Assembly: GCF_002845745.1 (NCBI RefSeq)
Contig: NZ_PIUM01000003.1
Coordinates: 248,001-312,000 of the forward strand
Reading direction: 5' to 3'
From: Telmatospirillum siberiense
Lineage (GTDB): Bacteria; Pseudomonadota; Alphaproteobacteria; Rhodospirillales; Magnetospirillaceae
Length of the DNA stretch: 64,000 nt
Shown here: positions 1-64,000 of the stretch, piece by piece
Numbering within the stretch: position 1 is the stretch's first letter
Layout of the letters: each line of letters starts with the position of its first letter
Made by a program: the position numbers and the translations under genes
The notes under the pieces: model-generated
The model's database searches: none
Told to the model about the DNA's origin: nothing
The model's input: only the letters and a program-made list of their open reading frames with translations

Positions 1-1
1 A

Positions 2-406
2 AAGGGGCCGGCCGCGGTCCTGGCCCTGCGCCGGGCGATCGCCGATAGCGACGGGCTGATCGTCTCCTCGCCCGAGTTCAACTATGGCATTCCCGGCGTT
101 TTGAAAAACGCCCTGGACTGGGCTTCCAGACCCTATGGTCAATCTTCGCTGATCGGCAAACCCGCCATCATCATCACGGTCTCCCCGGCTTTCACCGGAG
201 GCGTCCGCGCGCAGAGCCAAATCCAGGAAACCCTGGAGGCCTGCATGGTGCGCGTCGTCCTACGGCCTCAAGTGGTCATCGGCAGCAGCCATGAGAAGAT
301 CAAGGAAGGGCGTCTGACCGATGCCCCCTCCCTGGCCTTCGCATTGGCGGGCGTAGACGATTTGCTGAAGGAAATCAGCCTGCTGCAATCGGCCAAGGAC
401 CGTTGA
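2..406 (+). CDS. NAD(P)H-dependent FMN reductase, 5'-truncated
   Basis: The reading frame is open from base 2, so the start lies upstream of the window; about 134 residues are visible. The stretch SPEFNYGIPGVLKNALDW is the hallmark of the flavodoxin-fold NADPH:FMN/quinone reductases (PF03358; ChrR/YieF-like), which bind FMN and reduce flavins, quinones or metal oxyanions in the cytoplasm. The visible part covers the second half of the fold, including a KPAIIITVSPAFTGG segment that fits the next beta strand and loop. It ends 6 bp before a TetR-type regulator in the same orientation, so the two are probably co-transcribed and the regulator may control it. The substrate cannot be inferred. Confidence 0.85.
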   Translation, partial: KGPAAVLALRRAIADSDGLIVSSPEFNYGIPGVLKNALDWASRPYGQSSLIGKPAIIITVSPAFTGGVRAQSQIQETLEACMVRVVLRPQVVIGSSHEKIKEGRLTDAPSLAFALAGVDDLLKEISLLQSAKDR

Positions 407-412
407 CCGGCA

Positions 413-1057
413 ATGGACGGCGAGTCGAACAATAACGATCGCCCCCTCTGCCGCCGCACGCGCCGTGGCGAAGAACGATGCGAACGCGTGCGCGCCGTCG
501 CCAGCGAACTGTTCCTCGCCCATGGATACGACCGAGTCAGTCTGGACGACATCATCGCCCAGGCTGGCGGCTCGAAAACCAACATCTACAGTCATTTCGG
601 CGGCAAGGAAGGGCTATTCATCGCCACCGTCGAGCGCTTGTGCGATCAGGTCAACGCGACGCTGAAAGCGCTCGACCTCGCCGATGCGAGCCTGGAAGAT
701 GGGCTGCGGCAACTCGGCCGCACCCTCATGATGGCCGTTCTGGACGAGCGGCATCTGGGCCTCTACCGCCTGATCATCGGTCAGTCGGGACGCATTCCCG
801 GCATCGGCGGCCCTTGGATGACGCATGGCCCGGAAGAAACCCGCCGCATCATCGCGCTTTTTTTAACCCCGCATCAAAATCGCTTGCGCGATCTGACGCC
901 GGAACGAGCGGCCGGCATCTATCACAATATGCTGATCTGGGATCATTTGAACTCCGCCGTTTTCGCCCATGGTGAAAAACCGGAGTCCCCTGTCATCGAC
1001 AAACATGTCGATGATACGCTGTCGCTTTTCGCGCGCGGATATATCCTCCCGGCGTGA
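413..1057 (+). CDS. TetR/AcrR family transcriptional regulator
   Basis: This 214-residue protein has a standard TetR N-terminal HTH. The segment GYDRVSLDDIIAQAGGSKTNIYSHFGGKEGLF (residues about 38-68, quoted here only to mark the region) holds the recognition helix and the typical YSHFGGKE turn. The C-terminal ligand-binding region (about 80-214) resembles the TetR_C_7 type by its DERHLGLYRLIIGQ-like helix. It follows the FMN reductase by 6 bp. The ATG at 413 is taken as start. It probably represses its own operon or the reductase; the inducer is unknown. Confidence 0.88.
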   Translation: MDGESNNNDRPLCRRTRRGEERCERVRAVASELFLAHGYDRVSLDDIIAQAGGSKTNIYSHFGGKEGLFIATVERLCDQVNATLKALDLADASLEDGLRQLGRTLMMAVLDERHLGLYRLIIGQSGRIPGIGGPWMTHGPEETRRIIALFLTPHQNRLRDLTPERAAGIYHNMLIWDHLNSAVFAHGEKPESPVIDKHVDDTLSLFARGYILPA

Positions 1058-1100
1058 CTCCATTCCTCCTTCGCGAAGCGTTAGGAAGGCGGCTGCCCCG

Positions 1101-2765
<1,665 letters not shown>

Positions 2766-4082
2766 TCAGGCCTTTGGCGTCGGACGCCCGATGGAAACGT
2801 ATTGGAAGCCGGCGGCGACCATGTCGGCCGGATTGTAGATGTTGCGCAGGTCGACCAGAATGGGGGCCCGCAGAAGCGACTTGACCCTCTCGAAGTCAAG
2901 CGCGCGGAATTCGTTCCACTCCGTCAGAACCACCATCGCATCGGCCGACTGCAAGGTCTCATACGCGTTTTCGCAGAAGGTTACGCCGGAGAACATGTGG
3001 CGTGCCTCTTCCATGCCTTCCGGGTCGAACGCGCGGATGGAGGCGCCCGCCTTCTGCAAGGCGGGAATGATCTCCAGGCTTGGCGAATCCCGCATGTCGT
3101 CGGTGTTCGGCTTGAAGGTCAGGCCCAGCACCGCGATGCTCTTGCCCTCGACCGAACCGGCGCAAGCGGCGACGACCTTGTCGGCCATCTTGCGTTTGCG
3201 CTCGTCATTGATGGCGACCACGGTCTCGATGATCCGCAGCGGCGCCCCCTTGTCGCGGGCCGTGCGCACCAGAGCCAGCGTATCCTTCGGGAAGCAGGAT
3301 CCGCCGTAGCCGGGACCCGGGTGCAGGAACTTCTTACCGATTCGGCCGTCGAGACCGATGCCGCGGGCCACGTCATGCACGTCGGCGCCCACCGCCTCGC
3401 AGAGATCGGCGATCTCGTTGATGAAGGTGATCTTGGCGGCAAGGAAGGTGTTCGCCGCGTATTTGATCAATTCGGAGGTTTCGAGCGAAGTGAAGACGAT
3501 CGGCGTCTCGATCAGATAAAGCACCCGGTAGAGCTGCTTCATCACCGCCCTGGCCCGGTCGGTCTCGGCACCGATGACGACGCGGTCGGGACGCATGAAA
3601 TCGTTGATCGCGGAGCCTTCCCGCAGGAATTCCGGATTGGAGACCACGTCGAAATCGGCGTCGGGACGGGTTTCGCGGATAATCCGCTCGACCTCGCGGC
3701 CGGTTCCCACGGGCACCGTCGACTTGGTGACGACCACCGTGTAGCCAGTCAGGGACTGGGCGATTTCGCGGGCGGCATCATAGACATAGGACAGGTCGGC
3801 GTGGCCGTCACCGCGCCGGCTGGGCGTGCCGACGGCGATGAAAACGGCGTCGGCCCCGCTCACCGCCGACTTCAAATCGGTGGTGAAGGAGAGCCGGCCG
3901 CCCTTGACATTGTCGGCGACGAGGGCGTCGAGCCCCGGCTCATAGATGGGCATCCGGTTGGCGTGAAGCCCTTCGATCTTGGCGGCGTCCTTGTCGACAC
4001 AGACGACATCGACGCCGAACTCGGAAAAACAGGCGCCGGACACCAAACCGACGTAGCCCGTTCCGATCATCGCAATACGCAT
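2766..4082 (-). CDS. ugd: UDP-glucose 6-dehydrogenase
   Basis: This 438-residue enzyme oxidises UDP-glucose to UDP-glucuronate with two NAD+. The N-terminal Rossmann motif GTGYVGLVSG is at residues 7-16. The YEPGLD loop follows, and the catalytic-cysteine segment GYGGSCFPKD sits near residue 265. The C-terminal UDP-binding domain contains LGLTFKPNTDDMRDSP. This is a full-length bacterial Ugd. It lies between galU (26 bp away) and pgm (30 bp away) in one operon, so glucose-6-phosphate to UDP-glucuronate is encoded in a single transcript. Confidence 0.96.
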   Translation of the reverse strand: MRIAMIGTGYVGLVSGACFSEFGVDVVCVDKDAAKIEGLHANRMPIYEPGLDALVADNVKGGRLSFTTDLKSAVSGADAVFIAVGTPSRRGDGHADLSYVYDAAREIAQSLTGYTVVVTKSTVPVGTGREVERIIRETRPDADFDVVSNPEFLREGSAINDFMRPDRVVIGAETDRARAVMKQLYRVLYLIETPIVFTSLETSELIKYAANTFLAAKITFINEIADLCEAVGADVHDVARGIGLDGRIGKKFLHPGPGYGGSCFPKDTLALVRTARDKGAPLRIIETVVAINDERKRKMADKVVAACAGSVEGKSIAVLGLTFKPNTDDMRDSPSLEIIPALQKAGASIRAFDPEGMEEARHMFSGVTFCENAYETLQSADAMVVLTEWNEFRALDFERVKSLLRAPILVDLRNIYNPADMVAAGFQYVSIGRPTPKA

Positions 4083-4108
4083 GGAGGTTCCTTACGGCAA
4101 GCAGACGG

Positions 4109-4978
4109 CTATTTGAACTCTTTCAGAACTTCGGCCACCTGATCGTGCATGTCGGGCCGATCGAGGGCGAAAGACAGATTGGCGTGCAACCAGCCCACCT
4201 TGTCGCCGCAATCGAACCGGCGCCCCGTGAAACGCAGGCCGTGGAACGGCACGCTGTCGATGGTCTTGGCGATGGCATCCGTCAATTGGATCTCGTTCCC
4301 GGCGCCCTTGACCTGCTTGTCGAGAAAATCGAACACCCTGGGATGCAGGATATAACGACCGATGATCGATAGCGTCGAGGGGGCCTTGTCGGGTTCGGGC
4401 TTTTCCACCAACCCCTTGGCCCGGGCCAGACGGCCATCGTCGGTCAGGACGTCCAGAATGCCATAACGCTTGGTATGCTCGCGCGGCACATCGGCGACGG
4501 CGACCACATGCCCCCCCACTTCCGTATGGGCATCGACCAATTGCTTCATGCAGGCCGTCTTGGCGAGAATGAGATCGTCGGGCAGGATTACGGCGAAAGG
4601 CTCGTTATCCACCAGATCGCGGGCGCACCAGACGGCATGGCCGAGCCCCAGGGGCTCCTGCTGGCGGGTGTAGGAGACCTGACCCGATTTCGGCATCCAC
4701 GAGGTCACTGCCGCGATTTCAAGGGTCTTGCCCCGTTCGCGAAGCGTCCGCTCCAGATCGGGAGCGTGATCGAAATGATCTTCAAGGGCGGTCTTGCCGC
4801 GGCCCGTGACGAAGATGAAATGTTCGATGCCGGCGGCGATCGCCTCCTCGACGGCATATTGAATCAGCGGCTTGTCGACAACCGGCAGCATTTCCTTCGG
4901 CATGGCCTTGGTGGCGGGCAGGAACCGCGTTCCCATACCGCCCACTGGAAAGACGCACTTGCGAACCCGACGCGACAT
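4109..4978 (-). CDS. galU: UTP--glucose-1-phosphate uridylyltransferase
   Basis: This 289-residue enzyme makes UDP-glucose from UTP and glucose-1-phosphate. The nucleotidyltransferase signature GGMGTRFLPATKAMPKEMLP is at residues 13-32, followed by VDKPLIQYAVEEA. Downstream are the EPLGLGHAVW and VEKPEP active-site segments, and GRYILHPRVFDFL near the C-terminus. Length is normal for GalU. It is first gene of the minus-strand operon; the AT-rich gap 4979-5235 should hold its promoter. Confidence 0.96.
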   Translation of the reverse strand: MSRRVRKCVFPVGGMGTRFLPATKAMPKEMLPVVDKPLIQYAVEEAIAAGIEHFIFVTGRGKTALEDHFDHAPDLERTLRERGKTLEIAAVTSWMPKSGQVSYTRQQEPLGLGHAVWCARDLVDNEPFAVILPDDLILAKTACMKQLVDAHTEVGGHVVAVADVPREHTKRYGILDVLTDDGRLARAKGLVEKPEPDKAPSTLSIIGRYILHPRVFDFLDKQVKGAGNEIQLTDAIAKTIDSVPFHGLRFTGRRFDCGDKVGWLHANLSFALDRPDMHDQVAEVLKEFK

Positions 4979-5235
4979 TCAAGAATTTCCTTATCTTAGA
5001 ACAAGATTTTCCACCCGGCGTTGGGCCGGCGATAGACAGCTTCTGTTTGTGCCACGCTCCGGCCCCGGACGCAACGGGCGCATAGGACATATCCGGCTCC
5101 AGGAGTCTCGGCCGCAGGCGATCTCCGCGCGATCGACGAGGTTCTGGAGATTCTGTTTGATTGAATAAATTATATTAACTACAACCAATAAGTTATTTTT
5201 CGACCTCGCCAAGCCCCACGGGGGACACTCCTCCC
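4979..5235. promoter_or_regulatory. Divergent intergenic region, probable promoters
   Basis: This gap separates the divergent starts of galU (minus) and the oxygenase gene (plus). Its right half is AT-rich, around 5155-5200 (ATTAAATTATATTAACTAC-like sequence), in strong contrast to the flanking genes. I infer promoters in both directions but cannot assign -35/-10 boxes with confidence. Confidence 0.45.
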
Positions 5236-6003
5236 ATGCGATCCGTTTTTTCGCGACTTTCCGTCGACAACCTGCGAACCGATCCTTTCCCTCATCTCGT
5301 GGCCGACGACGTGTTGCCGGCCGATCTCTACAGGGAACTCAGCGACGACTTCCCACCCTTTTCCGTCATCGCCTGGGACGGTCCGCCTCCCAACAACAAG
5401 CGCTATCCGCTGTCGGCCCATCTTGCCTTCGGCAACGAGCGCGTGCCGGCGGTGTGGCGGGATTTCCTTGAACTTCACAGTTCCCCGGCCACCCTCGCCG
5501 AGGTCGACGCGCTCCTCGCCCCCCATTGGGACCCGGCCATGCTGCGCTGCCTCGACGGACACGTCCGCGGCCATGAATACGGCCTTTACGGGCGCGACCG
5601 GGCCGAACCGGGACGCGTCCTCCAGGACGCGCGGCTTGAGATCAACACGCCGGTCAGCATGACACCCGGCACGCCGCGCGGCCCCCATCTCGATACCCGG
5701 AACCGCCTGTTCACCGGCCTGTTCTATGTGCGCGATCCCGCCGACCGCTCCGCAGGGGGCGATCTGGTACTCTATCGCTGGCGTGGGGCGATCCCCTCGC
5801 GGATCGACGCCTTCGCCTTTCCCGACGATCTGGTCGAACCGGTGGCCACCATCCCCTACCGCGCCAATCGCCTGGTGCTGTTTCCGCAAAGCCTCGCCGC
5901 CCTGCACGGCGTCAGCCCGCGGGCGGTCACCCCGGCGACGCGGCGCTATGTCTTCATCACCGCCGAGATCGGCGAGGATTGGCTAACCCCATGCGTCTCC
6001 TGA
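5236..6003 (+). CDS. 2-oxoglutarate/Fe(II)-dependent oxygenase family protein
   Basis: This 255-residue protein carries the prolyl-hydroxylase-type double-stranded beta-helix signature. H151-x-D153 (in RGPHLDTRN) and distal H224 (in AALHGVSP) are the iron ligands. Arg236 or Arg237 (ATRRYVF) fits the 2-oxoglutarate anchor, and GGDLVLYRW matches the strand before the distal His. Such enzymes hydroxylate peptides or small molecules in the cytoplasm. The gene overlaps the next, sulfotransferase-like gene by 13 bp, so the pair is translationally coupled and may modify one substrate. The target is unknown; a surface polymer or one of the nearby surface proteins is only a guess. Confidence 0.8.
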   Translation: MRSVFSRLSVDNLRTDPFPHLVADDVLPADLYRELSDDFPPFSVIAWDGPPPNNKRYPLSAHLAFGNERVPAVWRDFLELHSSPATLAEVDALLAPHWDPAMLRCLDGHVRGHEYGLYGRDRAEPGRVLQDARLEINTPVSMTPGTPRGPHLDTRNRLFTGLFYVRDPADRSAGGDLVLYRWRGAIPSRIDAFAFPDDLVEPVATIPYRANRLVLFPQSLAALHGVSPRAVTPATRRYVFITAEIGEDWLTPCVS

Positions 6004-6647
6004 TTCACGGCCTGCAGTCGAGCGGGGCCAGCACCTTCACCTATTTCCTGGCCGAGCGGCCCGATTGCCTGGCGCTGGTCGACATCCTCAATTTCTATGC
6101 CGCCCCTTACCTCGACACGTCCCTCGACCAGGTGGCCAAATGCACCGTCACCACCGCCTTCCCCTTCGCCCTGCATGCCGAACGCTTCCGGCCCGACCGG
6201 ACGATCCTGCTGCTGCGCGATCCCAGGGACAATTACGTCAGCCTGCGCGCCAAGCCCTACCGGAACCATTCCGGCCTGATGGATGAAAAGTTCGCCCTGA
6301 TCGAACGGCTGTTCCTCGGGCGCGGCAGCTTCGACGCGGTGATCGCTTACGAGGACTTCGTCGACCGCAAGCCGGTGGTGATCGAGACGGTGAACCGCCT
6401 CGGCTGGCCGGTTTCGGACGATTTTTACCGATTCGAACGTACCCAGACCGACATGGTGGCGGCCCTGTGGCGGCATGTCCCCGGCCTGTTTCGCGATTTC
6501 GAATTGTCCTTCGGCAACTGCGATCCCCGCGGGCTCCGGCCCGGTCGACGCGCCAAGCCCCGCGAACCCGAGGTGGAGGTCCGGCTGGAAGGCCTTTGCC
6601 CTAGCCTGCTGGATTTCTACCGAACGCGCGAGGCGGCCGGCGCATAG
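5991..6647 (+). CDS. Sulfotransferase-like P-loop protein
   Basis: The chosen ATG at 5991 gives 218 residues and overlaps the upstream stop; an in-frame TTG at 5979 is the alternative. The N-terminal LIHGLQSSGASTFTYFLAE fits the 5'-phosphosulfate-binding loop of PAPS sulfotransferases. DRTILLLRDPRDNYVSLRAK (written as a region marker, near residue 65-85) matches the 3'-phosphate motif with the R-DPRD-x-x-S pattern. Sequence beyond the core is divergent. Expected role: transfer of a sulfuryl group to a carbohydrate or protein acceptor. Its 3' end overlaps a convergent GNAT gene by 47 bp. Confidence 0.65.
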   Translation: MRLLIHGLQSSGASTFTYFLAERPDCLALVDILNFYAAPYLDTSLDQVAKCTVTTAFPFALHAERFRPDRTILLLRDPRDNYVSLRAKPYRNHSGLMDEKFALIERLFLGRGSFDAVIAYEDFVDRKPVVIETVNRLGWPVSDDFYRFERTQTDMVAALWRHVPGLFRDFELSFGNCDPRGLRPGRRAKPREPEVEVRLEGLCPSLLDFYRTREAAGA

Positions 6648-7152
6648 CGAGAAAGGCCGGCTGTTCCCCGCCCTCCTCCACCGCGAATCCCAGCCGGCGA
6701 TAGAGCCTTTGCGCCGGATTGGCCGGACTGACCGACAGGGTCACCGGCAGTCCCTCCCCATCGGCGGCGGCGCAGACCGCCGCGAGCAGGGCCGTGCCCA
6801 GCCCGCGCCCCCGCATGGACCGACACAAGGCCAGATCGACCAGATGGATAAGGTCGGCCTGCCATAAAACCCACCAATGGCCGACGGGTTCCCGGTCGAG
6901 CGTCAGCAATGCCTCGCCGTCGGCGGGCCCGGCATGGGAATACTGCCGGCGGTATCCATCGCGGCGGGCACGGACCTGCAGCATGGCCATGTCGGCCGCC
7001 ATCCCGTCCGGCAGGCCGGGACAGCGGTCGATGAAATCCTCGGCCACCATGGCGTCGATCAGCGCCCGCGCCGCCGCGTCGGCGGGCCGGCTGGCCAGGG
7101 AGGGGACCGCCGCCGCCAGTTCCCGCTCGAACCGGACGGCGACGGCAATCAT
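6601..7152 (-). CDS. GNAT family N-acetyltransferase
   Basis: This 183-residue protein has the acetyl-CoA-binding motif A as SMRGRGLGTALLAAV (near residue 113-128). A C-terminal NPAQRLYRRLGF is the standard motif B helix of GNAT enzymes. The substrate is not predictable. Its stop codon lies inside the 3' end of the opposite-strand sulfotransferase-like gene. The start lies 17 bp from the stop of the tail-collar gene upstream on the same strand, so it may be co-transcribed with the two collar genes. Confidence 0.85.
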   Translation of the reverse strand: MIAVAVRFERELAAAVPSLASRPADAAARALIDAMVAEDFIDRCPGLPDGMAADMAMLQVRARRDGYRRQYSHAGPADGEALLTLDREPVGHWWVLWQADLIHLVDLALCRSMRGRGLGTALLAAVCAAADGEGLPVTLSVSPANPAQRLYRRLGFAVEEGGEQPAFLAMRRPPRAFGRNPAG

Positions 7153-7168
7153 TTCCCGCGACCCTCCC

Positions 7169-7930
7169 TCAATTGTAGGACGGATAAAGCCCTTCCACCG
7201 CGATGATGTAATTCATCGGACGGGTGGGCAAGGTCAGGGTGACCGGATAGCCAAGACCGAACGGCTGGACCGTCACCGAACCGCCGGTGATGCCAGTGGC
7301 CCCGGTGACCGGCAGGGTCACGGTCCCGCTGGCATTGCCGGTCACGGTCGCGCTGCCGGAAACCGACACCGACGTGCTGGTACCCAGAACCGTGTCTGGC
7401 GTGCCGGTCGCGTAGATCTTGGCCGGCGGACCGGCGGTCGTGGCCAGGACCGCGTTGGCCGTGGCGCTGCTGGAACCGGCGGCCAGCGTCGAAGCGGCGA
7501 TTTTCGCCGTTCCCGTCGAATTGACGGTGGTCGGAGCGCTGAACGGCAGGGAGACCGTGCCGCTGGCCTGCAACGGACCGCTGCCGCCGCCACCGGTGCC
7601 GGCGAACGTGGCGCCATGAATGTGTTGCGGGATGTTATTCGCCGTGAGCTCCAATTGCATTTGGAGATAGGGTTCAACAGCCACGGGCCATGGGGCGTTG
7701 TTGGCGCCTTCAATCGGGGCGCCCCTGCTGTCGGCGCCGAAAGGTACGCAACTGCGCAAATCCGGAATGGCGAAATTGCTGGTTCCGTTGCCGCCGTAGC
7801 GCGTGCCGATGATGGAAAAAAGCGCGGTAAAGTTCTGGACGGACAACAATGTCCCGTCGCACACATGCCAGCCGTTCGGGATGCGCTCGCCGGCCCAGAG
7901 AAGGACCTGTCCGATATAGGGTTCCGCCAT
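7169..7930 (-). CDS. Phage tail-collar domain protein (MdpB-like), copy 1
   Basis: The protein has 253 residues from the ATG at 7930, which has AAAGGA 6 bp upstream; an ATG at 7936 is possible but sits directly on that box. The N-terminal collar domain (PF07484) is clear: YIGQVLLWAGERIPNGWHVCDGT followed by TRYGGNGTSNFAIPDLRS. The middle is a low-complexity Ala/Ser/Thr/Gly beta-rich stretch, and the end YIIAVEGLYPSYN is typical of the microcystin-dependent-protein family. No other phage gene is nearby. These proteins are common free-standing in bacterial chromosomes and probably act at the surface. Its central part is almost identical to the next gene. Confidence 0.85.
   Translation of the reverse strand: MAEPYIGQVLLWAGERIPNGWHVCDGTLLSVQNFTALFSIIGTRYGGNGTSNFAIPDLRSCVPFGADSRGAPIEGANNAPWPVAVEPYLQMQLELTANNIPQHIHGATFAGTGGGGSGPLQASGTVSLPFSAPTTVNSTGTAKIAASTLAAGSSSATANAVLATTAGPPAKIYATGTPDTVLGTSTSVSVSGSATVTGNASGTVTLPVTGATGITGGSVTVQPFGLGYPVTLTLPTRPMNYIIAVEGLYPSYN
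7281..7615. repeat. Direct repeat unit A shared by the two collar genes
   Basis: About 335 bp, matching 8077-8411 at a constant offset of 796 bp with roughly ten single-base differences by eye. The flanking parts of the two genes are much less alike. It encodes the low-complexity middle of the collar proteins. Confidence 0.9.
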
Positions 7931-7964
7931 GATCATTCCTTTCAGGATAAGTGGGACGCCGGGG

Positions 7965-8714
7965 TCAACTACGGGGCGGATAAAATCCCTCGATGGCGAT
8001 GATGAAATTGATCGATTGCGAGGGGACCGCGACCCCGAACGCCGCCCCCATGCCGGTTTGGCCGATGGAGACTTGGCCGCCGGTGATGCCGGTGGCCCCG
8101 GTGACCGGCAGGGTCACGGTCCCACTGGCATTGCCGGTCACGGTAACGCTGCCGGAAACCGACACCGACGTGCTGGTGCCCAGAACCGTGTCTGGCGTGC
8201 CGGTCGCGTAGATCTTGGCCGGCGGACCGGCGGTCGTGGCCAGGACCGCGTTGGCCGTGGCGCTGCTGGAACCGGCGGCCAGCGTCGAAGCGGCGATTTT
8301 CGCCGTTCCCGCCGAATTGACGGTGGTCGGAGCGCTGAACGGCAGGGAGACCGTGCCGCTGGCCTGCAACGGACCGTTGCCGCCGCCACCGGTACCGGTG
8401 AAGGTGGCGCTATGAGTATGCTGGGGCAGGTTGATCACCGTCAACGCCCCTTGGGCGACGAGATGACCGGGGCTGCCAGCGACGGGGGCGTTGGAGATGA
8501 AAGGACCGACGCTCGTCGTGCTGCCCAGCGGAACACGATTGCGCAGGTCCGGCAGAGCGAAATTCGCCTGCCCGTCACCACCATAGGTGGTTCCAAGCAG
8601 TGCGAACAAAGCCTGGTTGGCGTTGATTGGAAGCAACGTGCCGTCACACAAATGCCAGCCCCTGGGGACCCAGGGCACCGCCCAGAGCATGACGGTTCCA
8701 AGATAGACGTCCAT
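7965..8714 (-). CDS. Phage tail-collar domain protein (MdpB-like), copy 2
   Basis: The protein has 249 residues, with a good ribosome site (GGGAGGT, 7 bp before the ATG at 8714). The collar domain is YLGTVMLWAVPWVPRGWHLCDGT with TTYGGDGQANFALPDLRNRVPLG. The C-terminus INFIIAIEGFYPPRS parallels copy 1. N-terminal domains of the two copies are clearly diverged, whereas the middle is nearly identical, pointing to gene conversion or a copied cassette rather than simple recent duplication. It is transcribed away from the giant surface protein gene and shares its upstream region. Confidence 0.85.
   Translation of the reverse strand: MDVYLGTVMLWAVPWVPRGWHLCDGTLLPINANQALFALLGTTYGGDGQANFALPDLRNRVPLGSTTSVGPFISNAPVAGSPGHLVAQGALTVINLPQHTHSATFTGTGGGGNGPLQASGTVSLPFSAPTTVNSAGTAKIAASTLAAGSSSATANAVLATTAGPPAKIYATGTPDTVLGTSTSVSVSGSVTVTGNASGTVTLPVTGATGITGGQVSIGQTGMGAAFGVAVPSQSINFIIAIEGFYPPRS
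8077..8411. repeat. Direct repeat unit B shared by the two collar genes
   Basis: Partner of the 7281-7615 unit; see there. The high identity stops abruptly at both ends. Confidence 0.9.
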
Positions 8715-9043
8715 GACAAGACCTCCCTACTTTTTGTCTGCCGAAGCCCTCAAAAGTTGTTTTTTTGAACACTATCACACTCATCGTTGTATATTTAAAT
8801 ATGCTATTCATCCATAATCACCCAGCGCATAGACAGATCGAATGGATCCTGACGACACAACCGCTGATCGTGAATTTATCAATGAAGAGTGATAAAGTTA
8901 TCGACAGAATTCAATCGTTTGGCCGTATAAGGACAATCAAACATTTGCTTTAATTTTTATTTTCCGGCTCTTGGCTTGCCGGACGAATGCATAAGCCAAA
9001 TGTATGTGCGATAAAACTTTAGGTTTCCGGTGGAGTGGTGGGG
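8715..9043. promoter_or_regulatory. AT-rich divergent promoter region of collar and surface-protein genes
   Basis: About 330 bp without a credible gene; the 62-codon frame at 8765-8953 has no ribosome site and no recognisable content. The sequence is markedly AT-rich (TATATTTAAATATGCTATTC near 8789-8808; TTAATTTTTATTTTC near 8950). It separates the divergent collar gene and the giant protein gene. GGAG at 9032-9035 is the ribosome site for the ATG at 9044. Confidence 0.55.
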
Positions 9044-12000
9044 ATGAAATCGGATTTTAATGATTTTGCGGTGGACGGCGGCTTTCCGTCGTCACCTTCA
9101 AGCGGACTTCGGCGTCATCGGCTGCCTTTCGGCGTGATGACCCTGGAACCCCGGCTGATGTACGACGGCGCGGCCGCCACCACCGCCGCCCACGCGGCCG
9201 CCGACGCGGCGGCCAAGGCCTTGATCCCCGCAGTGGCCGCCCCCGTCGAGGTACAGGCCGCCGACGCCTCCAAGGACGGCGGCAAAAAGGAAGTCACCTT
9301 CGTCGACACCTCGCTGGACAACTGGCGGCAACTGGTGGCCGATATCCAGGCGTCAAAGCCGGGAATGGCCATCGAGCTGATCGACGGCGGCAAGGACGGG
9401 CTGGCCCAGATGGCCGTCTGGGCGGAAAGCAACAGCGGCTATGACGCCATCCATGTCCTGTCCCATGGGTCCGAGGGCGTGATCGAGCTGGGGACCAACA
9501 TCCTCACCGACGCCGGCCTGTCCAACGCCACCATCCAGGCCGAACTGGCCGAGATCGGCCATGCGCTGAACGCCGGCGGCGATCTGCTGATCTATGGCTG
9601 CGACTTGGCGGCGGGAACCGACGGGCAGAAGCTGATCACCGATCTGGCGGCGGACACCGGGGCCAATGTGGCGGCATCGACGGACAATACCGGGGCGTCC
9701 GATCTGGGGGGCAACTGGACGCTGGAATCGAAAACCGGCGTGATCGACGTCGCCACGGTACTGACGGCGGACAGCTCGCATTACAACGAACTGCTGGGAA
9801 CGGTTACCTTCACCGGTGGCGAAAGTGTAAACGGCTCCGGCCCCTATACGGTGCTCGATACGGTTCCCGGCTATACGTCGGCGGGAAATTTCACGTTTTC
9901 GACGACGGCGTCCGGCAATCAATACATGGATTTCGAAACCGTCGCCAGCCAGGTCTTTACCGGCATCTATTCCCTGGACGGCACGAATGGGAACGGATCG
10001 AACGTCGTCCTCAAGCTCGACGCCCCGGCGGGATATGAATTCCAGCTCAATTCCCTCGCCTATCTTTTGGACAATTCCAACACCACCTTCACCATCACCT
10101 ATACGAGCCTGTCGACGGGTACGCACACCATCACTGAATCGTCGCTGATTACCGGCGGCACCTATTCGACCGGAACCATTTCCAGCCTCGGCTCCACGCT
10201 CAGCGATGTGACGGAAGTCATCATCCAAACCGACGGCTATAGTCTTTACAACAACTTCGACATCACCAATGTCAGGGCGATCGGTCCAACGGCCGTGACC
10301 AGCGTGACGTCGTCGACCACCGACGGCGCCTACAAAGCGGGCTCCACCGTCAGCATCCAGGTCACCTACGACCATATCGTGACGGTCACCGGCGCGCCGG
10401 AACTGCGGCTGGCGACGGGAAGCACCAGCGAATACGCGACCTATGCCAGCGGATCGGGCACGAACACGCTGACCTTCACCTATGTGGTTCAGGCGGGCGA
10501 CAGCAGCAGCGATCTCGATTACAGCAGCAGCGGCGCGCTGATCCTGAACGGCGGGACCATCACCGACAGCTACAACAGCGCGGCGGCGGCGCTGACGCTT
10601 CCCACGCCCGGCGCGGCGGGATCCCTTGGCGCGAACAAGGCCATCGTCATCGACACGACGGCACCGTCGACCCCGTCGACACCCGATCTGGCCACCGCCA
10701 GCGATAACGGAAGTTCCTCCACCGACAACATTACCAACGCCACCACGCCGGTCTTCACCGGCACCACCGAAGCCAATGCCACCGTTACCCTCTACGATGG
10801 TTCAACGGTCATCGGCACGGGGACGGCCGATGGATCGGGCAACTGGTCGATCACCTCCAGCACCCTCTCGACGGGCGGCCACACCATCACCGCCAAGGCC
10901 GCCGACGCCGCCGGCAATGTCTCCAGCGTCTCGTCGGGCCTTTCCATCACCATCGACACCACCGCTCCCTCCGCGCCGTCCACCCCCGATCTGGCCACCG
11001 CCAGCGACAGCGGCAGTTCGTCCACCGACAACCTCACCGACATCGCCACGCCGGTCTTCACCGGAACCGCCGAGGCCAACGCCACCGTCACCCTCTACGA
11101 CGGCGCGACGGCCGTCGGAACGGCCGCGGCGGACGGATCGGGCAACTGGTCGATCACCAGCAGCACTTTGTCCTCGGGCAGCCACGCCATCACCGCCAAG
11201 GCCACAGATACCGCCGGCAACACCTCAGTTGCCTCGTCGGGTCTGTCCGTCACCATCGACACCACGGCGCCCTCCGTCGCATCGGACGTCCGGATTGGCA
11301 GCACGCCGACCAACGGAAGCAGCGAACAGTTCACGGTAACTTTTTCGGAAAGCGTCACCGGGGTGGACGCAACCGACTTCACCGTGACGACCACCGGAAC
11401 CGTCGCCTCGACCGGTATCAGCGTGGCACTGGTCAGCGGGACGGTCTACACGGTGACCGTCACCGGCCTCAGCGGAACCGGCACGCTTCGCCTCGATCTC
11501 AACAGCTCGGGCACCGGCATCACGGACACAGCCGGCAATGCCATTTCCGGCGGCTACGCCAGCGGGCAGACCTATACCATCGACACCGCGGCGCCGTCGG
11601 CGCCCACGACGCCCGATCTGGCCACCGCCAGCGACAGCGGCAGTTCGTCCACGGACAACATTACCAGCGCCACCACGCCGACCTTCACCGGAACCGCCGA
11701 GGCCAATGCCACCGTCACCCTCTACGACGGCGCGACGGTCATCGGAACCGGCACGGCGGACGGGTCGGGCAACTGGTCGATCACCAGCAGCACTTTGTCC
11801 TCGGGCGGTCACACCATCACCGCCAAGGCCACCGATGCCGCCGGCAACGTCTCCGCCGCCTCTTCGGGCCTTTCCGTTACCATCGATACCGCCGCTCCGT
11901 CGGCGCCCTCGACCCCCGATCTGGCCACCGCCAGCGACAGCGGCAGTTCGTCCACCGACAACATCACCAACGTCACCACGCCGACCTTCACCGGAACCGC

Positions 12001-15000
12001 CGAGGCCAATGCCACCGTCACCCTCTACGACGGCGCGACACTCATCGGAACCGGCACGGCGGACGGGTCGGGCAACTGGTCGATCACCAGCAGCGCTTTG
12101 TCCTCGGGCGGTCACACCATCACCGCCAAGGCCACCGATACCGCCGGCAACGTCTCCGCCGCCTCTTCGGGCCTTTCCGTCACCATCGACACAGCCGCTC
12201 CGTCGGCACCCTCGATGCCCGATCTGGCCACCGCCAGCGATAGCGGCAGTTCGTCCACGGATAACGCCACCAGCGTCTCCACGCCGGTCTTCACCGGAAC
12301 CGCCGAGGCCAACGCCACCGTCACCCTCTACGACGGCGCGACGGCCGTCGGGACGGCCACGGCGAACGGATCGGGCAACTGGTCGATCACCAGCAGCACT
12401 TTGTCCTCGGGCAGCCACGCCATCACCGCCAAGGCCACAGATACCGCCGGCAACGTCTCCGTCGCCTCCTCTGGCCTTTCGGTTACCATCGACACCACCG
12501 CGCCCGTCGTCTCGTCGGTCAGCGCGCCGGCCGTCACCTCGACCGGCGGCACCTCCTACAGCTTCGACGTGGTCTATAGCGGCACCGGCACCGGCATCGA
12601 CAGCGGCACCATCGACCTGACGAACGTCACGGTCACCAAGCCGGGCGGGGGCACCCTGACCGTCACCTCGGTCACCTGGAACGCCGGCACCAACACCGCC
12701 ACCTATACGGTATCGCCGCCCTCCAGCAGTTGGCAGACCTCGGATGTCGGCACCTACACCATCGCCATGATCGCCGGCCAGGTGAAGGATCTGGCCGGAA
12801 ACGCCGTGGCGGCCAACGCCACGGAAGCCACCTTCGTGGTGGGCTTCGGCCCGCTCGTCACCGCCGGCCATTCCAGCAGCTTCAGCGAGGGCGGAGCCGC
12901 CGCCGTCATCGATTCCGCCCTGACCCTGAGCGACACCAACAGCGCCAACACGGCCCAAACCATCGCCAGCGCCACGGTGACCATTTCCAGCGGCTTCCTG
13001 ACCGGCGACACGCTCGGCTTCACCAGCCAGAACGGCATCACCGGCAGCTATAACGCCGCGACCGGCGTGCTCACTCTCTCCGGCACGGCCAGCATCGCCA
13101 ACTATCAGGCGGCGCTGGAGTCCGTCACCTTCGGCACCGCCAGCCACAATCCCACCAACTATGGCGCCAACACCGCGCGCACCATCACCTGGCAGGTCGA
13201 CGACGGACAGTCGAGCGACAACATCGGATCCGGTACCACCACGGTCAGCATCAATGCGACCGACGACGCGCCCGCCCTCGCCAACGCCGGCAACACGGCC
13301 AGCTATACGGAAGCCGGCGCCGCCGCCACGCTGTCGTCGGCCATCACCGCCAGCGACCTCGACAACCAGACGCTCAGCGGCGCTACGGTTTCGATCTCCA
13401 GCGGTTTCTTCACCGGCGACACGCTCGGTTTCACCGGCCAGAACGGCATCTCCGGCAGCTACAACGCCTCCACCGGCGTGCTCACCCTTTCCGGCTCGGC
13501 CAGCCTCGCCAACTATCAGGCGGCGCTGGAATCCATCACCTTCGGTTCCTCCAGCCAGAACCCCACCAACTACGGCGCCAATACCTCGCGCACCATCAGC
13601 TGGACGGTGAACGACGGCAGCCTCAACAGCACCGCCGTCACCAGCACCGTCTCGATCACCGCCGTCGACGGCGCTCCCAGCTTAAGCGGCGCCGGCAACA
13701 CGTCCAGCTATACGGAGGCCGGCGCCGCCGCCACGCTCTCGTCGGCCATTACCGTAAGCGACGTCGACAACCAAACGCTGGGCAGCGCCACGGTTTCGAT
13801 CTCCAGCGGCTTCCTGGCCGGAGACACGCTCAACTTCACCAGCCAGAACGGCATCACCGGAAGCTACAACGCCTCCACCGGCGTGCTCACCCTTTCCGGC
13901 TCGGCCAGCCTGGCCAATTATCAGACGGCGCTGGAATCCGTCACCTTCAGCTCCTCCAGCCAGAACCCCACCAACTATGGCGCCGACACCGCGCGTACCA
14001 TCAGCTGGACGGTGAACGACGGCAGTCTCAACAGCACAGCCGTCACCAGCAGCGTCTCGATCACCGCCGTCGACAACGCGCCCAGCTTAAGCGGCGCCGG
14101 CAGCACGGCCGCCTATGCGGCGGGCGGCGGCGCGGTGAGCCTCGATCAGGCCATCACCGCCAGCGACGCCGACAACCAGACCCTTTCCGGCGCCACGGTC
14201 GGCATTTCCGGCGGGTTCGCCAGCGGCGACGTCCTGGCGGCGACGACCTCCGGGACCGGCATCAGCGCCAGCTACAACGCCGCCACCGGGATCATGACGC
14301 TCAGCGGCGGCGATACGCTGGCCCATTACCAGCAGGTTCTGGACTCGCTCACCTTCCAGACCACGTCGGCCAGCACCACCACCCGCACGGTTTCCTGGCA
14401 GGTCACCGACGGCACACTTCCATCGTCGGCGGTCACCACCAGCGTCACGCTGTCCAACGGACCGACCTTGGGCGGCGCGGGCAATACCGCCCTTTATGCC
14501 GAACGGGGCACCGCGGCCATCCTTGATGGCGGCTTGACCGTCAGCGATCCCGGCACCACGGTAACCGGGGCGACGGTGGCTATTACCGGCGGCCTAACGG
14601 CCGGTGACCAGCTCAACTTCACCAGCCAGAACGGCATCACCGGAAGCTACAACGCCGCCACCGGCGTGCTCACCCTCTCCGGCTCGGCCAGCGCCGCCAG
14701 TTACCAGGCGGCGCTCTCCTCGGTCAGCTTCAGTTCGACCAGCAGCGATCCGACGCTCGTCAGCGCCACCCGGACCATCAGTTGGACGGCCAGTGACGCC
14801 ACCATCACCAGCCAGACGGCCACCAGCAGCGTCACCGTCACCGCCGTCAACGATGCCCCGGCCATCAGCCTGCCGGGCAGCCTCTCGGTCAGCGATACCC
14901 AGGCGCACGCGCTGCCGACGGCCATCCAGATCAGCGACGCCGATGCGCGAGGCGGAACCGAAACCATCACCATCACCGCCGCTCAAGGCGGCATCCTGCG

Positions 15001-15985
15001 CATAGGCGCCACCGGCGCGGGGCTCACGGTCAGCGGAAACGGAAGTTCGGCGATCACCCTGTCGGGATCGCTCTCCGCCCTCAACGGCGCGCTGACGGGC
15101 CTCACCTACCAGGCGCTCAGCACCGCCCAAGGGTCGGATACGCTGACGGTGACGGTCAACGACCAGGGGAACAGCGGCGGTCCCGCCCAAACGGCCAGCG
15201 GCAGCATCGCCGTCACCGTCGTGGCGCCGACGATCACTCCGCCGACGCCGGTCGAGACGATCATGAGCAGCGTCACGACCACCACCAGCACGGCCCAGGC
15301 CGTCCAGACATCCGCTCCGCTGGTGACGATTGCTCAAGACACCTTTTCCGCCGGGCTGGAAACCGTCGTCACGACGAGCAGTCTGGGCGCCCGCCCGTCC
15401 GGCATGCAGACGGTCGTCTCCTCCGGTACGGGCGTGACGGTCCAATCCACGCCCCCCGTCACCTTGACGCCGCTCGTCGCGACATCGTCGCCGGTCTCGG
15501 GCGGACTTTCGGTGATGGTGATCAGCGATCCGCAGCATCTCGGTCTTTCGGAAGTGGTGGTCGCCAGGCCGATCGGCCAGGTGACGGCGACCGGCGGCCG
15601 GGTCGACTTCACCGTACCCACCGACGCCTTCGCGGTAACCCAGGCCAGTATGTCGGTGACGTTGACCGCGGTCCAAGCCGACGGTCGCCCGCTCCCCTCC
15701 TGGCTGAGCTTCAATCCGGCCACCGGCAAGTTCGAAGGGACCGCGCCGCCGGGTGCCCGCTCGGTGGAGATCAGGGTGACGGCCAGGGATGGCCAGGGGC
15801 ACCAGGCGGTGCAGATCTTCCGGCTCAATGTTACGGCCAATAACGCCGACGCCGGAGAGACGGGGAAGGCCGTCAGACAGGCCGCCGCGACCGGCCGGGC
15901 CGGCCTGTCGGATCAGTTGCGGACGATGGGGCGGGATGGACGCATGGCGAAAATCCTCGCGCTGATCGGCGGCCGGGCGGCCTGA
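9044..15985 (+). CDS. Giant LEPR/DUF4347 repetitive surface protein (adhesin-like)
   Basis: The protein has 2313 residues from the ATG at 9044, with GGAG 8 bp upstream; a GTG at 9035 is an unlikely alternative. Near the N-terminus LEPRLMYDGA (about residue 40) is the LEPR motif typical of large repetitive Gram-negative proteins. Residues about 83-243 form a DUF4347 domain (YDAIHVLSHGSEGVIELG, LLIYGCDLAAG). Five Ig-like units of 101 residues lie at about 540-741 and 850-1152, interrupted by a different Ig-like domain. About six cadherin-like repeats of 130 residues follow (1275-1936). The C-terminus has a cadherin/dystroglycan-like domain (PSWLSFNPATGKFEGTAP) and ends basic. There is no Sec signal and no RTX nonapeptide. 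It is first in an operon with TolC, HlyD and M50 genes, and is probably exported and surface-bound. Confidence 0.85.
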   Translation: MKSDFNDFAVDGGFPSSPSSGLRRHRLPFGVMTLEPRLMYDGAAATTAAHAAADAAAKALIPAVAAPVEVQAADASKDGGKKEVTFVDTSLDNWRQLVADIQASKPGMAIELIDGGKDGLAQMAVWAESNSGYDAIHVLSHGSEGVIELGTNILTDAGLSNATIQAELAEIGHALNAGGDLLIYGCDLAAGTDGQKLITDLAADTGANVAASTDNTGASDLGGNWTLESKTGVIDVATVLTADSSHYNELLGTVTFTGGESVNGSGPYTVLDTVPGYTSAGNFTFSTTASGNQYMDFETVASQVFTGIYSLDGTNGNGSNVVLKLDAPAGYEFQLNSLAYLLDNSNTTFTITYTSLSTGTHTITESSLITGGTYSTGTISSLGSTLSDVTEVIIQTDGYSLYNNFDITNVRAIGPTAVTSVTSSTTDGAYKAGSTVSIQVTYDHIVTVTGAPELRLATGSTSEYATYASGSGTNTLTFTYVVQAGDSSSDLDYSSSGALILNGGTITDSYNSAAAALTLPTPGAAGSLGANKAIVIDTTAPSTPSTPDLATASDNGSSSTDNITNATTPVFTGTTEANATVTLYDGSTVIGTGTADGSGNWSITSSTLSTGGHTITAKAADAAGNVSSVSSGLSITIDTTAPSAPSTPDLATASDSGSSSTDNLTDIATPVFTGTAEANATVTLYDGATAVGTAAADGSGNWSITSSTLSSGSHAITAKATDTAGNTSVASSGLSVTIDTTAPSVASDVRIGSTPTNGSSEQFTVTFSESVTGVDATDFTVTTTGTVASTGISVALVSGTVYTVTVTGLSGTGTLRLDLNSSGTGITDTAGNAISGGYASGQTYTIDTAAPSAPTTPDLATASDSGSSSTDNITSATTPTFTGTAEANATVTLYDGATVIGTGTADGSGNWSITSSTLSSGGHTITAKATDAAGNVSAASSGLSVTIDTAAPSAPSTPDLATASDSGSSSTDNITNVTTPTFTGTAEANATVTLYDGATLIGTGTADGSGNWSITSSALSSGGHTITAKATDTAGNVSAASSGLSVTIDTAAPSAPSMPDLATASDSGSSSTDNATSVSTPVFTGTAEANATVTLYDGATAVGTATANGSGNWSITSSTLSSGSHAITAKATDTAGNVSVASSGLSVTIDTTAPVVSSVSAPAVTSTGGTSYSFDVVYSGTGTGIDSGTIDLTNVTVTKPGGGTLTVTSVTWNAGTNTATYTVSPPSSSWQTSDVGTYTIAMIAGQVKDLAGNAVAANATEATFVVGFGPLVTAGHSSSFSEGGAAAVIDSALTLSDTNSANTAQTIASATVTISSGFLTGDTLGFTSQNGITGSYNAATGVLTLSGTASIANYQAALESVTFGTASHNPTNYGANTARTITWQVDDGQSSDNIGSGTTTVSINATDDAPALANAGNTASYTEAGAAATLSSAITASDLDNQTLSGATVSISSGFFTGDTLGFTGQNGISGSYNASTGVLTLSGSASLANYQAALESITFGSSSQNPTNYGANTSRTISWTVNDGSLNSTAVTSTVSITAVDGAPSLSGAGNTSSYTEAGAAATLSSAITVSDVDNQTLGSATVSISSGFLAGDTLNFTSQNGITGSYNASTGVLTLSGSASLANYQTALESVTFSSSSQNPTNYGADTARTISWTVNDGSLNSTAVTSSVSITAVDNAPSLSGAGSTAAYAAGGGAVSLDQAITASDADNQTLSGATVGISGGFASGDVLAATTSGTGISASYNAATGIMTLSGGDTLAHYQQVLDSLTFQTTSASTTTRTVSWQVTDGTLPSSAVTTSVTLSNGPTLGGAGNTALYAERGTAAILDGGLTVSDPGTTVTGATVAITGGLTAGDQLNFTSQNGITGSYNAATGVLTLSGSASAASYQAALSSVSFSSTSSDPTLVSATRTISWTASDATITSQTATSSVTVTAVNDAPAISLPGSLSVSDTQAHALPTAIQISDADARGGTETITITAAQGGILRIGATGAGLTVSGNGSSAITLSGSLSALNGALTGLTYQALSTAQGSDTLTVTVNDQGNSGGPAQTASGSIAVTVVAPTITPPTPVETIMSSVTTTTSTAQAVQTSAPLVTIAQDTFSAGLETVVTTSSLGARPSGMQTVVSSGTGVTVQSTPPVTLTPLVATSSPVSGGLSVMVISDPQHLGLSEVVVARPIGQVTATGGRVDFTVPTDAFAVTQASMSVTLTAVQADGRPLPSWLSFNPATGKFEGTAPPGARSVEIRVTARDGQGHQAVQIFRLNVTANNADAGETGKAVRQAAATGRAGLSDQLRTMGRDGRMAKILALIGGRAA
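10661..11266 (+). repeat. Two 303-bp tandem Ig-like repeat units
   Basis: In-frame units starting at 10661 and 10964, each 101 codons and beginning near APSxPSTPDLATAS. They encode Ig-like domains of the surface protein. Confidence 0.9.
11591..12499 (+). repeat. Three 303-bp tandem Ig-like repeat units
   Basis: In-frame units starting at 11591, 11894 and 12197, exactly 303 bp apart and very similar to each other and to the pair at 10661-11266. A 324-bp non-homologous Ig-like domain separates the two blocks. Confidence 0.92.
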
Positions 15986-16021
15986 GAGAAATCGAGACAT
16001 AGCACATAGGACAGACAAGAT

Positions 16022-17692
16022 ATGGGGGACTTGAGGATGTGGGGATTCGGTGGGGATCGTCGCCGTCTGGCGATGTCTGTGTCCTTGGTGGCGTTGCTTT
16101 CGGCCTGCGCGGTGAAGCCCGAACCGCTCCAGCCAGCCGATCTGGCCCGGCAGGCCGCGGAAGACCGTCAGGCGATGTTCGCCACCGAACCGGCCCCGGC
16201 GGCGCCGCTCACCATGGCCGACGCCATCGCCCGCGCGCTCAAATACAATCTCGACAAGCGGGCGAAGATGATGGAAGAAGCCCTGGCGCTGGGCCAGACC
16301 GACCTCGATAAGTTCGAGTTGCTACCGCATGTGGCCGCGCAAGCCGGCTACGCGGGGCGCAACGTCCCCTACATCGCCCGTTCGACCGACGTGGTCACCG
16401 GCCTGCCGTCCAACGCCAATCCCACCGTCTCGCAGGATCGCGACCGCCGGGTCGGCGATCTGAGCATCTCCTGGAACATTCTCGACTTCGGCGTCTCCTA
16501 TTACACCGCCCATCAGGATGCCGACCGGGCGCTGATCGCCGGTGAACGGCGGCGCAAGACGGTCAACATCCTGGTTCAGGAGGTCCGTTACGCCTTCTGG
16601 CGCGCCGCCGCCTATCAGGTTCTCAAACCGTCCGTCGAGAGGGCGGTGACCGAGGCCAGGGAGGCTCTCGAAACCTCGCGCACGGTGGAGCAGGAGAACC
16701 TCAAGGCCCCGGCCGAGGCATTGCGCTATCAGAAGACGCTGTTGGAAACCCTGCGCCAGTTGACAAGCATCGAGGAGGAACTGTCCACCGCGCAGATCCA
16801 GTTGGCCGCCCTGATCAACCTGCCGCCGGGCAGCGAGATCACCCTGGCGGTGCCCGACCAGATGCCGACGCCTCAAGTGACCATGCCGATAGAGAAAATG
16901 GAGGAGGTCGCCTTCCTCAACAATCCCGACCTGCATGAACAGGCCTATCTGGCCCGGATCGCGGTGGATGACACTCGCAAGGCCATCCTACGCATCCTGC
17001 CGGGCATTTCCCTGTCCGCCTCCGGGCGTTACGACAGCAACTCCTACCTCGTCGACAAGCGCTGGTACGAAACCGGTGCCATGATGTCGTGGAACCTGAT
17101 CAACTTGGTCTCGGCCCCGGCCCAGATCGATTTCGCCGAAACCAACGAGGAGGTCGCCCAGGCCCGCCGGCTGGCGCTACGCATGGCGGTCCTCGCCCAG
17201 GTCCATCTGGCCGAGCGGCAGTTCCACAACGCCGAAAGCCAATACCACCAGGCCGGCGACCTGTGGGTCGTCGACTCCAAGCTGGCCAAGCTCTCGAAGG
17301 ACAGGGCGTCCAACGACGCGCAAGGCGTTCTGGAACGGGTCTGGAACGACACCTCCGCCATCACCTCCCATCTGAGGCTGTTCCAGACCTATGCCCAGGT
17401 CCAGGACGCCTACGCGAAAATCCTGTCCACCCTGGGCGAGGACGTGATCCCGCCCGAGACCACCAATGGCGATCTTTCGAGCCTGAGCCAGGCCATCTCG
17501 AGCAGACTGGAAAACGGGGACGGCCACAAACCCGATCCGGCCGCCGCCGGCCCCCAGACGGACCAGGACGCGGGCAAGGAGGATGGGCGCGGCGTCGGCG
17601 ATCGTTCGGTCGACTATCTGGAACATCTCTACCGGGCCTATCTGCGTCCGCTGTTCAGCGCCGTTTCCGACACATCGCGGGGAGCAGCCTGA
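16022..17692 (+). CDS. TolC-family outer-membrane efflux lipoprotein
   Basis: This 556-residue protein has a lipoprotein signal: basic DRRR, a hydrophobic stretch and the lipobox LSAC (Cys29). An internal ATG at 16037 may be the true start. After it come the TolC/OEP helical repeats, with PLTMADAIARALKYNLD opening the first repeat and long coiled helices through residue 470. The C-terminal extension is charged. It should form the outer-membrane channel of a tripartite exporter. It sits 36 bp after the giant surface protein and 3 bp before a HlyD adaptor, so it is very probably the exit duct for that protein or another product of the operon. Confidence 0.85.
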   Translation: MGDLRMWGFGGDRRRLAMSVSLVALLSACAVKPEPLQPADLARQAAEDRQAMFATEPAPAAPLTMADAIARALKYNLDKRAKMMEEALALGQTDLDKFELLPHVAAQAGYAGRNVPYIARSTDVVTGLPSNANPTVSQDRDRRVGDLSISWNILDFGVSYYTAHQDADRALIAGERRRKTVNILVQEVRYAFWRAAAYQVLKPSVERAVTEAREALETSRTVEQENLKAPAEALRYQKTLLETLRQLTSIEEELSTAQIQLAALINLPPGSEITLAVPDQMPTPQVTMPIEKMEEVAFLNNPDLHEQAYLARIAVDDTRKAILRILPGISLSASGRYDSNSYLVDKRWYETGAMMSWNLINLVSAPAQIDFAETNEEVAQARRLALRMAVLAQVHLAERQFHNAESQYHQAGDLWVVDSKLAKLSKDRASNDAQGVLERVWNDTSAITSHLRLFQTYAQVQDAYAKILSTLGEDVIPPETTNGDLSSLSQAISSRLENGDGHKPDPAAAGPQTDQDAGKEDGRGVGDRSVDYLEHLYRAYLRPLFSAVSDTSRGAA

Positions 17693-17695
17693 CAG

Positions 17696-18451
17696 ATGGC
17701 CCGCCTCACAGGTTTCGGCGCCGCGCTCGCGGTCCTGTTCCTTCCGCTCGCCGAACCGGCCTCGGCCCAGGATGCCCCCCAGGAAATCCGCGCCCAGTTG
17801 ACTCCGCGCGAATCGACGACGCTGGCCGCCGAGATCGGCGCCAAGGTGGAACGCCTGGGCGCCCGGGAAGGCGAGCGGTTCCGCAAGGGACAGATCCTCG
17901 CCGCCTTCGACTGTTCGGTACAGAAATCCCAGGTCACCGAGGCCCGCGCCGCGCTGACGGCGGCCGAGCGGACGGTGGCGGTCGACCGCCGGCTGTTCGA
18001 ACTCAAGAGCATCGGCGGCCTGGAGAAGGACCTCGCCGCGGCGGAAGAGGAAAAAGCCCGCGCCAAGGTGGCCGAAGGAATGGCGGTACTGGCCAAATGC
18101 ACCATCTTCGCCCCCTTCGACGGCCGCGTCGCCGAGCAGAAGGTGCATCCCCAGCAATTCGTCCAGTTGGGCCAGCCTCTGATGGACATCCTGGACGATT
18201 CGGTGCTCGAGCTGGAATTCGTCGTCCCATCGCGTTGGCTGGCCTGGTTGAAGCCGGGCTACGCCTTCCAGGCGGCGATCGACGAGACCGGACGCACCTA
18301 CGCCGCCAATTTGAGCCGAATCGGAGCGCGCATCGACCCGGTGACGCAGACGGTCAAGGTGGTCGGTGTGATCAGCGGACCGCATGCCGACCTTCTGGCC
18401 GGAATGAGCGGACGGATCTTGATCACCCCTCCGCCCGGACTTGCCCATTGA
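17696..18451 (+). CDS. Small HlyD/RND-type periplasmic adaptor
   Basis: This 251-residue protein has a Sec signal peptide (MARLTGFGAALAVLFLPLAEPASAQ). A biotinyl-lipoyl-like half-motif (EIGAKVERLGAREGERFRKGQIL), a short helical hairpin and the returning half FAPFDGRVAEQKVHPQQFVQLGQ follow. A beta-barrel part (PSRWLAWLKPGYAFQ) ends the protein. It lacks a membrane helix and a long hairpin, so it is smaller than the usual membrane-fusion proteins. It is embedded between the TolC gene and a second adaptor in the same operon. Confidence 0.85.
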   Translation: MARLTGFGAALAVLFLPLAEPASAQDAPQEIRAQLTPRESTTLAAEIGAKVERLGAREGERFRKGQILAAFDCSVQKSQVTEARAALTAAERTVAVDRRLFELKSIGGLEKDLAAAEEEKARAKVAEGMAVLAKCTIFAPFDGRVAEQKVHPQQFVQLGQPLMDILDDSVLELEFVVPSRWLAWLKPGYAFQAAIDETGRTYAANLSRIGARIDPVTQTVKVVGVISGPHADLLAGMSGRILITPPPGLAH

Positions 18452-18461
18452 CGGAGCCGAA

Positions 18462-19778
18462 ATGAGTGCCGACGCCACCTTGAGCGCGGTCCGGCTGGTT
18501 TCGCTGATCGATGTCGAGACCCGTGTTCTCAATGCCGCCTCCCGGACCGAACTGGCCTTCATCACGGTCAATGAGACGCACGCGCTCTCGCCTTATCGTC
18601 TGGCGATCCTGTGGAGTGCCGGCAAGGGGGTCGAGGCCGTGTCCGGGCTGGCCCAGGCCGATCCCAACGCACCCTTCGTGCAATGGCTGGAGCGGGTCTT
18701 CCCGATACTGGCCGGAGCCCATGCCGAACCGTCGGCGGTGACCGCCGCGGACCTGCCGGCGGAGCTCGCCGGGCAATGGTCCGAATGGCTGCCGTCGCAA
18801 GGATTGGTCCTGCCCTGGCCGGGCGCCGTCCTGCTGCTGGCCCGCGAGGACTCATGGTCCGAGCCCGAACGGCAACTGACGGCGCGTCTGGTCCGGGCCG
18901 TGGCCGTCGCCTGGCGGAATTTCGATCGCCCGTCGCCCTGGGCCCGGCTGCGCCGGCGGGGCTGGTCCGGCCAGCGCGCCCTGGTGACCGCCGCCGCCGC
19001 GGCGATCATCGCCGGGGCCGTCCCGGTGACCGATTCGGTGCTCGCCCCGGCCGAGATGGTCCCGGCCCAGCCGGCAGTGGTAAGGGCGCCTTTGGAGGGC
19101 GTGGTCGACAAGATCGAGGTCAGCCCCAATCAGCATGTCGCGGAAGGGCAACCGTTGTTCTCGCTGGATCCGACGACGCTCTCCGGCAAGCTTGAGGTTG
19201 CCAGGCGGGAGCTGGCCACCGCTCAGGCCGAATACCGACAGGCCGCGCAAGCCCAGGTCTTCGACCCCAAGGCGAAGAGCCAAGTGGCCATCCTGCTCGG
19301 ACGCAATGAGGAAAAACAGGCCGAGGTCGATTGGCTGCAAGGCCAGCTCGACCGCATCCGCGTGCGCTCGCCGCGCGACGGCGTGGTGGTGCTCGACGAT
19401 CCTTCCGACTGGCCGGGACGCCCGGTCGCGGTGGGAGAGCGGGTGATGCTGGTCGCCGACGAGACCGACACCGAGGTCGAGGCCTGGCTGCCGGTTTCGG
19501 ACGCCGGCCAGGCCACGCCCGGCGCCAAGCTGACCCTGTTCCTCAACACCGCCCCTTTGTCGCCGGTGCGCGCCGCCGTGCGAACGGTGGCCTACGAGAC
19601 GACGACGCGGCCGGACGGCACGCTGGCCTATCGGGTCAGAGCCGGACTGTCGGATGCCGGGCATAAACCCCGCCTGGGTCTCAAGGGCACGGCGCGCATC
19701 GACGGCGATCGGGTGGCGCTGGCCTGGTGGCTGTTCCGCCGTCCGGTGACCGCCGTCCGCCAGATGCTGGGGATCTGA
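18462..19778 (+). CDS. HlyD-family adaptor with N-terminal GAF-like cytoplasmic region
   Basis: The ATG at 18462 has ACGGAG just upstream and gives 438 residues. Residues 1 to about 160 look cytoplasmic and GAF-like (LSPYRLAILWSAGKGVEAVSG, SQGLVLPWPGAVLLLARED). One transmembrane helix (ALVTAAAAAIIAGAVPVTD, about 175-195) follows. Then come the periplasmic lipoyl halves (VRAPLEGVVDKIEVSPNQHV and VRSPRDGVVVLDDP) around a helical hairpin, and the beta-barrel. The cytoplasmic region suggests sensing or docking beyond a plain adaptor. Its stop overlaps the start of the M50 gene (ATGA at 19778). Confidence 0.82.
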   Translation: MSADATLSAVRLVSLIDVETRVLNAASRTELAFITVNETHALSPYRLAILWSAGKGVEAVSGLAQADPNAPFVQWLERVFPILAGAHAEPSAVTAADLPAELAGQWSEWLPSQGLVLPWPGAVLLLAREDSWSEPERQLTARLVRAVAVAWRNFDRPSPWARLRRRGWSGQRALVTAAAAAIIAGAVPVTDSVLAPAEMVPAQPAVVRAPLEGVVDKIEVSPNQHVAEGQPLFSLDPTTLSGKLEVARRELATAQAEYRQAAQAQVFDPKAKSQVAILLGRNEEKQAEVDWLQGQLDRIRVRSPRDGVVVLDDPSDWPGRPVAVGERVMLVADETDTEVEAWLPVSDAGQATPGAKLTLFLNTAPLSPVRAAVRTVAYETTTRPDGTLAYRVRAGLSDAGHKPRLGLKGTARIDGDRVALAWWLFRRPVTAVRQMLGI

Positions 19779-21886
19779 TGCTCCGCGCCGAGCCGACCCT
19801 GCCGCCGCTGCGCGAGGATCTGGCCCTGCATCCGGGACCGGTGGGCGCCGACGGGGCTCCCAGTTGGACCATGCACGATCCCCTGCGCAACCAGTTCTTC
19901 CGCCTGACCTGGCCGGCGTTCGAGATGCTGAGCCGCTGGCATCTGGCCGACGCTTCCACCATCGCCCGGGCGGTTTCCTCCGAGACGACGCTGGAGGTCA
20001 CGCCCGAGGACATTGCCGAGATGGCCACCTTCCTGGCCAGAAGCCAACTGCTCAAGGACCACGGGCCGGCCCAGACGGGCCGTCTGCTGGCGATCAATCG
20101 GGCCCATCATCTGCCCTGGTGGTCCTGGCTGATGCACCACTATCTGTTCTTCCGCATTCCGCTCGTCCACCCCGACCGCCTGCTCTCCAGATACCTGCCC
20201 CGGGTCGCCTGGCTGGGCGGATGGAGTTTCCGGCTGTCCACCCTGGCCGCCCTGGCCATCGGCCTGTTCCTGGCCGGCCGCCAATGGGACGCCTTCGCCA
20301 CCACCTTCGTCGACCGCTTAAGCCTTCCCGGACTAGCGGCCTTCGGCCTCACGCTGACGGTGGCGAAGGTCATTCATGAGCTGGGGCACGCCTTCACCGC
20401 CAGGAATTTCGGATGCCGGGTGCCCACCATGGGGGTGGCCTTCCTGGTGATGTGGCCCTTCTTCTACACGGACGTCAACGACGCCTGGACCCTGCCCGAT
20501 CGCCGCCGCCGGCTTCTGGTCGGCGGCGCCGGCATCCTGGCCGAGCTGACGCTCGCCGCCTGGGCCACCCTGGCCTGGGGACTTCTGCCCGAAGGCTCCC
20601 CCCGGGCGATCGCCTTCACCCTGGCGGCCACCACCTGGATCAGTTCGCTGACCATCAATCTGTCGCCCTTCATGCGGTTCGACGGATATTTCCTGCTGAT
20701 GGACACCCTCGATCTGCCCAACCTGCACGGCCGCGCCTTCGCCCTGGCCCGCTGGTGGCTGAGGGAACGGCTGTTCGATCTGGGAGAGCCGCCCCCCGAA
20801 CGGCACTCATCGGGCCGGCAAGCCTTCCTGATCGCCTTCTCTTTCGTCGTCTGGATCTATCGACTGGTGGTGTTCCTGGGCATCGCGGTGCTGGTCTATC
20901 ATTTTTTCATCAAGGCCGTCGGGATCCTGCTTTTCGGCGTGGAAGTCGGCTGGTTCGTGCTGCGACCGATCGTCCTCGAACTGCGCGAATGGCGCCGTCT
21001 GGGCCTGCGGCTGGTGGCTCGGCGGCGCGGCCTGATCAGCTCCGGCATACTGGCCGGGCTGTTCCTGGCCGCGATCATTCCCTGGAACAACCGGGTGCAG
21101 GCTCCCGCCATGCTGAAGGCCTCGGAACACGCGGCCATCTACGCCCCGGCCCCGGCCCGGGTGGCATCCATCGCCGTCACCGACGGCCAGCATGTCGAGG
21201 CCGGGCAGACACTGGCCCAGTTCGACACTCCCGATCTCGATTATCAGCTGGCCCAGTCCGAACGGGACATCGCCATCGGCCGCTACCAGTTGGCCTCGGT
21301 CGATTTCGATCAGCAGTTCCGCGACCATAGCCCCGTCATCGCCAGACGGCTCGAAACGGCGACCGCCCGGCGCACGGCTTTCACCGCCGACCGCGATCGC
21401 CGGCGGCTGACGGCCCCCTTTGCCGGGGTGGTGGTCGATCTGTCGCACGAAATGGCGCCGGGCCAGTGGATCGGCGTCAAGGAGCCGCTGCTGGCCATCC
21501 GCTCGGAAAAAGGCGCCCTGGTGGAGGCCTATGTGGCCGAGGAGGATCTGCCCCGGATCGCCGTCGGCGCCGGGGCGCGCTTCCTGCCCGAAGGCGCATT
21601 TACGAGCATCGCCGCCACCGTCACCGCCATCGACCGCACGGCGGTGCCGACACTCGCCGATCCGGCGCTGGCCTCGACATTCGGCGGACGCCTCGGAACG
21701 CGCGTGGCCAAACAGACGCTGATTCCCGACGAAGCCGTCTATCGGGTGCGTCTGACCGTCTTCCCTCCCCTGGCGGTACCGGTCAGCCGGCGGGGTGAAG
21801 CCTTCATCGAGGGCGAACGGCAAAGCTTGCTGGCGCGGAGCTGGCGAAGCCTGGCGGCCGTACTGCTGCGTGAATGGGGCGGGTGA
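19778..21886 (+). CDS. M50 site-2-protease-like membrane protein with C-terminal HlyD domain
   Basis: The protein has 702 residues from the ATG that overlaps the preceding stop. The N-terminal 100 residues resemble a PqqD-like winged-helix region (HDPLRNQFFRLTWPAFEML). About eight membrane segments follow, with the zinc motif H200-E201-x-x-H204 (VIHELGHAF) and the second ligand region LSPFMRFDGYFLL (Asp302), so the metalloprotease centre looks intact. Residues about 440-700 form a HlyD-like periplasmic half: IYAPAPARVASIAVTDGQHV, a hairpin, then LTAPFAGVVVDLS. Fusion of intramembrane protease and adaptor in an operon with TolC and a giant LEPR protein suggests processing coupled to export. 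It ends 6 bp from a convergent J-domain gene. Confidence 0.85.
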   Translation: MLRAEPTLPPLREDLALHPGPVGADGAPSWTMHDPLRNQFFRLTWPAFEMLSRWHLADASTIARAVSSETTLEVTPEDIAEMATFLARSQLLKDHGPAQTGRLLAINRAHHLPWWSWLMHHYLFFRIPLVHPDRLLSRYLPRVAWLGGWSFRLSTLAALAIGLFLAGRQWDAFATTFVDRLSLPGLAAFGLTLTVAKVIHELGHAFTARNFGCRVPTMGVAFLVMWPFFYTDVNDAWTLPDRRRRLLVGGAGILAELTLAAWATLAWGLLPEGSPRAIAFTLAATTWISSLTINLSPFMRFDGYFLLMDTLDLPNLHGRAFALARWWLRERLFDLGEPPPERHSSGRQAFLIAFSFVVWIYRLVVFLGIAVLVYHFFIKAVGILLFGVEVGWFVLRPIVLELREWRRLGLRLVARRRGLISSGILAGLFLAAIIPWNNRVQAPAMLKASEHAAIYAPAPARVASIAVTDGQHVEAGQTLAQFDTPDLDYQLAQSERDIAIGRYQLASVDFDQQFRDHSPVIARRLETATARRTAFTADRDRRRLTAPFAGVVVDLSHEMAPGQWIGVKEPLLAIRSEKGALVEAYVAEEDLPRIAVGAGARFLPEGAFTSIAATVTAIDRTAVPTLADPALASTFGGRLGTRVAKQTLIPDEAVYRVRLTVFPPLAVPVSRRGEAFIEGERQSLLARSWRSLAAVLLREWGG

Positions 21887-21892
21887 GCCCTC

Positions 21893-22600
21893 CTACTTCA
21901 GCAAAAAATCCTTCGCCTGATTGATCTTCGCCGCCAGATAGGTCGAGCCGCCGTGATCCGGATGCAGCTTGACCATCAGCCGGTGATGAGCCTCCTTGAT
22001 CGCGTCCCGGTCGGCATCCGGGGATAGGCCAAGGATCCGGCAGGCCTCCTCGCGAGTCATTCTGCCGTCGTCGGCCTCCCCGGCTCCGGAAGCGGCTCGC
22101 CAATCCGGCCAGGTCCGGTCCAACCAGGACTCCAGTAACTGAACCGACTGCGGATCGGCCCCGCAAAACCGATAGAGATCGAAAGCTTCCGCGAACGACA
22201 GTTGCGAAAGCGGCCGTCCGGCAAAAGGGCCGTCCCGCACCTCGCCCGAGAGAACGCCGCTGTCGTGATCCAAGCTCATCCGCAGGAACCGGGTCTCGAC
22301 CCGCGATTGGTTGCTGGAAGCGGTTTTGACGCCGCCCCCGCGGCCGCTCCAGGCGCGAAAGGCGCGATAGGCGTGGCGTGCCTGGATCAGCCGCATCAAC
22401 CAGGGGATCAGCGCCGCCAGTCCGGCCAGGGCCCAACCGAGCCGGCCGGTGACGGCCAGCACCAGGATGGCGCCGCCCAAAAGCAGCGCGCCCGTCCAAC
22501 GCGCGGTCTTCAGGACCATGGCCGGCGGCGTGGCGGCGAACCACCGGCTGGCCGCCATGACCGCCAGAAGCACCAACAGGCCGGCGAACAGAACCATCAT
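21893..22600 (-). CDS. Membrane-anchored J-domain protein
   Basis: The ATG at 22600 gives 235 residues and lies 2 bp after the upstream VWA stop. The frame stays open further upstream, but that part reads as a shadow of the VWA gene. The N-terminus has two hydrophobic segments (MMVLFAGLLVLLAVMAAS and GALLLGGAILVLAVTG). The C-terminal ~65 residues are a J domain, with CRILGLSPDADRDAIKEAHHR and the essential HPD tripeptide in KLHPDHGGS. The topology resembles TIM14/DjlA-type membrane J proteins that recruit DnaK. It is co-transcribed with the VWA gene. Confidence 0.87.
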   Translation of the reverse strand: MMVLFAGLLVLLAVMAASRWFAATPPAMVLKTARWTGALLLGGAILVLAVTGRLGWALAGLAALIPWLMRLIQARHAYRAFRAWSGRGGGVKTASSNQSRVETRFLRMSLDHDSGVLSGEVRDGPFAGRPLSQLSFAEAFDLYRFCGADPQSVQLLESWLDRTWPDWRAASGAGEADDGRMTREEACRILGLSPDADRDAIKEAHHRLMVKLHPDHGGSTYLAAKINQAKDFLLK

Positions 22601-22602
22601 GG

Positions 22603-23313
22603 TCAGTGACCGCTCAACTGCCGGGTCAACAGCAGCACCTCGCCCCCTTGCCGCTCGGCATAGTCGGCAAGCGCCTTGCGTCCACCGGCCGCGTAGACGG
22701 CGACGGCCCCCAGAAGGGCCCGCAATTGGGACGGGCTGGCGGCGTCGAAACGGCAGCATGCCCCCTTGGTCAGTCTGGCGATCGCCGCGAAGGCATCGGC
22801 CGCCCCTCCGTCTCCTCCCTCGTGAAACAGAAACGCGGGCACGCCGAGCAGTCCCAGTTCCCCGGCGCCGGACAACAGATCGTCGAGGGACTCCTCCATG
22901 CAGTCGCCGACGAACACCAGGGCATTGAGGCGCATCTTCGCCGTCTGGGCGATGGCATGGCGCAGGATCCGGCCGATCTGCGTCCGTCCGGCGGCGCAAT
23001 CGACCCGGCCCATGGCGGCGGACAATGCCGCCGGCTCCGACAACCAGCGGCTGGCCCGGCATTCGTCGAGCCCCCGGTAATAGACGAGTTGCACGTCCAG
23101 CCCGCCCAGCGCCGACGCCTCGCGGAACATCTGTTCCTGAATATGGGCGGCCTCCCGCCAGGTGGGTTCCCGGCTGGCCGTGGCGTCCATGGCGAACATC
23201 AGACGCCCGCGCCCTTGTCCGGCAGGGACCGGCATCCGCGAAAGCCGGTTCAGGAAGGCGTCGACGTCGGAAGCCGACGAGGGCCGCTCAAGGGAACGAT
23301 CATTCTTGCTCAT
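22603..23313 (-). CDS. VWA-like domain protein
   Basis: The protein has 236 residues from the ATG at 23313; an ATG at 23319 is equally possible, and no strong ribosome site decides. The central sequence RLMFAMDATASREPTW carries a MIDAS-like D43-x-T-x-S47 motif after a hydrophobic strand. NALVFVGDCMEES and GVPAFLFHEG fit further strands of a von Willebrand A fold. There is no signal peptide, so it is cytoplasmic. It is paired with a membrane J-domain protein, which suggests a chaperone-linked assembly role of unknown target. Confidence 0.75.
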   Translation of the reverse strand: MSKNDRSLERPSSASDVDAFLNRLSRMPVPAGQGRGRLMFAMDATASREPTWREAAHIQEQMFREASALGGLDVQLVYYRGLDECRASRWLSEPAALSAAMGRVDCAAGRTQIGRILRHAIAQTAKMRLNALVFVGDCMEESLDDLLSGAGELGLLGVPAFLFHEGGDGGAADAFAAIARLTKGACCRFDAASPSQLRALLGAVAVYAAGGRKALADYAERQGGEVLLLTRQLSGH

Positions 23314-23641
23314 GGTCATCAGCAGATAGGGCAAAATGGTCCCGAACGAAACCCCCGAATGAGGGACCCCATGCTATACGCCGGAGACGATTCGAAAACA
23401 AAAAACAAAACAATCCTTAACGCATGAATATAAAATATCAATCGATCATCACGTCGCCTTGGATTTTCGTCAACTCAAATGGCCAGCCGGAAAGCATGAT
23501 GAATTGAAATAATCTGAAACCATTGCGTTACAAATTTTCCAGCAATTCCGTTTAATTATCCATTATCTTCCTTCCTGCGGTGGAGAATGCTCGTTTCTCC
23601 CCTCTTTTTCGCCACATCAATTTCCAAGAGACGATCCTTCC
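23314..23641. promoter_or_regulatory. AT-rich divergent intergenic region
   Basis: About 330 bp between the divergent VWA and macA-like genes, with no gene seen. The stretch 23390-23570 is AT-rich (AAAACAAAAAACAAAAC; ATGAATATAAAATATCAATC) and probably holds both promoters. No clear palindrome was found. Confidence 0.45.
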
Positions 23642-24901
23642 TTGCCACACCAGCCACATGCGACGACGAAAAGTCGCGTCCGCCGCTCAGTCGTCATATT
23701 TTTTCTGGCGTTCGCTCTCTGCGGCGGCGCCCTCTGGTTCATTTTCGCCCCCTCGGCACCGCCACCTCCGCCGACGGTGCCGGTCACCCTCGCCGATATC
23801 GAAGATACCGTCCTGGCGACCGGCAAGATCGAAGCCCTGAAGATGGTCAGCGTGGGCGCCCAGGCATCCGGCCAGATCAAAAGCCTGAAGGTGGGCCTGG
23901 GCGACATGGTGAAGAAAGGGCAACTGGTCGCCGAGATCGATTCCCTGACCCAACAGAATGCGCTGCAAACCGCTCAAGCCTCCCTTGAAACCAGCCGCGC
24001 CCAGCGCCGCGCCAAGGAAGCCGTGCTCAAACAGGCGGAACTCGCGTTCAAACGTCAACAGCAGATGCTGGCCGAGGACGCCAGCACGCGGGAAAGCTAC
24101 GAAAGCGCCGAGGCGACGGCGAATGAAACGAAGGCGGACATCGCCGCCCTCGACGCCCAGATACAACAGGCGGTCATCGCGGTGGACACGGCCAGGGTCA
24201 ATCTCGGCTACACCCGCATCACGGCTCCCATCGACGGCACCGTGGTCGGCGTGGTGGTGAAGGAGGGCCAAACCGTCAACGCCAGCCAAACCACCCCAAC
24301 CCTGATCAAGATCGCCCAGTTGGACAAGATGACGGTGAAGGCCGAACTGTCGGAAGCCGACGTCATCCGGGTGAAGCCGGGTCAGCAGGTCTATTTCACC
24401 GTCCTCGGCGAGCCGGACCGGCGCTACGAGGCGGTCTTGCGCGCCGTCAAACCGGCCCCCGACAGCATCGCCGACGAGGATTCGACGACATCGAGCAGTT
24501 CCAGCGGATCGAGCGGAAGCTCCAGCAGTTCCAGTTCGAGCAGTTCCAGTTCGGCCATCTATTACGACGGCCTGTTCGACGTGGCCAATCCAGAAGGAAA
24601 ACTGCGCATTTCGATGACCGCCAAGGTCACCATCGTCTTGAAAAGCGTGAAGGGGGCGCTGACGGTTCCCTCGACGGTTCTGGGCCACCCCAATCCCGAC
24701 GGCAGCTATATGCTTATGGTGGCCGGAGGGCCGGGCCGGATCGCGCCCCGCCGGGTCCGGATCGGCATCGACAACAATGTCAACGCCGAGGTTCTCGCCG
24801 GTCTTTCCGCCGGCGAGCGGGTGGTGGCCGGAGACATGAGCAAACCGGCCTCCAGCCAGTCGAACACCATGCGACCTCCTCCGCCGCCGATGGGATTCTG
24901 A
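23642..24901 (+). CDS. macA: MacA-like periplasmic adaptor of ABC efflux pump
   Basis: This 419-residue protein has one N-terminal membrane helix (RSVVIFFLAFALCGGALWFIF). Lipoyl halves flank a helical hairpin (VGAQASGQIKSLKVGLGDMV and ITAPIDGTVVGVVVKEGQTV), then comes the MP barrel. The only in-frame start at the beginning is a TTG at 23642, with AAGAGACG about a dozen bases upstream; this start is uncertain. An insert of about 25 mostly serine residues lies near residue 283-306, where other MacA proteins have a short linker. It should bridge the MacB pump to the outer-membrane channel encoded two genes on. Confidence 0.88.
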   Translation: MPHQPHATTKSRVRRSVVIFFLAFALCGGALWFIFAPSAPPPPPTVPVTLADIEDTVLATGKIEALKMVSVGAQASGQIKSLKVGLGDMVKKGQLVAEIDSLTQQNALQTAQASLETSRAQRRAKEAVLKQAELAFKRQQQMLAEDASTRESYESAEATANETKADIAALDAQIQQAVIAVDTARVNLGYTRITAPIDGTVVGVVVKEGQTVNASQTTPTLIKIAQLDKMTVKAELSEADVIRVKPGQQVYFTVLGEPDRRYEAVLRAVKPAPDSIADEDSTTSSSSSGSSGSSSSSSSSSSSSAIYYDGLFDVANPEGKLRISMTAKVTIVLKSVKGALTVPSTVLGHPNPDGSYMLMVAGGPGRIAPRRVRIGIDNNVNAEVLAGLSAGERVVAGDMSKPASSQSNTMRPPPPPMGF

Positions 24902-24904
24902 CCC

Positions 24905-26869
24905 ATGCCGGCCTTGCTTGAACTGAAAGGCCTGCGCCGGGAATATCCGTCGGGGGACCAGACCATCACCGCCTTGAAGGACGTCGATCTCGTCATCGAG
25001 TCCGGCGAAATGGTCGCCATCATCGGCGCCTCGGGGTCCGGAAAATCGACCCTGATGAACATCCTGGGATGCCTCGATCGCCCCACGGCCGGCACTTACC
25101 ATATCGCCGGACGCGACGTCAGCCGGCTCGGCGCCGACGATCTGGCCGAACTGCGGCGTGAACATTTCGGGTTTATTTTCCAGCGCTATCATCTCCTCGG
25201 CAACCTGACGGCCCAGGGCAACGTGGAAATCCCCGCCGTCTATGCCGGACGGAACAGGTCGCAGCGCCGAGCCGGGGCGACCCGGCTGCTTTCACGCCTC
25301 GGCCTGGCGGATCGCCGGCATCACCGGCCGGAACAGTTGTCCGGCGGCCAGCAGCAGCGCGTCAGCATCGCGCGCGCCCTGATGAACGGCGGCCAGGTGA
25401 TCCTGGCCGACGAACCCACCGGAGCGCTCGATCGTCGCAGCGGCGAAGAGATGATGGCCCTGCTCGAAGAGCTGCACGCCGAAGGTCACACCATCATCAT
25501 CGTGACGCACAGCCCCGACATTGCCGCCCATGCCGACCGCGTCATCGAAATCAGCGACGGCGAAATCGTCTCGGACCGCCGGACCTCCCCCCGCGGGAAG
25601 GCTCCGGACCGGCATGCGGCCTCCGATGGGTCGGCCATCGACGGTTTCGGGAAGCCAACATGGCTCAACGATGCCGAACGCTATCTCGAGGCCTTCCGCA
25701 TGGCCTTGTTGGCCATGGCCTCGCATCGGCTGAGGACGTTCCTTACCATGCTGGGCATCATCATCGGCATCGCCTCGGTGGTTTCCGTCGTCGCCCTGGG
25801 CGAGGGGTCCCGGCAGCGGATCCTCGAAGACATCAATTCCATCGGCACCAATACCATCGACATCTTTTCCGGCCGCGGCTTCGGCGACGAACGTTCGGGC
25901 GCCATCCGGACGCTGGTGCCCAGCGACGTCGAGGCGCTCGCCCAACAGGCATATGTCGATAGCGTCACGCCAAGCGTCTCGACCAATGCCAGCCTGCGCT
26001 ACCGGAACGTCTCGGTCAGCGGCCAGATCACCGGCGTCAGCGAGCAATATTTTCGCGTCCGCGGCTACGAGATCGCCGAAGGGATGGCCTTCAACGTCAT
26101 CGGCGTCCAACGCCACGCCCAAGAGGTGGTAATCGACGACAACACGCGAAAGAAGCTCTTCGGCGCCAACCGCCCGGCCCTCGGCGAAGTGATCTTTCTG
26201 GGGGCGGTTCCGTGCCGCGTCATCGGCGTCACCAAGCCCAAGGCCTCGCCTTTCGGTAACTCCGAAAATCTCAATGTATGGATTCCCTACACCACCGCCA
26301 TGAGCCGCATGCTGGGGCAGTCCTACCTACGCAGCATCACCATCCGGGTCAGCGACGCCTTCCCCCCCGACATGGCGGAAAACGGCATCACCAGGCTTCT
26401 GACCAAACGCCATGGCGCGGAAGATTTTTATGTGCAGAACACCGACACCATCCGGAAAACCATCGAAAAGACCACTCAGACGATGACGCTGCTGATTTCT
26501 CTGATCGCGTTGATTTCCCTCATCGTCGGCGGTATCGGCGTGATGAACATCATGCTGGTGTCGGTCACCGAACGGACCCGCGAAATCGGCGTGCGGGTCG
26601 CGGTGGGCGCACGGCGCAACGACATCCTGCGACAATTCCTCATCGAAGCGATCCTGGTCTGCCTGTTCGGCGGCATCCTGGGGGTCAGCCTGGCGATGGC
26701 CATCCATTTCATCTTCAGCGAATTCGGCGGGACGGTCCGCATGGTGTTTTCGCCGCTCTCGATCGTCGCGGCCTTCGCCTGTTCGACTCTGATCGGCGTG
26801 GTTTTCGGATATCTGCCGGCCCGCAACGCCGCGCGGCTTGATCCGGTGGAGGCCTTGGCCCGGGAATGA
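24905..26869 (+). CDS. macB: MacB-like ABC transporter, fused ATPase and permease
   Basis: This 654-residue protein has an N-terminal ATPase with Walker [10 protein letters not shown], signature [15 protein letters not shown] and Walker [14 protein letters not shown] linker follows, then the MacB permease: one membrane helix ([22 protein letters not shown]), a large periplasmic domain with a MacB_PCD pattern, and three C-terminal helices including [19 protein letters not shown]. It powers export of macrolides, peptides or lipopeptides across the envelope as a mechanotransmission pump. It starts 3 bp after macA and overlaps the nodT-like gene by 4 bp. Confidence 0.93.
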
Positions 26870-28287
26870 CCTCTTTCATGACGATAAGCCGGCGTTTGTT
26901 TGGCGGACTCCTGGTCCTGTTTCCCGTCGCGTGCGGTCCTCTGATCGAAACGCCTTACGCGCCGCCCGAAATCGCGGTGCCCGCCCAATGGAGCGAGGCC
27001 GACGCGATCCCACCGACCCCGCCGTCGCCCTGGTGGCGGCGCTTCGACGACGCCGACCTCGACTTGTTGATCGAAGAGGCTTTGGCGCGCAACAACGATC
27101 TGGCGGCAGCCACCATCAAAGTCCGCAAGGCCCGGTTGCAGGCCGGACTGGCCGCCGACAAACTCGTTCCCGCGCTCAGCGCCGATGCCAGTGTCGCGGG
27201 CAGCAAGGATTGGTCCGACCGCCCACAGGCACTGACCTCTTCGACGACGAGCACCGCCGCGTTGAGCGGATCGCTCAGCTACGAAGTCGACCTGTGGGGC
27301 CGGTTGTCCCGCACCCTCGACGCCGCCCGCTGGGAGGCGGAAGCGACCCGGGAAGACCGGGAGGACACAGCCCTCTCGTTGGTCGGAACCACCGCCACGC
27401 TTTATTGGAAGGCGCTTTATCTGAAACAGCGGATCGAGATGAGCCGGCAGGATATCGCCTATGCCGGGAAAACCCTCGATCTCGTCCGCGTCCAGAAAAA
27501 ATCGGGAGCGGCCTCCGCCCTCGAGGTCCTGGAGGCCGAAGAAAACCTGCGAAGCCAGGAGGCCGATCTCGATGACTATCTGCGGAGCCAGACCGAGAAC
27601 AACAACGCGCTGGCCATTCTGTTCGACGGCCCGCCGCGCTCGATCGCGATCGAACGGCCCGGATTGCCTACCGGCGAGTTACCGGCCGTGGAGGCAGGGT
27701 TGCCGGTGAAACTGCTGGCCAGACGCCCCGATCTGCGCGCCGCCGAACTGCGGCTGCGCGAAAGCCTCGCCACCGTCGACGCGACGCGGGCCAGTTACCT
27801 GCCGACGCTGAGCCTGACCGGCAGCATGGGCAGTTCCAGCACCGCCCTGACGCAAGTCCTGCAAAATCCCGTCGGCACCCTGGGAGCCGGACTGACCCTG
27901 CCCTTCCTGCAATGGAACGAGATGCAGCTCACGGTGAAGTCCTCGCAGGCCGACTATGAGAAGGCCGTGGTCAATTTCCGCCAAACGCTTTACGCGGCCT
28001 TGCGCGACGTCGAAAACGCCCTTTCGGCCCGCCGGCGTTACACCGACCAGGCCGTCAAACTGACTGCCGCGGTCGAGGCGGCGCGAGGCGCCGAACGACT
28101 CTACGAGATTCGTTACCGGGCCGGAGGATCGACCCTGCAGGTATGGCTGGACGCCCAGAACAAGCGGCGCGCACTGGAGGAAACCTTGCTGGAAAACCGA
28201 CTGAACCGGCTGGTGACCCAGGTGACGCTGTTTCAGGCTTTGGGCGGGGACACGGCGAACAATCAAGACGGCCATGCTCCCCTTTGA
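26866..28287 (+). CDS. NodT/OprM-type outer-membrane efflux channel
   Basis: This 473-residue protein has a signal ending in LVLFPVAC (Cys23), a weak lipobox. The family patterns [36 protein letters not shown] and [18 protein letters not shown] are all present. It completes a MacA-MacB-channel operon (start overlaps the macB stop by 4 bp). The last few codons and the stop lie within a dispersed palindromic repeat whose second copy is at 42485-42813, so its C-terminal tail (NNQDGHAPL) may have been supplied by that element. Confidence 0.92.
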
Positions 28288-28560
28288 TGGGGGAGGCCTT
28301 TGGGCATCTCCCGTTGTCTCCGGTTACTCAACGGCTTGAAAGGCAACCCCGGATATTTTGAACCACCAAGGCACCAAGACACCAAGGTGATGGAGTGCGC
28401 CGCAGGCATTCACCCGTTCATCGGATCGATATCCGTGGGATGGGAAAGTAATGCCTGCGGCGCGCATTCTTCTTGGATCCGCCACGCGGCCGGATATATC
28501 GGGAAACGCCTTGGTGTCTTGGTGCCTTGGTGGTTCATCAAAAGCCGGAACGCACCGGAA
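28260..28560. repeat. Dispersed nested-palindrome repeat, copy 1
   Basis: A perfect 28-bp inverted repeat has arms at 28360-28387 and 28509-28536 (core ACCAAGGCACCAAG). Nested inside is a perfect 14-bp pair, GCGCCGCAGGCATT at 28397-28410 with its complement at 28450-28463. The same sequence in opposite orientation, including flanks such as CCGGATATTTTGAACCACC and CCCTTTGATGGGG, is at 42485-42813. No transposase is present, so it looks like a non-autonomous element (MITE- or REP-like). Outer limits of this copy are approximate. Confidence 0.8.
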
Positions 28561-28600
28561 CCGGTCACCGAACCCTCAATAGTCTCACCCGCCACCCGCG

Positions 28601-29407
28601 TCAGGATCGCCCGCCCGGAGCGAAACGGGATAATCCCAGCGCATCGACCAATCGACGCAATTCCTGGCGGGCGGCGACGTGCGACAGGCTCATTTCGATC
28701 CCCGACCCCTCACCCAGATCGAAGAGCGTCAGCCCTTCCAGGAAAAGCTCACGGTAGATCACCCGTTCGCCGAGGCCGCCGATCAACCGAAAACCGATCC
28801 GTTTCGCCAGTTCGCCCAACAGACGCTCCATCTCGCGTTTGTTGCGGGCGTCGAGCGTCGACAACCGGTTGCGCAGGACGAACCAGTCGACCACGGCCTT
28901 TTCCCCACGCAAGGCGCGAAGCTTCTTGGTTTCCCATACCATCTCGCTGTAATGGCTGGGCCGGCTGATTTTCATATTTTCGGGATCGACCTTGGCCAGC
29001 ACGTCGAGGTCGATGAAGCTGTCGTTCAGTGGCGTGACCAGGGTATCGGCATAGGAATGGCCGAGGCGGGACAGCGGATGATCGCTGCCCGGAGTATCGA
29101 CCACCACCACATCGTGAGCCGCCCGCATCCGTTCCAACGCCGCCAGAAACCGCGCCTCGTCGGACGAAACGTCGGAAGTCGGCGGCACCGCCTCGTGATC
29201 GGGCATGGTCAACGCACGGCCGCTGGCGGCCTTGCGCCGACGGTTTTCCACATAGCGGCTCAACGTCGCCTGCCGCGCATCGAGATCGATGGTTCCGACC
29301 GAGGCGCCCAAAGCGAGCAGCGATACCGCCAGATGCATGGCCACCGTCGACTTGCCGGTTCCCCCCTTCTCGTTGCCGATGACGATGACATGAGCCGGAC
29401 CGCTCAT
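28601..29407 (-). CDS. mipZ: MipZ-type ParA family ATPase, division-site positioning
   Basis: The chosen ATG at 29407 has GGAGGT 8 bp upstream and gives 268 residues, the usual MipZ length. The deviant Walker A NEKGGTGKST follows VIVIG at residues 5-9. LDARQATLSRYVENR is the MipZ switch-region signature, and DVVVVDTPGSDHPLSR is the Walker B region. In alphaproteobacteria MipZ forms a gradient from the ParB-bound origin and blocks FtsZ polymerisation away from midcell. An in-frame upstream ATG at 29476 would add 23 residues that look like a degenerate copy of this N-terminus. Confidence 0.9.
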   Translation of the reverse strand: MSGPAHVIVIGNEKGGTGKSTVAMHLAVSLLALGASVGTIDLDARQATLSRYVENRRRKAASGRALTMPDHEAVPPTSDVSSDEARFLAALERMRAAHDVVVVDTPGSDHPLSRLGHSYADTLVTPLNDSFIDLDVLAKVDPENMKISRPSHYSEMVWETKKLRALRGEKAVVDWFVLRNRLSTLDARNKREMERLLGELAKRIGFRLIGGLGERVIYRELFLEGLTLFDLGEGSGIEMSLSHVAARQELRRLVDALGLSRFAPGGRS

Positions 29408-29476
29408 ACGTTTTACCTCCGTTCCCCCGTCACCGGCGCTGGCGCCGATGACAATGAACTGCGACGAGCCGCTCAT
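29408..29476 (-). other. In-frame 23-codon leader resembling the mipZ 5' end
   Basis: Read on the minus strand, 29476-29408 starts ATGAGCGG, as mipZ does. It encodes FIVIGASAGDGGTE, which parallels the VIVIGNEKGGTGKS of mipZ but lacks the P-loop lysine. GGGAG stands 10 bp upstream. It is either a partial tandem duplication or an alternative translated N-terminus. Confidence 0.55.
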
Positions 29477-29561
29477 GCTTTTCAATCTCCCCCATGCCCA
29501 CGAAGGGCGGTCGCGTTCCACCGTTCGCCCCTGGCAAAAACGCCCGCGCGCCCCGGCTATC

Positions 29562-30698
29562 TCACCCGCCCAAACTCACCCCGACCAGACGACCAATTCC
29601 AAACGTCAATCCCGCCGCGGCGAAGCCGATGAGCAATTGGCGGGTGGCCGAAAACAGAAAGCTTCGCCCGGTGAACAAGGCGGTTCCAGCTCCAATTCCA
29701 CACAAGGCCGCGCCGCTCGCGCCCAGGCTGCCGAGCAGGGCGGGAACGCCATCAAGGAAGCAGTATGGCAGGATGGGAAAGATCGCCCCCAGGCCGAACA
29801 GACCGAAAGACGTAATCGCCGCCGACCAGGCCGAACCGCCCAGCGATTCCGGATCGATACCCAGTTCCTCGCGCACCAGGGTATCGAGAGCGGTCTGCGT
29901 GTTGGCCATCATCCGCCCGGCCAGTTCGCGCGCCTCCGCCTCCCCCAGCCCCTTGGCCTGGTAGATCAGGATCAACTCCTCGCGTTCCTCATCGGGAGAT
30001 TGGCTCAACTCCTCGGCTTCGGTGGCGATCTGACGTTGGTAGAGTTCGCGCGAGCTATTGACCGAGAGCCATTCGCCCATCGCCATCGAGCAGGCACCCG
30101 CCACCAATCCGGCGGCGCCGGTCAGGAGGATGACGTGGCGATCCGCCATCGCTCCGGCGATGGCCATCACCAAGCTGAGATTGGAAACCAATCCATCGTT
30201 GGCCCCCAGCACGGCGGCGCGCAGGGCATTTCCCCCCATGGCGCGGTGCCGGCCTTCGAGATTGGCGAGCGCGCTGCCGGACAACCCGGCGCTCCCCGAT
30301 GATTGCTGGGCGATGGCCTGCACGATGCGGGCATGGGACCGTTCGGCGGCCGGCAAACGGCCGGCGACGGCCTCCGGCTGATTGTCGTAGCTGCCGATGT
30401 CGGCCTGCTCCAGCGCGTTGACCGTCGGTAAAACGAAGGAAACGCCCATCCGGCGAGCCAGCCACGTCAACAAACGGGTACGCGGACTGGGCTTCGGAAT
30501 CGAGACGGGCAACCCCGCCTTGGCGAGCTTGGCCTGCCAGAACGCGACATGGGCATCCTCTATGGCGGCCAGTCTGGCGAAAATCTTGGCAAGCCGCGAA
30601 TCGCCTTCCACCTCGGCGAGGGCACGATAAAGGGCGCTGCTGTCGACCTCTCCCTGCAGATTGCTGCGATACCGGCTTTCGGGAGTTGGGTTCACCAT
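29562..30698 (-). CDS. mbfA: Membrane-bound ferritin MbfA (ferritin-like domain plus VIT1/CCC1 transporter)
   Basis: The ATG at 30698, preceded by AGGGG, gives 378 residues; the GTG at 30758 is less likely. The N-terminal ~150 residues are a ferritin-like helical bundle, with E-x-x-H at AAIEDAHVAFW and a further RSHARIV helix. The C-terminal ~220 residues are a VIT1/CCC1 iron/manganese transporter domain (LGANDGLVSNLSLVMAIAGA, MAMGEWLSVNSSRELYQRQI). MbfA exports iron and protects against iron and peroxide stress in alphaproteobacteria, usually under Irr. I did not find a convincing Irr box upstream. It is transcribed alone. Confidence 0.88.
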   Translation of the reverse strand: MVNPTPESRYRSNLQGEVDSSALYRALAEVEGDSRLAKIFARLAAIEDAHVAFWQAKLAKAGLPVSIPKPSPRTRLLTWLARRMGVSFVLPTVNALEQADIGSYDNQPEAVAGRLPAAERSHARIVQAIAQQSSGSAGLSGSALANLEGRHRAMGGNALRAAVLGANDGLVSNLSLVMAIAGAMADRHVILLTGAAGLVAGACSMAMGEWLSVNSSRELYQRQIATEAEELSQSPDEEREELILIYQAKGLGEAEARELAGRMMANTQTALDTLVREELGIDPESLGGSAWSAAITSFGLFGLGAIFPILPYCFLDGVPALLGSLGASGAALCGIGAGTALFTGRSFLFSATRQLLIGFAAAGLTFGIGRLVGVSLGG

Positions 30699-30939
30699 GA
30701 ATTCAAGGCCCCTTTTTGTCGCCTGGATTTGAGGACAATTAGGGGAGATGTCGACCACGGGTCAAGTCGCCATTGCGCTTTCCGCCTGTCGATCTACGCG
30801 AATCTTCTCGTCGTCGTTTGATGGGAGGGGGCGCAAGGGGGGCGCCAATTCTTCTCCATCTGCCACCGGCTTTCGTGTTTCCTTGTCTAATGCTATGCTC
30901 CGGCGGTCACATCTTGTATTTCGGGGATTCCACTTCATC

Positions 30940-32043
30940 ATGACCGAACGTTTGGATTGCGCCGTCATCGGAGCCGGAGTGATTGGCCTGGCCATCGCCC
31001 GTGCCTTGGCCTTGGCCGGCCACGAGGTAATCGTGCTGGAGGCCGAAGACGCCATCGGCACCGGCACCAGTTCCCGAAACAGCGAAGTCCTGCACGCCGG
31101 CATGTACTATCCGGCCGGAAGTCTCAAGGCGCGCCTCTGCGTGAAGGGCAACGCCATGCTGCGGGGCTATCTCGCCGAACGTCGGGTCGATCATAAGATG
31201 CTGGGCAAATTGATCGTCGCCACCGACACCGAGGAAGAGGCCCAACTCGACGCCATTTTGGCCAAAGGCCAGACCAACGGGGTCGAACGGCTGAACCGCC
31301 TCAGCGCGGCGCAGGCTCACGCGCTGGAACCGGCCGTAAGATGCACGGCGGCCTTGCATTCCCCCCTGACCGGCATTATCGACACCCATGGCTACATGCT
31401 GGTGCTGCAGGGCGATATCGAGGCGGCAGGAGGCATCGTCGCCTTGAAAAGCCCGGTCCTGAGGGGCGAAATCTCCGACAAGGGCATCCTGCTTTCGGTG
31501 GGAGGCGACGAGCCCAGCCAGGTTCTCTGCGGCCGCGTCGTCAATGCCGGCGGGTTGGGAGCCCAGGCGATCGGCGCCTCTTTCGCCGGCCTTTCCCCGG
31601 AAACCGTGCCGCCGCTTTATTTGTGCAAGGGCAACTATTTTCTGCTCGGTGGACGGGTCCCGTTCTCACGGTTGGTTTATCCGACCCCGCAAAGCGCCGG
31701 CCTCGGCGTGCATTTCACGCTCGATCTGGCGGGACAGGGCCGTTTCGGTCCGGACGTCGAATGGGTCGACGAGGCCCATTACGAGGTCGATGCCCGCCGC
31801 GGCGACGGCTTCTACGCGGCGATCCGCCGATATTGGCCGGATCTCAAGGATGACGCTCTGCGTCCGGGCTTCGCCGGCATTCGGACCAAACTGAAACCAC
31901 AGGGGCAGACGGCAAGCGATTTTCTGATCCAGGGGCCGGCCGATCATGGCGTCGATGGCCTGGTCAATCTTTACGGCATGGAATCGCCCGGATTGACGGC
32001 ATCGCTGGCCATTGGCGCGCATGTCGCGGAGTTGTTGCAATGA
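30940..32043 (+). CDS. FAD-dependent oxidoreductase, L-2-hydroxyglutarate dehydrogenase-like
   Basis: The ATG at 30940 gives 367 residues; the frame is open further upstream but without family sequence. The N-terminal dinucleotide motif GAGVIGLAIARAL and the acidic end IVLEAE are those of DAO-type FAD enzymes. SSRNSEVLHAGMYYP is the LhgO signature, and the C-terminus has YGMESPGLTASLAIG. Family members oxidise L-2-hydroxyglutarate or related hydroxyacids, passing electrons to the quinone pool. Its stop overlaps the start of the GH114-like gene (ATGA). Confidence 0.88.
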   Translation: MTERLDCAVIGAGVIGLAIARALALAGHEVIVLEAEDAIGTGTSSRNSEVLHAGMYYPAGSLKARLCVKGNAMLRGYLAERRVDHKMLGKLIVATDTEEEAQLDAILAKGQTNGVERLNRLSAAQAHALEPAVRCTAALHSPLTGIIDTHGYMLVLQGDIEAAGGIVALKSPVLRGEISDKGILLSVGGDEPSQVLCGRVVNAGGLGAQAIGASFAGLSPETVPPLYLCKGNYFLLGGRVPFSRLVYPTPQSAGLGVHFTLDLAGQGRFGPDVEWVDEAHYEVDARRGDGFYAAIRRYWPDLKDDALRPGFAGIRTKLKPQGQTASDFLIQGPADHGVDGLVNLYGMESPGLTASLAIGAHVAELLQ

Positions 32044-33164
32044 TCGGCAGACGGACTTTCGGATTGGGGCTGGGCGCCATGGGACTGGCGGGCCTGGGAC
32101 TGGGATGGCCGCGAGACGCCGCCGCGGCATTGCGGATCAACGGCCGCCTCTTCCCCGACAAGGATCGCAAGCTGCGCGATATTCCCTACACGCCTTTCGA
32201 ACAGATCCCCAACCATCGCCAGTACATGCGCGACATCGTGATCGCGCTTTCGTCCTACGCCAAGGGGCGCAAATCGAACTTCATCATGCTGGGGCGCGAT
32301 GCGCCGGAATTGCTCGTCAAGGACCAGCGGGAGTGGGACTGGGAAAGCGGGCGGGACGTCGACGGCGCCGCAGCCGGCAAATACACGCCCGTGGGCAGCG
32401 TCGTGCGGCCCTATCTGAAAGCGATCGACGGCATCCTGTTCGATGGTCTTTTCTGCGGCATGGACGGCTTCGACCAACCGACCGATCCGACCTCCGCCAA
32501 GGTGGCGCTGAGCGCCGTCTCCACCTTGCAGAAGGAAGGACGCCGGGTATTTTCCCTCGAATATGCCAAGGACAAGACGCAAGTCGCGGCGGCGACGAAG
32601 AAGGCCGCGCAGGTCAAGGTCCTGGACTATGTCACCCAGGACGACGCGCGACAATTCGGACAGATCCCCGCAGGCAGACCGCCTTCTGAAAACGCCGAGC
32701 ATGTCACCGACCTCGACCATGTCCGCAATTTCCTGCCCTTGTTGCATTCGACAGCGTTCGGCAGCAAGGACGACTGGGTTTCGGCACTGGCGCGGACGAA
32801 TTACGACATGCTGCTGCTCGACCCCTTCTGGCGGGGCGTGGAACCGCTGACGGCCATCGACATCAAGGCGCTGCAGATGAAGCAACTTGGCAGCCGGCGC
32901 CTTGTGCTGGCCGAACTGTCGCTGGGCCGGGCGATGGACACCAAATTCTATTGGAAAAAGGACTGGACGGTCGGCTCCCCCGATTGGCTGGTCGCGCCCG
33001 CCCCCGATCAGCCCGGACAGACGATGGTCCGCTATTGGGATGAGGGCTGGAAGAGCGTCATCGGCCAATATATGCAAGGGCTGATCGACATCGGCGTCGA
33101 TGGCGTTCTGTTGAACGACCTGGACGCCTATTTTTATTTCGAGGACATGATGCCGCTGCGCTGA
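32040..33164 (+). CDS. Tat-exported GH114/TM1410-like protein
   Basis: This 374-residue protein begins MIGRRTFGLGLGAMGLAG, a twin-arginine signal with cleavage near AAAA. The mature part shows the TIM-barrel pattern of the endo-alpha-1,4-polygalactosaminidase (GH114)/TM1410 superfamily: NYDMLLLDPFW, RRLVLAELSLGRAMD, and IDIGVDGVLLNDLDAYFYF near the end. Galactosaminogalactan-type hydrolysis is the family activity, but most bacterial relatives are untested. It overlaps the FAD oxidoreductase by 4 bp, an odd coupling for a glycosidase. Confidence 0.7.
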   Translation: MIGRRTFGLGLGAMGLAGLGLGWPRDAAAALRINGRLFPDKDRKLRDIPYTPFEQIPNHRQYMRDIVIALSSYAKGRKSNFIMLGRDAPELLVKDQREWDWESGRDVDGAAAGKYTPVGSVVRPYLKAIDGILFDGLFCGMDGFDQPTDPTSAKVALSAVSTLQKEGRRVFSLEYAKDKTQVAAATKKAAQVKVLDYVTQDDARQFGQIPAGRPPSENAEHVTDLDHVRNFLPLLHSTAFGSKDDWVSALARTNYDMLLLDPFWRGVEPLTAIDIKALQMKQLGSRRLVLAELSLGRAMDTKFYWKKDWTVGSPDWLVAPAPDQPGQTMVRYWDEGWKSVIGQYMQGLIDIGVDGVLLNDLDAYFYFEDMMPLR

Positions 33165-33262
33165 TCGGGGATGCGGCCTGGGGCCTTATGCCAAGTCTCG
33201 GCAATCGAAACCGATCACCGAGCCCTCAATCGCCGGGCGGGTTTCTCTGAAACCCTAGGCTT

Positions 33263-33295
33263 CGCGCCAACGATGGCGCGGGCCCTCAATGGGCC
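33263..33295. terminator. Two adjacent hairpins between convergent genes
   Basis: CGCGCCA-ACGA-TGGCGCG (33263-33280) is followed directly by GGCCC-TCAAT-GGGCC (33281-33295). They lie between the convergent GH114-like and cobD genes. No T-run follows, so a terminator role is inferred from position and stem stability only. Confidence 0.4.
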
Positions 33296-33324
33296 AGACT
33301 AAGTCTCGATAAGACAACTTGGTA

Positions 33325-34350
33325 TTAGTTTCGCCAATCCGTCAATGCCATTTCCAGACGCCGCCGGCCCTCTTCGCCCGGCGGCAAACCGACCCTCAGC
33401 CAGCGCGGGGATGCGGCAAACGGCCGGACCAGGATTCCCCGCTGCCCGAGATGCTCGTAAAGCGCCCAGGCTCTGGGTGCGTTGATCAGCCGAAACAATG
33501 CCGTACCGCCGGCAATGGACAGTTCGGCCTTGGCGAGCAGCGTATCGAGCAATCCGGCTTCGCGAACCAGCCGGACACGGGCCTTTTCCATCCACTCCTG
33601 GTCAGCCAGGGCGATCCGCCCGATATGCAACGCCGGACCACTGACCGGCCATGGCCCCAATGTGGTGCGCAAAAGCCGCGCCATGGCGGGATCGCAAATG
33701 ACGAAACCCAGGCGCAATCCAGCCAGACCGAAGAACTTTCCAAAACTACGCAAAACCACAAGCCCGGGATGAACATGCGGTGCCAGGGACTGGTCGGGAT
33801 CGATATCGCCGAATGCCTCGTCAACCACGAGCAACCCGCCTTTCTTGGCAAGAGTGGCGGCGACTTCGAGCAACCGCTTCGGATCGTGCCGGCGCCCATC
33901 GGGATTGTTCGGATTGACCACCACCACGACATCGACGTCCCCGATCCGTTCGATGGTTTCGCAAGGCAGGATCTGATGTCCGGAGTTCGTCCAGGCCGCC
34001 GTGTGTTCGGCATAGGTCGGCCCGATCACCGCGACCCGGGAAAACGGGCGCAACCGCGGCAGCGTCTGAATGACGGCCTGACTTCCGGCGGCCACCACGA
34101 TCTGTTCGGCGGCGGCAACGCCGTAGGCGGCGGCGGCGGCCTCGCGCAGGGCCCCTTCCATGGTCGCATCGGGCAACCGCTGGCAGTAACTCAGATCCAG
34201 GGCCGGCAAGGGATAGGGAAACGGGCTGATACCGGTAGACAGGTCGAGCCATCCCGCGGCAGGCCGGCCGAAACGAGCATCGGCCGCGGCCAAGTCTCCG
34301 CCATGAGTCGGCAGGGCAAAGGGGTCGATAGAGGAAAAAAGCGATCGCAT
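33325..34350 (-). CDS. cobD: L-threonine-O-3-phosphate decarboxylase (cobalamin synthesis)
   Basis: The ATG at 34350 gives 341 residues, the normal length; the upstream open frame encodes nothing family-like. This fold-type I PLP enzyme shows WLDLSTGISPFPYP near the N-terminus, VVVNPNNPDG in the middle, the PLP-lysine segment SFGKFFGLAGLRLGF, and a C-terminal substrate arginine region (RWLRVGLP). It supplies (R)-1-aminopropan-2-ol phosphate for the nucleotide loop of B12. In the Pseudomonas denitrificans scheme the same gene is called cobC. No other cob gene is in the window. Confidence 0.88.
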   Translation of the reverse strand: MRSLFSSIDPFALPTHGGDLAAADARFGRPAAGWLDLSTGISPFPYPLPALDLSYCQRLPDATMEGALREAAAAAYGVAAAEQIVVAAGSQAVIQTLPRLRPFSRVAVIGPTYAEHTAAWTNSGHQILPCETIERIGDVDVVVVVNPNNPDGRRHDPKRLLEVAATLAKKGGLLVVDEAFGDIDPDQSLAPHVHPGLVVLRSFGKFFGLAGLRLGFVICDPAMARLLRTTLGPWPVSGPALHIGRIALADQEWMEKARVRLVREAGLLDTLLAKAELSIAGGTALFRLINAPRAWALYEHLGQRGILVRPFAASPRWLRVGLPPGEEGRRRLEMALTDWRN

Positions 34351-35052
34351 GGCCTGGTGATTCTTAATAAACGGCTCCAAGGGCTCTCTCCCGTGGCAGG
34401 TCGGGGCCCGATCGGCAAGGATCGAACCACAACCGTCTCCGATAGTCGATGACGTTTTGGGTGAACATGCCACGCAGGTCGGATAGCGCGCCTTTTTGTA
34501 TAAACGGCCTGGGACAAAAATTAAGAAAAGCTCCCTACGGTTCGCAACCGGTTCAGCCCATGATCCGCCCGCGAGAAAAACTTCGCTCCTCGAAGCCCAA
34601 AAGGGAATAGTTACGGTTTCATGTCGAATGGCGATCACCCGCCCCATTACCCCCGATAGAATTTCCGGAACAAGCCCCCCCACGAACAGGCGCAAAGGCT
34701 CTGATTCTGAAGAATCGGTAAATTTAGGCTTCAAAATCCCCCCCCGAACGGGCTACCTTGATCGCGCGGGGGCACTCCGGTTAGAACATCCGTCCAGGGG
34801 GCGGAGACATCACCGACCGGGTTGTCGAGCAAATACGCCACGCGGTGCTGACCGTCGCTGGCTCGGGGAAATTGGATCGGAAATTTTGTCGGCGATGGCT
34901 GCGGATCGTAAGGTCAATTTGCGCATCGAGGCAACTTTCGGTTCCACATCTGTATCCCCCCCGCGGGATGGACGCCGGTTCACAAGGCGATCCCGTCTCT
35001 GTATCCGGTGTTGGTCACGGGGGAAAGACGCTTGGCGGATCGGCGATCACTC
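34351..35052. other. 702-bp gap without a recognisable gene
   Basis: The region lies between the divergent cobD and M23 peptidase genes. Open frames here (for example 34496-35056) show no family sequence or ribosome site. I see two related half-elements ahead of cobD, read on its strand: GCCGTTTATACAAAAAGG with CCGACCTGCGTGGCATG, and CCGACCTGCCACGGGAG with GCCGTTTATTAAGAATC. Their order suggests a palindromic regulatory arrangement. I looked for a cobalamin riboswitch and did not find the conserved core. The part near 34690-34790 has a C-run and AT-rich spacer. Confidence 0.4.
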
Positions 35053-36405
35053 ATGAGACCCCAGGAAGGAATGTGGCGCTTCCTTCGCCACACCTTTCCC
35101 GAACGCCAAATCCTTGTGCGGGATCATGGGCGCATCCGTTGCTTCAGCCTGGGTACCTTGCACCAAATGCTGATCACCGGGGTCATTGCGGGATGTGTGT
35201 TATGGGCCCTGCTGGCCACCGCGGCCTATCTGGACGGTGTCGCCACATTGGCCTCGAAAGAAGACGAAATCGCCCACCGGACGGCCGAACTGGACGGGGT
35301 CAAGGCCAACTATCAAGCCGCGTTCGGACGGCTCGACGAATTCCAAGGCATCTTTTCGGGCATCACCTGCGAAATTTCGGATATCCAAGACAGCTTGCTG
35401 CGCATCGCCGAGCGAAGCGTAAGCTCCGCCAAGCGCGGGCAGGCCGTGGCCGCCATGCCCCGCCTGGACCCCGACGCCAGCGGATGCCGGGTCGTCGCCG
35501 CCGACACCGATCCGAAGGCCGCGACATCCGACGGCGGTTCCTTGAAGGATACCAAACGCATCATTGGATCCTTAAAGGAAGGCGCCGGAAAGGATGGCGC
35601 CTTGCCGGGCAAGGACGCCACCGCTAAGGACGGCGCCCCCATCGATCAGGAAGCCCTGCGTCGGCGCGCCGCCCATCTCGAAGAGGAACTGGCCAAATTG
35701 AAAGCCAGCCATGGCGCCTTCCTCGAACAAACGGCAGGCGTCGCCGCGGTGCGGATCGGGGAATTGGAAAAGGCGCTGTCCTCCGTGGGAGTCGACGCCA
35801 AAGTCCTGAATGGAGACGCAAATCGCCGCGGCCGCAAGATCGAGGATGAGAAAAACAGCATCTTCGGACGCGGCGGGCCGTTCATCGCGGCGAAGCGCGG
35901 CGCGGGCATCCCCTCCGATGGCTTCAATCCGGTAGCCCTGTTCAATACTCACGCAGATCGCCTGGACAATCTGACAGCCGCGATCAAGACGCTGCCATTG
36001 GGTGAACCCCTCGCCGACTACGAGGTCACCAGCCCTTTTGGCGCTCGCAACGATCCGATCAACGCGATGACCGGCATTCATGAAGGCGTCGACCTTGGCG
36101 CGGTGACGGGAACCCCCGTCATGGCGACGGGCGATGGGCAGGTGGTTTGGGCTTCCTGGCGCGACCGCTATGGTCTCCTGGTGGAGATCGAACATGGAGC
36201 TGGCCTGCGTACCCGTTACGCCCATTTGTCGAAAGTTCTGGTCAATGTCGGCCAGCACGTATCGCGCGGAGCGCCCTTGGGCCTCGTCGGCGAGACCGGT
36301 CGGACCACCGGGCCTCATTTGCATTATGAAGTGCGCATGGGCGATCAGGCGACCAATCCAATGAAATTCATTATGGCAGGGCAAAATGTTCTCAAAGGGC
36401 AATAA
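35053..36405 (+). CDS. M23 family metallopeptidase, inner-membrane anchored
   Basis: The protein has 450 residues from 35053; an ATG at 35071 with AGGAAGGA directly before it is an alternative start. It has one membrane helix (LITGVIAGCVLWALLATAAY) and a periplasmic coiled-coil region (about 70-260). The C-terminal LytM/M23 domain carries zinc ligands in GIHEGVDLG (His, Asp) and HLHYEV (His-x-His). This is a peptidoglycan DD-endopeptidase of the type that works with bactofilins in cell-shape control. The bactofilin gene overlaps its 3' end by 20 bp. Confidence 0.9.
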   Translation: MRPQEGMWRFLRHTFPERQILVRDHGRIRCFSLGTLHQMLITGVIAGCVLWALLATAAYLDGVATLASKEDEIAHRTAELDGVKANYQAAFGRLDEFQGIFSGITCEISDIQDSLLRIAERSVSSAKRGQAVAAMPRLDPDASGCRVVAADTDPKAATSDGGSLKDTKRIIGSLKEGAGKDGALPGKDATAKDGAPIDQEALRRRAAHLEEELAKLKASHGAFLEQTAGVAAVRIGELEKALSSVGVDAKVLNGDANRRGRKIEDEKNSIFGRGGPFIAAKRGAGIPSDGFNPVALFNTHADRLDNLTAAIKTLPLGEPLADYEVTSPFGARNDPINAMTGIHEGVDLGAVTGTPVMATGDGQVVWASWRDRYGLLVEIEHGAGLRTRYAHLSKVLVNVGQHVSRGAPLGLVGETGRTTGPHLHYEVRMGDQATNPMKFIMAGQNVLKGQ

Positions 36406-36895
36406 GACCGCCTCGCGGCGTTCCACCCCTTCGATCATCGGGGGAGATTGCACCTTTACGGGTGACATCTTAAGCGAAGGGGAAGTGCAGATAGACGGAC
36501 GCCTGGAAGGCGACGTCCGCTGCCGCAATCTGGTCATCGGAGAACAAGGCTCGGTGACCGGTGAAATCAGTGCCGAGGCCGTCAACGTGTTGGGAACGGT
36601 TACCGGCCAGATCACCGCGCAAACCGTCGCGCTGGCCCGAACGGCCCGCATCCTGGGCGATATCACTCACGACAGCCTGTCGGTCGAAGTGGGCGCCTAT
36701 GTGGAAGGCCGGTTCAATCGCCTTCCCTCCGAAACGACCAGTTCCATCGCCGCCTCCCTCGCGGAAAGGGAATTGGCCCGCTCCTCCGCCGGACAACAGG
36801 CTTTATTGACCAGCCAGCCCGAATCCGATACAGCCACGTCGGACAAGAGCGAAGATCACTCAGGCCCCGGAAAAGTAGTTCTGCTCGGCAGCTAG
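36386..36895 (+). CDS. Bactofilin
   Basis: This 169-residue protein has a central bactofilin beta-helix (residues about 15-115; GDCTFTGDILSEGEVQIDG and GRLEGDVRCRNLVIGEQG are region markers). Unstructured termini flank it, and no signal peptide is present. Bactofilins polymerise without nucleotide at the inner face of the membrane and recruit wall enzymes. Overlap with the M23 peptidase gene argues that the two proteins form one shape-determining module, as in Helicobacter, Caulobacter and Leptospira examples. Confidence 0.92.
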   Translation: MFSKGNKTASRRSTPSIIGGDCTFTGDILSEGEVQIDGRLEGDVRCRNLVIGEQGSVTGEISAEAVNVLGTVTGQITAQTVALARTARILGDITHDSLSVEVGAYVEGRFNRLPSETTSSIAASLAERELARSSAGQQALLTSQPESDTATSDKSEDHSGPGKVVLLGS

Positions 36896-36941
36896 AACGG
36901 CTCCCACGCTTTTTTCAAGGCTCTGGGCCTCGCTCGGCTTT

Positions 36942-36985
36942 GAGAGTTTTTCCTTTTGATCTTCATCAAAATACGGAAAACTCTC
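36942..36985 (+). terminator. Strong two-level hairpin after the bactofilin gene
   Basis: GAGAGTTTTTCC (36942-36953) pairs with GGAAAACTCTC (36975-36985). Inside, TTTTGAT-CTTC-ATCAAAA (36954-36971) forms a perfect second stem. It begins 47 bp after the bactofilin stop and precedes the terC-like gene. A terminator or RNA-stability element is likely; there is no long T-run after it. Confidence 0.55.
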
Positions 36986-37078
36986 CCGCTCCAACCGGTA
37001 TCCGAAAACCGGCTCCATTGGACGCATCCCACGATTCCCCCCGACACAAGTAGAATATAGAGCACACTTTTGGAACTT

Positions 37079-37726
37079 ATGATTTCCTGGCCCGACATCG
37101 CGGCACTGCTCACGGTGGTGGCCATCGACGTGGCCCTCGCCGGAGATAACGCCTTGGTCGTCGGAATGGCGGCGGCGGGTCTCCCCAAGGCTCTGCGTAA
37201 TCGCGCGATACTTCTTGGCATCGCCGCGGCGGCGGCGTTGCGCATCATTTTCGCCGGTATCGCCGTGCATCTGATGCAGATCGTCGGCATGACCGCCGCC
37301 GGCGGACTTCTCCTACTTTGGGTTTCATGGAAGCTGTGGCGCGAGATCCGCTCGCAACAGGGCGAAAACCAAGCGGCGGAGGCACTGAATGACGGCTCCA
37401 CCGGCCCGAAGGTCGGAAAAGCGACAAAAACCTTGCGACAAGCCATCATCCAGATTTTTCTGGCCGACCTTTCCATGTCGCTCGACAATGTCCTCGCCGT
37501 CGCCGGAGCCGCACGCGACAATGTGTGGGTTTTGATCATCGGACTGGGCTTTTCCGTCGTCCTGATGGCCTTCGCGGCGAATGTCATCGCCCGCCTGATC
37601 CACCGTTACCGTTGGATCGCCTATGTTGGCTTGGTGATCATCCTCTATGTCTCGCTCTCGATGATCTGGGAAGGCGGCCCTCCGGTGATCGAGGCACTTC
37701 CCCTCACTTCCGGTGTTGGGAAGTAG
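37079..37726 (+). CDS. TerC/YjbE family integral membrane protein
   Basis: The protein has 215 residues from the ATG at 37079; a TTG at 37070 is possible. About six membrane segments are present, with the paired acidic family motifs DVALAGDNALVVG (first helix) and DLSMSLDNVLAVAG (fourth). These Asp residues are thought to bind metal, and TerC proteins export Mn2+ or help metalate exported proteins. No manganese riboswitch was recognised upstream. It appears monocistronic. Confidence 0.88.
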   Translation: MISWPDIAALLTVVAIDVALAGDNALVVGMAAAGLPKALRNRAILLGIAAAAALRIIFAGIAVHLMQIVGMTAAGGLLLLWVSWKLWREIRSQQGENQAAEALNDGSTGPKVGKATKTLRQAIIQIFLADLSMSLDNVLAVAGAARDNVWVLIIGLGFSVVLMAFAANVIARLIHRYRWIAYVGLVIILYVSLSMIWEGGPPVIEALPLTSGVGK

Positions 37727-37757
37727 GAATTCCAGGGAAGTCCCCGCCCAACTAATT

Positions 37758-37776
37758 TGGTAAAGATCATTTACCA
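37758..37776. promoter_or_regulatory. GntR/FCD-type operator ahead of lutR-like gene
   Basis: TGGTAAAGATCATTTACCA: 7-bp perfect arms with a 5-bp centre, located about 100 bp upstream of the regulator start. The same 19-bp layout (GGTAA-n9-TTACC) occurs twice ahead of lutA, which suggests one regulator for both. Confidence 0.65.
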
Positions 37777-37866
37777 TACCGTTTGTTATGGTAAAATATG
37801 AAGAATAGCCCACTTTCGTTCAACCGGGCATACCACCATATGGGGGAGGTACTGCGAAACAACACG

Positions 37867-38712
37867 ATGGAAGATATTGTGGCAAGAGATCGAATCCGGC
37901 CGGCGAAACTGGCCGAAGCCGTCGCGGAACATCTGGAATCGCTGATTTTGGAAGGCTCGCTGAGACCTGGCGACCGGTTGCTGGCCGAACGCGACCTGGC
38001 GAACAAACTGGATGTTTCGCGCCCCTCCTTGCGCGAGGCGCTCGATCTTCTGGAACAGCGCGGCCTTTTGCAGAGCGGACGCGGCGGAACCTATGTTTCA
38101 GGCCTGCTGGGCGACGGCTTCAGCACCCCCTTGCTTGAGATGCTCGAAACCAACGAGCCCAGTTCCACATATGACTACCTCGAATTCCGTGGCGCCGTCG
38201 AGGGAACCGCCGCCTATTTCGCCGCACTGCGCGCCAGCGACATGGACCGCGAAATGGTGCACGCCCATTTCCTGACAATGGAGGCGGCCCACGCCGAGAC
38301 TGAAAGCGACCCCAGCCGGGAAGCCGACGCCGACACCGATTTCCATTTGTCGATCTACGAGGCCAGCCACAATCTGATGATGCTGCATGTGATGAGCAGC
38401 CTGGGCGACGTCCTGCACAAGGACGTTCTTTACAATCGCAGCAAACTCTATACCCGCAAGGGCGTCCGCGCCCTGTTGCTCGATCAGCACCGCGCGGTTC
38501 ATGACGCCATCCTGAGCGGCGATGCCGAAGCGGCGCGGGCCGCGGCCGAGGCCCATGTCAATTTCACCAAGGCGGCTCTCCACGAAATCGACAAGGCCGA
38601 CAACCGGCTTGAGAAATCGCTGCGCAGGATCGTCTCCAATATTCCCGGTGACGGCAGTGGCCAGGAAATCTTGCAACTGGCTGGCGCCAGTGATGATTTT
38701 CAGATGGACTGA
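37867..38712 (+). CDS. GntR family (FadR/FCD) regulator of lactate utilisation
   Basis: The ATG at 37867 gives 281 residues; ATGs at 37798 and 37840 are in frame but lack ribosome sites, and GGGGGAGGT lies at about 37840-37848. The winged helix is residues about 15-80 (LLAERDLANKLDVSRPSLREAL; marker of the HTH). The C-terminal FCD all-helical domain contains the metal/ligand pattern DTDFHLSIYEASHN and DQHRAVHDAILSGD. It is an LldR/LutR-like regulator that should bind L-lactate and release the operators here. A second, HTH-less FCD protein and then lutABC follow. Confidence 0.88.
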   Translation: MEDIVARDRIRPAKLAEAVAEHLESLILEGSLRPGDRLLAERDLANKLDVSRPSLREALDLLEQRGLLQSGRGGTYVSGLLGDGFSTPLLEMLETNEPSSTYDYLEFRGAVEGTAAYFAALRASDMDREMVHAHFLTMEAAHAETESDPSREADADTDFHLSIYEASHNLMMLHVMSSLGDVLHKDVLYNRSKLYTRKGVRALLLDQHRAVHDAILSGDAEAARAAAEAHVNFTKAALHEIDKADNRLEKSLRRIVSNIPGDGSGQEILQLAGASDDFQMD

Positions 38713-38784
38713 GGAAAGTGCCGGCGCTTTTTCAAAGCGGCCCGGCTGCAAGAGACAGAAGATTAAAGCAGGACGCGAGATTCC

Positions 38785-39369
38785 ATGACCGAGGCCATCA
38801 GCAGCCATCACAACGAGGAAAACCAGCAGAGTCCGCTGGCCGGCCTGCTCAAGTCGCACCCGGAGACGGCTTTCGATTATCTCGAATTCCGCTTCATCGC
38901 CGCAGGCATGTCGGCCCAGATGGCGGCGGAACGGGCCAGCGAAAAGGAACGGGCGCGGATTACCCGGGCCTTTGAGACGGTGGTCGCCGCGTCGGAAATG
39001 CTCGATACCAGCGCCGAATACGAGGCCGACCGCGAATTCCATCTGTCGATCTATGCGGCATCGCATAATGCGGTGATGGAACATGTGATGCGTAACGTCT
39101 TCGTGATGCTGCATCAGGACGTCTTCTATGACCGCAGGCAATTCCACGGTCGGGCCGGTGTCCGGGAACTTCTGCTGCGCCAGCACAAAGCCATCTACGA
39201 CGCGGTCATGGCCCGCGAACCCGAGCGCGCCCGCCGCGCCGCCGAAAACCACGTCCTTTACATTCGCGACACCCTTCAGGAGAGCCGCGTCGCCGAACAG
39301 CGTGCCGCCGTGGCCTTGCGCCGCTCCGGCCGAGCCAGCCTCGTTCAAATGAACGACGTGGAAACCTGA
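38785..39369 (+). CDS. Stand-alone FCD ligand-binding protein without DNA-binding domain
   Basis: This 194-residue protein aligns by eye with only the FCD part of the preceding regulator (FDYLEFRFIAAG against YDYLEFRGAVEG; DREFHLSIYAASHN against DTDFHLSIYEASHN; RQHKAIYDAVMARE against DQHRAVHDAILSGD). The metal-site residues are kept. Only 72 bp separate it from the upstream stop, so there is no room for a lost HTH. It may form heterodimers with the full regulator and tune it, act as a ligand sink, or be a decaying duplicate; intact length and conserved site favour a functional protein. Confidence 0.8.
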   Translation: MTEAISSHHNEENQQSPLAGLLKSHPETAFDYLEFRFIAAGMSAQMAAERASEKERARITRAFETVVAASEMLDTSAEYEADREFHLSIYAASHNAVMEHVMRNVFVMLHQDVFYDRRQFHGRAGVRELLLRQHKAIYDAVMAREPERARRAAENHVLYIRDTLQESRVAEQRAAVALRRSGRASLVQMNDVET

Positions 39370-39428
39370 CGGCGACACGCGCTCCGAAGCCACCCTCCTA
39401 CCCGCTCAAGTCATCCCCGATCTTTTTA

Positions 39429-39477
39429 TGGTAAAAACTTCTTACCGGTTTACATTTTCGGTAAAAAGTCGTAACCA
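39429..39477. promoter_or_regulatory. Two tandem operators upstream of lutA
   Basis: TGGTAAAAACTTCTTACCG (39429-39447) and CGGTAAAAAGTCGTAACCA (39459-39477) share the GGTAA...TTACC architecture of the site at 37758. Centres are 30 bp apart, about three helical turns, so two dimers would bind the same face. Confidence 0.65.
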
Positions 39478-39527
39478 ATAGAAGAATCGAAGCGCTAAGC
39501 CTCGTCCAGGATCGAAGGTGAATGCCA

Positions 39528-40292
39528 ATGAGCAAAAATCCACTGCCGGGTCGACCGGACACCGTCTATTACTTTCCGACATGTCTGGTTGACCTTTTCT
39601 ATCCCGAGGCCGGAATGGCCGGGATCGAGCTGTTGAAACGGGCAGGCACGACGGTCGTCATGCCCGGCCAGCAAAGCTGTTGCGGCCAACCGGCGCGCAA
39701 CTGCGGCTATTACGAGGAAGCCCGCAGCGTCGCCCGCGCCCAATTGGCGGCCTTTCCGAAAAACTGGCCCATCGTGGTCCCCTCCGGCTCCTGTGCCGGG
39801 ATGATGAAAACCCATTATCCCGAACTGTTCAAAGGCATGCCGGAGCTGCCCCAGGTCCAGGCCTTCTGTGATCGAGTCTTCGAGCTGACCTGGTTCCTGG
39901 TCCATGTCATGGATATCAAGCTGGTCGACAAGGGCGAACCGGTCAGGGTCACCTGGCACGGTTCCTGCCATTCGATGCGTGAAATGGGCGTGGTCGAGGA
40001 ACCCAAGGATCTTTTGCGCAGCCTCTCCAACGTGACGCTGGTGGAAGCGGACTACGAAAAGGAATGTTGCGGTTTCGGCGGCACCTTCTCGGTGCGTTTG
40101 CCGGAAATCTCGGCCGCCATGGTCACCGACAAGGTCAACAACATCGTGGCGACGGGCGCCACGCAGGTCGTCTCGGGCGACATGGGCTGCATGATGAATA
40201 TTTCGGGCGCCATGAAAAAAGCCAAAGCCCCCGTCAAAGGCCGCCATATCGCCGAGTTCCTGCTCGAGCGTATCGGAAGAGGAGACGCGTGA
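39528..40292 (+). CDS. lutA: LutA, Fe-S subunit of L-lactate oxidation complex
   Basis: The protein has 254 residues from the ATG at 39528 (AAGGTG 7 bp upstream; ATG 39522 is too close). Two cysteine-rich CCG domains typical of LutA/YkgE and heterodisulfide reductase are present: PTCLVDLF with QQSCCGQPARNCG, and HGSCHSMRE with KECCGFGGTF and MGCMMN. With LutB and LutC it oxidises L-lactate to pyruvate. lutB starts in the stop codon (TGATG). Confidence 0.94.
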   Translation: MSKNPLPGRPDTVYYFPTCLVDLFYPEAGMAGIELLKRAGTTVVMPGQQSCCGQPARNCGYYEEARSVARAQLAAFPKNWPIVVPSGSCAGMMKTHYPELFKGMPELPQVQAFCDRVFELTWFLVHVMDIKLVDKGEPVRVTWHGSCHSMREMGVVEEPKDLLRSLSNVTLVEADYEKECCGFGGTFSVRLPEISAAMVTDKVNNIVATGATQVVSGDMGCMMNISGAMKKAKAPVKGRHIAEFLLERIGRGDA

Positions 40293-41719
40293 TGCCAGAA
40301 CTCAGCCACGATTTCGAGCATGCCGCCGTCAAGGCGTTGGGCAACCAGCAGCTGCGCACCAATTTCCGTCGCGTCATGACCGGCTTGATGAACAAGCGCG
40401 CCGCCCAGTTTCCCGACCCCGACGAATTGCAGGCCTTGCGCTCCCGCGGTAAATCCATCAAGGACCGCGCCCTGGCCAAACTGCCCGATCTGCTGGTCCA
40501 ACTGGAACAGAATCTGATCGCCAACGGTATCCAGGTCCATTGGGCGGAATCAGTCGACGAAGGCAACCGGATCATCCTCGACATCCTGAGAAAGGCGAAC
40601 GCCAAATCGCTGATCAAGGGCAAGTCGATGGTTTCCGAGGAAATGCACTTCAATCATTTCCTCGAGGAAAACAACATCCGCGCGCTGGAATCGGACCTCG
40701 GCGAATATATCATCCAGCTCGCCGGCGAAGGTCCGTCACACATCGTCATGCCGGCCATCCACAAGAACAAGGGTGAGATCGGCAAACTATTCCAGGAGAA
40801 GATCGATGGGCAAGGCTATACCGACGATCCCGACGAACTGACCGCCGCGGCGCGGCGGGTTCTGCGTCAGATGTTCGCCAATGCCGACGCCGGTTTCTCG
40901 GGCGTCAATTTCGCCGCCGCCGATACAGGCTCCCTCGTCCTGATGTCCAACGAGGGCAACGGACGCATGTCGACCCACCTGCCTTCGATGCATATCGCCC
41001 TGATGGGCATCGAAAAGGTGATCGAGCGCCTGGAGGACGTCGGCCCGTTGATCAGTCTGGCCTGCCGCTCGGCCACTGGCCAGCCGATCACCACCTACGT
41101 CAACGTCATCAGCGGCCCCCGGAAGGCCGGCGAGAAGGACGGCCCGAAGGAAGTCCATCTGGTCATTCTCGATAACGGCCGCACCAGGATTTACGACGAT
41201 CCGCAATTGCGCGAGGGACTGCGCTGCATCCGCTGCGCCGCCTGCATGAACCACTGCCCGGTCTATACCCGGATCGGCGGCCATGCCTACCAGTACACCT
41301 ATCCCGGCCCCATCGGCGAAATTCTCAATCCGCAGATGCAAGGTATCGAGAAGGCCGGCGACGTCCTGCATGCCTCCAGTCTTTGCGGCCGTTGCGCCGA
41401 AGTCTGCCCGGTGAAGATTCCCCTGGTCGACCTGATCGTCCGTCTGCGCCGGGAATCGATCCGTCCCTCGGCAGACGCCGTGAAGGGCGGCGGCAGCCGG
41501 AAAAGCGGCATGGAGAACGTCATCTGGTTCGGCTGGAAGACGATGTATGCCAATCCGCTGTTTTATCGCTGGGGAACATGGTGGCTGCGCAAGATCGGCA
41601 ATCTGATGCCCGCCGGTCTGCCTCTCCTCAAACAATGGACGTCGGTCCGCAGCAAACCGCAATTCGCTTCCCGTTCCATCTATGACCTGGCTCGTGAAAG
41701 GGGCATCCGTGATGAGTAA
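40292..41719 (+). CDS. lutB: LutB, iron-sulfur subunit of L-lactate oxidation complex
   Basis: The ATG at 40292 gives 475 residues and overlaps the lutA stop by one base. The N-terminal LUD domain includes KGKSMVSEEMHFNHFLEENN. Two 4Fe-4S ferredoxin motifs follow, CIRCAACMNHCPVY and CGRCAEVCPVKIP, and then a C-terminal LutB domain. It carries electrons in the Lut complex. The stop overlaps lutC by 8 bp. Confidence 0.95.
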   Translation: MPELSHDFEHAAVKALGNQQLRTNFRRVMTGLMNKRAAQFPDPDELQALRSRGKSIKDRALAKLPDLLVQLEQNLIANGIQVHWAESVDEGNRIILDILRKANAKSLIKGKSMVSEEMHFNHFLEENNIRALESDLGEYIIQLAGEGPSHIVMPAIHKNKGEIGKLFQEKIDGQGYTDDPDELTAAARRVLRQMFANADAGFSGVNFAAADTGSLVLMSNEGNGRMSTHLPSMHIALMGIEKVIERLEDVGPLISLACRSATGQPITTYVNVISGPRKAGEKDGPKEVHLVILDNGRTRIYDDPQLREGLRCIRCAACMNHCPVYTRIGGHAYQYTYPGPIGEILNPQMQGIEKAGDVLHASSLCGRCAEVCPVKIPLVDLIVRLRRESIRPSADAVKGGGSRKSGMENVIWFGWKTMYANPLFYRWGTWWLRKIGNLMPAGLPLLKQWTSVRSKPQFASRSIYDLARERGIRDE

Positions 41720-42362
41720 CGCTCGCTCAGCCATTCTGGAACGTCTGCGCAAGGCTCCCAAGAAGCCCGTTCCGGATCTCGCCCCCTGGTCGCCCTACAA
41801 GACGACGACGGAACAGCCCCTGGATCGCTTCCGCCGCCTGATGGGTGCGGTCAAGGGTGAAATCATCGACACCAAGCGCGCCGATCTCGCGGAAACCCTG
41901 CGCAAGGTTCTGGCCGACAAACAGGCCAAGAACCTACTCTATGCGCCGAATACCGAGATCGGACGGACCATCGACGCGGCTTGGGCCACCGAGCCCGGCC
42001 CGCAGCTGGTTGCCTACGACAAGCCCATGGAAGAGTTGAAATCGTTGATGATCAACGACATCGACGCCGGCATCACCAGCACCATGGGCGCCATCGCCGA
42101 CACCGGTTCGCTGATCGTCTGGCCATCAGCAGAGGAACCGCGCCTGATGTCCTTGGTGCCGCCCATCCATATCGCGGTCCTGGAGGCGTCGAAAATGTAC
42201 GACTCCTTCTCCGAAGCCGTGGGTAAGCTGGGCTGGAACAAGAAACCGCCGGGGAACACCCTGCTGATCTCGGGCCCGTCCAAAACAGCCGACATCGAGG
42301 GCATTCTCTGCTTCGGTGTGCACGGTCCCAAGCAGTTGGTCATCATCCTCATCACCGACTGA
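41712..42362 (+). CDS. lutC: LutC, LUD-domain subunit of L-lactate oxidation complex
   Basis: The ATG at 41712 gives 216 residues of LUD domain, with DAGITSTMGAIADTGSLIVWP and SGPSKTADIEGILCFGVHGP as the family blocks. It is third gene of the lut operon, translationally coupled to lutB. A GC-rich hairpin follows 20 bp after the stop. Confidence 0.94.
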   Translation: MSNARSAILERLRKAPKKPVPDLAPWSPYKTTTEQPLDRFRRLMGAVKGEIIDTKRADLAETLRKVLADKQAKNLLYAPNTEIGRTIDAAWATEPGPQLVAYDKPMEELKSLMINDIDAGITSTMGAIADTGSLIVWPSAEEPRLMSLVPPIHIAVLEASKMYDSFSEAVGKLGWNKKPPGNTLLISGPSKTADIEGILCFGVHGPKQLVIILITD

Positions 42363-42381
42363 AAAACCCACTGAACTCCTT

Positions 42382-42409
42382 CAGGCGGGGGCGATAACGC
42401 CTCCGCCTG
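42382..42409 (+). terminator. Hairpin after lutC
   Basis: CAGGCGGGGGCG-ATAA-CGCCTCCGCCTG, one G-T type mismatch in a 12-bp stem. It is placed just after the lut operon. No T-run follows, so intrinsic termination is uncertain. Confidence 0.5.
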
Positions 42410-42484
42410 TCGCGTACCAAATCTCGGTATCGCCAACAACGGCTGCTCCCCTCTCTTCGGCTAACCTTCGTTCCCCGCCCCTTA

Positions 42485-42813
42485 AGGGCGTGTGGACATT
42501 TGGCAGTCGGCCAGATTCTCTTCGTCCTCTTGATCGTTCCGGTGCGCTCCAGCTTTTGATTAACCACCAAGGCACCAAGGCGCCTTTCGGATCAGTCGGC
42601 GGCGGCCAATCTGCGCCGCAGGCATTCGGCCGACAGCCGATAACGGGACGGGAAAATGCCGGAGCTACACTCCGCCACCTCGGTGTCTTGGTGCCTTGGT
42701 GGTTCAAAATATCCGGGCTTTCCTTTCAGCCGTTGGGGAACCAGAGGCACCGGGAGAAGTCTTAAGGCGCCCCATCAAAGGGGGCGTGGCCGTCATGAAT
42801 GTCCACGCGCCCT
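42485..42813. repeat. Dispersed nested-palindrome repeat, copy 2 (inverted, with terminal inverted repeats)
   Basis: About 329 bp bounded by 16-bp near-perfect terminal repeats: AGGGCGTGTGGACATT at 42485-42500 and its complement with one mismatch at 42798-42813. Inside are perfect 18-bp arms (AACCACCAAGGCACCAAG at 42562-42579; complement at 42687-42704) and a partly decayed inner pair starting GCGCCGCAGGCATT at 42613. It matches the element at 28260-28560 in reverse orientation. No coding capacity for a transposase; I saw no clear target-site duplication. Confidence 0.8.
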
Positions 42814-43101
42814 AGCAGCCCAAGCGGAGCGGAGGCGCCTAAGTGCGCCCGCATCAAAAAAATTGATTGCGCGATAAATTCGTTGCAATTAAAAATTGAA
42901 TTATCATATTTATACAACTATTAGATGATTCCGTCAGCGTTCGCACCCTTTGGCTTGCCCAGGAGTGTGTATAGCGCCGTGCCACAACACAACCTAAAGT
43001 TTATCTAAATAATATATATACACTTATTCATACACAACAGAACTATCCTCCAGGTGCGATCCAGCGGAACCACCCATCAAAACAGCTATTGGGGACGCCA
43101 A
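42814..43101 (+). promoter_or_regulatory. AT-rich upstream region of the extended ebo operon
   Basis: Strongly AT-rich between 42850 and 43035 (for example GCAATTAAAAATTGAATTATC and TAAATAATATATATACAC), unlike the GC-rich surroundings. This is the only long gap ahead of eight closely packed genes, so the operon promoter should be here. GGGGACG at 43091-43097 is the ribosome site of the first gene. Confidence 0.55.
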
Positions 43102-44301
43102 ATGGTGAAAATCCTTGCACTCCTGCTCACAATACTCGGCGTCTGCACGGCGGTTCCCGCCGCGGCTCAATGTCCGACGCCCACGACACCGGTCGATGCG
43201 CAGACGGAAATGGCCACGCTCCTGACCCAGGACGGCACCAATTTCGGCCAATTCGCCTGGGATTATTTCACCTATTTGAATAACAGCGGAGTGCTGGGGG
43301 CGCCCTTGCCCTGGGAAAGCCAGCGGCAGACTGCGGATGTCTATCTGCCGAATGGCGCGGCGCCGACGGCCTGGACGGCACCGCCCGCCACGCCGGCTGC
43401 GGTCTGCGCGGCGGCCCAGACGATCGGCATGAATCCGGCCCTTCCCTTCCATAACCTGGACAGCATCCTCCAGGTCGACGGGTTGGTCGCCAACGATAAT
43501 CCGGCCGCCCTTAATCCGCTGGCCGCCACGCCCCGGCCGCCGACGCCGCTCCGCTATCTGATCCAGCAGGGGCAGCTTGCCTTCACCTATATCGTCAACA
43601 ACGGCATCTACAACAAAAACGGGCAGCAGGCCGTGGTCCAGGCCGGACAGCCGCTCAATTTCACCGCCAACAGTTTCGAGCTCAAGACGTCGTGGATTTG
43701 GATCGGTGGCGATTCCACCCTGTCCGGCAATCTCGCGAAACAAGGCTTCCTGGTCGTCAACGCCTACTATCAGCAATTCGATTCCGTCGGCAATCCGATC
43801 CTACAGAATGGTCAGCCGGTCTATACCGTCGGCTGGGCGGCCCTCACCGGCATGCATATCATCTTGAAGCCGCAAGGATATCCGGCCTGGGTGTGGATCA
43901 CGTTCGAGAATGTGCAGAACGCCACTTACGTACCTCCGGGTCCGCAACTGCCGATCGACCAGGCCACCGCAACGCTGAACACGCAATATCAGAAGACATT
44001 GGCCGGTACCGTGCTCGCCAACTATCAGTTGATGGGCGTACAGACGACCTTCATGCAAGGATCCCAGCCGACCCTGCTCGCCAATTCGACCATCGAGACG
44101 GCCTTTCAGCCCATGTCCTCCTGCATCACCTGCCATGGCACGGCGAGCTATTCGGCCAACAACGGATATTTCAACTTCGCCACGCCGGACGGCCATGGCG
44201 GAGTCGTCTATCCGACCGGACAGCTCCCCTCCCTCGCCGGTTATGTGATGTTCGACTATGTGTGGTCGCTCCGCCGCGCGCACTGGGCAACCAATCCGTG
44301 A
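43102..44301 (+). CDS. Secreted mono-haem c-type cytochrome-like protein, unknown family
   Basis: The ATG at 43102 gives 399 residues. It begins with a Sec signal (MVKILALLLTILGVCTAVPAAA), then a Pro/Ala/Asn-rich mature part I do not recognise. A single haem-attachment motif, C341-I-T-C344-H345, sits in a short C-terminal segment (SSCITCHGTASYS), so covalent haem in the periplasm is likely. The large N-terminal part contains FTANSFELKTSWIWIG and AALTGMHIILKPQGYPAWVWITFE. It heads the transcript that continues into a 776-residue protein and the ebo genes, suggesting a redox step linked to that pathway. Confidence 0.7.
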   Translation: MVKILALLLTILGVCTAVPAAAQCPTPTTPVDAQTEMATLLTQDGTNFGQFAWDYFTYLNNSGVLGAPLPWESQRQTADVYLPNGAAPTAWTAPPATPAAVCAAAQTIGMNPALPFHNLDSILQVDGLVANDNPAALNPLAATPRPPTPLRYLIQQGQLAFTYIVNNGIYNKNGQQAVVQAGQPLNFTANSFELKTSWIWIGGDSTLSGNLAKQGFLVVNAYYQQFDSVGNPILQNGQPVYTVGWAALTGMHIILKPQGYPAWVWITFENVQNATYVPPGPQLPIDQATATLNTQYQKTLAGTVLANYQLMGVQTTFMQGSQPTLLANSTIETAFQPMSSCITCHGTASYSANNGYFNFATPDGHGGVVYPTGQLPSLAGYVMFDYVWSLRRAHWATNP

Positions 44302-44352
44302 CATTCCCGCCGCAATAAATTCACTCCGCAACCGCAGCGAAGGGTCAGAAAG

Positions 44353-46683
44353 ATGAGCGTCCTCAACTATCCGCGCCTGTATCTGAACGGCTGGATCTCG
44401 TGGAATCCGCCCACCGGCAACAACAACGACTATATCAATACATTTCTGGCTGAACGCGCCGACATCAATTACCTCGTCGTACAGCCGACCTTCGCTCCCG
44501 CCGATGGCGTTGGGGCCTTCATCCCCGGTCAATATATCCAGGATTTCCGGATCTGGATGACCAGCCTGCAGACACAGCCGGCAACGGCGCAAAACCCCAA
44601 TCCATCCCAGTTCGTGCCGGGCGAATGGAATTATTTCGGCGATAACGGCGCGGCCTTCGTCAATTACACCAACGGCAGCGGCGTTCCTTTCCTTTCGCAA
44701 GTCACAGGCGGGGTCACCGGGTACAATCAGCCGGCCGCGGCCACCGATCCCGTGCTGGCCCAACCGGCCCAGATCACCGGAAACACCTTCGGCGCCTCCA
44801 ATGCCGGCAGCCCGGCCCGCCTGGTCGACAACAACACCATGTCCACCTGGACGTCGCAGGTTTTTCTCAATCAGTTGCTGATCGGCGATCAGACCTGCGG
44901 CCTGACCGCCACCGCCGGCAGCCGCATGTTCACCCAGATGATCAACTATTCGAAGATGACCAACGTGGCCAGCGCGGGCGTCATGGGGATCATGATGCAG
45001 ACGTCGTTTCCGGCCGATGGCGTCTCTTTTTCCGGCACCGGTTCGTCGAGCCTGCTGGCCGCCTTGAGCAGCGGCATGACCAATGCCTCCGGCCTGATGC
45101 TGCGCCTCAAGATATTCAATACGCTTTATTATCAAAACGGCGTCATGAACGACTATCCAACGATCACCGGCGGCTATCCGCAACTGTCGGCCTATTATCA
45201 GGATGCCCTCAACAACGGCATCCAGTTCTTCAATCCCGCCCACAGCCAATTTGTCGCCACCCTCGGCCTATGGAACCAGGGGGAAACGATGACCGCGCCG
45301 CAGGGCCGTCTGTTCGTCGTCCAGACCAGCGGCCAGACTGCCGACAAGACGGCAACCGCGACGCTCACCAAGAACGATCCGTTGCCACGGAAATCGGCGG
45401 AACCGGTGAAACAGGGCGGACCGGAAACAACCGTCCAGAATCTGGAGACATCTTCGTTCAACGCCTTCCCCGGACCGGCCGTCGCGCAGGTCGTGACCGA
45501 TCCCCTGACCGGGGATTCGGTCCTGTCGATCGATCTTGCGAGCACCATGCCGATGTTGCCCGGTCAAGTGCCGCCGGCCCCACCGCCGGCGACAACTCAG
45601 GATAGCGGCACCCTGACCGTTTCCGCTCAAGGCACCACCATCGGCACCATCACCTTCGGCCCTGGAACGGCCAGCTATGGCGATGCCGCCTTCTACGCCA
45701 ACAGCGGCATCGTCGACCTGCCGCTCTCCACCCAGCAACTCGCGGCGGTCCAGGCCAATCCACTCAGCATCACGTCGGACAATGGCCTCCAGTCCCTGAG
45801 CGAGGCGCCGGTGCAGATCGTCACCGACCAGCGCAGCATCTATCTGGAGCAAGGCGGCATCCAGACCATCACCCTCACCGCGCTTCAGCTCGGCGTGCCG
45901 GCGGCCAATGTCCAGATCGCCGTGGCCCAGTACCAGGTGCAGACCTTCAACGCCTTCCTCGCCGTCGCCGGCCAGGAGATCGTCGCCTTCGGAAGCGGTT
46001 CCCAGTCGATCGTCTCGGCTAATCTCGGCACCGCCACCAATACCTATCCCGGCGATCCGGTCACCAGCGTCCTTGGCAATCCCGCATCGAGCACGGCGCC
46101 GGTGGCGACCACGGCGGTGCCGGCCCCGCTCAGCAACATCACCATCCTGACCACGGGGGCTGACGGAACCGCGACCTTGACCATAGCACCGGTTCAACCC
46201 GGCTTCGTCACGCTGACCTACGTGCCGCTGGGAGCCAGCACCAGCTTCAATCCGCCCACCAGTTTCGGTAATTCCTACTATTACCCGGGTGGCTCCGGCC
46301 CGCCCGCCGATTTCTCCTTCGTCGCCTTCAGCAATGTCCGGGTCATGGGGTTCGACGACGCCCTTCCGGCCGCTTTCGCCGCCCTGTGGAACAACGGCTA
46401 CAACCAGACTCTCGCCTGGCAGTTCGTCTATCAGCAAATCCTGTTCGTCTATGACGCGCTCTATCCCACCATGCTGCGCTACGTGCCGCTCGGCAATGCC
46501 CAGGCGATGGCGGGTGCAGCCAATCAGCTGCTGTTGCTGACCAGCGCCGACTATGCCGAAAGCAGCACGCTTTACATGCCGGTGACCCGCGATATGTCGG
46601 CCGGAAAACGCGCCGTGCTGCAAATGTGGTGCAAGCTTGCGCTGAACGACTTCCCGCCGCAGCCGATAGCGGCACCCATATGA
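44353..46683 (+). CDS. Unrecognised 776-residue protein upstream of eboA
   Basis: Starts MSVLNYPRLYLNGWISWNPPTGNNND, with no signal peptide. The sequence is rich in Asn, Gln, Thr, Ala and aromatic residues, which suggests beta structure. The middle (about residues 320-430) is Pro/Thr-rich with direct Lys-containing linkers. The C-terminal ~120 residues turn helical (ALWNNGYNQTLAWQFVYQQILFVYDALYP). I know no family for it. It starts 51 bp after the cytochrome-like gene, and its stop overlaps the eboA start (ATGA at 46680), so it is translationally coupled to the ebo cluster and likely acts in the same process. Confidence 0.75.
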   Translation: MSVLNYPRLYLNGWISWNPPTGNNNDYINTFLAERADINYLVVQPTFAPADGVGAFIPGQYIQDFRIWMTSLQTQPATAQNPNPSQFVPGEWNYFGDNGAAFVNYTNGSGVPFLSQVTGGVTGYNQPAAATDPVLAQPAQITGNTFGASNAGSPARLVDNNTMSTWTSQVFLNQLLIGDQTCGLTATAGSRMFTQMINYSKMTNVASAGVMGIMMQTSFPADGVSFSGTGSSSLLAALSSGMTNASGLMLRLKIFNTLYYQNGVMNDYPTITGGYPQLSAYYQDALNNGIQFFNPAHSQFVATLGLWNQGETMTAPQGRLFVVQTSGQTADKTATATLTKNDPLPRKSAEPVKQGGPETTVQNLETSSFNAFPGPAVAQVVTDPLTGDSVLSIDLASTMPMLPGQVPPAPPPATTQDSGTLTVSAQGTTIGTITFGPGTASYGDAAFYANSGIVDLPLSTQQLAAVQANPLSITSDNGLQSLSEAPVQIVTDQRSIYLEQGGIQTITLTALQLGVPAANVQIAVAQYQVQTFNAFLAVAGQEIVAFGSGSQSIVSANLGTATNTYPGDPVTSVLGNPASSTAPVATTAVPAPLSNITILTTGADGTATLTIAPVQPGFVTLTYVPLGASTSFNPPTSFGNSYYYPGGSGPPADFSFVAFSNVRVMGFDDALPAAFAALWNNGYNQTLAWQFVYQQILFVYDALYPTMLRYVPLGNAQAMAGAANQLLLLTSADYAESSTLYMPVTRDMSAGKRAVLQMWCKLALNDFPPQPIAAPI

Positions 46684-47315
46684 GCTCCTCGCCGTTCCAG
46701 ATCCTGGCGACGGAAGCGCCGGCGCTGGCCCGGCGCCTGGCCGAGATATCGGTGGGGGACGGGCCGGCGTTGTCGCGGACCTTCGGCGCCATCGGCCGAT
46801 GGGGAGAACATGGAACGCCCGCCTCGGTGCCGGCGGACCTCACGCCCGACGGCCGGATGACCATCGGCGATCTGCTGCGGGCGGCGTTGCTGGAACGCGC
46901 CGTCCCCGGCCTGGGGAACCAGGCTCCGGCGGCATTGAGGCGACTGACGCAAACCGGCGACACGGCGGAACGGGTCATCGTACTGCGGATGCTGCACCGC
47001 CTGCCCGAACCGGACCGTTTCCTCGATATCGCGCTGGAGGCCTGCCGTAGCAGCGTCCTGCCGGTATTTGCCGCCATTGCCTGCGGCAATCCCTATCCGG
47101 CCCGTTTCTTCCCGGCCGCCGCCTTCAATCAGTTGATCGCCAAATTGTTGCTGTCCGACCTGCCGCTGACCGCCGTGATCGGCCTTTCGTCGCGCAGGAC
47201 GGCCGACCTGCTGCGCATCGCCGAGGCCTATGCCAGCGAAAGACGGGCGGCGGGGCGGCCGCTCCATCCCGACTTCCCCTTGCTGAGCAACACCCAACAG
47301 GAGATTCGCCCATGA
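46680..47315 (+). CDS. eboA: EboA-domain protein
   Basis: The ATG at 46680 overlaps the previous stop; 211 residues. Helix-rich with no signal or membrane segments. Features such as GRWGEHGTPASVPADLTPDGRM (marker) and RILV-like helix ERVIVLRMLHRLPEPDRFLDIALEACRSS (marker) fit EboA. Function is unknown; EboA co-occurs with the other Ebo proteins in cyanobacteria, proteobacteria and eustigmatophyte plastids. Identification rests as much on context as on sequence. Its stop overlaps the TatD-like gene by 4 bp. Confidence 0.82.
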   Translation: MSSSPFQILATEAPALARRLAEISVGDGPALSRTFGAIGRWGEHGTPASVPADLTPDGRMTIGDLLRAALLERAVPGLGNQAPAALRRLTQTGDTAERVIVLRMLHRLPEPDRFLDIALEACRSSVLPVFAAIACGNPYPARFFPAAAFNQLIAKLLLSDLPLTAVIGLSSRRTADLLRIAEAYASERRAAGRPLHPDFPLLSNTQQEIRP

Positions 47316-48196
47316 CGATGTTCGATCCGCACATCCATATGACGTCGCGCACCACCGACGACTATGCCGCGATGCGAGAGGCGGGGATCACGGTCGTGGT
47401 GGAACCGGCTTTCTGGCTCGGCCAGCCCCGTACCCATGTCGAGACGTTCGAGGATTATTTCCTCGCCTTGATCGGCTGGGAGCGCTTCCGGGCCAGTCAG
47501 TTCGGCATCCGCCATTTCTGCACCATGGGCCTCAATCCCAAGGAAGCCAACTCGCCCGAGCTGATCGACGGCGTGCTGGGCCTGGTGGATTTCTACGCGG
47601 CAAAGGATGGCGTCGTGGCGATCGGCGAAATCGGCTATGACGACCAGACCGCCGCCGAGGATCGGGCGCTGCTCGCCCAGATCGAAATCGCGCGGCGCCA
47701 CGAACTGCCGATCCTCGTCCACACGCCGCACCGGGATAAGAGGGCCGGCACGCTGCGTACCCTCGATGTCATCCGCGAAGCCGGCATCGCGCCCGAACGG
47801 GTGCTGATCGACCACAATACCGAGGAAACCCTTCCGGCGGTGCTCGATAGCGGCTGCTGGGCAGGACATTCCATCTATCCCGAGACCAAAATGGACGAAC
47901 AGCGGATGGTCGCGCTGGTCCGCCGCTATGGTTCCGAGCGGATCATCATCAACAGCGCCGCCGACTGGGGTGTCAGCGATCCCCTGAAGGTTCCGAAAAC
48001 CGCCTCGGCGATGCGCGCGGCGGGGATCATCGAAAGCGAGATCCATCGGATCGTCTGGGAGAATCCCGTCGCCTTCTTCGCCCAGAGCGGACGCCTGGAT
48101 ATCGCCGAAGTCGAGTCGGTCAAAGCCGTCGATCAGCGCCAACTCTGGGAAGGCAATTCCGTCCTGCGAGGCCAGACGCCGCTGATCGACGCCTGA
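47312..48196 (+). CDS. eboB: TatD-family metal-dependent hydrolase, EboB-like
   Basis: This 294-residue TIM-barrel protein has the amidohydrolase-type metal motif MFDPHIHMTS (His-x-His) at the N-terminus. GVVAIGEIGYD, the histidine segment ELPILVHTPHRD, LIDHNTEET and IINSAADWGVSD follow, consistent with a binuclear site. In ebo clusters it is thought to act on the same unknown metabolite as EboC-EboE. It is translationally coupled to eboA and 3 bp ahead of the phosphatase-like gene. Confidence 0.88.
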   Translation: MTMFDPHIHMTSRTTDDYAAMREAGITVVVEPAFWLGQPRTHVETFEDYFLALIGWERFRASQFGIRHFCTMGLNPKEANSPELIDGVLGLVDFYAAKDGVVAIGEIGYDDQTAAEDRALLAQIEIARRHELPILVHTPHRDKRAGTLRTLDVIREAGIAPERVLIDHNTEETLPAVLDSGCWAGHSIYPETKMDEQRMVALVRRYGSERIIINSAADWGVSDPLKVPKTASAMRAAGIIESEIHRIVWENPVAFFAQSGRLDIAEVESVKAVDQRQLWEGNSVLRGQTPLIDA

Positions 48197-48199
48197 CGC

Positions 48200-49570
48200 A
48201 TGCACCGCACCATCGTGCTCAATGTCGTCGGGATGACGCCGCGGTTGCTGGCCCATGCCCCCCTTCTGTCGGCCCTGGCCGAACGAGGCGGGTGCAGGGA
48301 GCTGCGGACCATCATGCCGGCGCTGACCTGCAGCGTGCAGTCGACGTTCGTCACCGGATTGATGCCGGCTGAACATGGTGCCGTCGGCAACGGCTGGTAC
48401 GACCGCACGCTTTCCGAGATCCTGTTCTGGCGGCAAAGCAACGGGCTGGTCTCGGGTGAAAAGCTTTGGGAAACGGCGCGCCGCCGGGATCCCGCCTTCA
48501 CCTGCGCCCAACTTTTCTGGTGGTACAACATGTATGCCGCCGTCGATATCAGCGTAACGCCACGGCCGATTTACCTGGCGGATGGACGCAAGATTCCCGA
48601 CATTCACACGTCTCCCCCCGAACTGGCCGTGACGCTGCAGGAAGAACTGGGCCGCTTTCCGCTGTTCCGCTTCTGGGGACCGGCCGCCGACATCGTCTCC
48701 AGCCACTGGATCGCCGATTGCGCGCGGTTGATCCTGCGCCGCCACCACCCGACGCTGACGCTCGTCTACCTGCCTCACCTCGATTACTGCCTGCAACGAC
48801 TGGGCCCCGATCATCCGGACATCGCCACCGAAGTCGCGTCCATCGACGGACTGTGCGGCGAAATCCTCGCCGAAGCCGAGGCGTCCGGCTGCCGCATTCT
48901 TGTTCTTTCGGAATATGGCGTGACGCCGGTCTCCAGGCAGATCCATATCAATCGTGCCCTGCGCGCCGCCGGCCTGCTCGCCATCCGCGACGAGCTGGGG
49001 CATGAAACGCTGGACGCCGGCGCCTCCGCCGCTTTCGCGGTTGCCGATCACCAAATCGCGCACCTTTATGTCCGTGACCCCGAACGCCTGAATCAGGTCC
49101 GCGCGCTGGTCGAACGGCTGGACGGCGTCGAAACGGTCTTGGACGCCGGCGGCAAGCGCGATGCCGGCCTGGATCATCCGCGAGCCGGCGATCTCGTCGC
49201 CATCGCCGCCGCCGATGCCTGGTTCACCTATTATTATTGGCTGGAGGACCGGCGGGCTCCCGATTTCGCCCGTATGGTCGAAATCCATCGCAAACCCGGA
49301 TATGATCCGGTCGAGCTTTTCACCGATCCGACGCTGCCGGCGATCAAATTGCAAATCGCCTGGCGCCTTTTGAAAAAAGCGGTCGGCTTGCGCAGCCTCA
49401 TGAACGTGATTCCACTCGATGCCACGCTGGTGCGGGGCTCGCATGGCCGGCAGACCGACAAGCCGGAGGATGGCCCCTTGCTGCTGTCCTCCTGTCCCGG
49501 CCTTCTCCCCGAGGGCACGATCCATGCGACGGAGGTGAACCGTCTTCTGCTCGCCCATATTTTCAACTGA
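48200..49570 (+). CDS. eboF: Nucleotide pyrophosphatase/alkaline phosphatase superfamily protein, EboF-like
   Basis: This 456-residue protein has the catalytic Thr/Ser region PALTCSVQSTFVTGLMPAEHG. Metal-site blocks LVYLPHLDYCLQRLGPDHP and VLSEYGVTPV, and a late SHGRQ histidine, are as in type I phosphodiesterase/NPP proteins (PF01663). No signal peptide is visible, so a cytoplasmic hydrolase. In this operon it lies third rather than last. A 76-bp AT-rich gap separates it from eboD. Confidence 0.85.
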   Translation: MHRTIVLNVVGMTPRLLAHAPLLSALAERGGCRELRTIMPALTCSVQSTFVTGLMPAEHGAVGNGWYDRTLSEILFWRQSNGLVSGEKLWETARRRDPAFTCAQLFWWYNMYAAVDISVTPRPIYLADGRKIPDIHTSPPELAVTLQEELGRFPLFRFWGPAADIVSSHWIADCARLILRRHHPTLTLVYLPHLDYCLQRLGPDHPDIATEVASIDGLCGEILAEAEASGCRILVLSEYGVTPVSRQIHINRALRAAGLLAIRDELGHETLDAGASAAFAVADHQIAHLYVRDPERLNQVRALVERLDGVETVLDAGGKRDAGLDHPRAGDLVAIAAADAWFTYYYWLEDRRAPDFARMVEIHRKPGYDPVELFTDPTLPAIKLQIAWRLLKKAVGLRSLMNVIPLDATLVRGSHGRQTDKPEDGPLLLSSCPGLLPEGTIHATEVNRLLLAHIFN

Positions 49571-49646
49571 CGGCAGGGTTTACCACCAAAGAAAAATAAA
49601 CTATAACGTGTATTATTATTAATAAAAATAGCCATAGGTTGAGCTT
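49571..49646 (+). promoter_or_regulatory. AT-rich gap inside the ebo operon
   Basis: 76 bp, about 70% A/T (GTATTATTATTAATAAAAATAG), in an otherwise overlapping gene run. It could hold an internal promoter for eboD-eboE-eboC. No recognisable operator. Confidence 0.35.
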
Positions 49647-50915
49647 ATGTTCTCTCGACCGATCTCAGAGACGATCTTTCCGATCCCGGCCGATCGAGCA
49701 TCCGTCGCCGAAGAGCATCGGTATTCGGTCATCCGGCAAGAGCTTTCCGTTTCCTACGATTACCCGGTCTATTTCACCCGGCGCGTCTTCGACCCGGCCA
49801 ATCCGGTACTGGTCGAAGCGCTGACAAGACTGGAGCCCGCACGGCGACAACGGTTCGTGCTGATCACCGACACGGGCATCGCCACCCACATCCCGACATT
49901 GGTTGACGATGTCCGCCACTATGAGGAACACCATGCCTCCCGGATCTCCCTGGCCGGGGCCTTTCTCCTGCCGGGCGGAGAGGCATGCAAGAACGACGGA
50001 GGCCTTCTGGGCGAGCTCGAAACGTGGCTGCATGCGAACCGCATGGATCGGCAATCCCACGTCGTGATCGTCGGCGGCGGCGCCGTGCTCGACATGGCCG
50101 GCTATGCGGCGGCGATCGCCCATCGCGGTTTGCGGACGACGCGCCTGCCCACCACGGTCCTGGCGCAAGGAGATTCCGGTGTCGGCGTAAAGACCGCGGT
50201 CAACGCCTTCGGCGCCAAAAATTATCGGGGGGTCTTCGCTCCACCGTTCGCGGTGATCAACGATCTGGCCTTCATCGACATATTGCCGCCGCGAGACCGA
50301 ACGGCCGGAATGGCCGAAGCCGTGAAAGTCGCGGCCATTCGCGATTATGCCTTCTTTCTATGGCTTGAATCCGCCGCCGGTGCCCTGGCCACAGGCGATA
50401 GGACGGCCATGGAGATCATGATTCGGCGAATGGCCGGCCTCCATTTGAAGCACATCGCCACGGCGGGCGATCCCTTCGAGTTCGGCAGCGCCCGCCCCCT
50501 CGATTTCGGACATTGGGCGGCACACAAGCTGGAAACGCTGACCGATCATCGCCTGCGCCACGGCGAGGCGGTGGCGATCGGAATCGCCCTCGATTCGCTC
50601 TACTCGGCGCAAACGGGACTGCTGGATGCCGATAGCGCGGACCGCCTCTGCCGATTGCTGCGACGGCTCGGGTTCCGTCTGTGGGATACGGCGATCGATC
50701 TCCGCGGCGCCACAGGCCGGCGATGCCTGATCGCCGGTCTCGCCGAATTTCGCGAACATTTGGGAGGGGATCTGACCATCACGCTTCTGGCGGCGCTCGG
50801 CCAGGGTATCGAAGTCCACCGGATCGAGGAGGATCGCCTGGAAGCCGCGATCGCCGATTTGCGGTGCTATGATGAAGACGGGGATGAAGGCGGGCCGTCA
50901 TGCGGATCGGCTTGA
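49647..50915 (+). CDS. eboD: 3-dehydroquinate synthase-like protein EboD
   Basis: This 422-residue sugar-phosphate cyclase shows the NAD-binding segment VIVGGGAVLDMAGYAAA, the LPTTVLAQGDSGVGVKTAVN active-site block, GMAEAVKVAAI, and metal ligands in the DFGHWAAHKLE and LRHGEAVAIGI histidine segments. It belongs to the DHQS fold, but the genome's aroB is expected elsewhere, and EboD is a distinct branch that probably cyclises another substrate. It overlaps eboE by 16 bp. Confidence 0.9.
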   Translation: MFSRPISETIFPIPADRASVAEEHRYSVIRQELSVSYDYPVYFTRRVFDPANPVLVEALTRLEPARRQRFVLITDTGIATHIPTLVDDVRHYEEHHASRISLAGAFLLPGGEACKNDGGLLGELETWLHANRMDRQSHVVIVGGGAVLDMAGYAAAIAHRGLRTTRLPTTVLAQGDSGVGVKTAVNAFGAKNYRGVFAPPFAVINDLAFIDILPPRDRTAGMAEAVKVAAIRDYAFFLWLESAAGALATGDRTAMEIMIRRMAGLHLKHIATAGDPFEFGSARPLDFGHWAAHKLETLTDHRLRHGEAVAIGIALDSLYSAQTGLLDADSADRLCRLLRRLGFRLWDTAIDLRGATGRRCLIAGLAEFREHLGGDLTITLLAALGQGIEVHRIEEDRLEAAIADLRCYDEDGDEGGPSCGSA

Positions 50916-52150
50916 AGGCGGGGCTCGCGCCCTGCGACCTCACCTATTGCACAAACATCCATCCCGGTGAGACATGGCCCGATATCGATACCGCTCTCAG
51001 GACCTACCTGCCCCGCGTCAAGTCCTTGGTCGCGGTAAAGCAGCCATTCGGCGTCGGCCTGAGAATGTCGGCCACGGCGCTGCCGGCGCTTCTCGATGAC
51101 GAGGCTACACTGACGGCATTCCGCGGCTTCTTACGGGATAACGGATTGTACGTCTTCACCATCAACGGCTTCCCCTACGGCAATTTTCATGGAAGCCGCG
51201 TCAAAGAGTCCGTTTACCATCCCGATTGGCGCCATCCGGCCCGCCTTGCCTATACCGACGGCCTGGCCCGGTTGCTGGCGGCACTGCTGGCCGGTGAGCC
51301 GGAGGAAATCGAAGGCAGCATCAGCACGGTCCCCGGAGGCTTCGCCCCGGATATCCGCTCCGACGGCGATCGCGCCGAAATCGCGGCAGCCATCCTCCGC
51401 CATGCCGCCACGCTCGTCGAGCTGCACCGCCGTTGCGGGCGCGTCATCACCCTGGCAATCGAACCCGAACCCTGCTGCCTGCTCGACACCGCGGCATCGA
51501 CCATCGCATTCTTCCGCGATCATCTATTCAGTCCGGCGTCGATCCGGGACTTCGGCGGCGTCACCGGACTGTCGAAAGCGGCTGCCGAAGAGGGATTGCG
51601 TCGTCATATCGGCATTTGCCTCGACGCCTGCCACATGGCCGTCGAATTCGACGAACCGATAGCGGCAGTCGCCTCATTCACCGGCGCCGGCATCCGCATT
51701 GCCAAGCTGCAGGCGAGCGCCGGCCTGCGGCTTCCCGAAGCTACGCCGGAGGCGCGCGCCGCCCTTGCCGCCTTCGCGGACGACATCTACCTGCACCAGG
51801 TGGTCACCCGCGACCGTGCCGGACGGATGCGTCGTTTCATCGATCTCGATCAGGCGCTCGCCGCCCCCAGCCGGGACGACGAGGAATGGCGCGTACATTT
51901 TCATGTGCCGGTCTTCGCCGAGGATATGCTCGCCGGACATCGAGGAACCTTCACCACGACATCGGCCGAACTCGCGGCACTGCTGCAGCGGCAGCGCCAA
52001 CAGCCATTCACCCGCCATGTCGAGATCGAGACCTATACCTGGGACGTCGTCCCCGCGACGTTGCGCGGCAGCGATATCGTCCATGACATCGCACGGGAGA
52101 TCACATGGGTTCTACGTCATCTTGGACACCCCCTCTCGGCGCCGCGCTGA
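50900..52150 (+). CDS. eboE: Metabolite traffic protein EboE (xylose-isomerase-like TIM barrel)
   Basis: This 416-residue protein starts RIGLKAGLAPCDLTYCTNIHPGETW (marker), the typical EboE N-terminus. AP-endonuclease/xylose-isomerase barrel motifs with metal-ligand Glu/His/Asp follow: LYVFTINGFPYGNFHG, LAIEPEPCC, GICLDACHMAVEF and HVEIETYTWDVVP near the end. The reaction is unknown; in cyanobacteria ebo loss traps a scytonemin precursor in the cytoplasm. eboC starts within its last 46 bp. Confidence 0.92.
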   Translation: MRIGLKAGLAPCDLTYCTNIHPGETWPDIDTALRTYLPRVKSLVAVKQPFGVGLRMSATALPALLDDEATLTAFRGFLRDNGLYVFTINGFPYGNFHGSRVKESVYHPDWRHPARLAYTDGLARLLAALLAGEPEEIEGSISTVPGGFAPDIRSDGDRAEIAAAILRHAATLVELHRRCGRVITLAIEPEPCCLLDTAASTIAFFRDHLFSPASIRDFGGVTGLSKAAAEEGLRRHIGICLDACHMAVEFDEPIAAVASFTGAGIRIAKLQASAGLRLPEATPEARAALAAFADDIYLHQVVTRDRAGRMRRFIDLDQALAAPSRDDEEWRVHFHVPVFAEDMLAGHRGTFTTTSAELAALLQRQRQQPFTRHVEIETYTWDVVPATLRGSDIVHDIAREITWVLRHLGHPLSAPR

Positions 52151-52980
52151 GACTGGGCCGGGTCGCGAACCTGCCGACGGTTTGGAGCAATGTCCTGGCC
52201 GGCTCCGCGCTCGCCGGAAAAGACATTGCCGACCACAGGCTTCCCCTGCTGCTCGCCGCATTTTCACTGTTCTATCTCGCCGGCATGTATCTCAACGACG
52301 CCTTCGATCACAGCATTGATGCGCGGGAGCGGCCGGAACGGCCGATCCCGTCCGGTCTCATTGCGCGCCGGACGGTCATCATGGCCGGACTGGCCATGAT
52401 GACCCTGGGCCTGCTCACGGTGTCGGCGGTCGGCGGCTTCGCCGGATTCACGGCGGGCTTGGCACTTGGCGTGACGATCATCGGCTATGACCTGCATCAC
52501 AAAGGCAATCGCTTCGGCCCGGTTCTCATGGGGGTATGCCGCGGCCTGGTCTATCTCGGCAGCACAGTGGCCCTGACCGGCCGGATTTCCCTGGAAGCGC
52601 TGGCCGGCGGCGTGATCCTGCTGTGCTATGTTCTCGGCCTGACCTACACGGCCAAACGCGAGACTCTTGCCAGCTTCGGCGCGATCTGGCCGCTCGCGTC
52701 ATTGGCGGCGCCGATGCTCTATTTCCCCAGGGCTTTCGCCAATTCCGCAATCGGCGTTGCCGCCTGCCTCCTTTTTGCCGGATGGCTTGCCCTGACCATG
52801 CGCAAGCTCATGCCGGGACCAAAACGCGACGTTCGGGCGGCGGTCGGCCAATTCATCGCCGGCATCGCCCTCGTCGATACCGTGATCGCCGCCGCCTGCG
52901 GACAAACGCTCAGCGCCGCCCTCGCCGTCCTCGCTTTCCTGACGACCCTGCTGCTGCACCGTCGCCTTCCCGGAACATGA
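52105..52980 (+). CDS. eboC: UbiA-like prenyltransferase EboC
   Basis: This 291-residue protein has about nine membrane helices. The ATG at 52105, with GGGAG 6 bp upstream, overlaps eboE by 46 bp. The first Asp-rich prenyl-diphosphate motif is NDAFDHSIDARERPERPIPS; the second region is DLHHKGNRFGPVLMGVCRGL, lacking the usual second DxxxD of UbiA enzymes, as is common for EboC. N-terminal LPTVWSNVLAGSALAG is the UbiA helix I pattern. It should prenylate an Ebo intermediate at the membrane. It is last in the operon and convergent with amiE (48-bp gap). Confidence 0.9.
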   Translation: MGSTSSWTPPLGAALRLGRVANLPTVWSNVLAGSALAGKDIADHRLPLLLAAFSLFYLAGMYLNDAFDHSIDARERPERPIPSGLIARRTVIMAGLAMMTLGLLTVSAVGGFAGFTAGLALGVTIIGYDLHHKGNRFGPVLMGVCRGLVYLGSTVALTGRISLEALAGGVILLCYVLGLTYTAKRETLASFGAIWPLASLAAPMLYFPRAFANSAIGVAACLLFAGWLALTMRKLMPGPKRDVRAAVGQFIAGIALVDTVIAAACGQTLSAALAVLAFLTTLLLHRRLPGT

Positions 52981-53028
52981 CATCGCCCGTCGGTCCGACC
53001 GGCCAAAGGGACGATGGAACAGCGCCCC

Positions 53029-54051
53029 TCACCGGCAGGGAATACCTTCGATCGGACATTCCGGCGTCCCCGGCGTCGAACGCGTGAATGATTCGACCAT
53101 CGCCCGCACCCCTTCGGGGTCGGTGACCCACTTCCTGTAGAAATCATAAGGACAAGCGGCAAGGCCTCGCGCGTCCTCGCCGGAATTGACCGTGCCGGTG
53201 TAGCCGCGATGCAGCAGCTTGTAGAGGTGGTTCTGGCTCTGGCCGTTCTTCCGGTGATCCCTGATCAGCGAGACGGATAGCTGGGCATATTGGATGCCAT
53301 ACTCCTCCTCGCCGCATTCACCGAGCGTCCGCCCATCGAAACCGACGATCGCCGAGTGGCCGAAATAGGTGTAGACGCCATCGAAACCGGCGGCGTTGGC
53401 CACCGCGACATAGACATTGTTGGCCCAGGCCATGGCCTTGGCCATCATCACCTGCTGGTCCTTGGCCGGATACATATAGCCCTGGCACCGAACGATCAGC
53501 TCGGCCCCCTTCATCGCGCAATCACGCCAGATTTCCGGAAAATTGCCGTCGTCGCAGATGATCAGGCTGATCTTCATGCCTTTCGGACCGTCGGAGACAT
53601 AAGTCCCCTCGCCCGGATACCAGCCCTCGATGGGCACCCAGGGCATGATCTTGCGATACTTCTGAACGATCTCGCCCTGGTCGTTCATTAGGATCAGGGT
53701 GTTGTAAGGAGCCTTGCGCGGATGCTCCTCATGGCGCTCGCCGGTCAGGGAGAAGACGCCCCACACCCCGGCCTGCCGGCAGGCGGCGGCGAAGATCTCC
53801 GTCTCCTCGCCGGGAACGGAAGCGGCATTGGCATACATTTCCTCGGCATCGTACATGATGCCGTGGGTCGAATATTCCGGGAAGACCACCAGGTCCATGC
53901 CCGGAAGCCCCCGCTTGAGGCCGACCACCATGTCGGCGATCTTGCCGGCATTGGCCAGAATCTCGGCCTTATCGTGCAGGCGGGGCATCTTGTAGTTGAC
54001 CACGGCCACGCCGACGGTGTCGTTGCTGCTGGTGATATCACCGTGAATCAT
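53029..54051 (-). CDS. amiE: Aliphatic amidase
   Basis: This 340-residue nitrilase-superfamily enzyme hydrolyses short aliphatic amides to acid and ammonia. It has the same layout as the Pseudomonas enzyme ([19 protein letters not shown] start). The catalytic triad is Glu59 (FPEYS), Lys134 (YRKIMPW) and Cys166 ([10 protein letters not shown]). [16 protein letters not shown]-type sequence and [19 protein letters not shown] mark it as AmiE rather than a carbamoylase; formamidase AmiF is the close alternative. It is last in the urt-fmd operon, 10 bp after fmdB. No amiC or amiR regulator is nearby. Confidence 0.93.
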
Positions 54052-54061
54052 TCGTCGTCTC

Positions 54062-54379
54062 CTAATGACTGATCATCCACGGCCTGGCGCCGGGAAAGGA
54101 TTTGGCCGCAACCGAACTCTTCTTGCGGCCGCCATGCGCCCCGCAGCCGCAATTCGGGCCATGTCCCCCGATCCGGCGGGGCGCATGGGCACTCCGTTCG
54201 TTGGTGGCGAACGCCGTTCGCCGCCCGGCCTCCATCAGGGCGAGACCGGGCGCGGTCAACACCACCCTGGGCGCCTCGGCGCCACAGGACGGGCAGGCCT
54301 GCGGCGCCTGGAACTCCGCCATCGGGCGGAGGTCTTCGAAGGGGCCGCAGTGCGGGCAGGCATATTCATAGACCGGCAT
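54062..54379 (-). CDS. fmdB: FmdB-type zinc-ribbon protein
   Basis: The ATG at 54379 gives 105 residues. The N-terminal zinc ribbon [12 protein letters not shown]...CPSCG (four cysteines) is the FmdB family signature. The C-terminal half is Gly/His/Cys-rich ([13 protein letters not shown]) and may bind metal too. FmdB was described as a regulator in the Methylophilus amide operon. It lies between fmdA (11 bp) and amiE (10 bp). Confidence 0.9.
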
Positions 54380-54390
54380 GATCCCCCTCC

Positions 54391-55620
54391 TCAAAGATCC
54401 GGAGACAGCGGCATGGCGACGTCGCCCTTGAGGAATTTGGTCGGACCGGCACTGCCGGGATTGATGTCGAAATCGAAGATCTCGGTGGGAACCCACAAGG
54501 TGGCGCAGGCGTTGGGAATGTCGACCACGCCGCTGATATGTCCCTGCACCGGGGCGGTGCCCAGGATCGAATAGGCCTGGGCGCCGGAATAGCCGAACTT
54601 CTTCAGATATTCGATGGCGTTCAGGCAGGCCTGGCGATAGGCGACATGGACGTCGAGGTAATGCTGCCCCCCCTGCTCATCGACCGAAATTCCTTCGAAA
54701 ATCAGATAGTCCCGATAGTTGGGCGTCACCGGACTGGGTTTGAAAATGGGATTTTTGATGCCGTATTTCGCCACGCCATCCTTGATCAGATCGACCTTCA
54801 GATGCAGCCAGCCGGCCATTTCAATGGCCCCGCAGAAGGTGATCTCGCCGTCGCCCTGGCTGAAATGCAAGTCCCCCATCGACAGGCCGGCGCCGTCGAC
54901 ATAGACCGGGAAATAGACCCGCGCCCCGCGCGACAGATCCTTGATGTCGCAATTGCCGCCATGCTCGCGCGGCGGTACCGTCCGCGCGCCGGTGGCGGCG
55001 GCACCGTCGCGGGCCTCGCCCTTGAGGCGCCCCATATGCGCCGTGGGCGCGAAAGGCGCGTTGGCCAGCGGCGGCACCCGGCCCGGATCGGTGGCGATGA
55101 AGCCCGTCTCGCGGGCATTCCAGGTCTCGAGAAGCTTCTTGTCGGGCAGGCAACCGATCAGGCCGGGATGAACCAGGCCGGCGAAGCTGACGCCGGGGAT
55201 ATGCCGCGACCTGGTATAGAGCCCGGAAATGTCCCAGATCGATTTTTGCGCCTGGGGAAAATGCTCGGTCAGGAAGCCGCCGCCGTTCTTCTTGGAAAAG
55301 AATCCGTTAAAACCCCACTGGCTGTCGGCCAAGGTGCCGATGTCGAGAATGTCGACGACCAGAAGATCGCCGGGCTCGGCGCCGGCCACGCCGATCGGAC
55401 CGCTGAGGAAATGGACGATGGACAGGTCGATGTCGCGCACGTCGTCGGCGGAATCGTCGTTCTTGATGAAGCCGCCGGTCCAGTCGTGGCATTCGATGAT
55501 GAAGTCGTCGCCCGGCTTGACCGTGGCGACCATGGGAATGTCGGGATGCCAGCGGTTATGCACCTTGTCGTTCTCGTAAGGGGACTGGGTCAGGTCGACT
55601 TTGATCAGGGTTTCGGCCAT
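54391..55620 (-). CDS. fmdA: Formamidase (acetamidase/formamidase family)
   Basis: This 409-residue protein hydrolyses formamide to formate and ammonia. Family blocks are PGDDFIIECHDWTGG, AEPGDLLVVDILDIG, the HPGLIGCLPDK loop, REHGGNCDIKDLSRGA and DLHFSQGDGEITFCGAIE. Length matches FmdA. It follows urtE by 34 bp on the same strand, tying amide hydrolysis to the upstream ABC importer. Confidence 0.94.
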   Translation of the reverse strand: MAETLIKVDLTQSPYENDKVHNRWHPDIPMVATVKPGDDFIIECHDWTGGFIKNDDSADDVRDIDLSIVHFLSGPIGVAGAEPGDLLVVDILDIGTLADSQWGFNGFFSKKNGGGFLTEHFPQAQKSIWDISGLYTRSRHIPGVSFAGLVHPGLIGCLPDKKLLETWNARETGFIATDPGRVPPLANAPFAPTAHMGRLKGEARDGAAATGARTVPPREHGGNCDIKDLSRGARVYFPVYVDGAGLSMGDLHFSQGDGEITFCGAIEMAGWLHLKVDLIKDGVAKYGIKNPIFKPSPVTPNYRDYLIFEGISVDEQGGQHYLDVHVAYRQACLNAIEYLKKFGYSGAQAYSILGTAPVQGHISGVVDIPNACATLWVPTEIFDFDINPGSAGPTKFLKGDVAMPLSPDL

Positions 55621-55654
55621 TTTTGTCCTCGCTCTTGGCTGGGTGAAAAGTGTT

Positions 55655-56344
55655 TCAAACCGACAGGAAACCGGCGACTTTCGCTTCGTCGAGATTGGCC
55701 CGGCCGTCCTCGTGGACGATCTCGCCGTTTTCGATGACCAGCACGCGGTCGGCGATATCGAGGGCGAAGCTCAGGACCTGTTCGGAAACCAGAATGGACA
55801 GACCGCGCTGATCGCGGATCCGCTTCAGGGTCCGCGCCATGTCGCGAATGATCGACGGCTGGATGCCCTCGGTCGGTTCGTCGAGCAACAGGACCTTGGG
55901 TCCGGTGGCCAGCGCGCGGGCGATGGCGAGCTGCTGCTGCTGGCCGCCCGAGAGATTGCCCCCGCGCCGCCCTTTCATTTCCTGCAATACCGGGAACAAT
56001 TCGTAAAGATCGCCGGGAACCTTGGTGCCGCCGGCGGCGAACAGTCCGGTTTCGATATTTTCCTCCACGGTCATCGCCGAAAAGATCATCCGCCCCTGCG
56101 GCACATAGGCCACGCCCTTGGCGACCCGCTGAAAACTCTTCAGGTTGGTGATCTCGGCGCCGCCGACGCTCACCCTGCCGCTCCTGGTCGGCACGATGCC
56201 CATCAGGGACTTCATCAGGGTGGTCTTGCCCATCCCGTTGCGCCCCATGACGGCGACGATCTCGTTGGGCCGCACGGTGAAATCGATGCCGTGCAGCACC
56301 TCGCTTTGCCCATAGGCGACGCGCACCTCGGAAACGCCGAGCAT
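55655..56344 (-). CDS. urtE: Urea/short-chain amide ABC transporter ATP-binding protein UrtE
   Basis: This 229-residue LivF-type ATPase has Walker A MGRNGMGKTTLMKSL, signature NLSGGQQQQLAIARAL and Walker B KVLLLDEPTEGIQPS. It is last transporter gene of the urtABCDE set, 12 bp after urtD and 34 bp ahead of fmdA. It is paired with UrtD to drive the UrtBC permease. Confidence 0.93.
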   Translation of the reverse strand: MLGVSEVRVAYGQSEVLHGIDFTVRPNEIVAVMGRNGMGKTTLMKSLMGIVPTRSGRVSVGGAEITNLKSFQRVAKGVAYVPQGRMIFSAMTVEENIETGLFAAGGTKVPGDLYELFPVLQEMKGRRGGNLSGGQQQQLAIARALATGPKVLLLDEPTEGIQPSIIRDMARTLKRIRDQRGLSILVSEQVLSFALDIADRVLVIENGEIVHEDGRANLDEAKVAGFLSV

Positions 56345-56356
56345 GGTCCTCTCCTC

Positions 56357-57103
56357 TCAATGTCCGAGATAGACTTCGACCACCTTGGGGTCGGCCTTGA
56401 CCTTGGCCATCGCCCCTTGCGAAATGATCTTGCCCTGATGCAGGACGATCACCTTGTGGGCGATGTCCTCGACGAATTTCATGTCATGTTCGATGACCAG
56501 AACGGACCGGTCGCGGATGATGCGGTTCAGCAATTCGGCCGTTTTGACCCGTTCGCCGACACTCATCCCGGCGACGGGCTCGTCGAGCATCAAAAGATCG
56601 GGGTCCTGGATCAGCAGCATGCCGATCTCCAGCCATTGCTTCTGGCCATGGCTCAGATATTCGGCCCGCATCGACAGGCAGTCCTCGAGGAAGATCATTT
56701 CGGCGACTTCGGCGATCCGCTCGCGAACGGCCGCGTCCGTGCGAAAGAACAAGGCGCCGAACACCGAACGCCCGCGCGGATACGAGATCTCCAGATTCTC
56801 GAAGACCGTCAAAGTCTCGTAGATCGAGGGATTCTGGAACTTGCGCCCGACCCCCGCCCGGACGATCTCATGTTCGGTCTTGGCGGTCAGTTCCTCGCCG
56901 TGAAATTTGATCGAACCGGCGATGGCCTTGGTCCGGCCGCAGATCAGATCGAGCACGGTGGTCTTGCCGGCCCCGTTGGGGCCGATGATCACCAGGATCT
57001 CGTTCTTATCGACATAGAAGGTCAGATCGTCGACCGCCTTGAACCCGTCGAACGAAACGGCGAGATCCTCCACGGACAACACGAAGTCGTTTTGCGTCGG
57101 CAT
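56357..57103 (-). CDS. urtD: Urea/short-chain amide ABC transporter ATP-binding protein UrtD
   Basis: The ATG at 57103 gives 248 residues. LivG-type ATPase with Walker A IGPNGAGKTTVLDLI, the UrtD-typical signature LSHGQKQWLEIGMLL and Walker B LLMLDEPVAGMSVGE. The C-terminal segment IISQGAMAKVKADPKVVEVYLGH is the branched-chain-amino-acid transporter C tail. Confidence 0.93.
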   Translation of the reverse strand: MPTQNDFVLSVEDLAVSFDGFKAVDDLTFYVDKNEILVIIGPNGAGKTTVLDLICGRTKAIAGSIKFHGEELTAKTEHEIVRAGVGRKFQNPSIYETLTVFENLEISYPRGRSVFGALFFRTDAAVRERIAEVAEMIFLEDCLSMRAEYLSHGQKQWLEIGMLLIQDPDLLMLDEPVAGMSVGERVKTAELLNRIIRDRSVLVIEHDMKFVEDIAHKVIVLHQGKIISQGAMAKVKADPKVVEVYLGH

Positions 57104-57116
57104 CGTGCTTACTCCC

Positions 57117-58250
57117 TCAATGGACGCGCGAACCGGTCGAGGCGGCGGCAATCCGGCCGCCCCCCCGTCCCGAACGGAAGCGGCGAGCGATCAGCGGAGC
57201 GGCATAGGTTTGGTAGAGCCCGGCCAGACCGTCGGGAAAGACCATCACGATGGCGATGAACAGACCGCCCATGGCGAACTGCCAAAGCTGGGGAAAGCTT
57301 TCCGACAACAGGGAGCGGCCGAAATTGATCAGCAATGTGCCGTATACCGCGCCGATCAGCGAGGACCGCCCCCCCACCGCGCAATAGATCACCATTTCGA
57401 TCGACGGCACGATGCCGATGAAGGACGACGACATGAAACCGACCTGCAGGGTGAACATGGCGCCGCCGATGGCGGCCAGGCCGGCGGCGAAACAGAAGAC
57501 GAAAATACGAAAACTCGAAACGTCGTAGCCCGAGAAGCGAACCCGATCCTCCTTGTCGCGCATGGCCACCAACAGGCGCCCCAGCTTGGTCTGCTGAACG
57601 AACTGGGCCAGCAGCAAAGCCCCCAGCAACAGGCCGCCGTTGATGAAATAGAGGATCAATTTCGCGTGGTCGGTCCGGATGTCCCATCCCTTCAGCGTAC
57701 GCAGGTCGGTAATGCCGTTGATGCCCCCGGTATATCCCTGCTGGCCGACGATCAGGATGGTGAGAATGGCGGCGATCGCCTGCGTGATGATGGCGAAATA
57801 GACGCCGCCCACCCGGCGCTTGAACATCGCCAGACCGATGACGAAGGCGAACAGGGCAGGCACCACGACCACCGCGACCAGGGAGAAGGACAGGCTATGG
57901 AACGGTTCCCAGAACCACGGCAGCGCCGTCACCTGATTCCAGTCCATGAAATCAGGAATTCCCGGTGTCGACTGGATTTTGGTGTTCTCGGGACTCGATG
58001 CCTCCAATTTCAGGAACATCGCCATGCAATAGCCGCCCAGGCCGAAGAAGACGCCCTGGCCGAGGCTCAAGATCCCGGCATTGCCCCAGCAGAGCACCAG
58101 CCCCAGCGCGACGAAGGCGTAGGTCAGATATTTCCCGACGAGATTGAGTCGGAAGATATCGAAAACGAGCGGAAAGACCACCAGGAGCAGGACCGCCAAA
58201 AGCAGCAGCCCGACGAGGTTTCCGCGACTGGCGAAGAGTGTTTTGCTCAT
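57117..58250 (-). CDS. urtC: Urea/short-chain amide ABC transporter permease UrtC
   Basis: The ATG at 58250 gives 377 residues; the open frame extends upstream to 59402, but that part is a shadow of urtB. About ten membrane helices, with LCWGNAGILSLGQGVFFGLGGYCMAMFL (marker) as the LivM/UrtC core and GYTGGINGITDL, RDKEDRVRFSGYDV as later family blocks. It starts 14 bp after urtB. Confidence 0.93.
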   Translation of the reverse strand: MSKTLFASRGNLVGLLLLAVLLLVVFPLVFDIFRLNLVGKYLTYAFVALGLVLCWGNAGILSLGQGVFFGLGGYCMAMFLKLEASSPENTKIQSTPGIPDFMDWNQVTALPWFWEPFHSLSFSLVAVVVVPALFAFVIGLAMFKRRVGGVYFAIITQAIAAILTILIVGQQGYTGGINGITDLRTLKGWDIRTDHAKLILYFINGGLLLGALLLAQFVQQTKLGRLLVAMRDKEDRVRFSGYDVSSFRIFVFCFAAGLAAIGGAMFTLQVGFMSSSFIGIVPSIEMVIYCAVGGRSSLIGAVYGTLLINFGRSLLSESFPQLWQFAMGGLFIAIVMVFPDGLAGLYQTYAAPLIARRFRSGRGGGRIAAASTGSRVH

Positions 58251-58264
58251 GCCCCGTGCCCTCC

Positions 58265-59191
58265 TTACCGGCGAACCTTGATGACGAACAATCCTTGCGG
58301 CCGCAGCATCAGGATGCCGACGACGCCCAGCAGGACGAGCACCTTGGCCATCGAGCCCGAGAGAAAGAATTCCATGGTCGATTGGGCCTGCGAGATGGAG
58401 AAGGCCGAGGCGATGGTGCCCAACAGACTTTGCGCACCGCCGAAGACGACGACCAGAAAGGTGTCGACGATGTAAAGCTGACCGGATGTCGGCCCGGTCG
58501 AACCGATCATCGTGAAGGCGCTGCCGGCCACTCCGGCGATGCCGCAACCGATGCCGAAGGTGTAGCGGTCGACCCGTTCCGTATCGATGCCCACCGCGCC
58601 CGCCATCGTGCGGTTCTGCACCACGGCACGCACCTTCTTGCCCCAGGACGAGCGGAACATCATGGCGAACACGCAGGCCGTGATCAGCACCGTCAGGGCC
58701 ATGACGAACAGGCCATTGATGGGAATGTCGATGGTCTCGGAAAGATGGGTCGAGCCCATCATCCATTCCGGCAGTTCGACGCCCACCTCGCGCGCCCCGA
58801 AAATCGACCGGTAGGCCTGCTGCAAGACCAGGCTCAACCCCCAGGTGGCCAGCAGGGTATCGAGGGGACGGCGATAGAGGTGGCGGATCATCAGCCATTC
58901 GACGGCCATGCCCAACGCTCCGGCGACCACGAAGGCAAGGACCATCGCCACCAGGAAATAAATGGCGTAGAGCCCCGGCAGGAAGGCCGAAAAGAACCCG
59001 GAGCAGAGATAGGTCACGTAAGCCCCGAGGATCATGAATTCGCCATGCGCCATGTTGATGACGCCCATCTGGCCGAAAATGATGGCGAGGCCGAGCGCCA
59101 TGAGCAAAAAGACGGAAAACAGGCTCAGCCCGGCGAAAGCCTGCATGGCGAAAATCGAACCGAGATCGGCAAAGGAATAACCCATCAGCAT
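58265..59191 (-). CDS. urtB: Urea/short-chain amide ABC transporter permease UrtB
   Basis: This 308-residue LivH-type permease contains FGQMGVINMAHGEFMILGAY and QNRTMAGAVGIDTERVDRYTFGIGCGIAG (markers). It is the short form lacking the long N-terminal extension seen in many proteobacterial UrtB proteins. 220 bp, including a GC-rich repeat, separate it from urtA. Confidence 0.92.
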   Translation of the reverse strand: MLMGYSFADLGSIFAMQAFAGLSLFSVFLLMALGLAIIFGQMGVINMAHGEFMILGAYVTYLCSGFFSAFLPGLYAIYFLVAMVLAFVVAGALGMAVEWLMIRHLYRRPLDTLLATWGLSLVLQQAYRSIFGAREVGVELPEWMMGSTHLSETIDIPINGLFVMALTVLITACVFAMMFRSSWGKKVRAVVQNRTMAGAVGIDTERVDRYTFGIGCGIAGVAGSAFTMIGSTGPTSGQLYIVDTFLVVVFGGAQSLLGTIASAFSISQAQSTMEFFLSGSMAKVLVLLGVVGILMLRPQGLFVIKVRR

Positions 59192-59331
59192 GGCAACACT
59201 CCCGCCTGTTCAGACTGTTCGTGGACCTCTTGTCCTTGCGGAAGAGAGGAAGAAACCGGGTCACCTGCCCCTCGCCCCCCGAGTGGCACCCGCGTCCCTG
59301 CCCATAGGCGCTCGGATAAGAAAAATATCCC

Positions 59332-59358
59332 CTCGCCCCTTGTGGGAGAGGGGGCGAG
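59332..59358. repeat. GC-rich REP-like hairpin between urtA and urtB
   Basis: CTCGCCCC (59332-59339) pairs with GGGGCGAG (59351-59358), and GCGAGCGAAGCGAGGGGGTG follows. This CCCTCGCCCCTTGTGGGAGA-style sequence is of a kind often seen scattered between genes. It may attenuate or stabilise mRNA so that the binding protein is made in excess over the permeases. Confidence 0.55.
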
Positions 59359-59411
59359 CGAAGCGAGGGGGTGAGGGAAAAATTGGCGATCCCTCCCCCC
59401 ACCCTCGGGAC

Positions 59412-60668
59412 TCACTGGTAGCCCTTGGGGAACGGATTGGGTTCCATCAGATCGGGTGTTTCATAGACCAGGTCGTACTGGCCGTCGGCCCGCGCCCGCC
59501 CGACCCGGCTCTTGCTCCACAGGTGATGATTTTCATGGATGCGGACATAACCTTCCGGCGCCCCCTTGAACTCGATGCCGGGGGAGGCCGCGGCCACCTT
59601 GTCGATGTCGAAGCTGCCGGCCTTTTCGACGGTGAGCTTCCATAGCCAGGGACCGAGATAGGCCGCTTGGGTGACGTCGCCGATCACCGCCTTCTCGCCC
59701 CACATCTTCTTGAAGGCGGGGACGAAAGCCTTGTTGTTGGGGTTGTCGAGGGACTGGAAATATTTCATGCAGGCATAGGCGCCGGCGATATTTTCGCCGC
59801 CGATGCCCAGTATTTCGTCCTCGGTCACCGAAATCGTCATCAACGTCTGCTTGTTGAGATCGATGCCCGCCGCTTTCAACTGTTTGTAGAAGGCGACATT
59901 CGATCCGCCGACGACGGACATATAGATGACGTCCGGCTTCTTCAGCTTGATCTTGTTGATGACCGAGTTGAACTCGGTGTTGCCGAGCGGGAAATATTCC
60001 TCGCCGGCGACGGTCAGGCCGTGCATTTCGATATGTTTGCGGGCGATCTTGTTCGACGTCCGCGGCCAGATATAGTCCGAACCCAGCAAATAGAAGGTCT
60101 TCGCCCCCTTCTCCTTCATCACCCAATCGAGTCCGGCGAGAATCTGCTGCGTCGCCTCCTGGCCGGTGTAGATGACGTTCTTCGATTGCTCCAGACCTTC
60201 ATAGAAGGTCGGGTAATAGAGCATGCCGTTATATTGCTCGAAGACGGGCAGCACCGCCTTGCGCGAGGCGGAGGTCCAACAGCCGAAGACGGCGGCCACC
60301 TTGTCATTGACCAGGAGCTTCTTCGACTTCTCGGCGAAGGTCGGCCAGTCGCTGGCGCCATCTTCCTGAATGACTTGAATTTTGCGGCCCAAAACGCCGC
60401 CTTGCTCGTTGATCTGGGCGATCGCCAGCTTTTCGGCCTCGACAGAACCGGTTTCGCTGATCGCCATGGTGCCCGTGATGGAATGCAGAATGCCGACCGT
60501 CACCGTGCTGTCGGTGACCGCCAACCCGGTCGAATTGACGCTCGCGGCCGGAGCCGCGGCGGCCACGGCCCTGGGGAGGAGAGCCAAGCCGGGCACCGCC
60601 GCCATGCCGAAGAGGAGCTTGCGCCGAAGAGCGGATGGACGATCCGAGGAAAAATCACCTGCCGACAT
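59412..60668 (-). CDS. urtA: Urea/short-chain amide ABC transporter substrate-binding protein UrtA
   Basis: The ATG at 60668 (AAGGAG 5 bp upstream; a second ATG at 60671) gives 418 residues. The export signal holds a twin-arginine-like SALRRKLLFGMAAVPG. The mature part shows the UrtA/FmdD blocks VGILHSITGTMAISE, EDGASDWPTFAEKSKKLL, FGCWTSASRKAVLPVFE and YYPTFYEGLEQSKNVIYTGQ. It binds urea or short-chain amides in the periplasm. The partner genes fmdA and amiE, and absence of urease genes here, point to amides as a real substrate. Confidence 0.92.
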   Translation of the reverse strand: MSAGDFSSDRPSALRRKLLFGMAAVPGLALLPRAVAAAAPAASVNSTGLAVTDSTVTVGILHSITGTMAISETGSVEAEKLAIAQINEQGGVLGRKIQVIQEDGASDWPTFAEKSKKLLVNDKVAAVFGCWTSASRKAVLPVFEQYNGMLYYPTFYEGLEQSKNVIYTGQEATQQILAGLDWVMKEKGAKTFYLLGSDYIWPRTSNKIARKHIEMHGLTVAGEEYFPLGNTEFNSVINKIKLKKPDVIYMSVVGGSNVAFYKQLKAAGIDLNKQTLMTISVTEDEILGIGGENIAGAYACMKYFQSLDNPNNKAFVPAFKKMWGEKAVIGDVTQAAYLGPWLWKLTVEKAGSFDIDKVAAASPGIEFKGAPEGYVRIHENHHLWSKSRVGRARADGQYDLVYETPDLMEPNPFPKGYQ

Positions 60669-60765
60669 CATATCTCCTTCACGACTGGGGACGGTGAAAA
60701 GTCCGTCTCGATTGCCGGGAGATGGTCGGATCAAATTATCGATGGCTCAATACGTGGATCACCGT

Positions 60766-60799
60766 ATACGTGTAATACCCCATAGGGAATTACACGTAT
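60766..60799. promoter_or_regulatory. 34-bp near-perfect palindrome upstream of urtA
   Basis: ATACGTGTAAT (60766-60776) and ATTACACGTAT (60789-60799) are perfect complements. The centre ACCCCATAGGGA adds a CCC/GGG pair. It lies about 100 bp upstream of the urtA start, a position suited to an operator or activator site. Confidence 0.7.
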
Positions 60800-60970
60800 G
60801 GGCAAATTCCGGCATGTGGATTATTCTGAGGAAGAAAAAATTATAAGTAGAATTTCATACAACAAAATTATAACCATTGATTGATTATGGGATTTTTCCG
60901 TTATTGGGACGGGATCTTCGATCGAAGGATTGGGGACACGCCTTGAATTCCCGGATAGTGCGACGCCAAG

Positions 60971-61010
60971 TCTAGTGCATTGGTTCATTCAAACGGTTCA
61001 ATGCACTAGA
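60971..61010. repeat. TAGTGCATTG palindrome 1
   Basis: TCTAGTGCATTG (60971-60982) with perfect complement CAATGCACTAGA (60999-61010), 16-bp spacer. Confidence 0.7.
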
Positions 61011-61065
61011 TTCCGCAAAAGCGAAAAAGCTCCGCCTTTTCATCGCTCAAGCGCCGCGCTGGCTG

Positions 61066-61112
61066 TAGTGCATTGACGAAATTGTTGAATCTTTTTTTGT
61101 GTCAATGCACTA
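61066..61112. repeat. TAGTGCATTG palindrome 2
   Basis: TAGTGCATTGAC (61066-61077) with perfect complement GTCAATGCACTA (61101-61112); the 23-bp spacer includes a T-run. It shares the same arm sequence as palindrome 1, 95 bp upstream. Paired elements of this kind may be a family of dispersed hairpins or a terminator/operator pair. Confidence 0.7.
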
Positions 61113-61159
61113 GGGATCTTCGAGCGATAGCGCGGACAACGGCCGGAGGGGCGCCAAGC

Positions 61160-64000
61160 ATGGCGATTCAGCAACGCATCGTTCGCACGAGGCGCATCTA
61201 CAACCAATGGGTCGCCAACCAGACCCTTGAGGATTTCGCCCTGCGCTTCACCGCCAAGCGGGCGCGGCGCTGGTCCTCGTCGCGGGTGGCCAACACGGCG
61301 TTGGGAGCCATTTCGTTTCTGGCCCTGGAGGCCATCGGCGGAACGGTGACCCTGAGCTATGGCTTTCCGAACGCCGTCGCCGCCATCCTGGCGGTCAGCG
61401 CCATCATCTTCCTGACCTGCGTGCCGATCAGCTATTACGCCGTGAAATATGGCGTCGACATCGACCTTTTGACCCGTGGAGCCGGGTTCGGCTACATCGG
61501 CTCGACCATCACGTCGCTGGTCTATGCCTCGTTCACCTTCATTTTTTTCGCCATCGAAGCCGTCATCATGTCGACGGCGCTGGAGACCTGCTTCGGCATT
61601 CCGCTTTCCGTCGGCTATCTGCTCTGTTCGCTGATCGTCATCCCGCTGGTCACCCACGGCATCACCTTCATCAGCCGGTTCCAGCTCTGGACCCATCCTC
61701 TGTGGATGGGGCTGCATATCGCGCCATTCCTGTTCATCGCCTTGAACAGCCAGGATTCCTTCCGCTCATGGACCGGGTTTTCCGGTCGAGCGGGCGTGGC
61801 GGGCGGAGACTTCGACCCTTTGCTGTTCGGAGCCGCGACCACGGTGGTCTTCTCGCTGATCGCGCAGATCGGCGAACAGGTCGATTTCCTGCGCTTCATG
61901 CCGCAGAACCGGAAGACGAGCCCGACCGGCTGGTGGGTCGCCCTTCTCTCCGGCGGCCCCGGCTGGATTCTTCCGGGACTCGTCAAATTGCTGGCGGGAT
62001 CGTTTCTCGCCGTCCTGGCGATCGGGCACGGCGTTCCCGTCGAACAGGCGGGAGAGCCCACGCATATGTATCAGGTGGCATTCCTCAATATCGTGCCCTC
62101 CCCCGCCGCCGCCATCGCCCTGACCGGCTTTTTCGTCATCGTCTCGCAACTGAAGATCAACGTCACCAACGCCTATGCCGGCTCCATCGCCTGGTCGAAC
62201 TTCTTTTCCCGTCTCACCCATCGCCATCCGGGCCGCGTCATCTGGCTGGTCTTCAATGTGGTGATCGCCCTTCTGCTGATGGAGCTCGGCATCTATCAGG
62301 CCCTGGAGCATATCCTGGGGCTTTATTCCAGCATCGCCGCCAGTTGGGTCGGCGCCCTGGTCGCCGATCTGGTGATCAACAAGCCGTTGCGCCTCAGCCC
62401 GCCGCATATCGAGTTCAAACGCGCCCATCTCTACGACATCAATCCGGTCGGCGTCGGCGCCATGGCCCTCGCGGTTCTGACCTCGGTCGCGGCCTTCCTC
62501 GGGCTGCTGGGTCCCCTGGCGCACGCCTTCACCGCCCTTATCGCCTTTCTCACCGCCTTCACCACGGCCCCGCTCATCGCCCTGGCCACCAAGGGCCGCT
62601 ACTACATCGCGCGCAAGGCCCGGCGCAATTGGCGCGACGCCACCGAAATCGTCTGCTGCATTTGCGAAAACAGCTTCGAACCCGAGGACATGGCGCATTG
62701 TCCGGCCTATTCGGGACCGATCTGTTCGCTATGCTGTTCGCTGGATTCCCGCTGTAACGATCTGTGCAAACCGACGGCACGCCTTTCCCATCAGATCCTC
62801 GCCCTGCTGCGATCCTTCCTGCCCGAACCGATTGTTTCGCGGCTGCATTCACCACTCGGCCATTACCTCGGCGTACTCGCCATGCTGCTGGGACTGATCG
62901 CCTTCATCCTGACCATCATCTATACGCAATCGACCTTCGGGGCCGAGGAACTCAAGCCGATCATCAAGATCGCCTTCGAAAAGACCTTCGTCATCGTCGG
63001 CATCATCGCCGCCATCGTGTCCTGGCTTTATGTGCTGGCCCAGGAAAGCCGGCGGACCGCCCAGATGGAAACGCGGCGGCAGACCGACCTGCTGATCAAG
63101 GAGATTCAGGCCCATAACCATACCGACGCCCAACTGCAAAAGGCCAAAGAGGTAGCCGAAGCGGCCAATCTGGCCAAAAGCCGCTATGTCGTCGGCATGA
63201 CCCATGAATTGAGGACTCCGTTGAACGCCATCCTGGGTTATGCCCAGCTTCTTGAACGCGACAGCACCATTCCGCCGCACCGGCGCGACGCCATCGCGGT
63301 GATCCGGCGCAGCGGCGATCATCTGTCCGGCCTGATCGAGGGCCTGCTCGATATTTCGAAAATCGAAGCCGGTCGTCTGCGATTGCGGCGCGACGAGGTG
63401 CGTCTGGCGGCATTCCTCGAACAGATCATCGATATGTTCCGCTTGCAGGCAAGCGTCAAAGGACTGGACTTCATCTTCCAACCCATCGATCACCTGCCCT
63501 CGATGGTCCATACCGACGAAGCCCGCCTTCGCCAGATCCTCATCAACCTGCTGTCGAACGCCATCAAATTCACCAGGGATGGCCATGTCGCCGTGCGATT
63601 CCGTTATCGCAGCCAGGTGGCGGAATTCGACGTCGAGGACACCGGCGTCGGAATCCAGCCGGGAGACATCGCCAGGGTCTTCGAACCGTTCGAGCGGGTG
63701 GAAACGCCGGGGCTTGAACCCGTACCGGGAATCGGTCTGGGTTTGACCATCACCAAACTGCTCACCGAAGTCATGGGAGGAGAGATATCGGTGAGCAGCA
63801 GGGTGGGGAAAGGCACGGTTTTTCGCGTTAAGATGCTGTTGTCCGAAGTGCAGAATCCCAGTCCGACACTCGCCGCCCAGGCCACGGCGATCGGCTATCT
63901 GGGACGCCGCCGGAGCGTCATGGTCGTCGATAACGACGCCTCTCATCGCGCCCTGATCGAGGATCTTCTGATCCCGCTCGGGTTCGATCTGGAAAGCGTG
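61160..64000 (+). CDS. Hybrid histidine kinase with N-terminal permease domain and cysteine cluster, 3'-truncated
   Basis: The frame is open from the ATG at 61160 (GGAGGG 9 bp upstream) to the window end; 947 residues are visible. Residues about 1-480 are a purine/cytosine-permease (NCS1-like) transporter with about twelve helices (NQTLEDFALRFTAKRARRWS, NTALGAISFLALEAIGG). Residues 498-540 hold a cysteine/histidine cluster beginning C499-C500-I-C502, with CSLCC and CNDLC later. Two more helices follow (about 565-630), then a kinase with H-box MTHELRTPLN (His682), N-box NLLSNAIKF, and G-boxes DTGVGIQPGD and GIGLGLTI. A receiver domain starts near residue 920 (VMVVDNDASH) and is cut off before its phospho-Asp. 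It is divergent from urtA and probably regulates that operon. Confidence 0.88.
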   Translation, partial: MAIQQRIVRTRRIYNQWVANQTLEDFALRFTAKRARRWSSSRVANTALGAISFLALEAIGGTVTLSYGFPNAVAAILAVSAIIFLTCVPISYYAVKYGVDIDLLTRGAGFGYIGSTITSLVYASFTFIFFAIEAVIMSTALETCFGIPLSVGYLLCSLIVIPLVTHGITFISRFQLWTHPLWMGLHIAPFLFIALNSQDSFRSWTGFSGRAGVAGGDFDPLLFGAATTVVFSLIAQIGEQVDFLRFMPQNRKTSPTGWWVALLSGGPGWILPGLVKLLAGSFLAVLAIGHGVPVEQAGEPTHMYQVAFLNIVPSPAAAIALTGFFVIVSQLKINVTNAYAGSIAWSNFFSRLTHRHPGRVIWLVFNVVIALLLMELGIYQALEHILGLYSSIAASWVGALVADLVINKPLRLSPPHIEFKRAHLYDINPVGVGAMALAVLTSVAAFLGLLGPLAHAFTALIAFLTAFTTAPLIALATKGRYYIARKARRNWRDATEIVCCICENSFEPEDMAHCPAYSGPICSLCCSLDSRCNDLCKPTARLSHQILALLRSFLPEPIVSRLHSPLGHYLGVLAMLLGLIAFILTIIYTQSTFGAEELKPIIKIAFEKTFVIVGIIAAIVSWLYVLAQESRRTAQMETRRQTDLLIKEIQAHNHTDAQLQKAKEVAEAANLAKSRYVVGMTHELRTPLNAILGYAQLLERDSTIPPHRRDAIAVIRRSGDHLSGLIEGLLDISKIEAGRLRLRRDEVRLAAFLEQIIDMFRLQASVKGLDFIFQPIDHLPSMVHTDEARLRQILINLLSNAIKFTRDGHVAVRFRYRSQVAEFDVEDTGVGIQPGDIARVFEPFERVETPGLEPVPGIGLGLTITKLLTEVMGGEISVSSRVGKGTVFRVKMLLSEVQNPSPTLAAQATAIGYLGRRRSVMVVDNDASHRALIEDLLIPLGFDLESV

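Follow-up and report, generated by a model that had tools for sequence, protein, structure and literature searches.

Introduction

Fusions of transporters with histidine kinases are already known as a kind. The SLC5/STAC kinases CbrA, CrbS and RpuS resemble the protein considered here in that a secondary-transporter domain is joined to a histidine kinase (PMC9100948, PMC7096432); CbrA is reported to be both an L-histidine transporter and a kinase (PMC7096432), and the importer under RpuS control, a separate protein, takes up what is presumed to be the RpuS signal (PMC9100948, PMC7096432). These proteins deploy an SLC5 symporter domain plus a STAC linker, whereas the present sensor has an NCS1-like fold followed by an eight-cysteine domain and two helices, and the genes tied to it are amide and urea genes. 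In the ammonium sensor kinase Ks-Amt5, too, an uptake transporter has been recruited for sensing and joined to a kinase (PMC5764959), but that transporter is an Amt channel and not an NCS1-like protein, and the excerpts of that report make no mention of a cysteine domain. Pfam searches of the present sensor at E values up to 10 returned neither an SSF (SLC5) nor an ammonium-transporter (Amt) domain.

The urt-fmd-ami clusters of Bradyrhizobium and Pseudomonas contain the same transport and enzyme genes as the locus described below, and acetamide or formamide has already been proposed as their substrate; in the excerpts of these accounts, however, neither an adjacent sensor kinase nor an operator is mentioned (PMC3098086, PMC13209695). 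A histidine kinase and a LuxR-type regulator have been shown beside urtABCDE, with no function given in the relevant extract (PMC13296017). The GrtK/GrtR pair was considered as a possible instance of the same system and rejected, GrtK being in the available text a PilS-like and unrelated kinase (PMC12918730). The extracts of an Azospirillum two-component survey retrieved with transporter and urea terms (PMC4618731), and those of PMC9162365, contained nothing on the present system, and no description of the fusion as a sensor was found among titles, abstract openings and passages of a literature outside which most subscription journals fall. The protein, if it is a permease-derived amide sensor, is apparently unstudied.

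Architecture of the Sensor Kinase

The window, as the term is used here, is the whole stretch of 64,000 nucleotides from Telmatospirillum siberiense that was analysed. The sensor gene starts with the ATG at 61160, which is preceded by a GGAG-type ribosome site, occupies 61160–64000 on the plus strand, and continues past the window end (to G000:C33, L002:4044), coding for a protein of 1127 amino acids. The transporter–histidine kinase fusion claimed in the preliminary description was confirmed as real. Within this one open reading frame, a permease-fold (NCS1-like) input domain assigned from the model and fold matches (61223–62614, plus strand; residues about 22–485) is followed by an eight-cysteine domain, a probable two-zinc module judging from its conservation and weak RING/FYVE-like matches (62654–62767, plus strand; residues 499–536), and then, as had also been described, by two further helices leading into the kinase (62852–63193, plus strand; residues 565–592 and 596–678 of the AlphaFold2 model). 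Pfam placed the HisKA domain with phospho-acceptor His682 at 63176–63373 (residues 673–738), HATPase_c at 63512–63838 (residues 785–893), and a receiver (Response_reg, residues 920–1030) of which only the start, 63917–64000, lies in the window and of which Asp968 lies beyond it, all three on the plus strand. The N, G1 and G2 motifs are present together with the phospho-acceptors His682 and Asp968, features of a hybrid two-component sensor kinase.

The downstream sequence, proposed earlier as a check, yielded the rest of the receiver plus the gene of a LuxR-type response regulator (L002, 4037–4966, outside the window) that overlaps the sensor stop codon, and Pfam matches to both REC (E = 1.3e-27) and GerE (E = 1.1e-17) identified its product as a member of the NarL/FixJ type.

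Kinship of the Permease-Fold Domain

When an AlphaFold2 model of sensor residues 1–680 (pLDDT 81.7, pTM 0.81) was compared with known structures, NCS1 proteins were the best matches, with CodB giving a Z of 35.0 over 397 residues and Mhp1 values of 27.1–29.8; the first non-NCS1 structure scored 24.5, and SLC5-type structures 22.4 and below. The sensor domain would thereby share its predicted fold with CodB, Mhp1 and the metformin transporter MetT, the last of which indicates, in the available excerpt, that NCS1 proteins can accept non-ring nitrogen compounds (PMC13390362). It differs from these transporters in being fused to a kinase, in being missed by PF02133, for which no match above the Pfam cut-off was recorded over the sensor, and in the residues aligned with Thr278 and Thr279 of the CodB Na2 sodium site, which are Lys332 (108 of 108 sensors) and Ile333 (107 of 108), and likewise in eight of eight kinase-free relatives. 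Since some NCS1 members are proton-driven, the missing Na2 hydroxyls alone do not exclude NCS1 membership; it is because PF02133 misses the domain that it is here termed NCS1-like rather than an NCS1 member.

Sequence searches of the PDB returned no NCS1 structure with the sensor domain alone (phmmer), with 21 sensors (hmmsearch) or with a profile of the eight kinase-free permeases (hmmsearch), and hhalign gave no match between the sensors and the same genome's own NCS1 permease. A further profile, A3, did match CodB by sequence (E = 6.5e-7), a result not counted as independent because the alignment included two ordinary NCS1 permeases (L001 and L153); the match was absent with profiles lacking those two. 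Kinship with NCS1 is suggested by three lines of evidence: the kinase-free Klebsiella relative, which passes PF02133 (37.7 bits against a cut-off of 23.5), the weak similarity that tblastn detected between the domain and proteins annotated as cytosine or allantoin permeases (25%, E = 9e-13; 24%, E = 2e-6), and the predicted fold. The earlier assignment of some 480 residues to an NCS1-like permease accordingly finds agreement in fold and none in PF02133 or the PDB sequence searches.

The Cysteine Domain

Cysteines 499, 502, 514, 522, 525, 526, 532 and 536 were each conserved in 106–108 of 108 sensor rows, which bears out the cysteines of the Cys/His cluster originally described from Cys499 onwards; no histidine within it was invariant among 21 sensors. 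Such conservation would be consistent with a redox or metal sensor serving as the main kinase input, an extension of the metal or redox switch suggested at the outset. Part of the cluster is, however, also present in kinase-free permeases of Moraxella, Acinetobacter, Klebsiella and Streptomyces, and all of it in that of Methylovirgula, which leaves a switch belonging to the kinase unsupported; three actinobacterial kinase-free permeases have moreover lost most of the cysteines. Fold searches with the domain were weak (best Foldseek E 0.41, best Z 3.0), and many of the top rows among the weak profile and fold matches were RING, FYVE, PHD, LIM or ZZ domains, a suggestive result that favours structural zinc domains. 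A sensory role of this kind is consequently highly improbable, and the cluster looks like a zinc module that occurs in kinase-free permeases too.

The urt-fmd-ami Operon and the Neighbourhoods of Relatives

As first described, the sensor is divergent from urtA, the ATG of which lies at 60671 on the minus strand. The genes on that strand comprise urtA, for a substrate-binding protein of the amide type (59412–60671), urtB (58265–59191), urtC (57117–58264, start approximate), urtD (56357–57109, start approximate), urtE (55655–56344), fmdA of the formamidase/acetamidase family (54391–55620; PF03069), fmdB, for a zinc-ribbon protein so called from its resemblance to neighbours with an FmdB-type annotation (54062–54382, start approximate), and amiE, for a carbon-nitrogen hydrolase of the aliphatic amidase type (53029–54051; PF00795, and an 85% match with a region annotated as aliphatic amidase).

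The sensor was found in many Proteobacteria beside genes for the import or breakdown of formamide, acetamide or urea. In the loci from genome draws, urt, formamidase, amidase or urease genes adjoined it in 76 of 83, a tally from which the non-member L141 (27%) was left out and in which the fragment L058 and the contig-end locus L094 were kept; the remaining seven had no such neighbour in the stretch examined, one of them being at a contig end and three of the Tistrella type, with urt-fmd on a separate contig from the sensor. The tie to urt-fmd-ami originally proposed is borne out by this recurrence, which runs counter to the lack of a recurring urt/fmd neighbourhood that was to have refuted it, and by a palindrome common to these genes (see below). 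Among the 176 loci of the wider survey are six rows that are duplicates, as well as L141 and L032, of which the latter lacks a kinase, and relatives from genome contigs were the best 80 of 591 matches, so that the sample is biased toward near relatives. Unknown neighbours were named by tblastn with reference genes; clustering of open reading frames performed badly in GC-rich DNA. Hydantoinase-type genes were observed near one plasmid sensor locus.

Co-occurrence was pronounced. Among 385 genomes of the class, FmdA was present in 21, the sensor in 26 and both in 17 (hypergeometric p about 1e-19 or less, with kinship ignored, as in all p-values of this analysis), and the 17 FmdA places with 76% identity or more all lay in sensor genomes. 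Of nine sensor genomes without FmdA, eight were tested for urease, which six possessed; the other two had urea carboxylase and allophanate hydrolase adjoining the sensor.

The nitrogen-rich signal initially envisaged was an amide, urea, a purine or a hydantoin. Comparison of neighbouring genes makes an amide or urea likely; the purine and hydantoin alternatives, prompted by the likeness to NCS1, were set aside, the recurrent genes, in a comparison that covered purine genes among part of the neighbours, being urt, formamidase, amidase, urease and urea-amidolyase. No residue cleanly separated amide-linked from urea-linked sensors among 108 sensor rows, and a single molecule may accordingly serve as ligand for both; on the sensor tree (116 rows after thinning, quick search, 33 of 113 inner branches open), at least seven switches of the neighbourhood label between amide and urea were counted. 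Both observations would suit one general nitrogen- or urea-status signal, read in all hosts irrespective of the substrate of the neighbouring genes. This seems unlikely given that small-amide genes are the constant theme and that several relatives of the domain that lack a kinase, the Methylovirgula one included, likewise adjoin formamidase, amidase or urease genes; those in Streptomyces and Arthrobacter NicSoilB11 had no annotated amide or urea gene within about 6 kb.

Palindromes and a Candidate Operator

Palindromes had been described between the sensor and urtA, and are indeed present. The two pairs nearest the sensor (60972–61009 and 61066–61112) look like a dispersed repeat, since the arms TAGTGCATTGA and TCAATGCACTA, with no more than 20 bases between them, recur as exact pairs at four other places in the genome; within the window, the copies deviate from this in having a mismatch or a longer spacer. 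The conserved candidate operator is instead ATACGTGGATCACCGTAT at 60750–60767 (no strand), 79 bp upstream of the urtA ATG, with a motif score of 19.5.

The corresponding 18-bp palindrome, ATACGTCA-AT-TGACGTAT, was present in 88 of the 90 urtA–sensor gaps of the training set, which were the non-redundant members of 123 gaps, four of them duplicates. It also precedes separately placed fmdA, amiE, urtA and urea-amidolyase genes and is seldom found at other positions of the scanned loci: beyond the gaps, sites above 14 bits numbered 29 in 2,387,192 bases, 21 before fmdA (one duplicate pair included), three before amiE and two before a porin gene. The 54 held-out loci contained 40 sites, of which 33 fell in target upstream zones amounting to 3.7% of the bases; two more held-out sites precede an allophanate hydrolase gene (L055, L056), and another precedes a porin-urtA pair (L050). 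In 25 of the 54 loci, no site above 14 bits was located in a target zone. Operators of NarL have a palindromic 7-2-7 layout; TACGTCA-N2-TGACGTA, which the LuxR-type regulator is predicted to bind, is arranged in this way.

Fourteen sensor loci had no site above 11 bits, three Tistrella urtA sites scored low (10.7–11.1), and sites were absent or weak in about half of a urease-linked betaproteobacterial group. Such loci, and the fact that binding of the palindrome by the LuxR-type regulator is a prediction, would accord with the site being bound by another regulator, the sensor pair controlling something else and the neighbourhood reflecting common nitrogen control. That explanation is very doubtful, however, as the formamidase loci of sensor-less genomes (L248–L251) had no site upstream of urt or fmdA, and the palindrome precedes the sensor itself in loci without urt (e.g. 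L033, L051, L052).

Receptor or Transporter

Architecture, recurrent neighbourhood, co-occurrence and common palindrome, all read from sequence, and the permease fold, as modelled, support a two-component system the probable role of which is to sense small amides (formamide, acetamide and/or urea) through a receptor of permease origin and to control their import and hydrolysis. An NCS1-like permease turned receptor would be the input module, and a small amide in its pocket might cause a change that reaches the kinase by way of the cysteine domain and the pair of additional helices. Phosphoryl transfer would then run from His682, perhaps via Asp968, to the adjoining LuxR-type regulator, which, we infer, binds the palindrome and switches urtABCDE-fmdAB-amiE on rather than repressing it. 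In relatives, the same pair may control urease, urea carboxylase/allophanate hydrolase, a porin or a kinase-free permease.

Most pocket-region residues are alike in the two groups, E133, Q236, E239, K276, Q330, K332, N334 and N337 being fixed in both 108 of 108 sensors and eight of eight kinase-free permeases, a degree of identity that could indicate a permease domain still transporting an amide, with the kinase reading the transport cycle as in CbrA, which transports L-histidine according to the excerpt available (PMC7096432). Near the pocket, however, F53, E57 and A340 were fixed in all 108 sensors as against Y53, D56 and S340 in all eight permeases, a distinct importer, whether urtABCDE or a kinase-free permease, is encoded next to most sensors, and Ks-Amt5 lost transport on becoming a sensor, as reported in the available text (PMC5764959); continued transport is, on balance, somewhat unlikely. 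A more far-reaching reading, slightly less likely than not, is of a proteobacterial family of sensor kinases in which a permease has turned into a small-amide receptor, as marked by fixed exchanges (Y53 to F, D56 lost with E57 gained, and S340 to A), and of kinase-free relatives that would be unrecognised sodium-independent urea/amide permeases annotated as cytosine/allantoin permeases, one of them beside Klebsiella urease genes.

If the small-amide sensor is confirmed, it would be a widespread regulator of amide and urea nitrogen with predictions for its ligand class, its partner and its operator alike, and, as one DNA switch is common to the sensor and the amide/urea genes, both signal and targets would be directly testable. 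It would also offer a clean case of a transporter becoming a receptor, in that kinase-free permeases and sensors differ at a few fixed positions, and would predict a substrate for 'cytosine/allantoin permeases' that adjoin urease and formamidase genes. The reading of Klebsiella CG307 plasmids would likewise be affected: in the plasmid examined, UrtA, described in print as a urea-transporter component, belongs to the formamidase-linked kind and has the putative amide sensor and a candidate operator as its partners.

Sensor gene and locus organisation

The sensor gene begins with an ATG at window position 61160 (forward strand; window G000:C33:248001-312000 of a 6.2 Mb genome), continues past the end of the window, and is completed in the adjoining stretch (L002) to code for a protein of 1127 amino acids, the kinase part of which contains HisKA, HATPase and receiver domains (Pfam) with both phospho-acceptor residues, His682 and Asp968, present. 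Its stop codon overlaps the start of a response regulator gene in the same adjoining stretch, the product of which (309 amino acids counted from ATG) combines REC and LuxR-type GerE domains (Pfam). The preliminary description of a permease-like domain fused to a kinase and divergent from urtA was right, the divergent genes having the order urtA-urtB-urtC-urtD-urtE-fmdA-fmdB-amiE. Transporter-kinase fusions were already known from earlier reports on CbrA (PMC7096432), RpuS and the SLC5/STAC family (PMC9100948), and Ks-Amt5 (PMC5764959).

Palindromic repeat arms (TAGTGCATTG..CAATGCACTA) at window positions 60972-61009 and 61066-61112 probably represent a dispersed repeat, because exact pairs of such arms recur at four further places in the genome. 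The next gene but one (L002 5192-7804) codes for an 870-amino acid protein with a beta-lactamase fold, two cNMP-binding stretches and a hemerythrin domain.

Distribution and gene neighbourhoods

At a threshold of E 1e-20 or better, the sensor domain was present in 26 of 385 class, 52 of 398 phylum and 7 of 100 order genomes, draws that overlap in part. Matches at E 1e-5, kinase-free relatives included, occurred in 534 plasmid records, at least 80% of the query being covered in 520, and 342 being labelled Klebsiella. Matches were also recorded in two Acinetobacter 'phage MD-2021a' records (H116 and H117) and the 'plasmid' NZ_CP104448.1; the respective lengths of 329-379 kb and 4.09 Mb suggest bacterial DNA or mislabelled chromosomes.

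Neighbouring genes were surveyed with reference genes over up to about 20 kb around each match. Among 83 loci from the genome draws, own locus included, 76 contained at least one of fmdA, urtA, amidase or urease (fmdA 48, amide-type urtA 50, other urtA 17, amidase 21, urease genes 14), and a response regulator was likewise present in 76; the UrtA kinds were distinguished by identities of 39-43% between and 66-85% within kinds in the pairs compared. Three of the seven loci lacking such neighbours belong to Tistrella-type genomes that carry urtABCDE-fmdAB on another contig, and another (L094) reaches a contig edge. Three shorter relatives (L134, L136 and L147), with open frames of about 900 amino acids, have no adjacent regulator of the usual type, and two of them lie close to fmdA.

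FmdA was found in 21 of the 385 class genomes, 17 of which also contain the sensor, and all 17 FmdA places with at least 76% identity were in sensor genomes; in the four genomes devoid of the sensor, FmdA identity was 63-67%, and two have it beside another urt set. Nine sensor genomes lacked FmdA: urease was present in six of the eight tested, and in the remaining two (G175 and G271) urea carboxylase and allophanate hydrolase adjoin the sensor. Amide and urea neighbourhoods require at least seven exchanges on the sensor tree.

Acetamide or formamide has been suggested as the cargo of urt systems adjoining fmdA/amiE in B. japonicum (PMC3098086, in part) and P. veronii (PMC13209695, in part), and an excerpt of PMC13060141 names the Klebsiella CG307 UrtABC/AmiF set a high-affinity urea transporter. 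The UrtA of that set, as represented on Klebsiella plasmid OW848915.1 (L030), is of the formamidase-linked kind (76% identity to the UrtA of the window, 40-43% to urease-linked UrtAs), and urea is a possible substrate; its urtA gene is divergent from a sensor gene, the gap containing the palindrome described below (score 27.0).

A candidate operator

The dyads ATACG-N8-CGTAT and TACGTC-N4-GACGTA were present in 37 and 24, respectively, of 90 non-redundant urtA-sensor gaps, while in three rounds of base shuffling the commonest dyad of any kind occurred in at most four and two gaps. The matrix built from these dyads describes a putative operator, ATACGTCA-AT-TGACGTAT, with a site in 88 of the 90 gaps (its own training set) that outscores the 99th percentile obtained with 450 shuffled gaps. 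The candidate site at 60750-60767 is the only exact ATACG-N8-CGTAT in the window; the three other exact places in the genome are G000:C6:127703, C11:211678 and C81:101562.

Across the same 123 loci outside the training gaps, 29 sites above 14 bits were detected in 2,387,192 bases: 21 upstream of fmdA, three of amiE, two some 120 bp ahead of a porin gene, and three unexplained. Of the 40 sites in 54 held-out loci, 33, spread over 29 loci, were just upstream of target genes, the target upstream zone being 3.7% of bases; of the seven others, two precede allophanate hydrolase, in L055 (65 bp ahead of the ORF) and likewise in L056, and one (L050) a porin gene that precedes urtA. No site above 14 bits was found in the target zone of 25 of the 54, the matrix found none in L054, and none above 11 bits was found in 14 sensor loci (L053, L058, L117, L122, L127, L132, L133, L134, L136, L140, L149, L156, L211 and L223). 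In the three Tistrella-type genomes, with urtA and sensor on different contigs, a weak site (score 10.7-11.1) 144-156 bp upstream of urtA was the highest-scoring of its 19 kb. The earlier proposal that the sensor controls the urt-fmd-ami genes is well supported by genome comparison, while we infer, rather than observe, its ligand, mechanism and direction of regulation.

Porin genes with the palindrome upstream occur near urt or sensor genes at L055 10884-12050 (PF07396) and in L050, L056, L040 and L042; these porins may possibly provide outer-membrane entry for urea or amides.

Fold and conserved residues of the membrane domain

The sensor membrane domain gave no match to PF02133, nor was any NCS1 structure retrieved when the PDB was searched by sequence with this domain alone, with 21 sensors or with eight kinase-free relatives. 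When residues 1-680 were modelled with AlphaFold2 (pLDDT 81.7, pTM 0.81), the top structural matches were NCS1 proteins (CodB, Z 35.0; Mhp1, Z 27.1-29.8), the first non-NCS1 match being at Z 24.5. Because of these matches, and because a Klebsiella kinase-free relative 41% identical to the domain passes PF02133 (37.7 bits versus 23.5), the domain is described as NCS1-like by modelled fold and homology chain, not by Pfam; at the sequence level, the link to CodB proved not to be independent evidence.

Residues E133, Q236, E239, K276, Q330, K332, N334 and N337 were invariant in all 108 aligned sensors and the eight kinase-free relatives, while F53, E57 and A340, invariant in the sensors, correspond in those relatives to Y53, D56 (position 57 being F or Q) and S340. 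The sodium ligands of CodB, Thr278 and Thr279 (PMC9379551, in part), paired with K332/I333 in three alignment modes, from which alignment alone a sodium-independent site is predicted, lysine replacing the sodium site.

The Cys domain and kinase-free relatives

Eight cysteines of the Cys domain were conserved in 106-108 of 108 sensors. Among kinase-free relatives (37-53% identity to the sensor domain), the cluster is complete in Methylovirgula, partial in Streptomyces and in Moraxella, Acinetobacter and Klebsiella, the last three proteins ending inside it, and has lost most cysteines in three actinobacteria. The modelled domain (pLDDT 81.7) showed weak structural likeness to RING, FYVE and related two-zinc domains, and we read it as a putative structural zinc module common to permeases and sensors.

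The Moraxella relative adjoins fmdA-fmdB, urease genes adjoin those in an Acinetobacter plasmid and a Klebsiella record, fmdB-fmdA lies two genes away in Tsukamurella, and an amidase gene follows in Arthrobacter U41; no such amide or urea gene was found within about 6 kb in Streptomyces and Arthrobacter NicSoilB11. Methylovirgula has fmdAB, sensor, regulator, permease and amidase in a single cluster from which urtABCDE is absent, and in an A. baumannii record permease and sensor are divergent neighbours with the palindrome in between. A 'cytosine permease' immediately after ureG in Klebsiella NZ_CP129771.1 (L239 5989-7596) belongs to the same permease family, and is a candidate urea permease.
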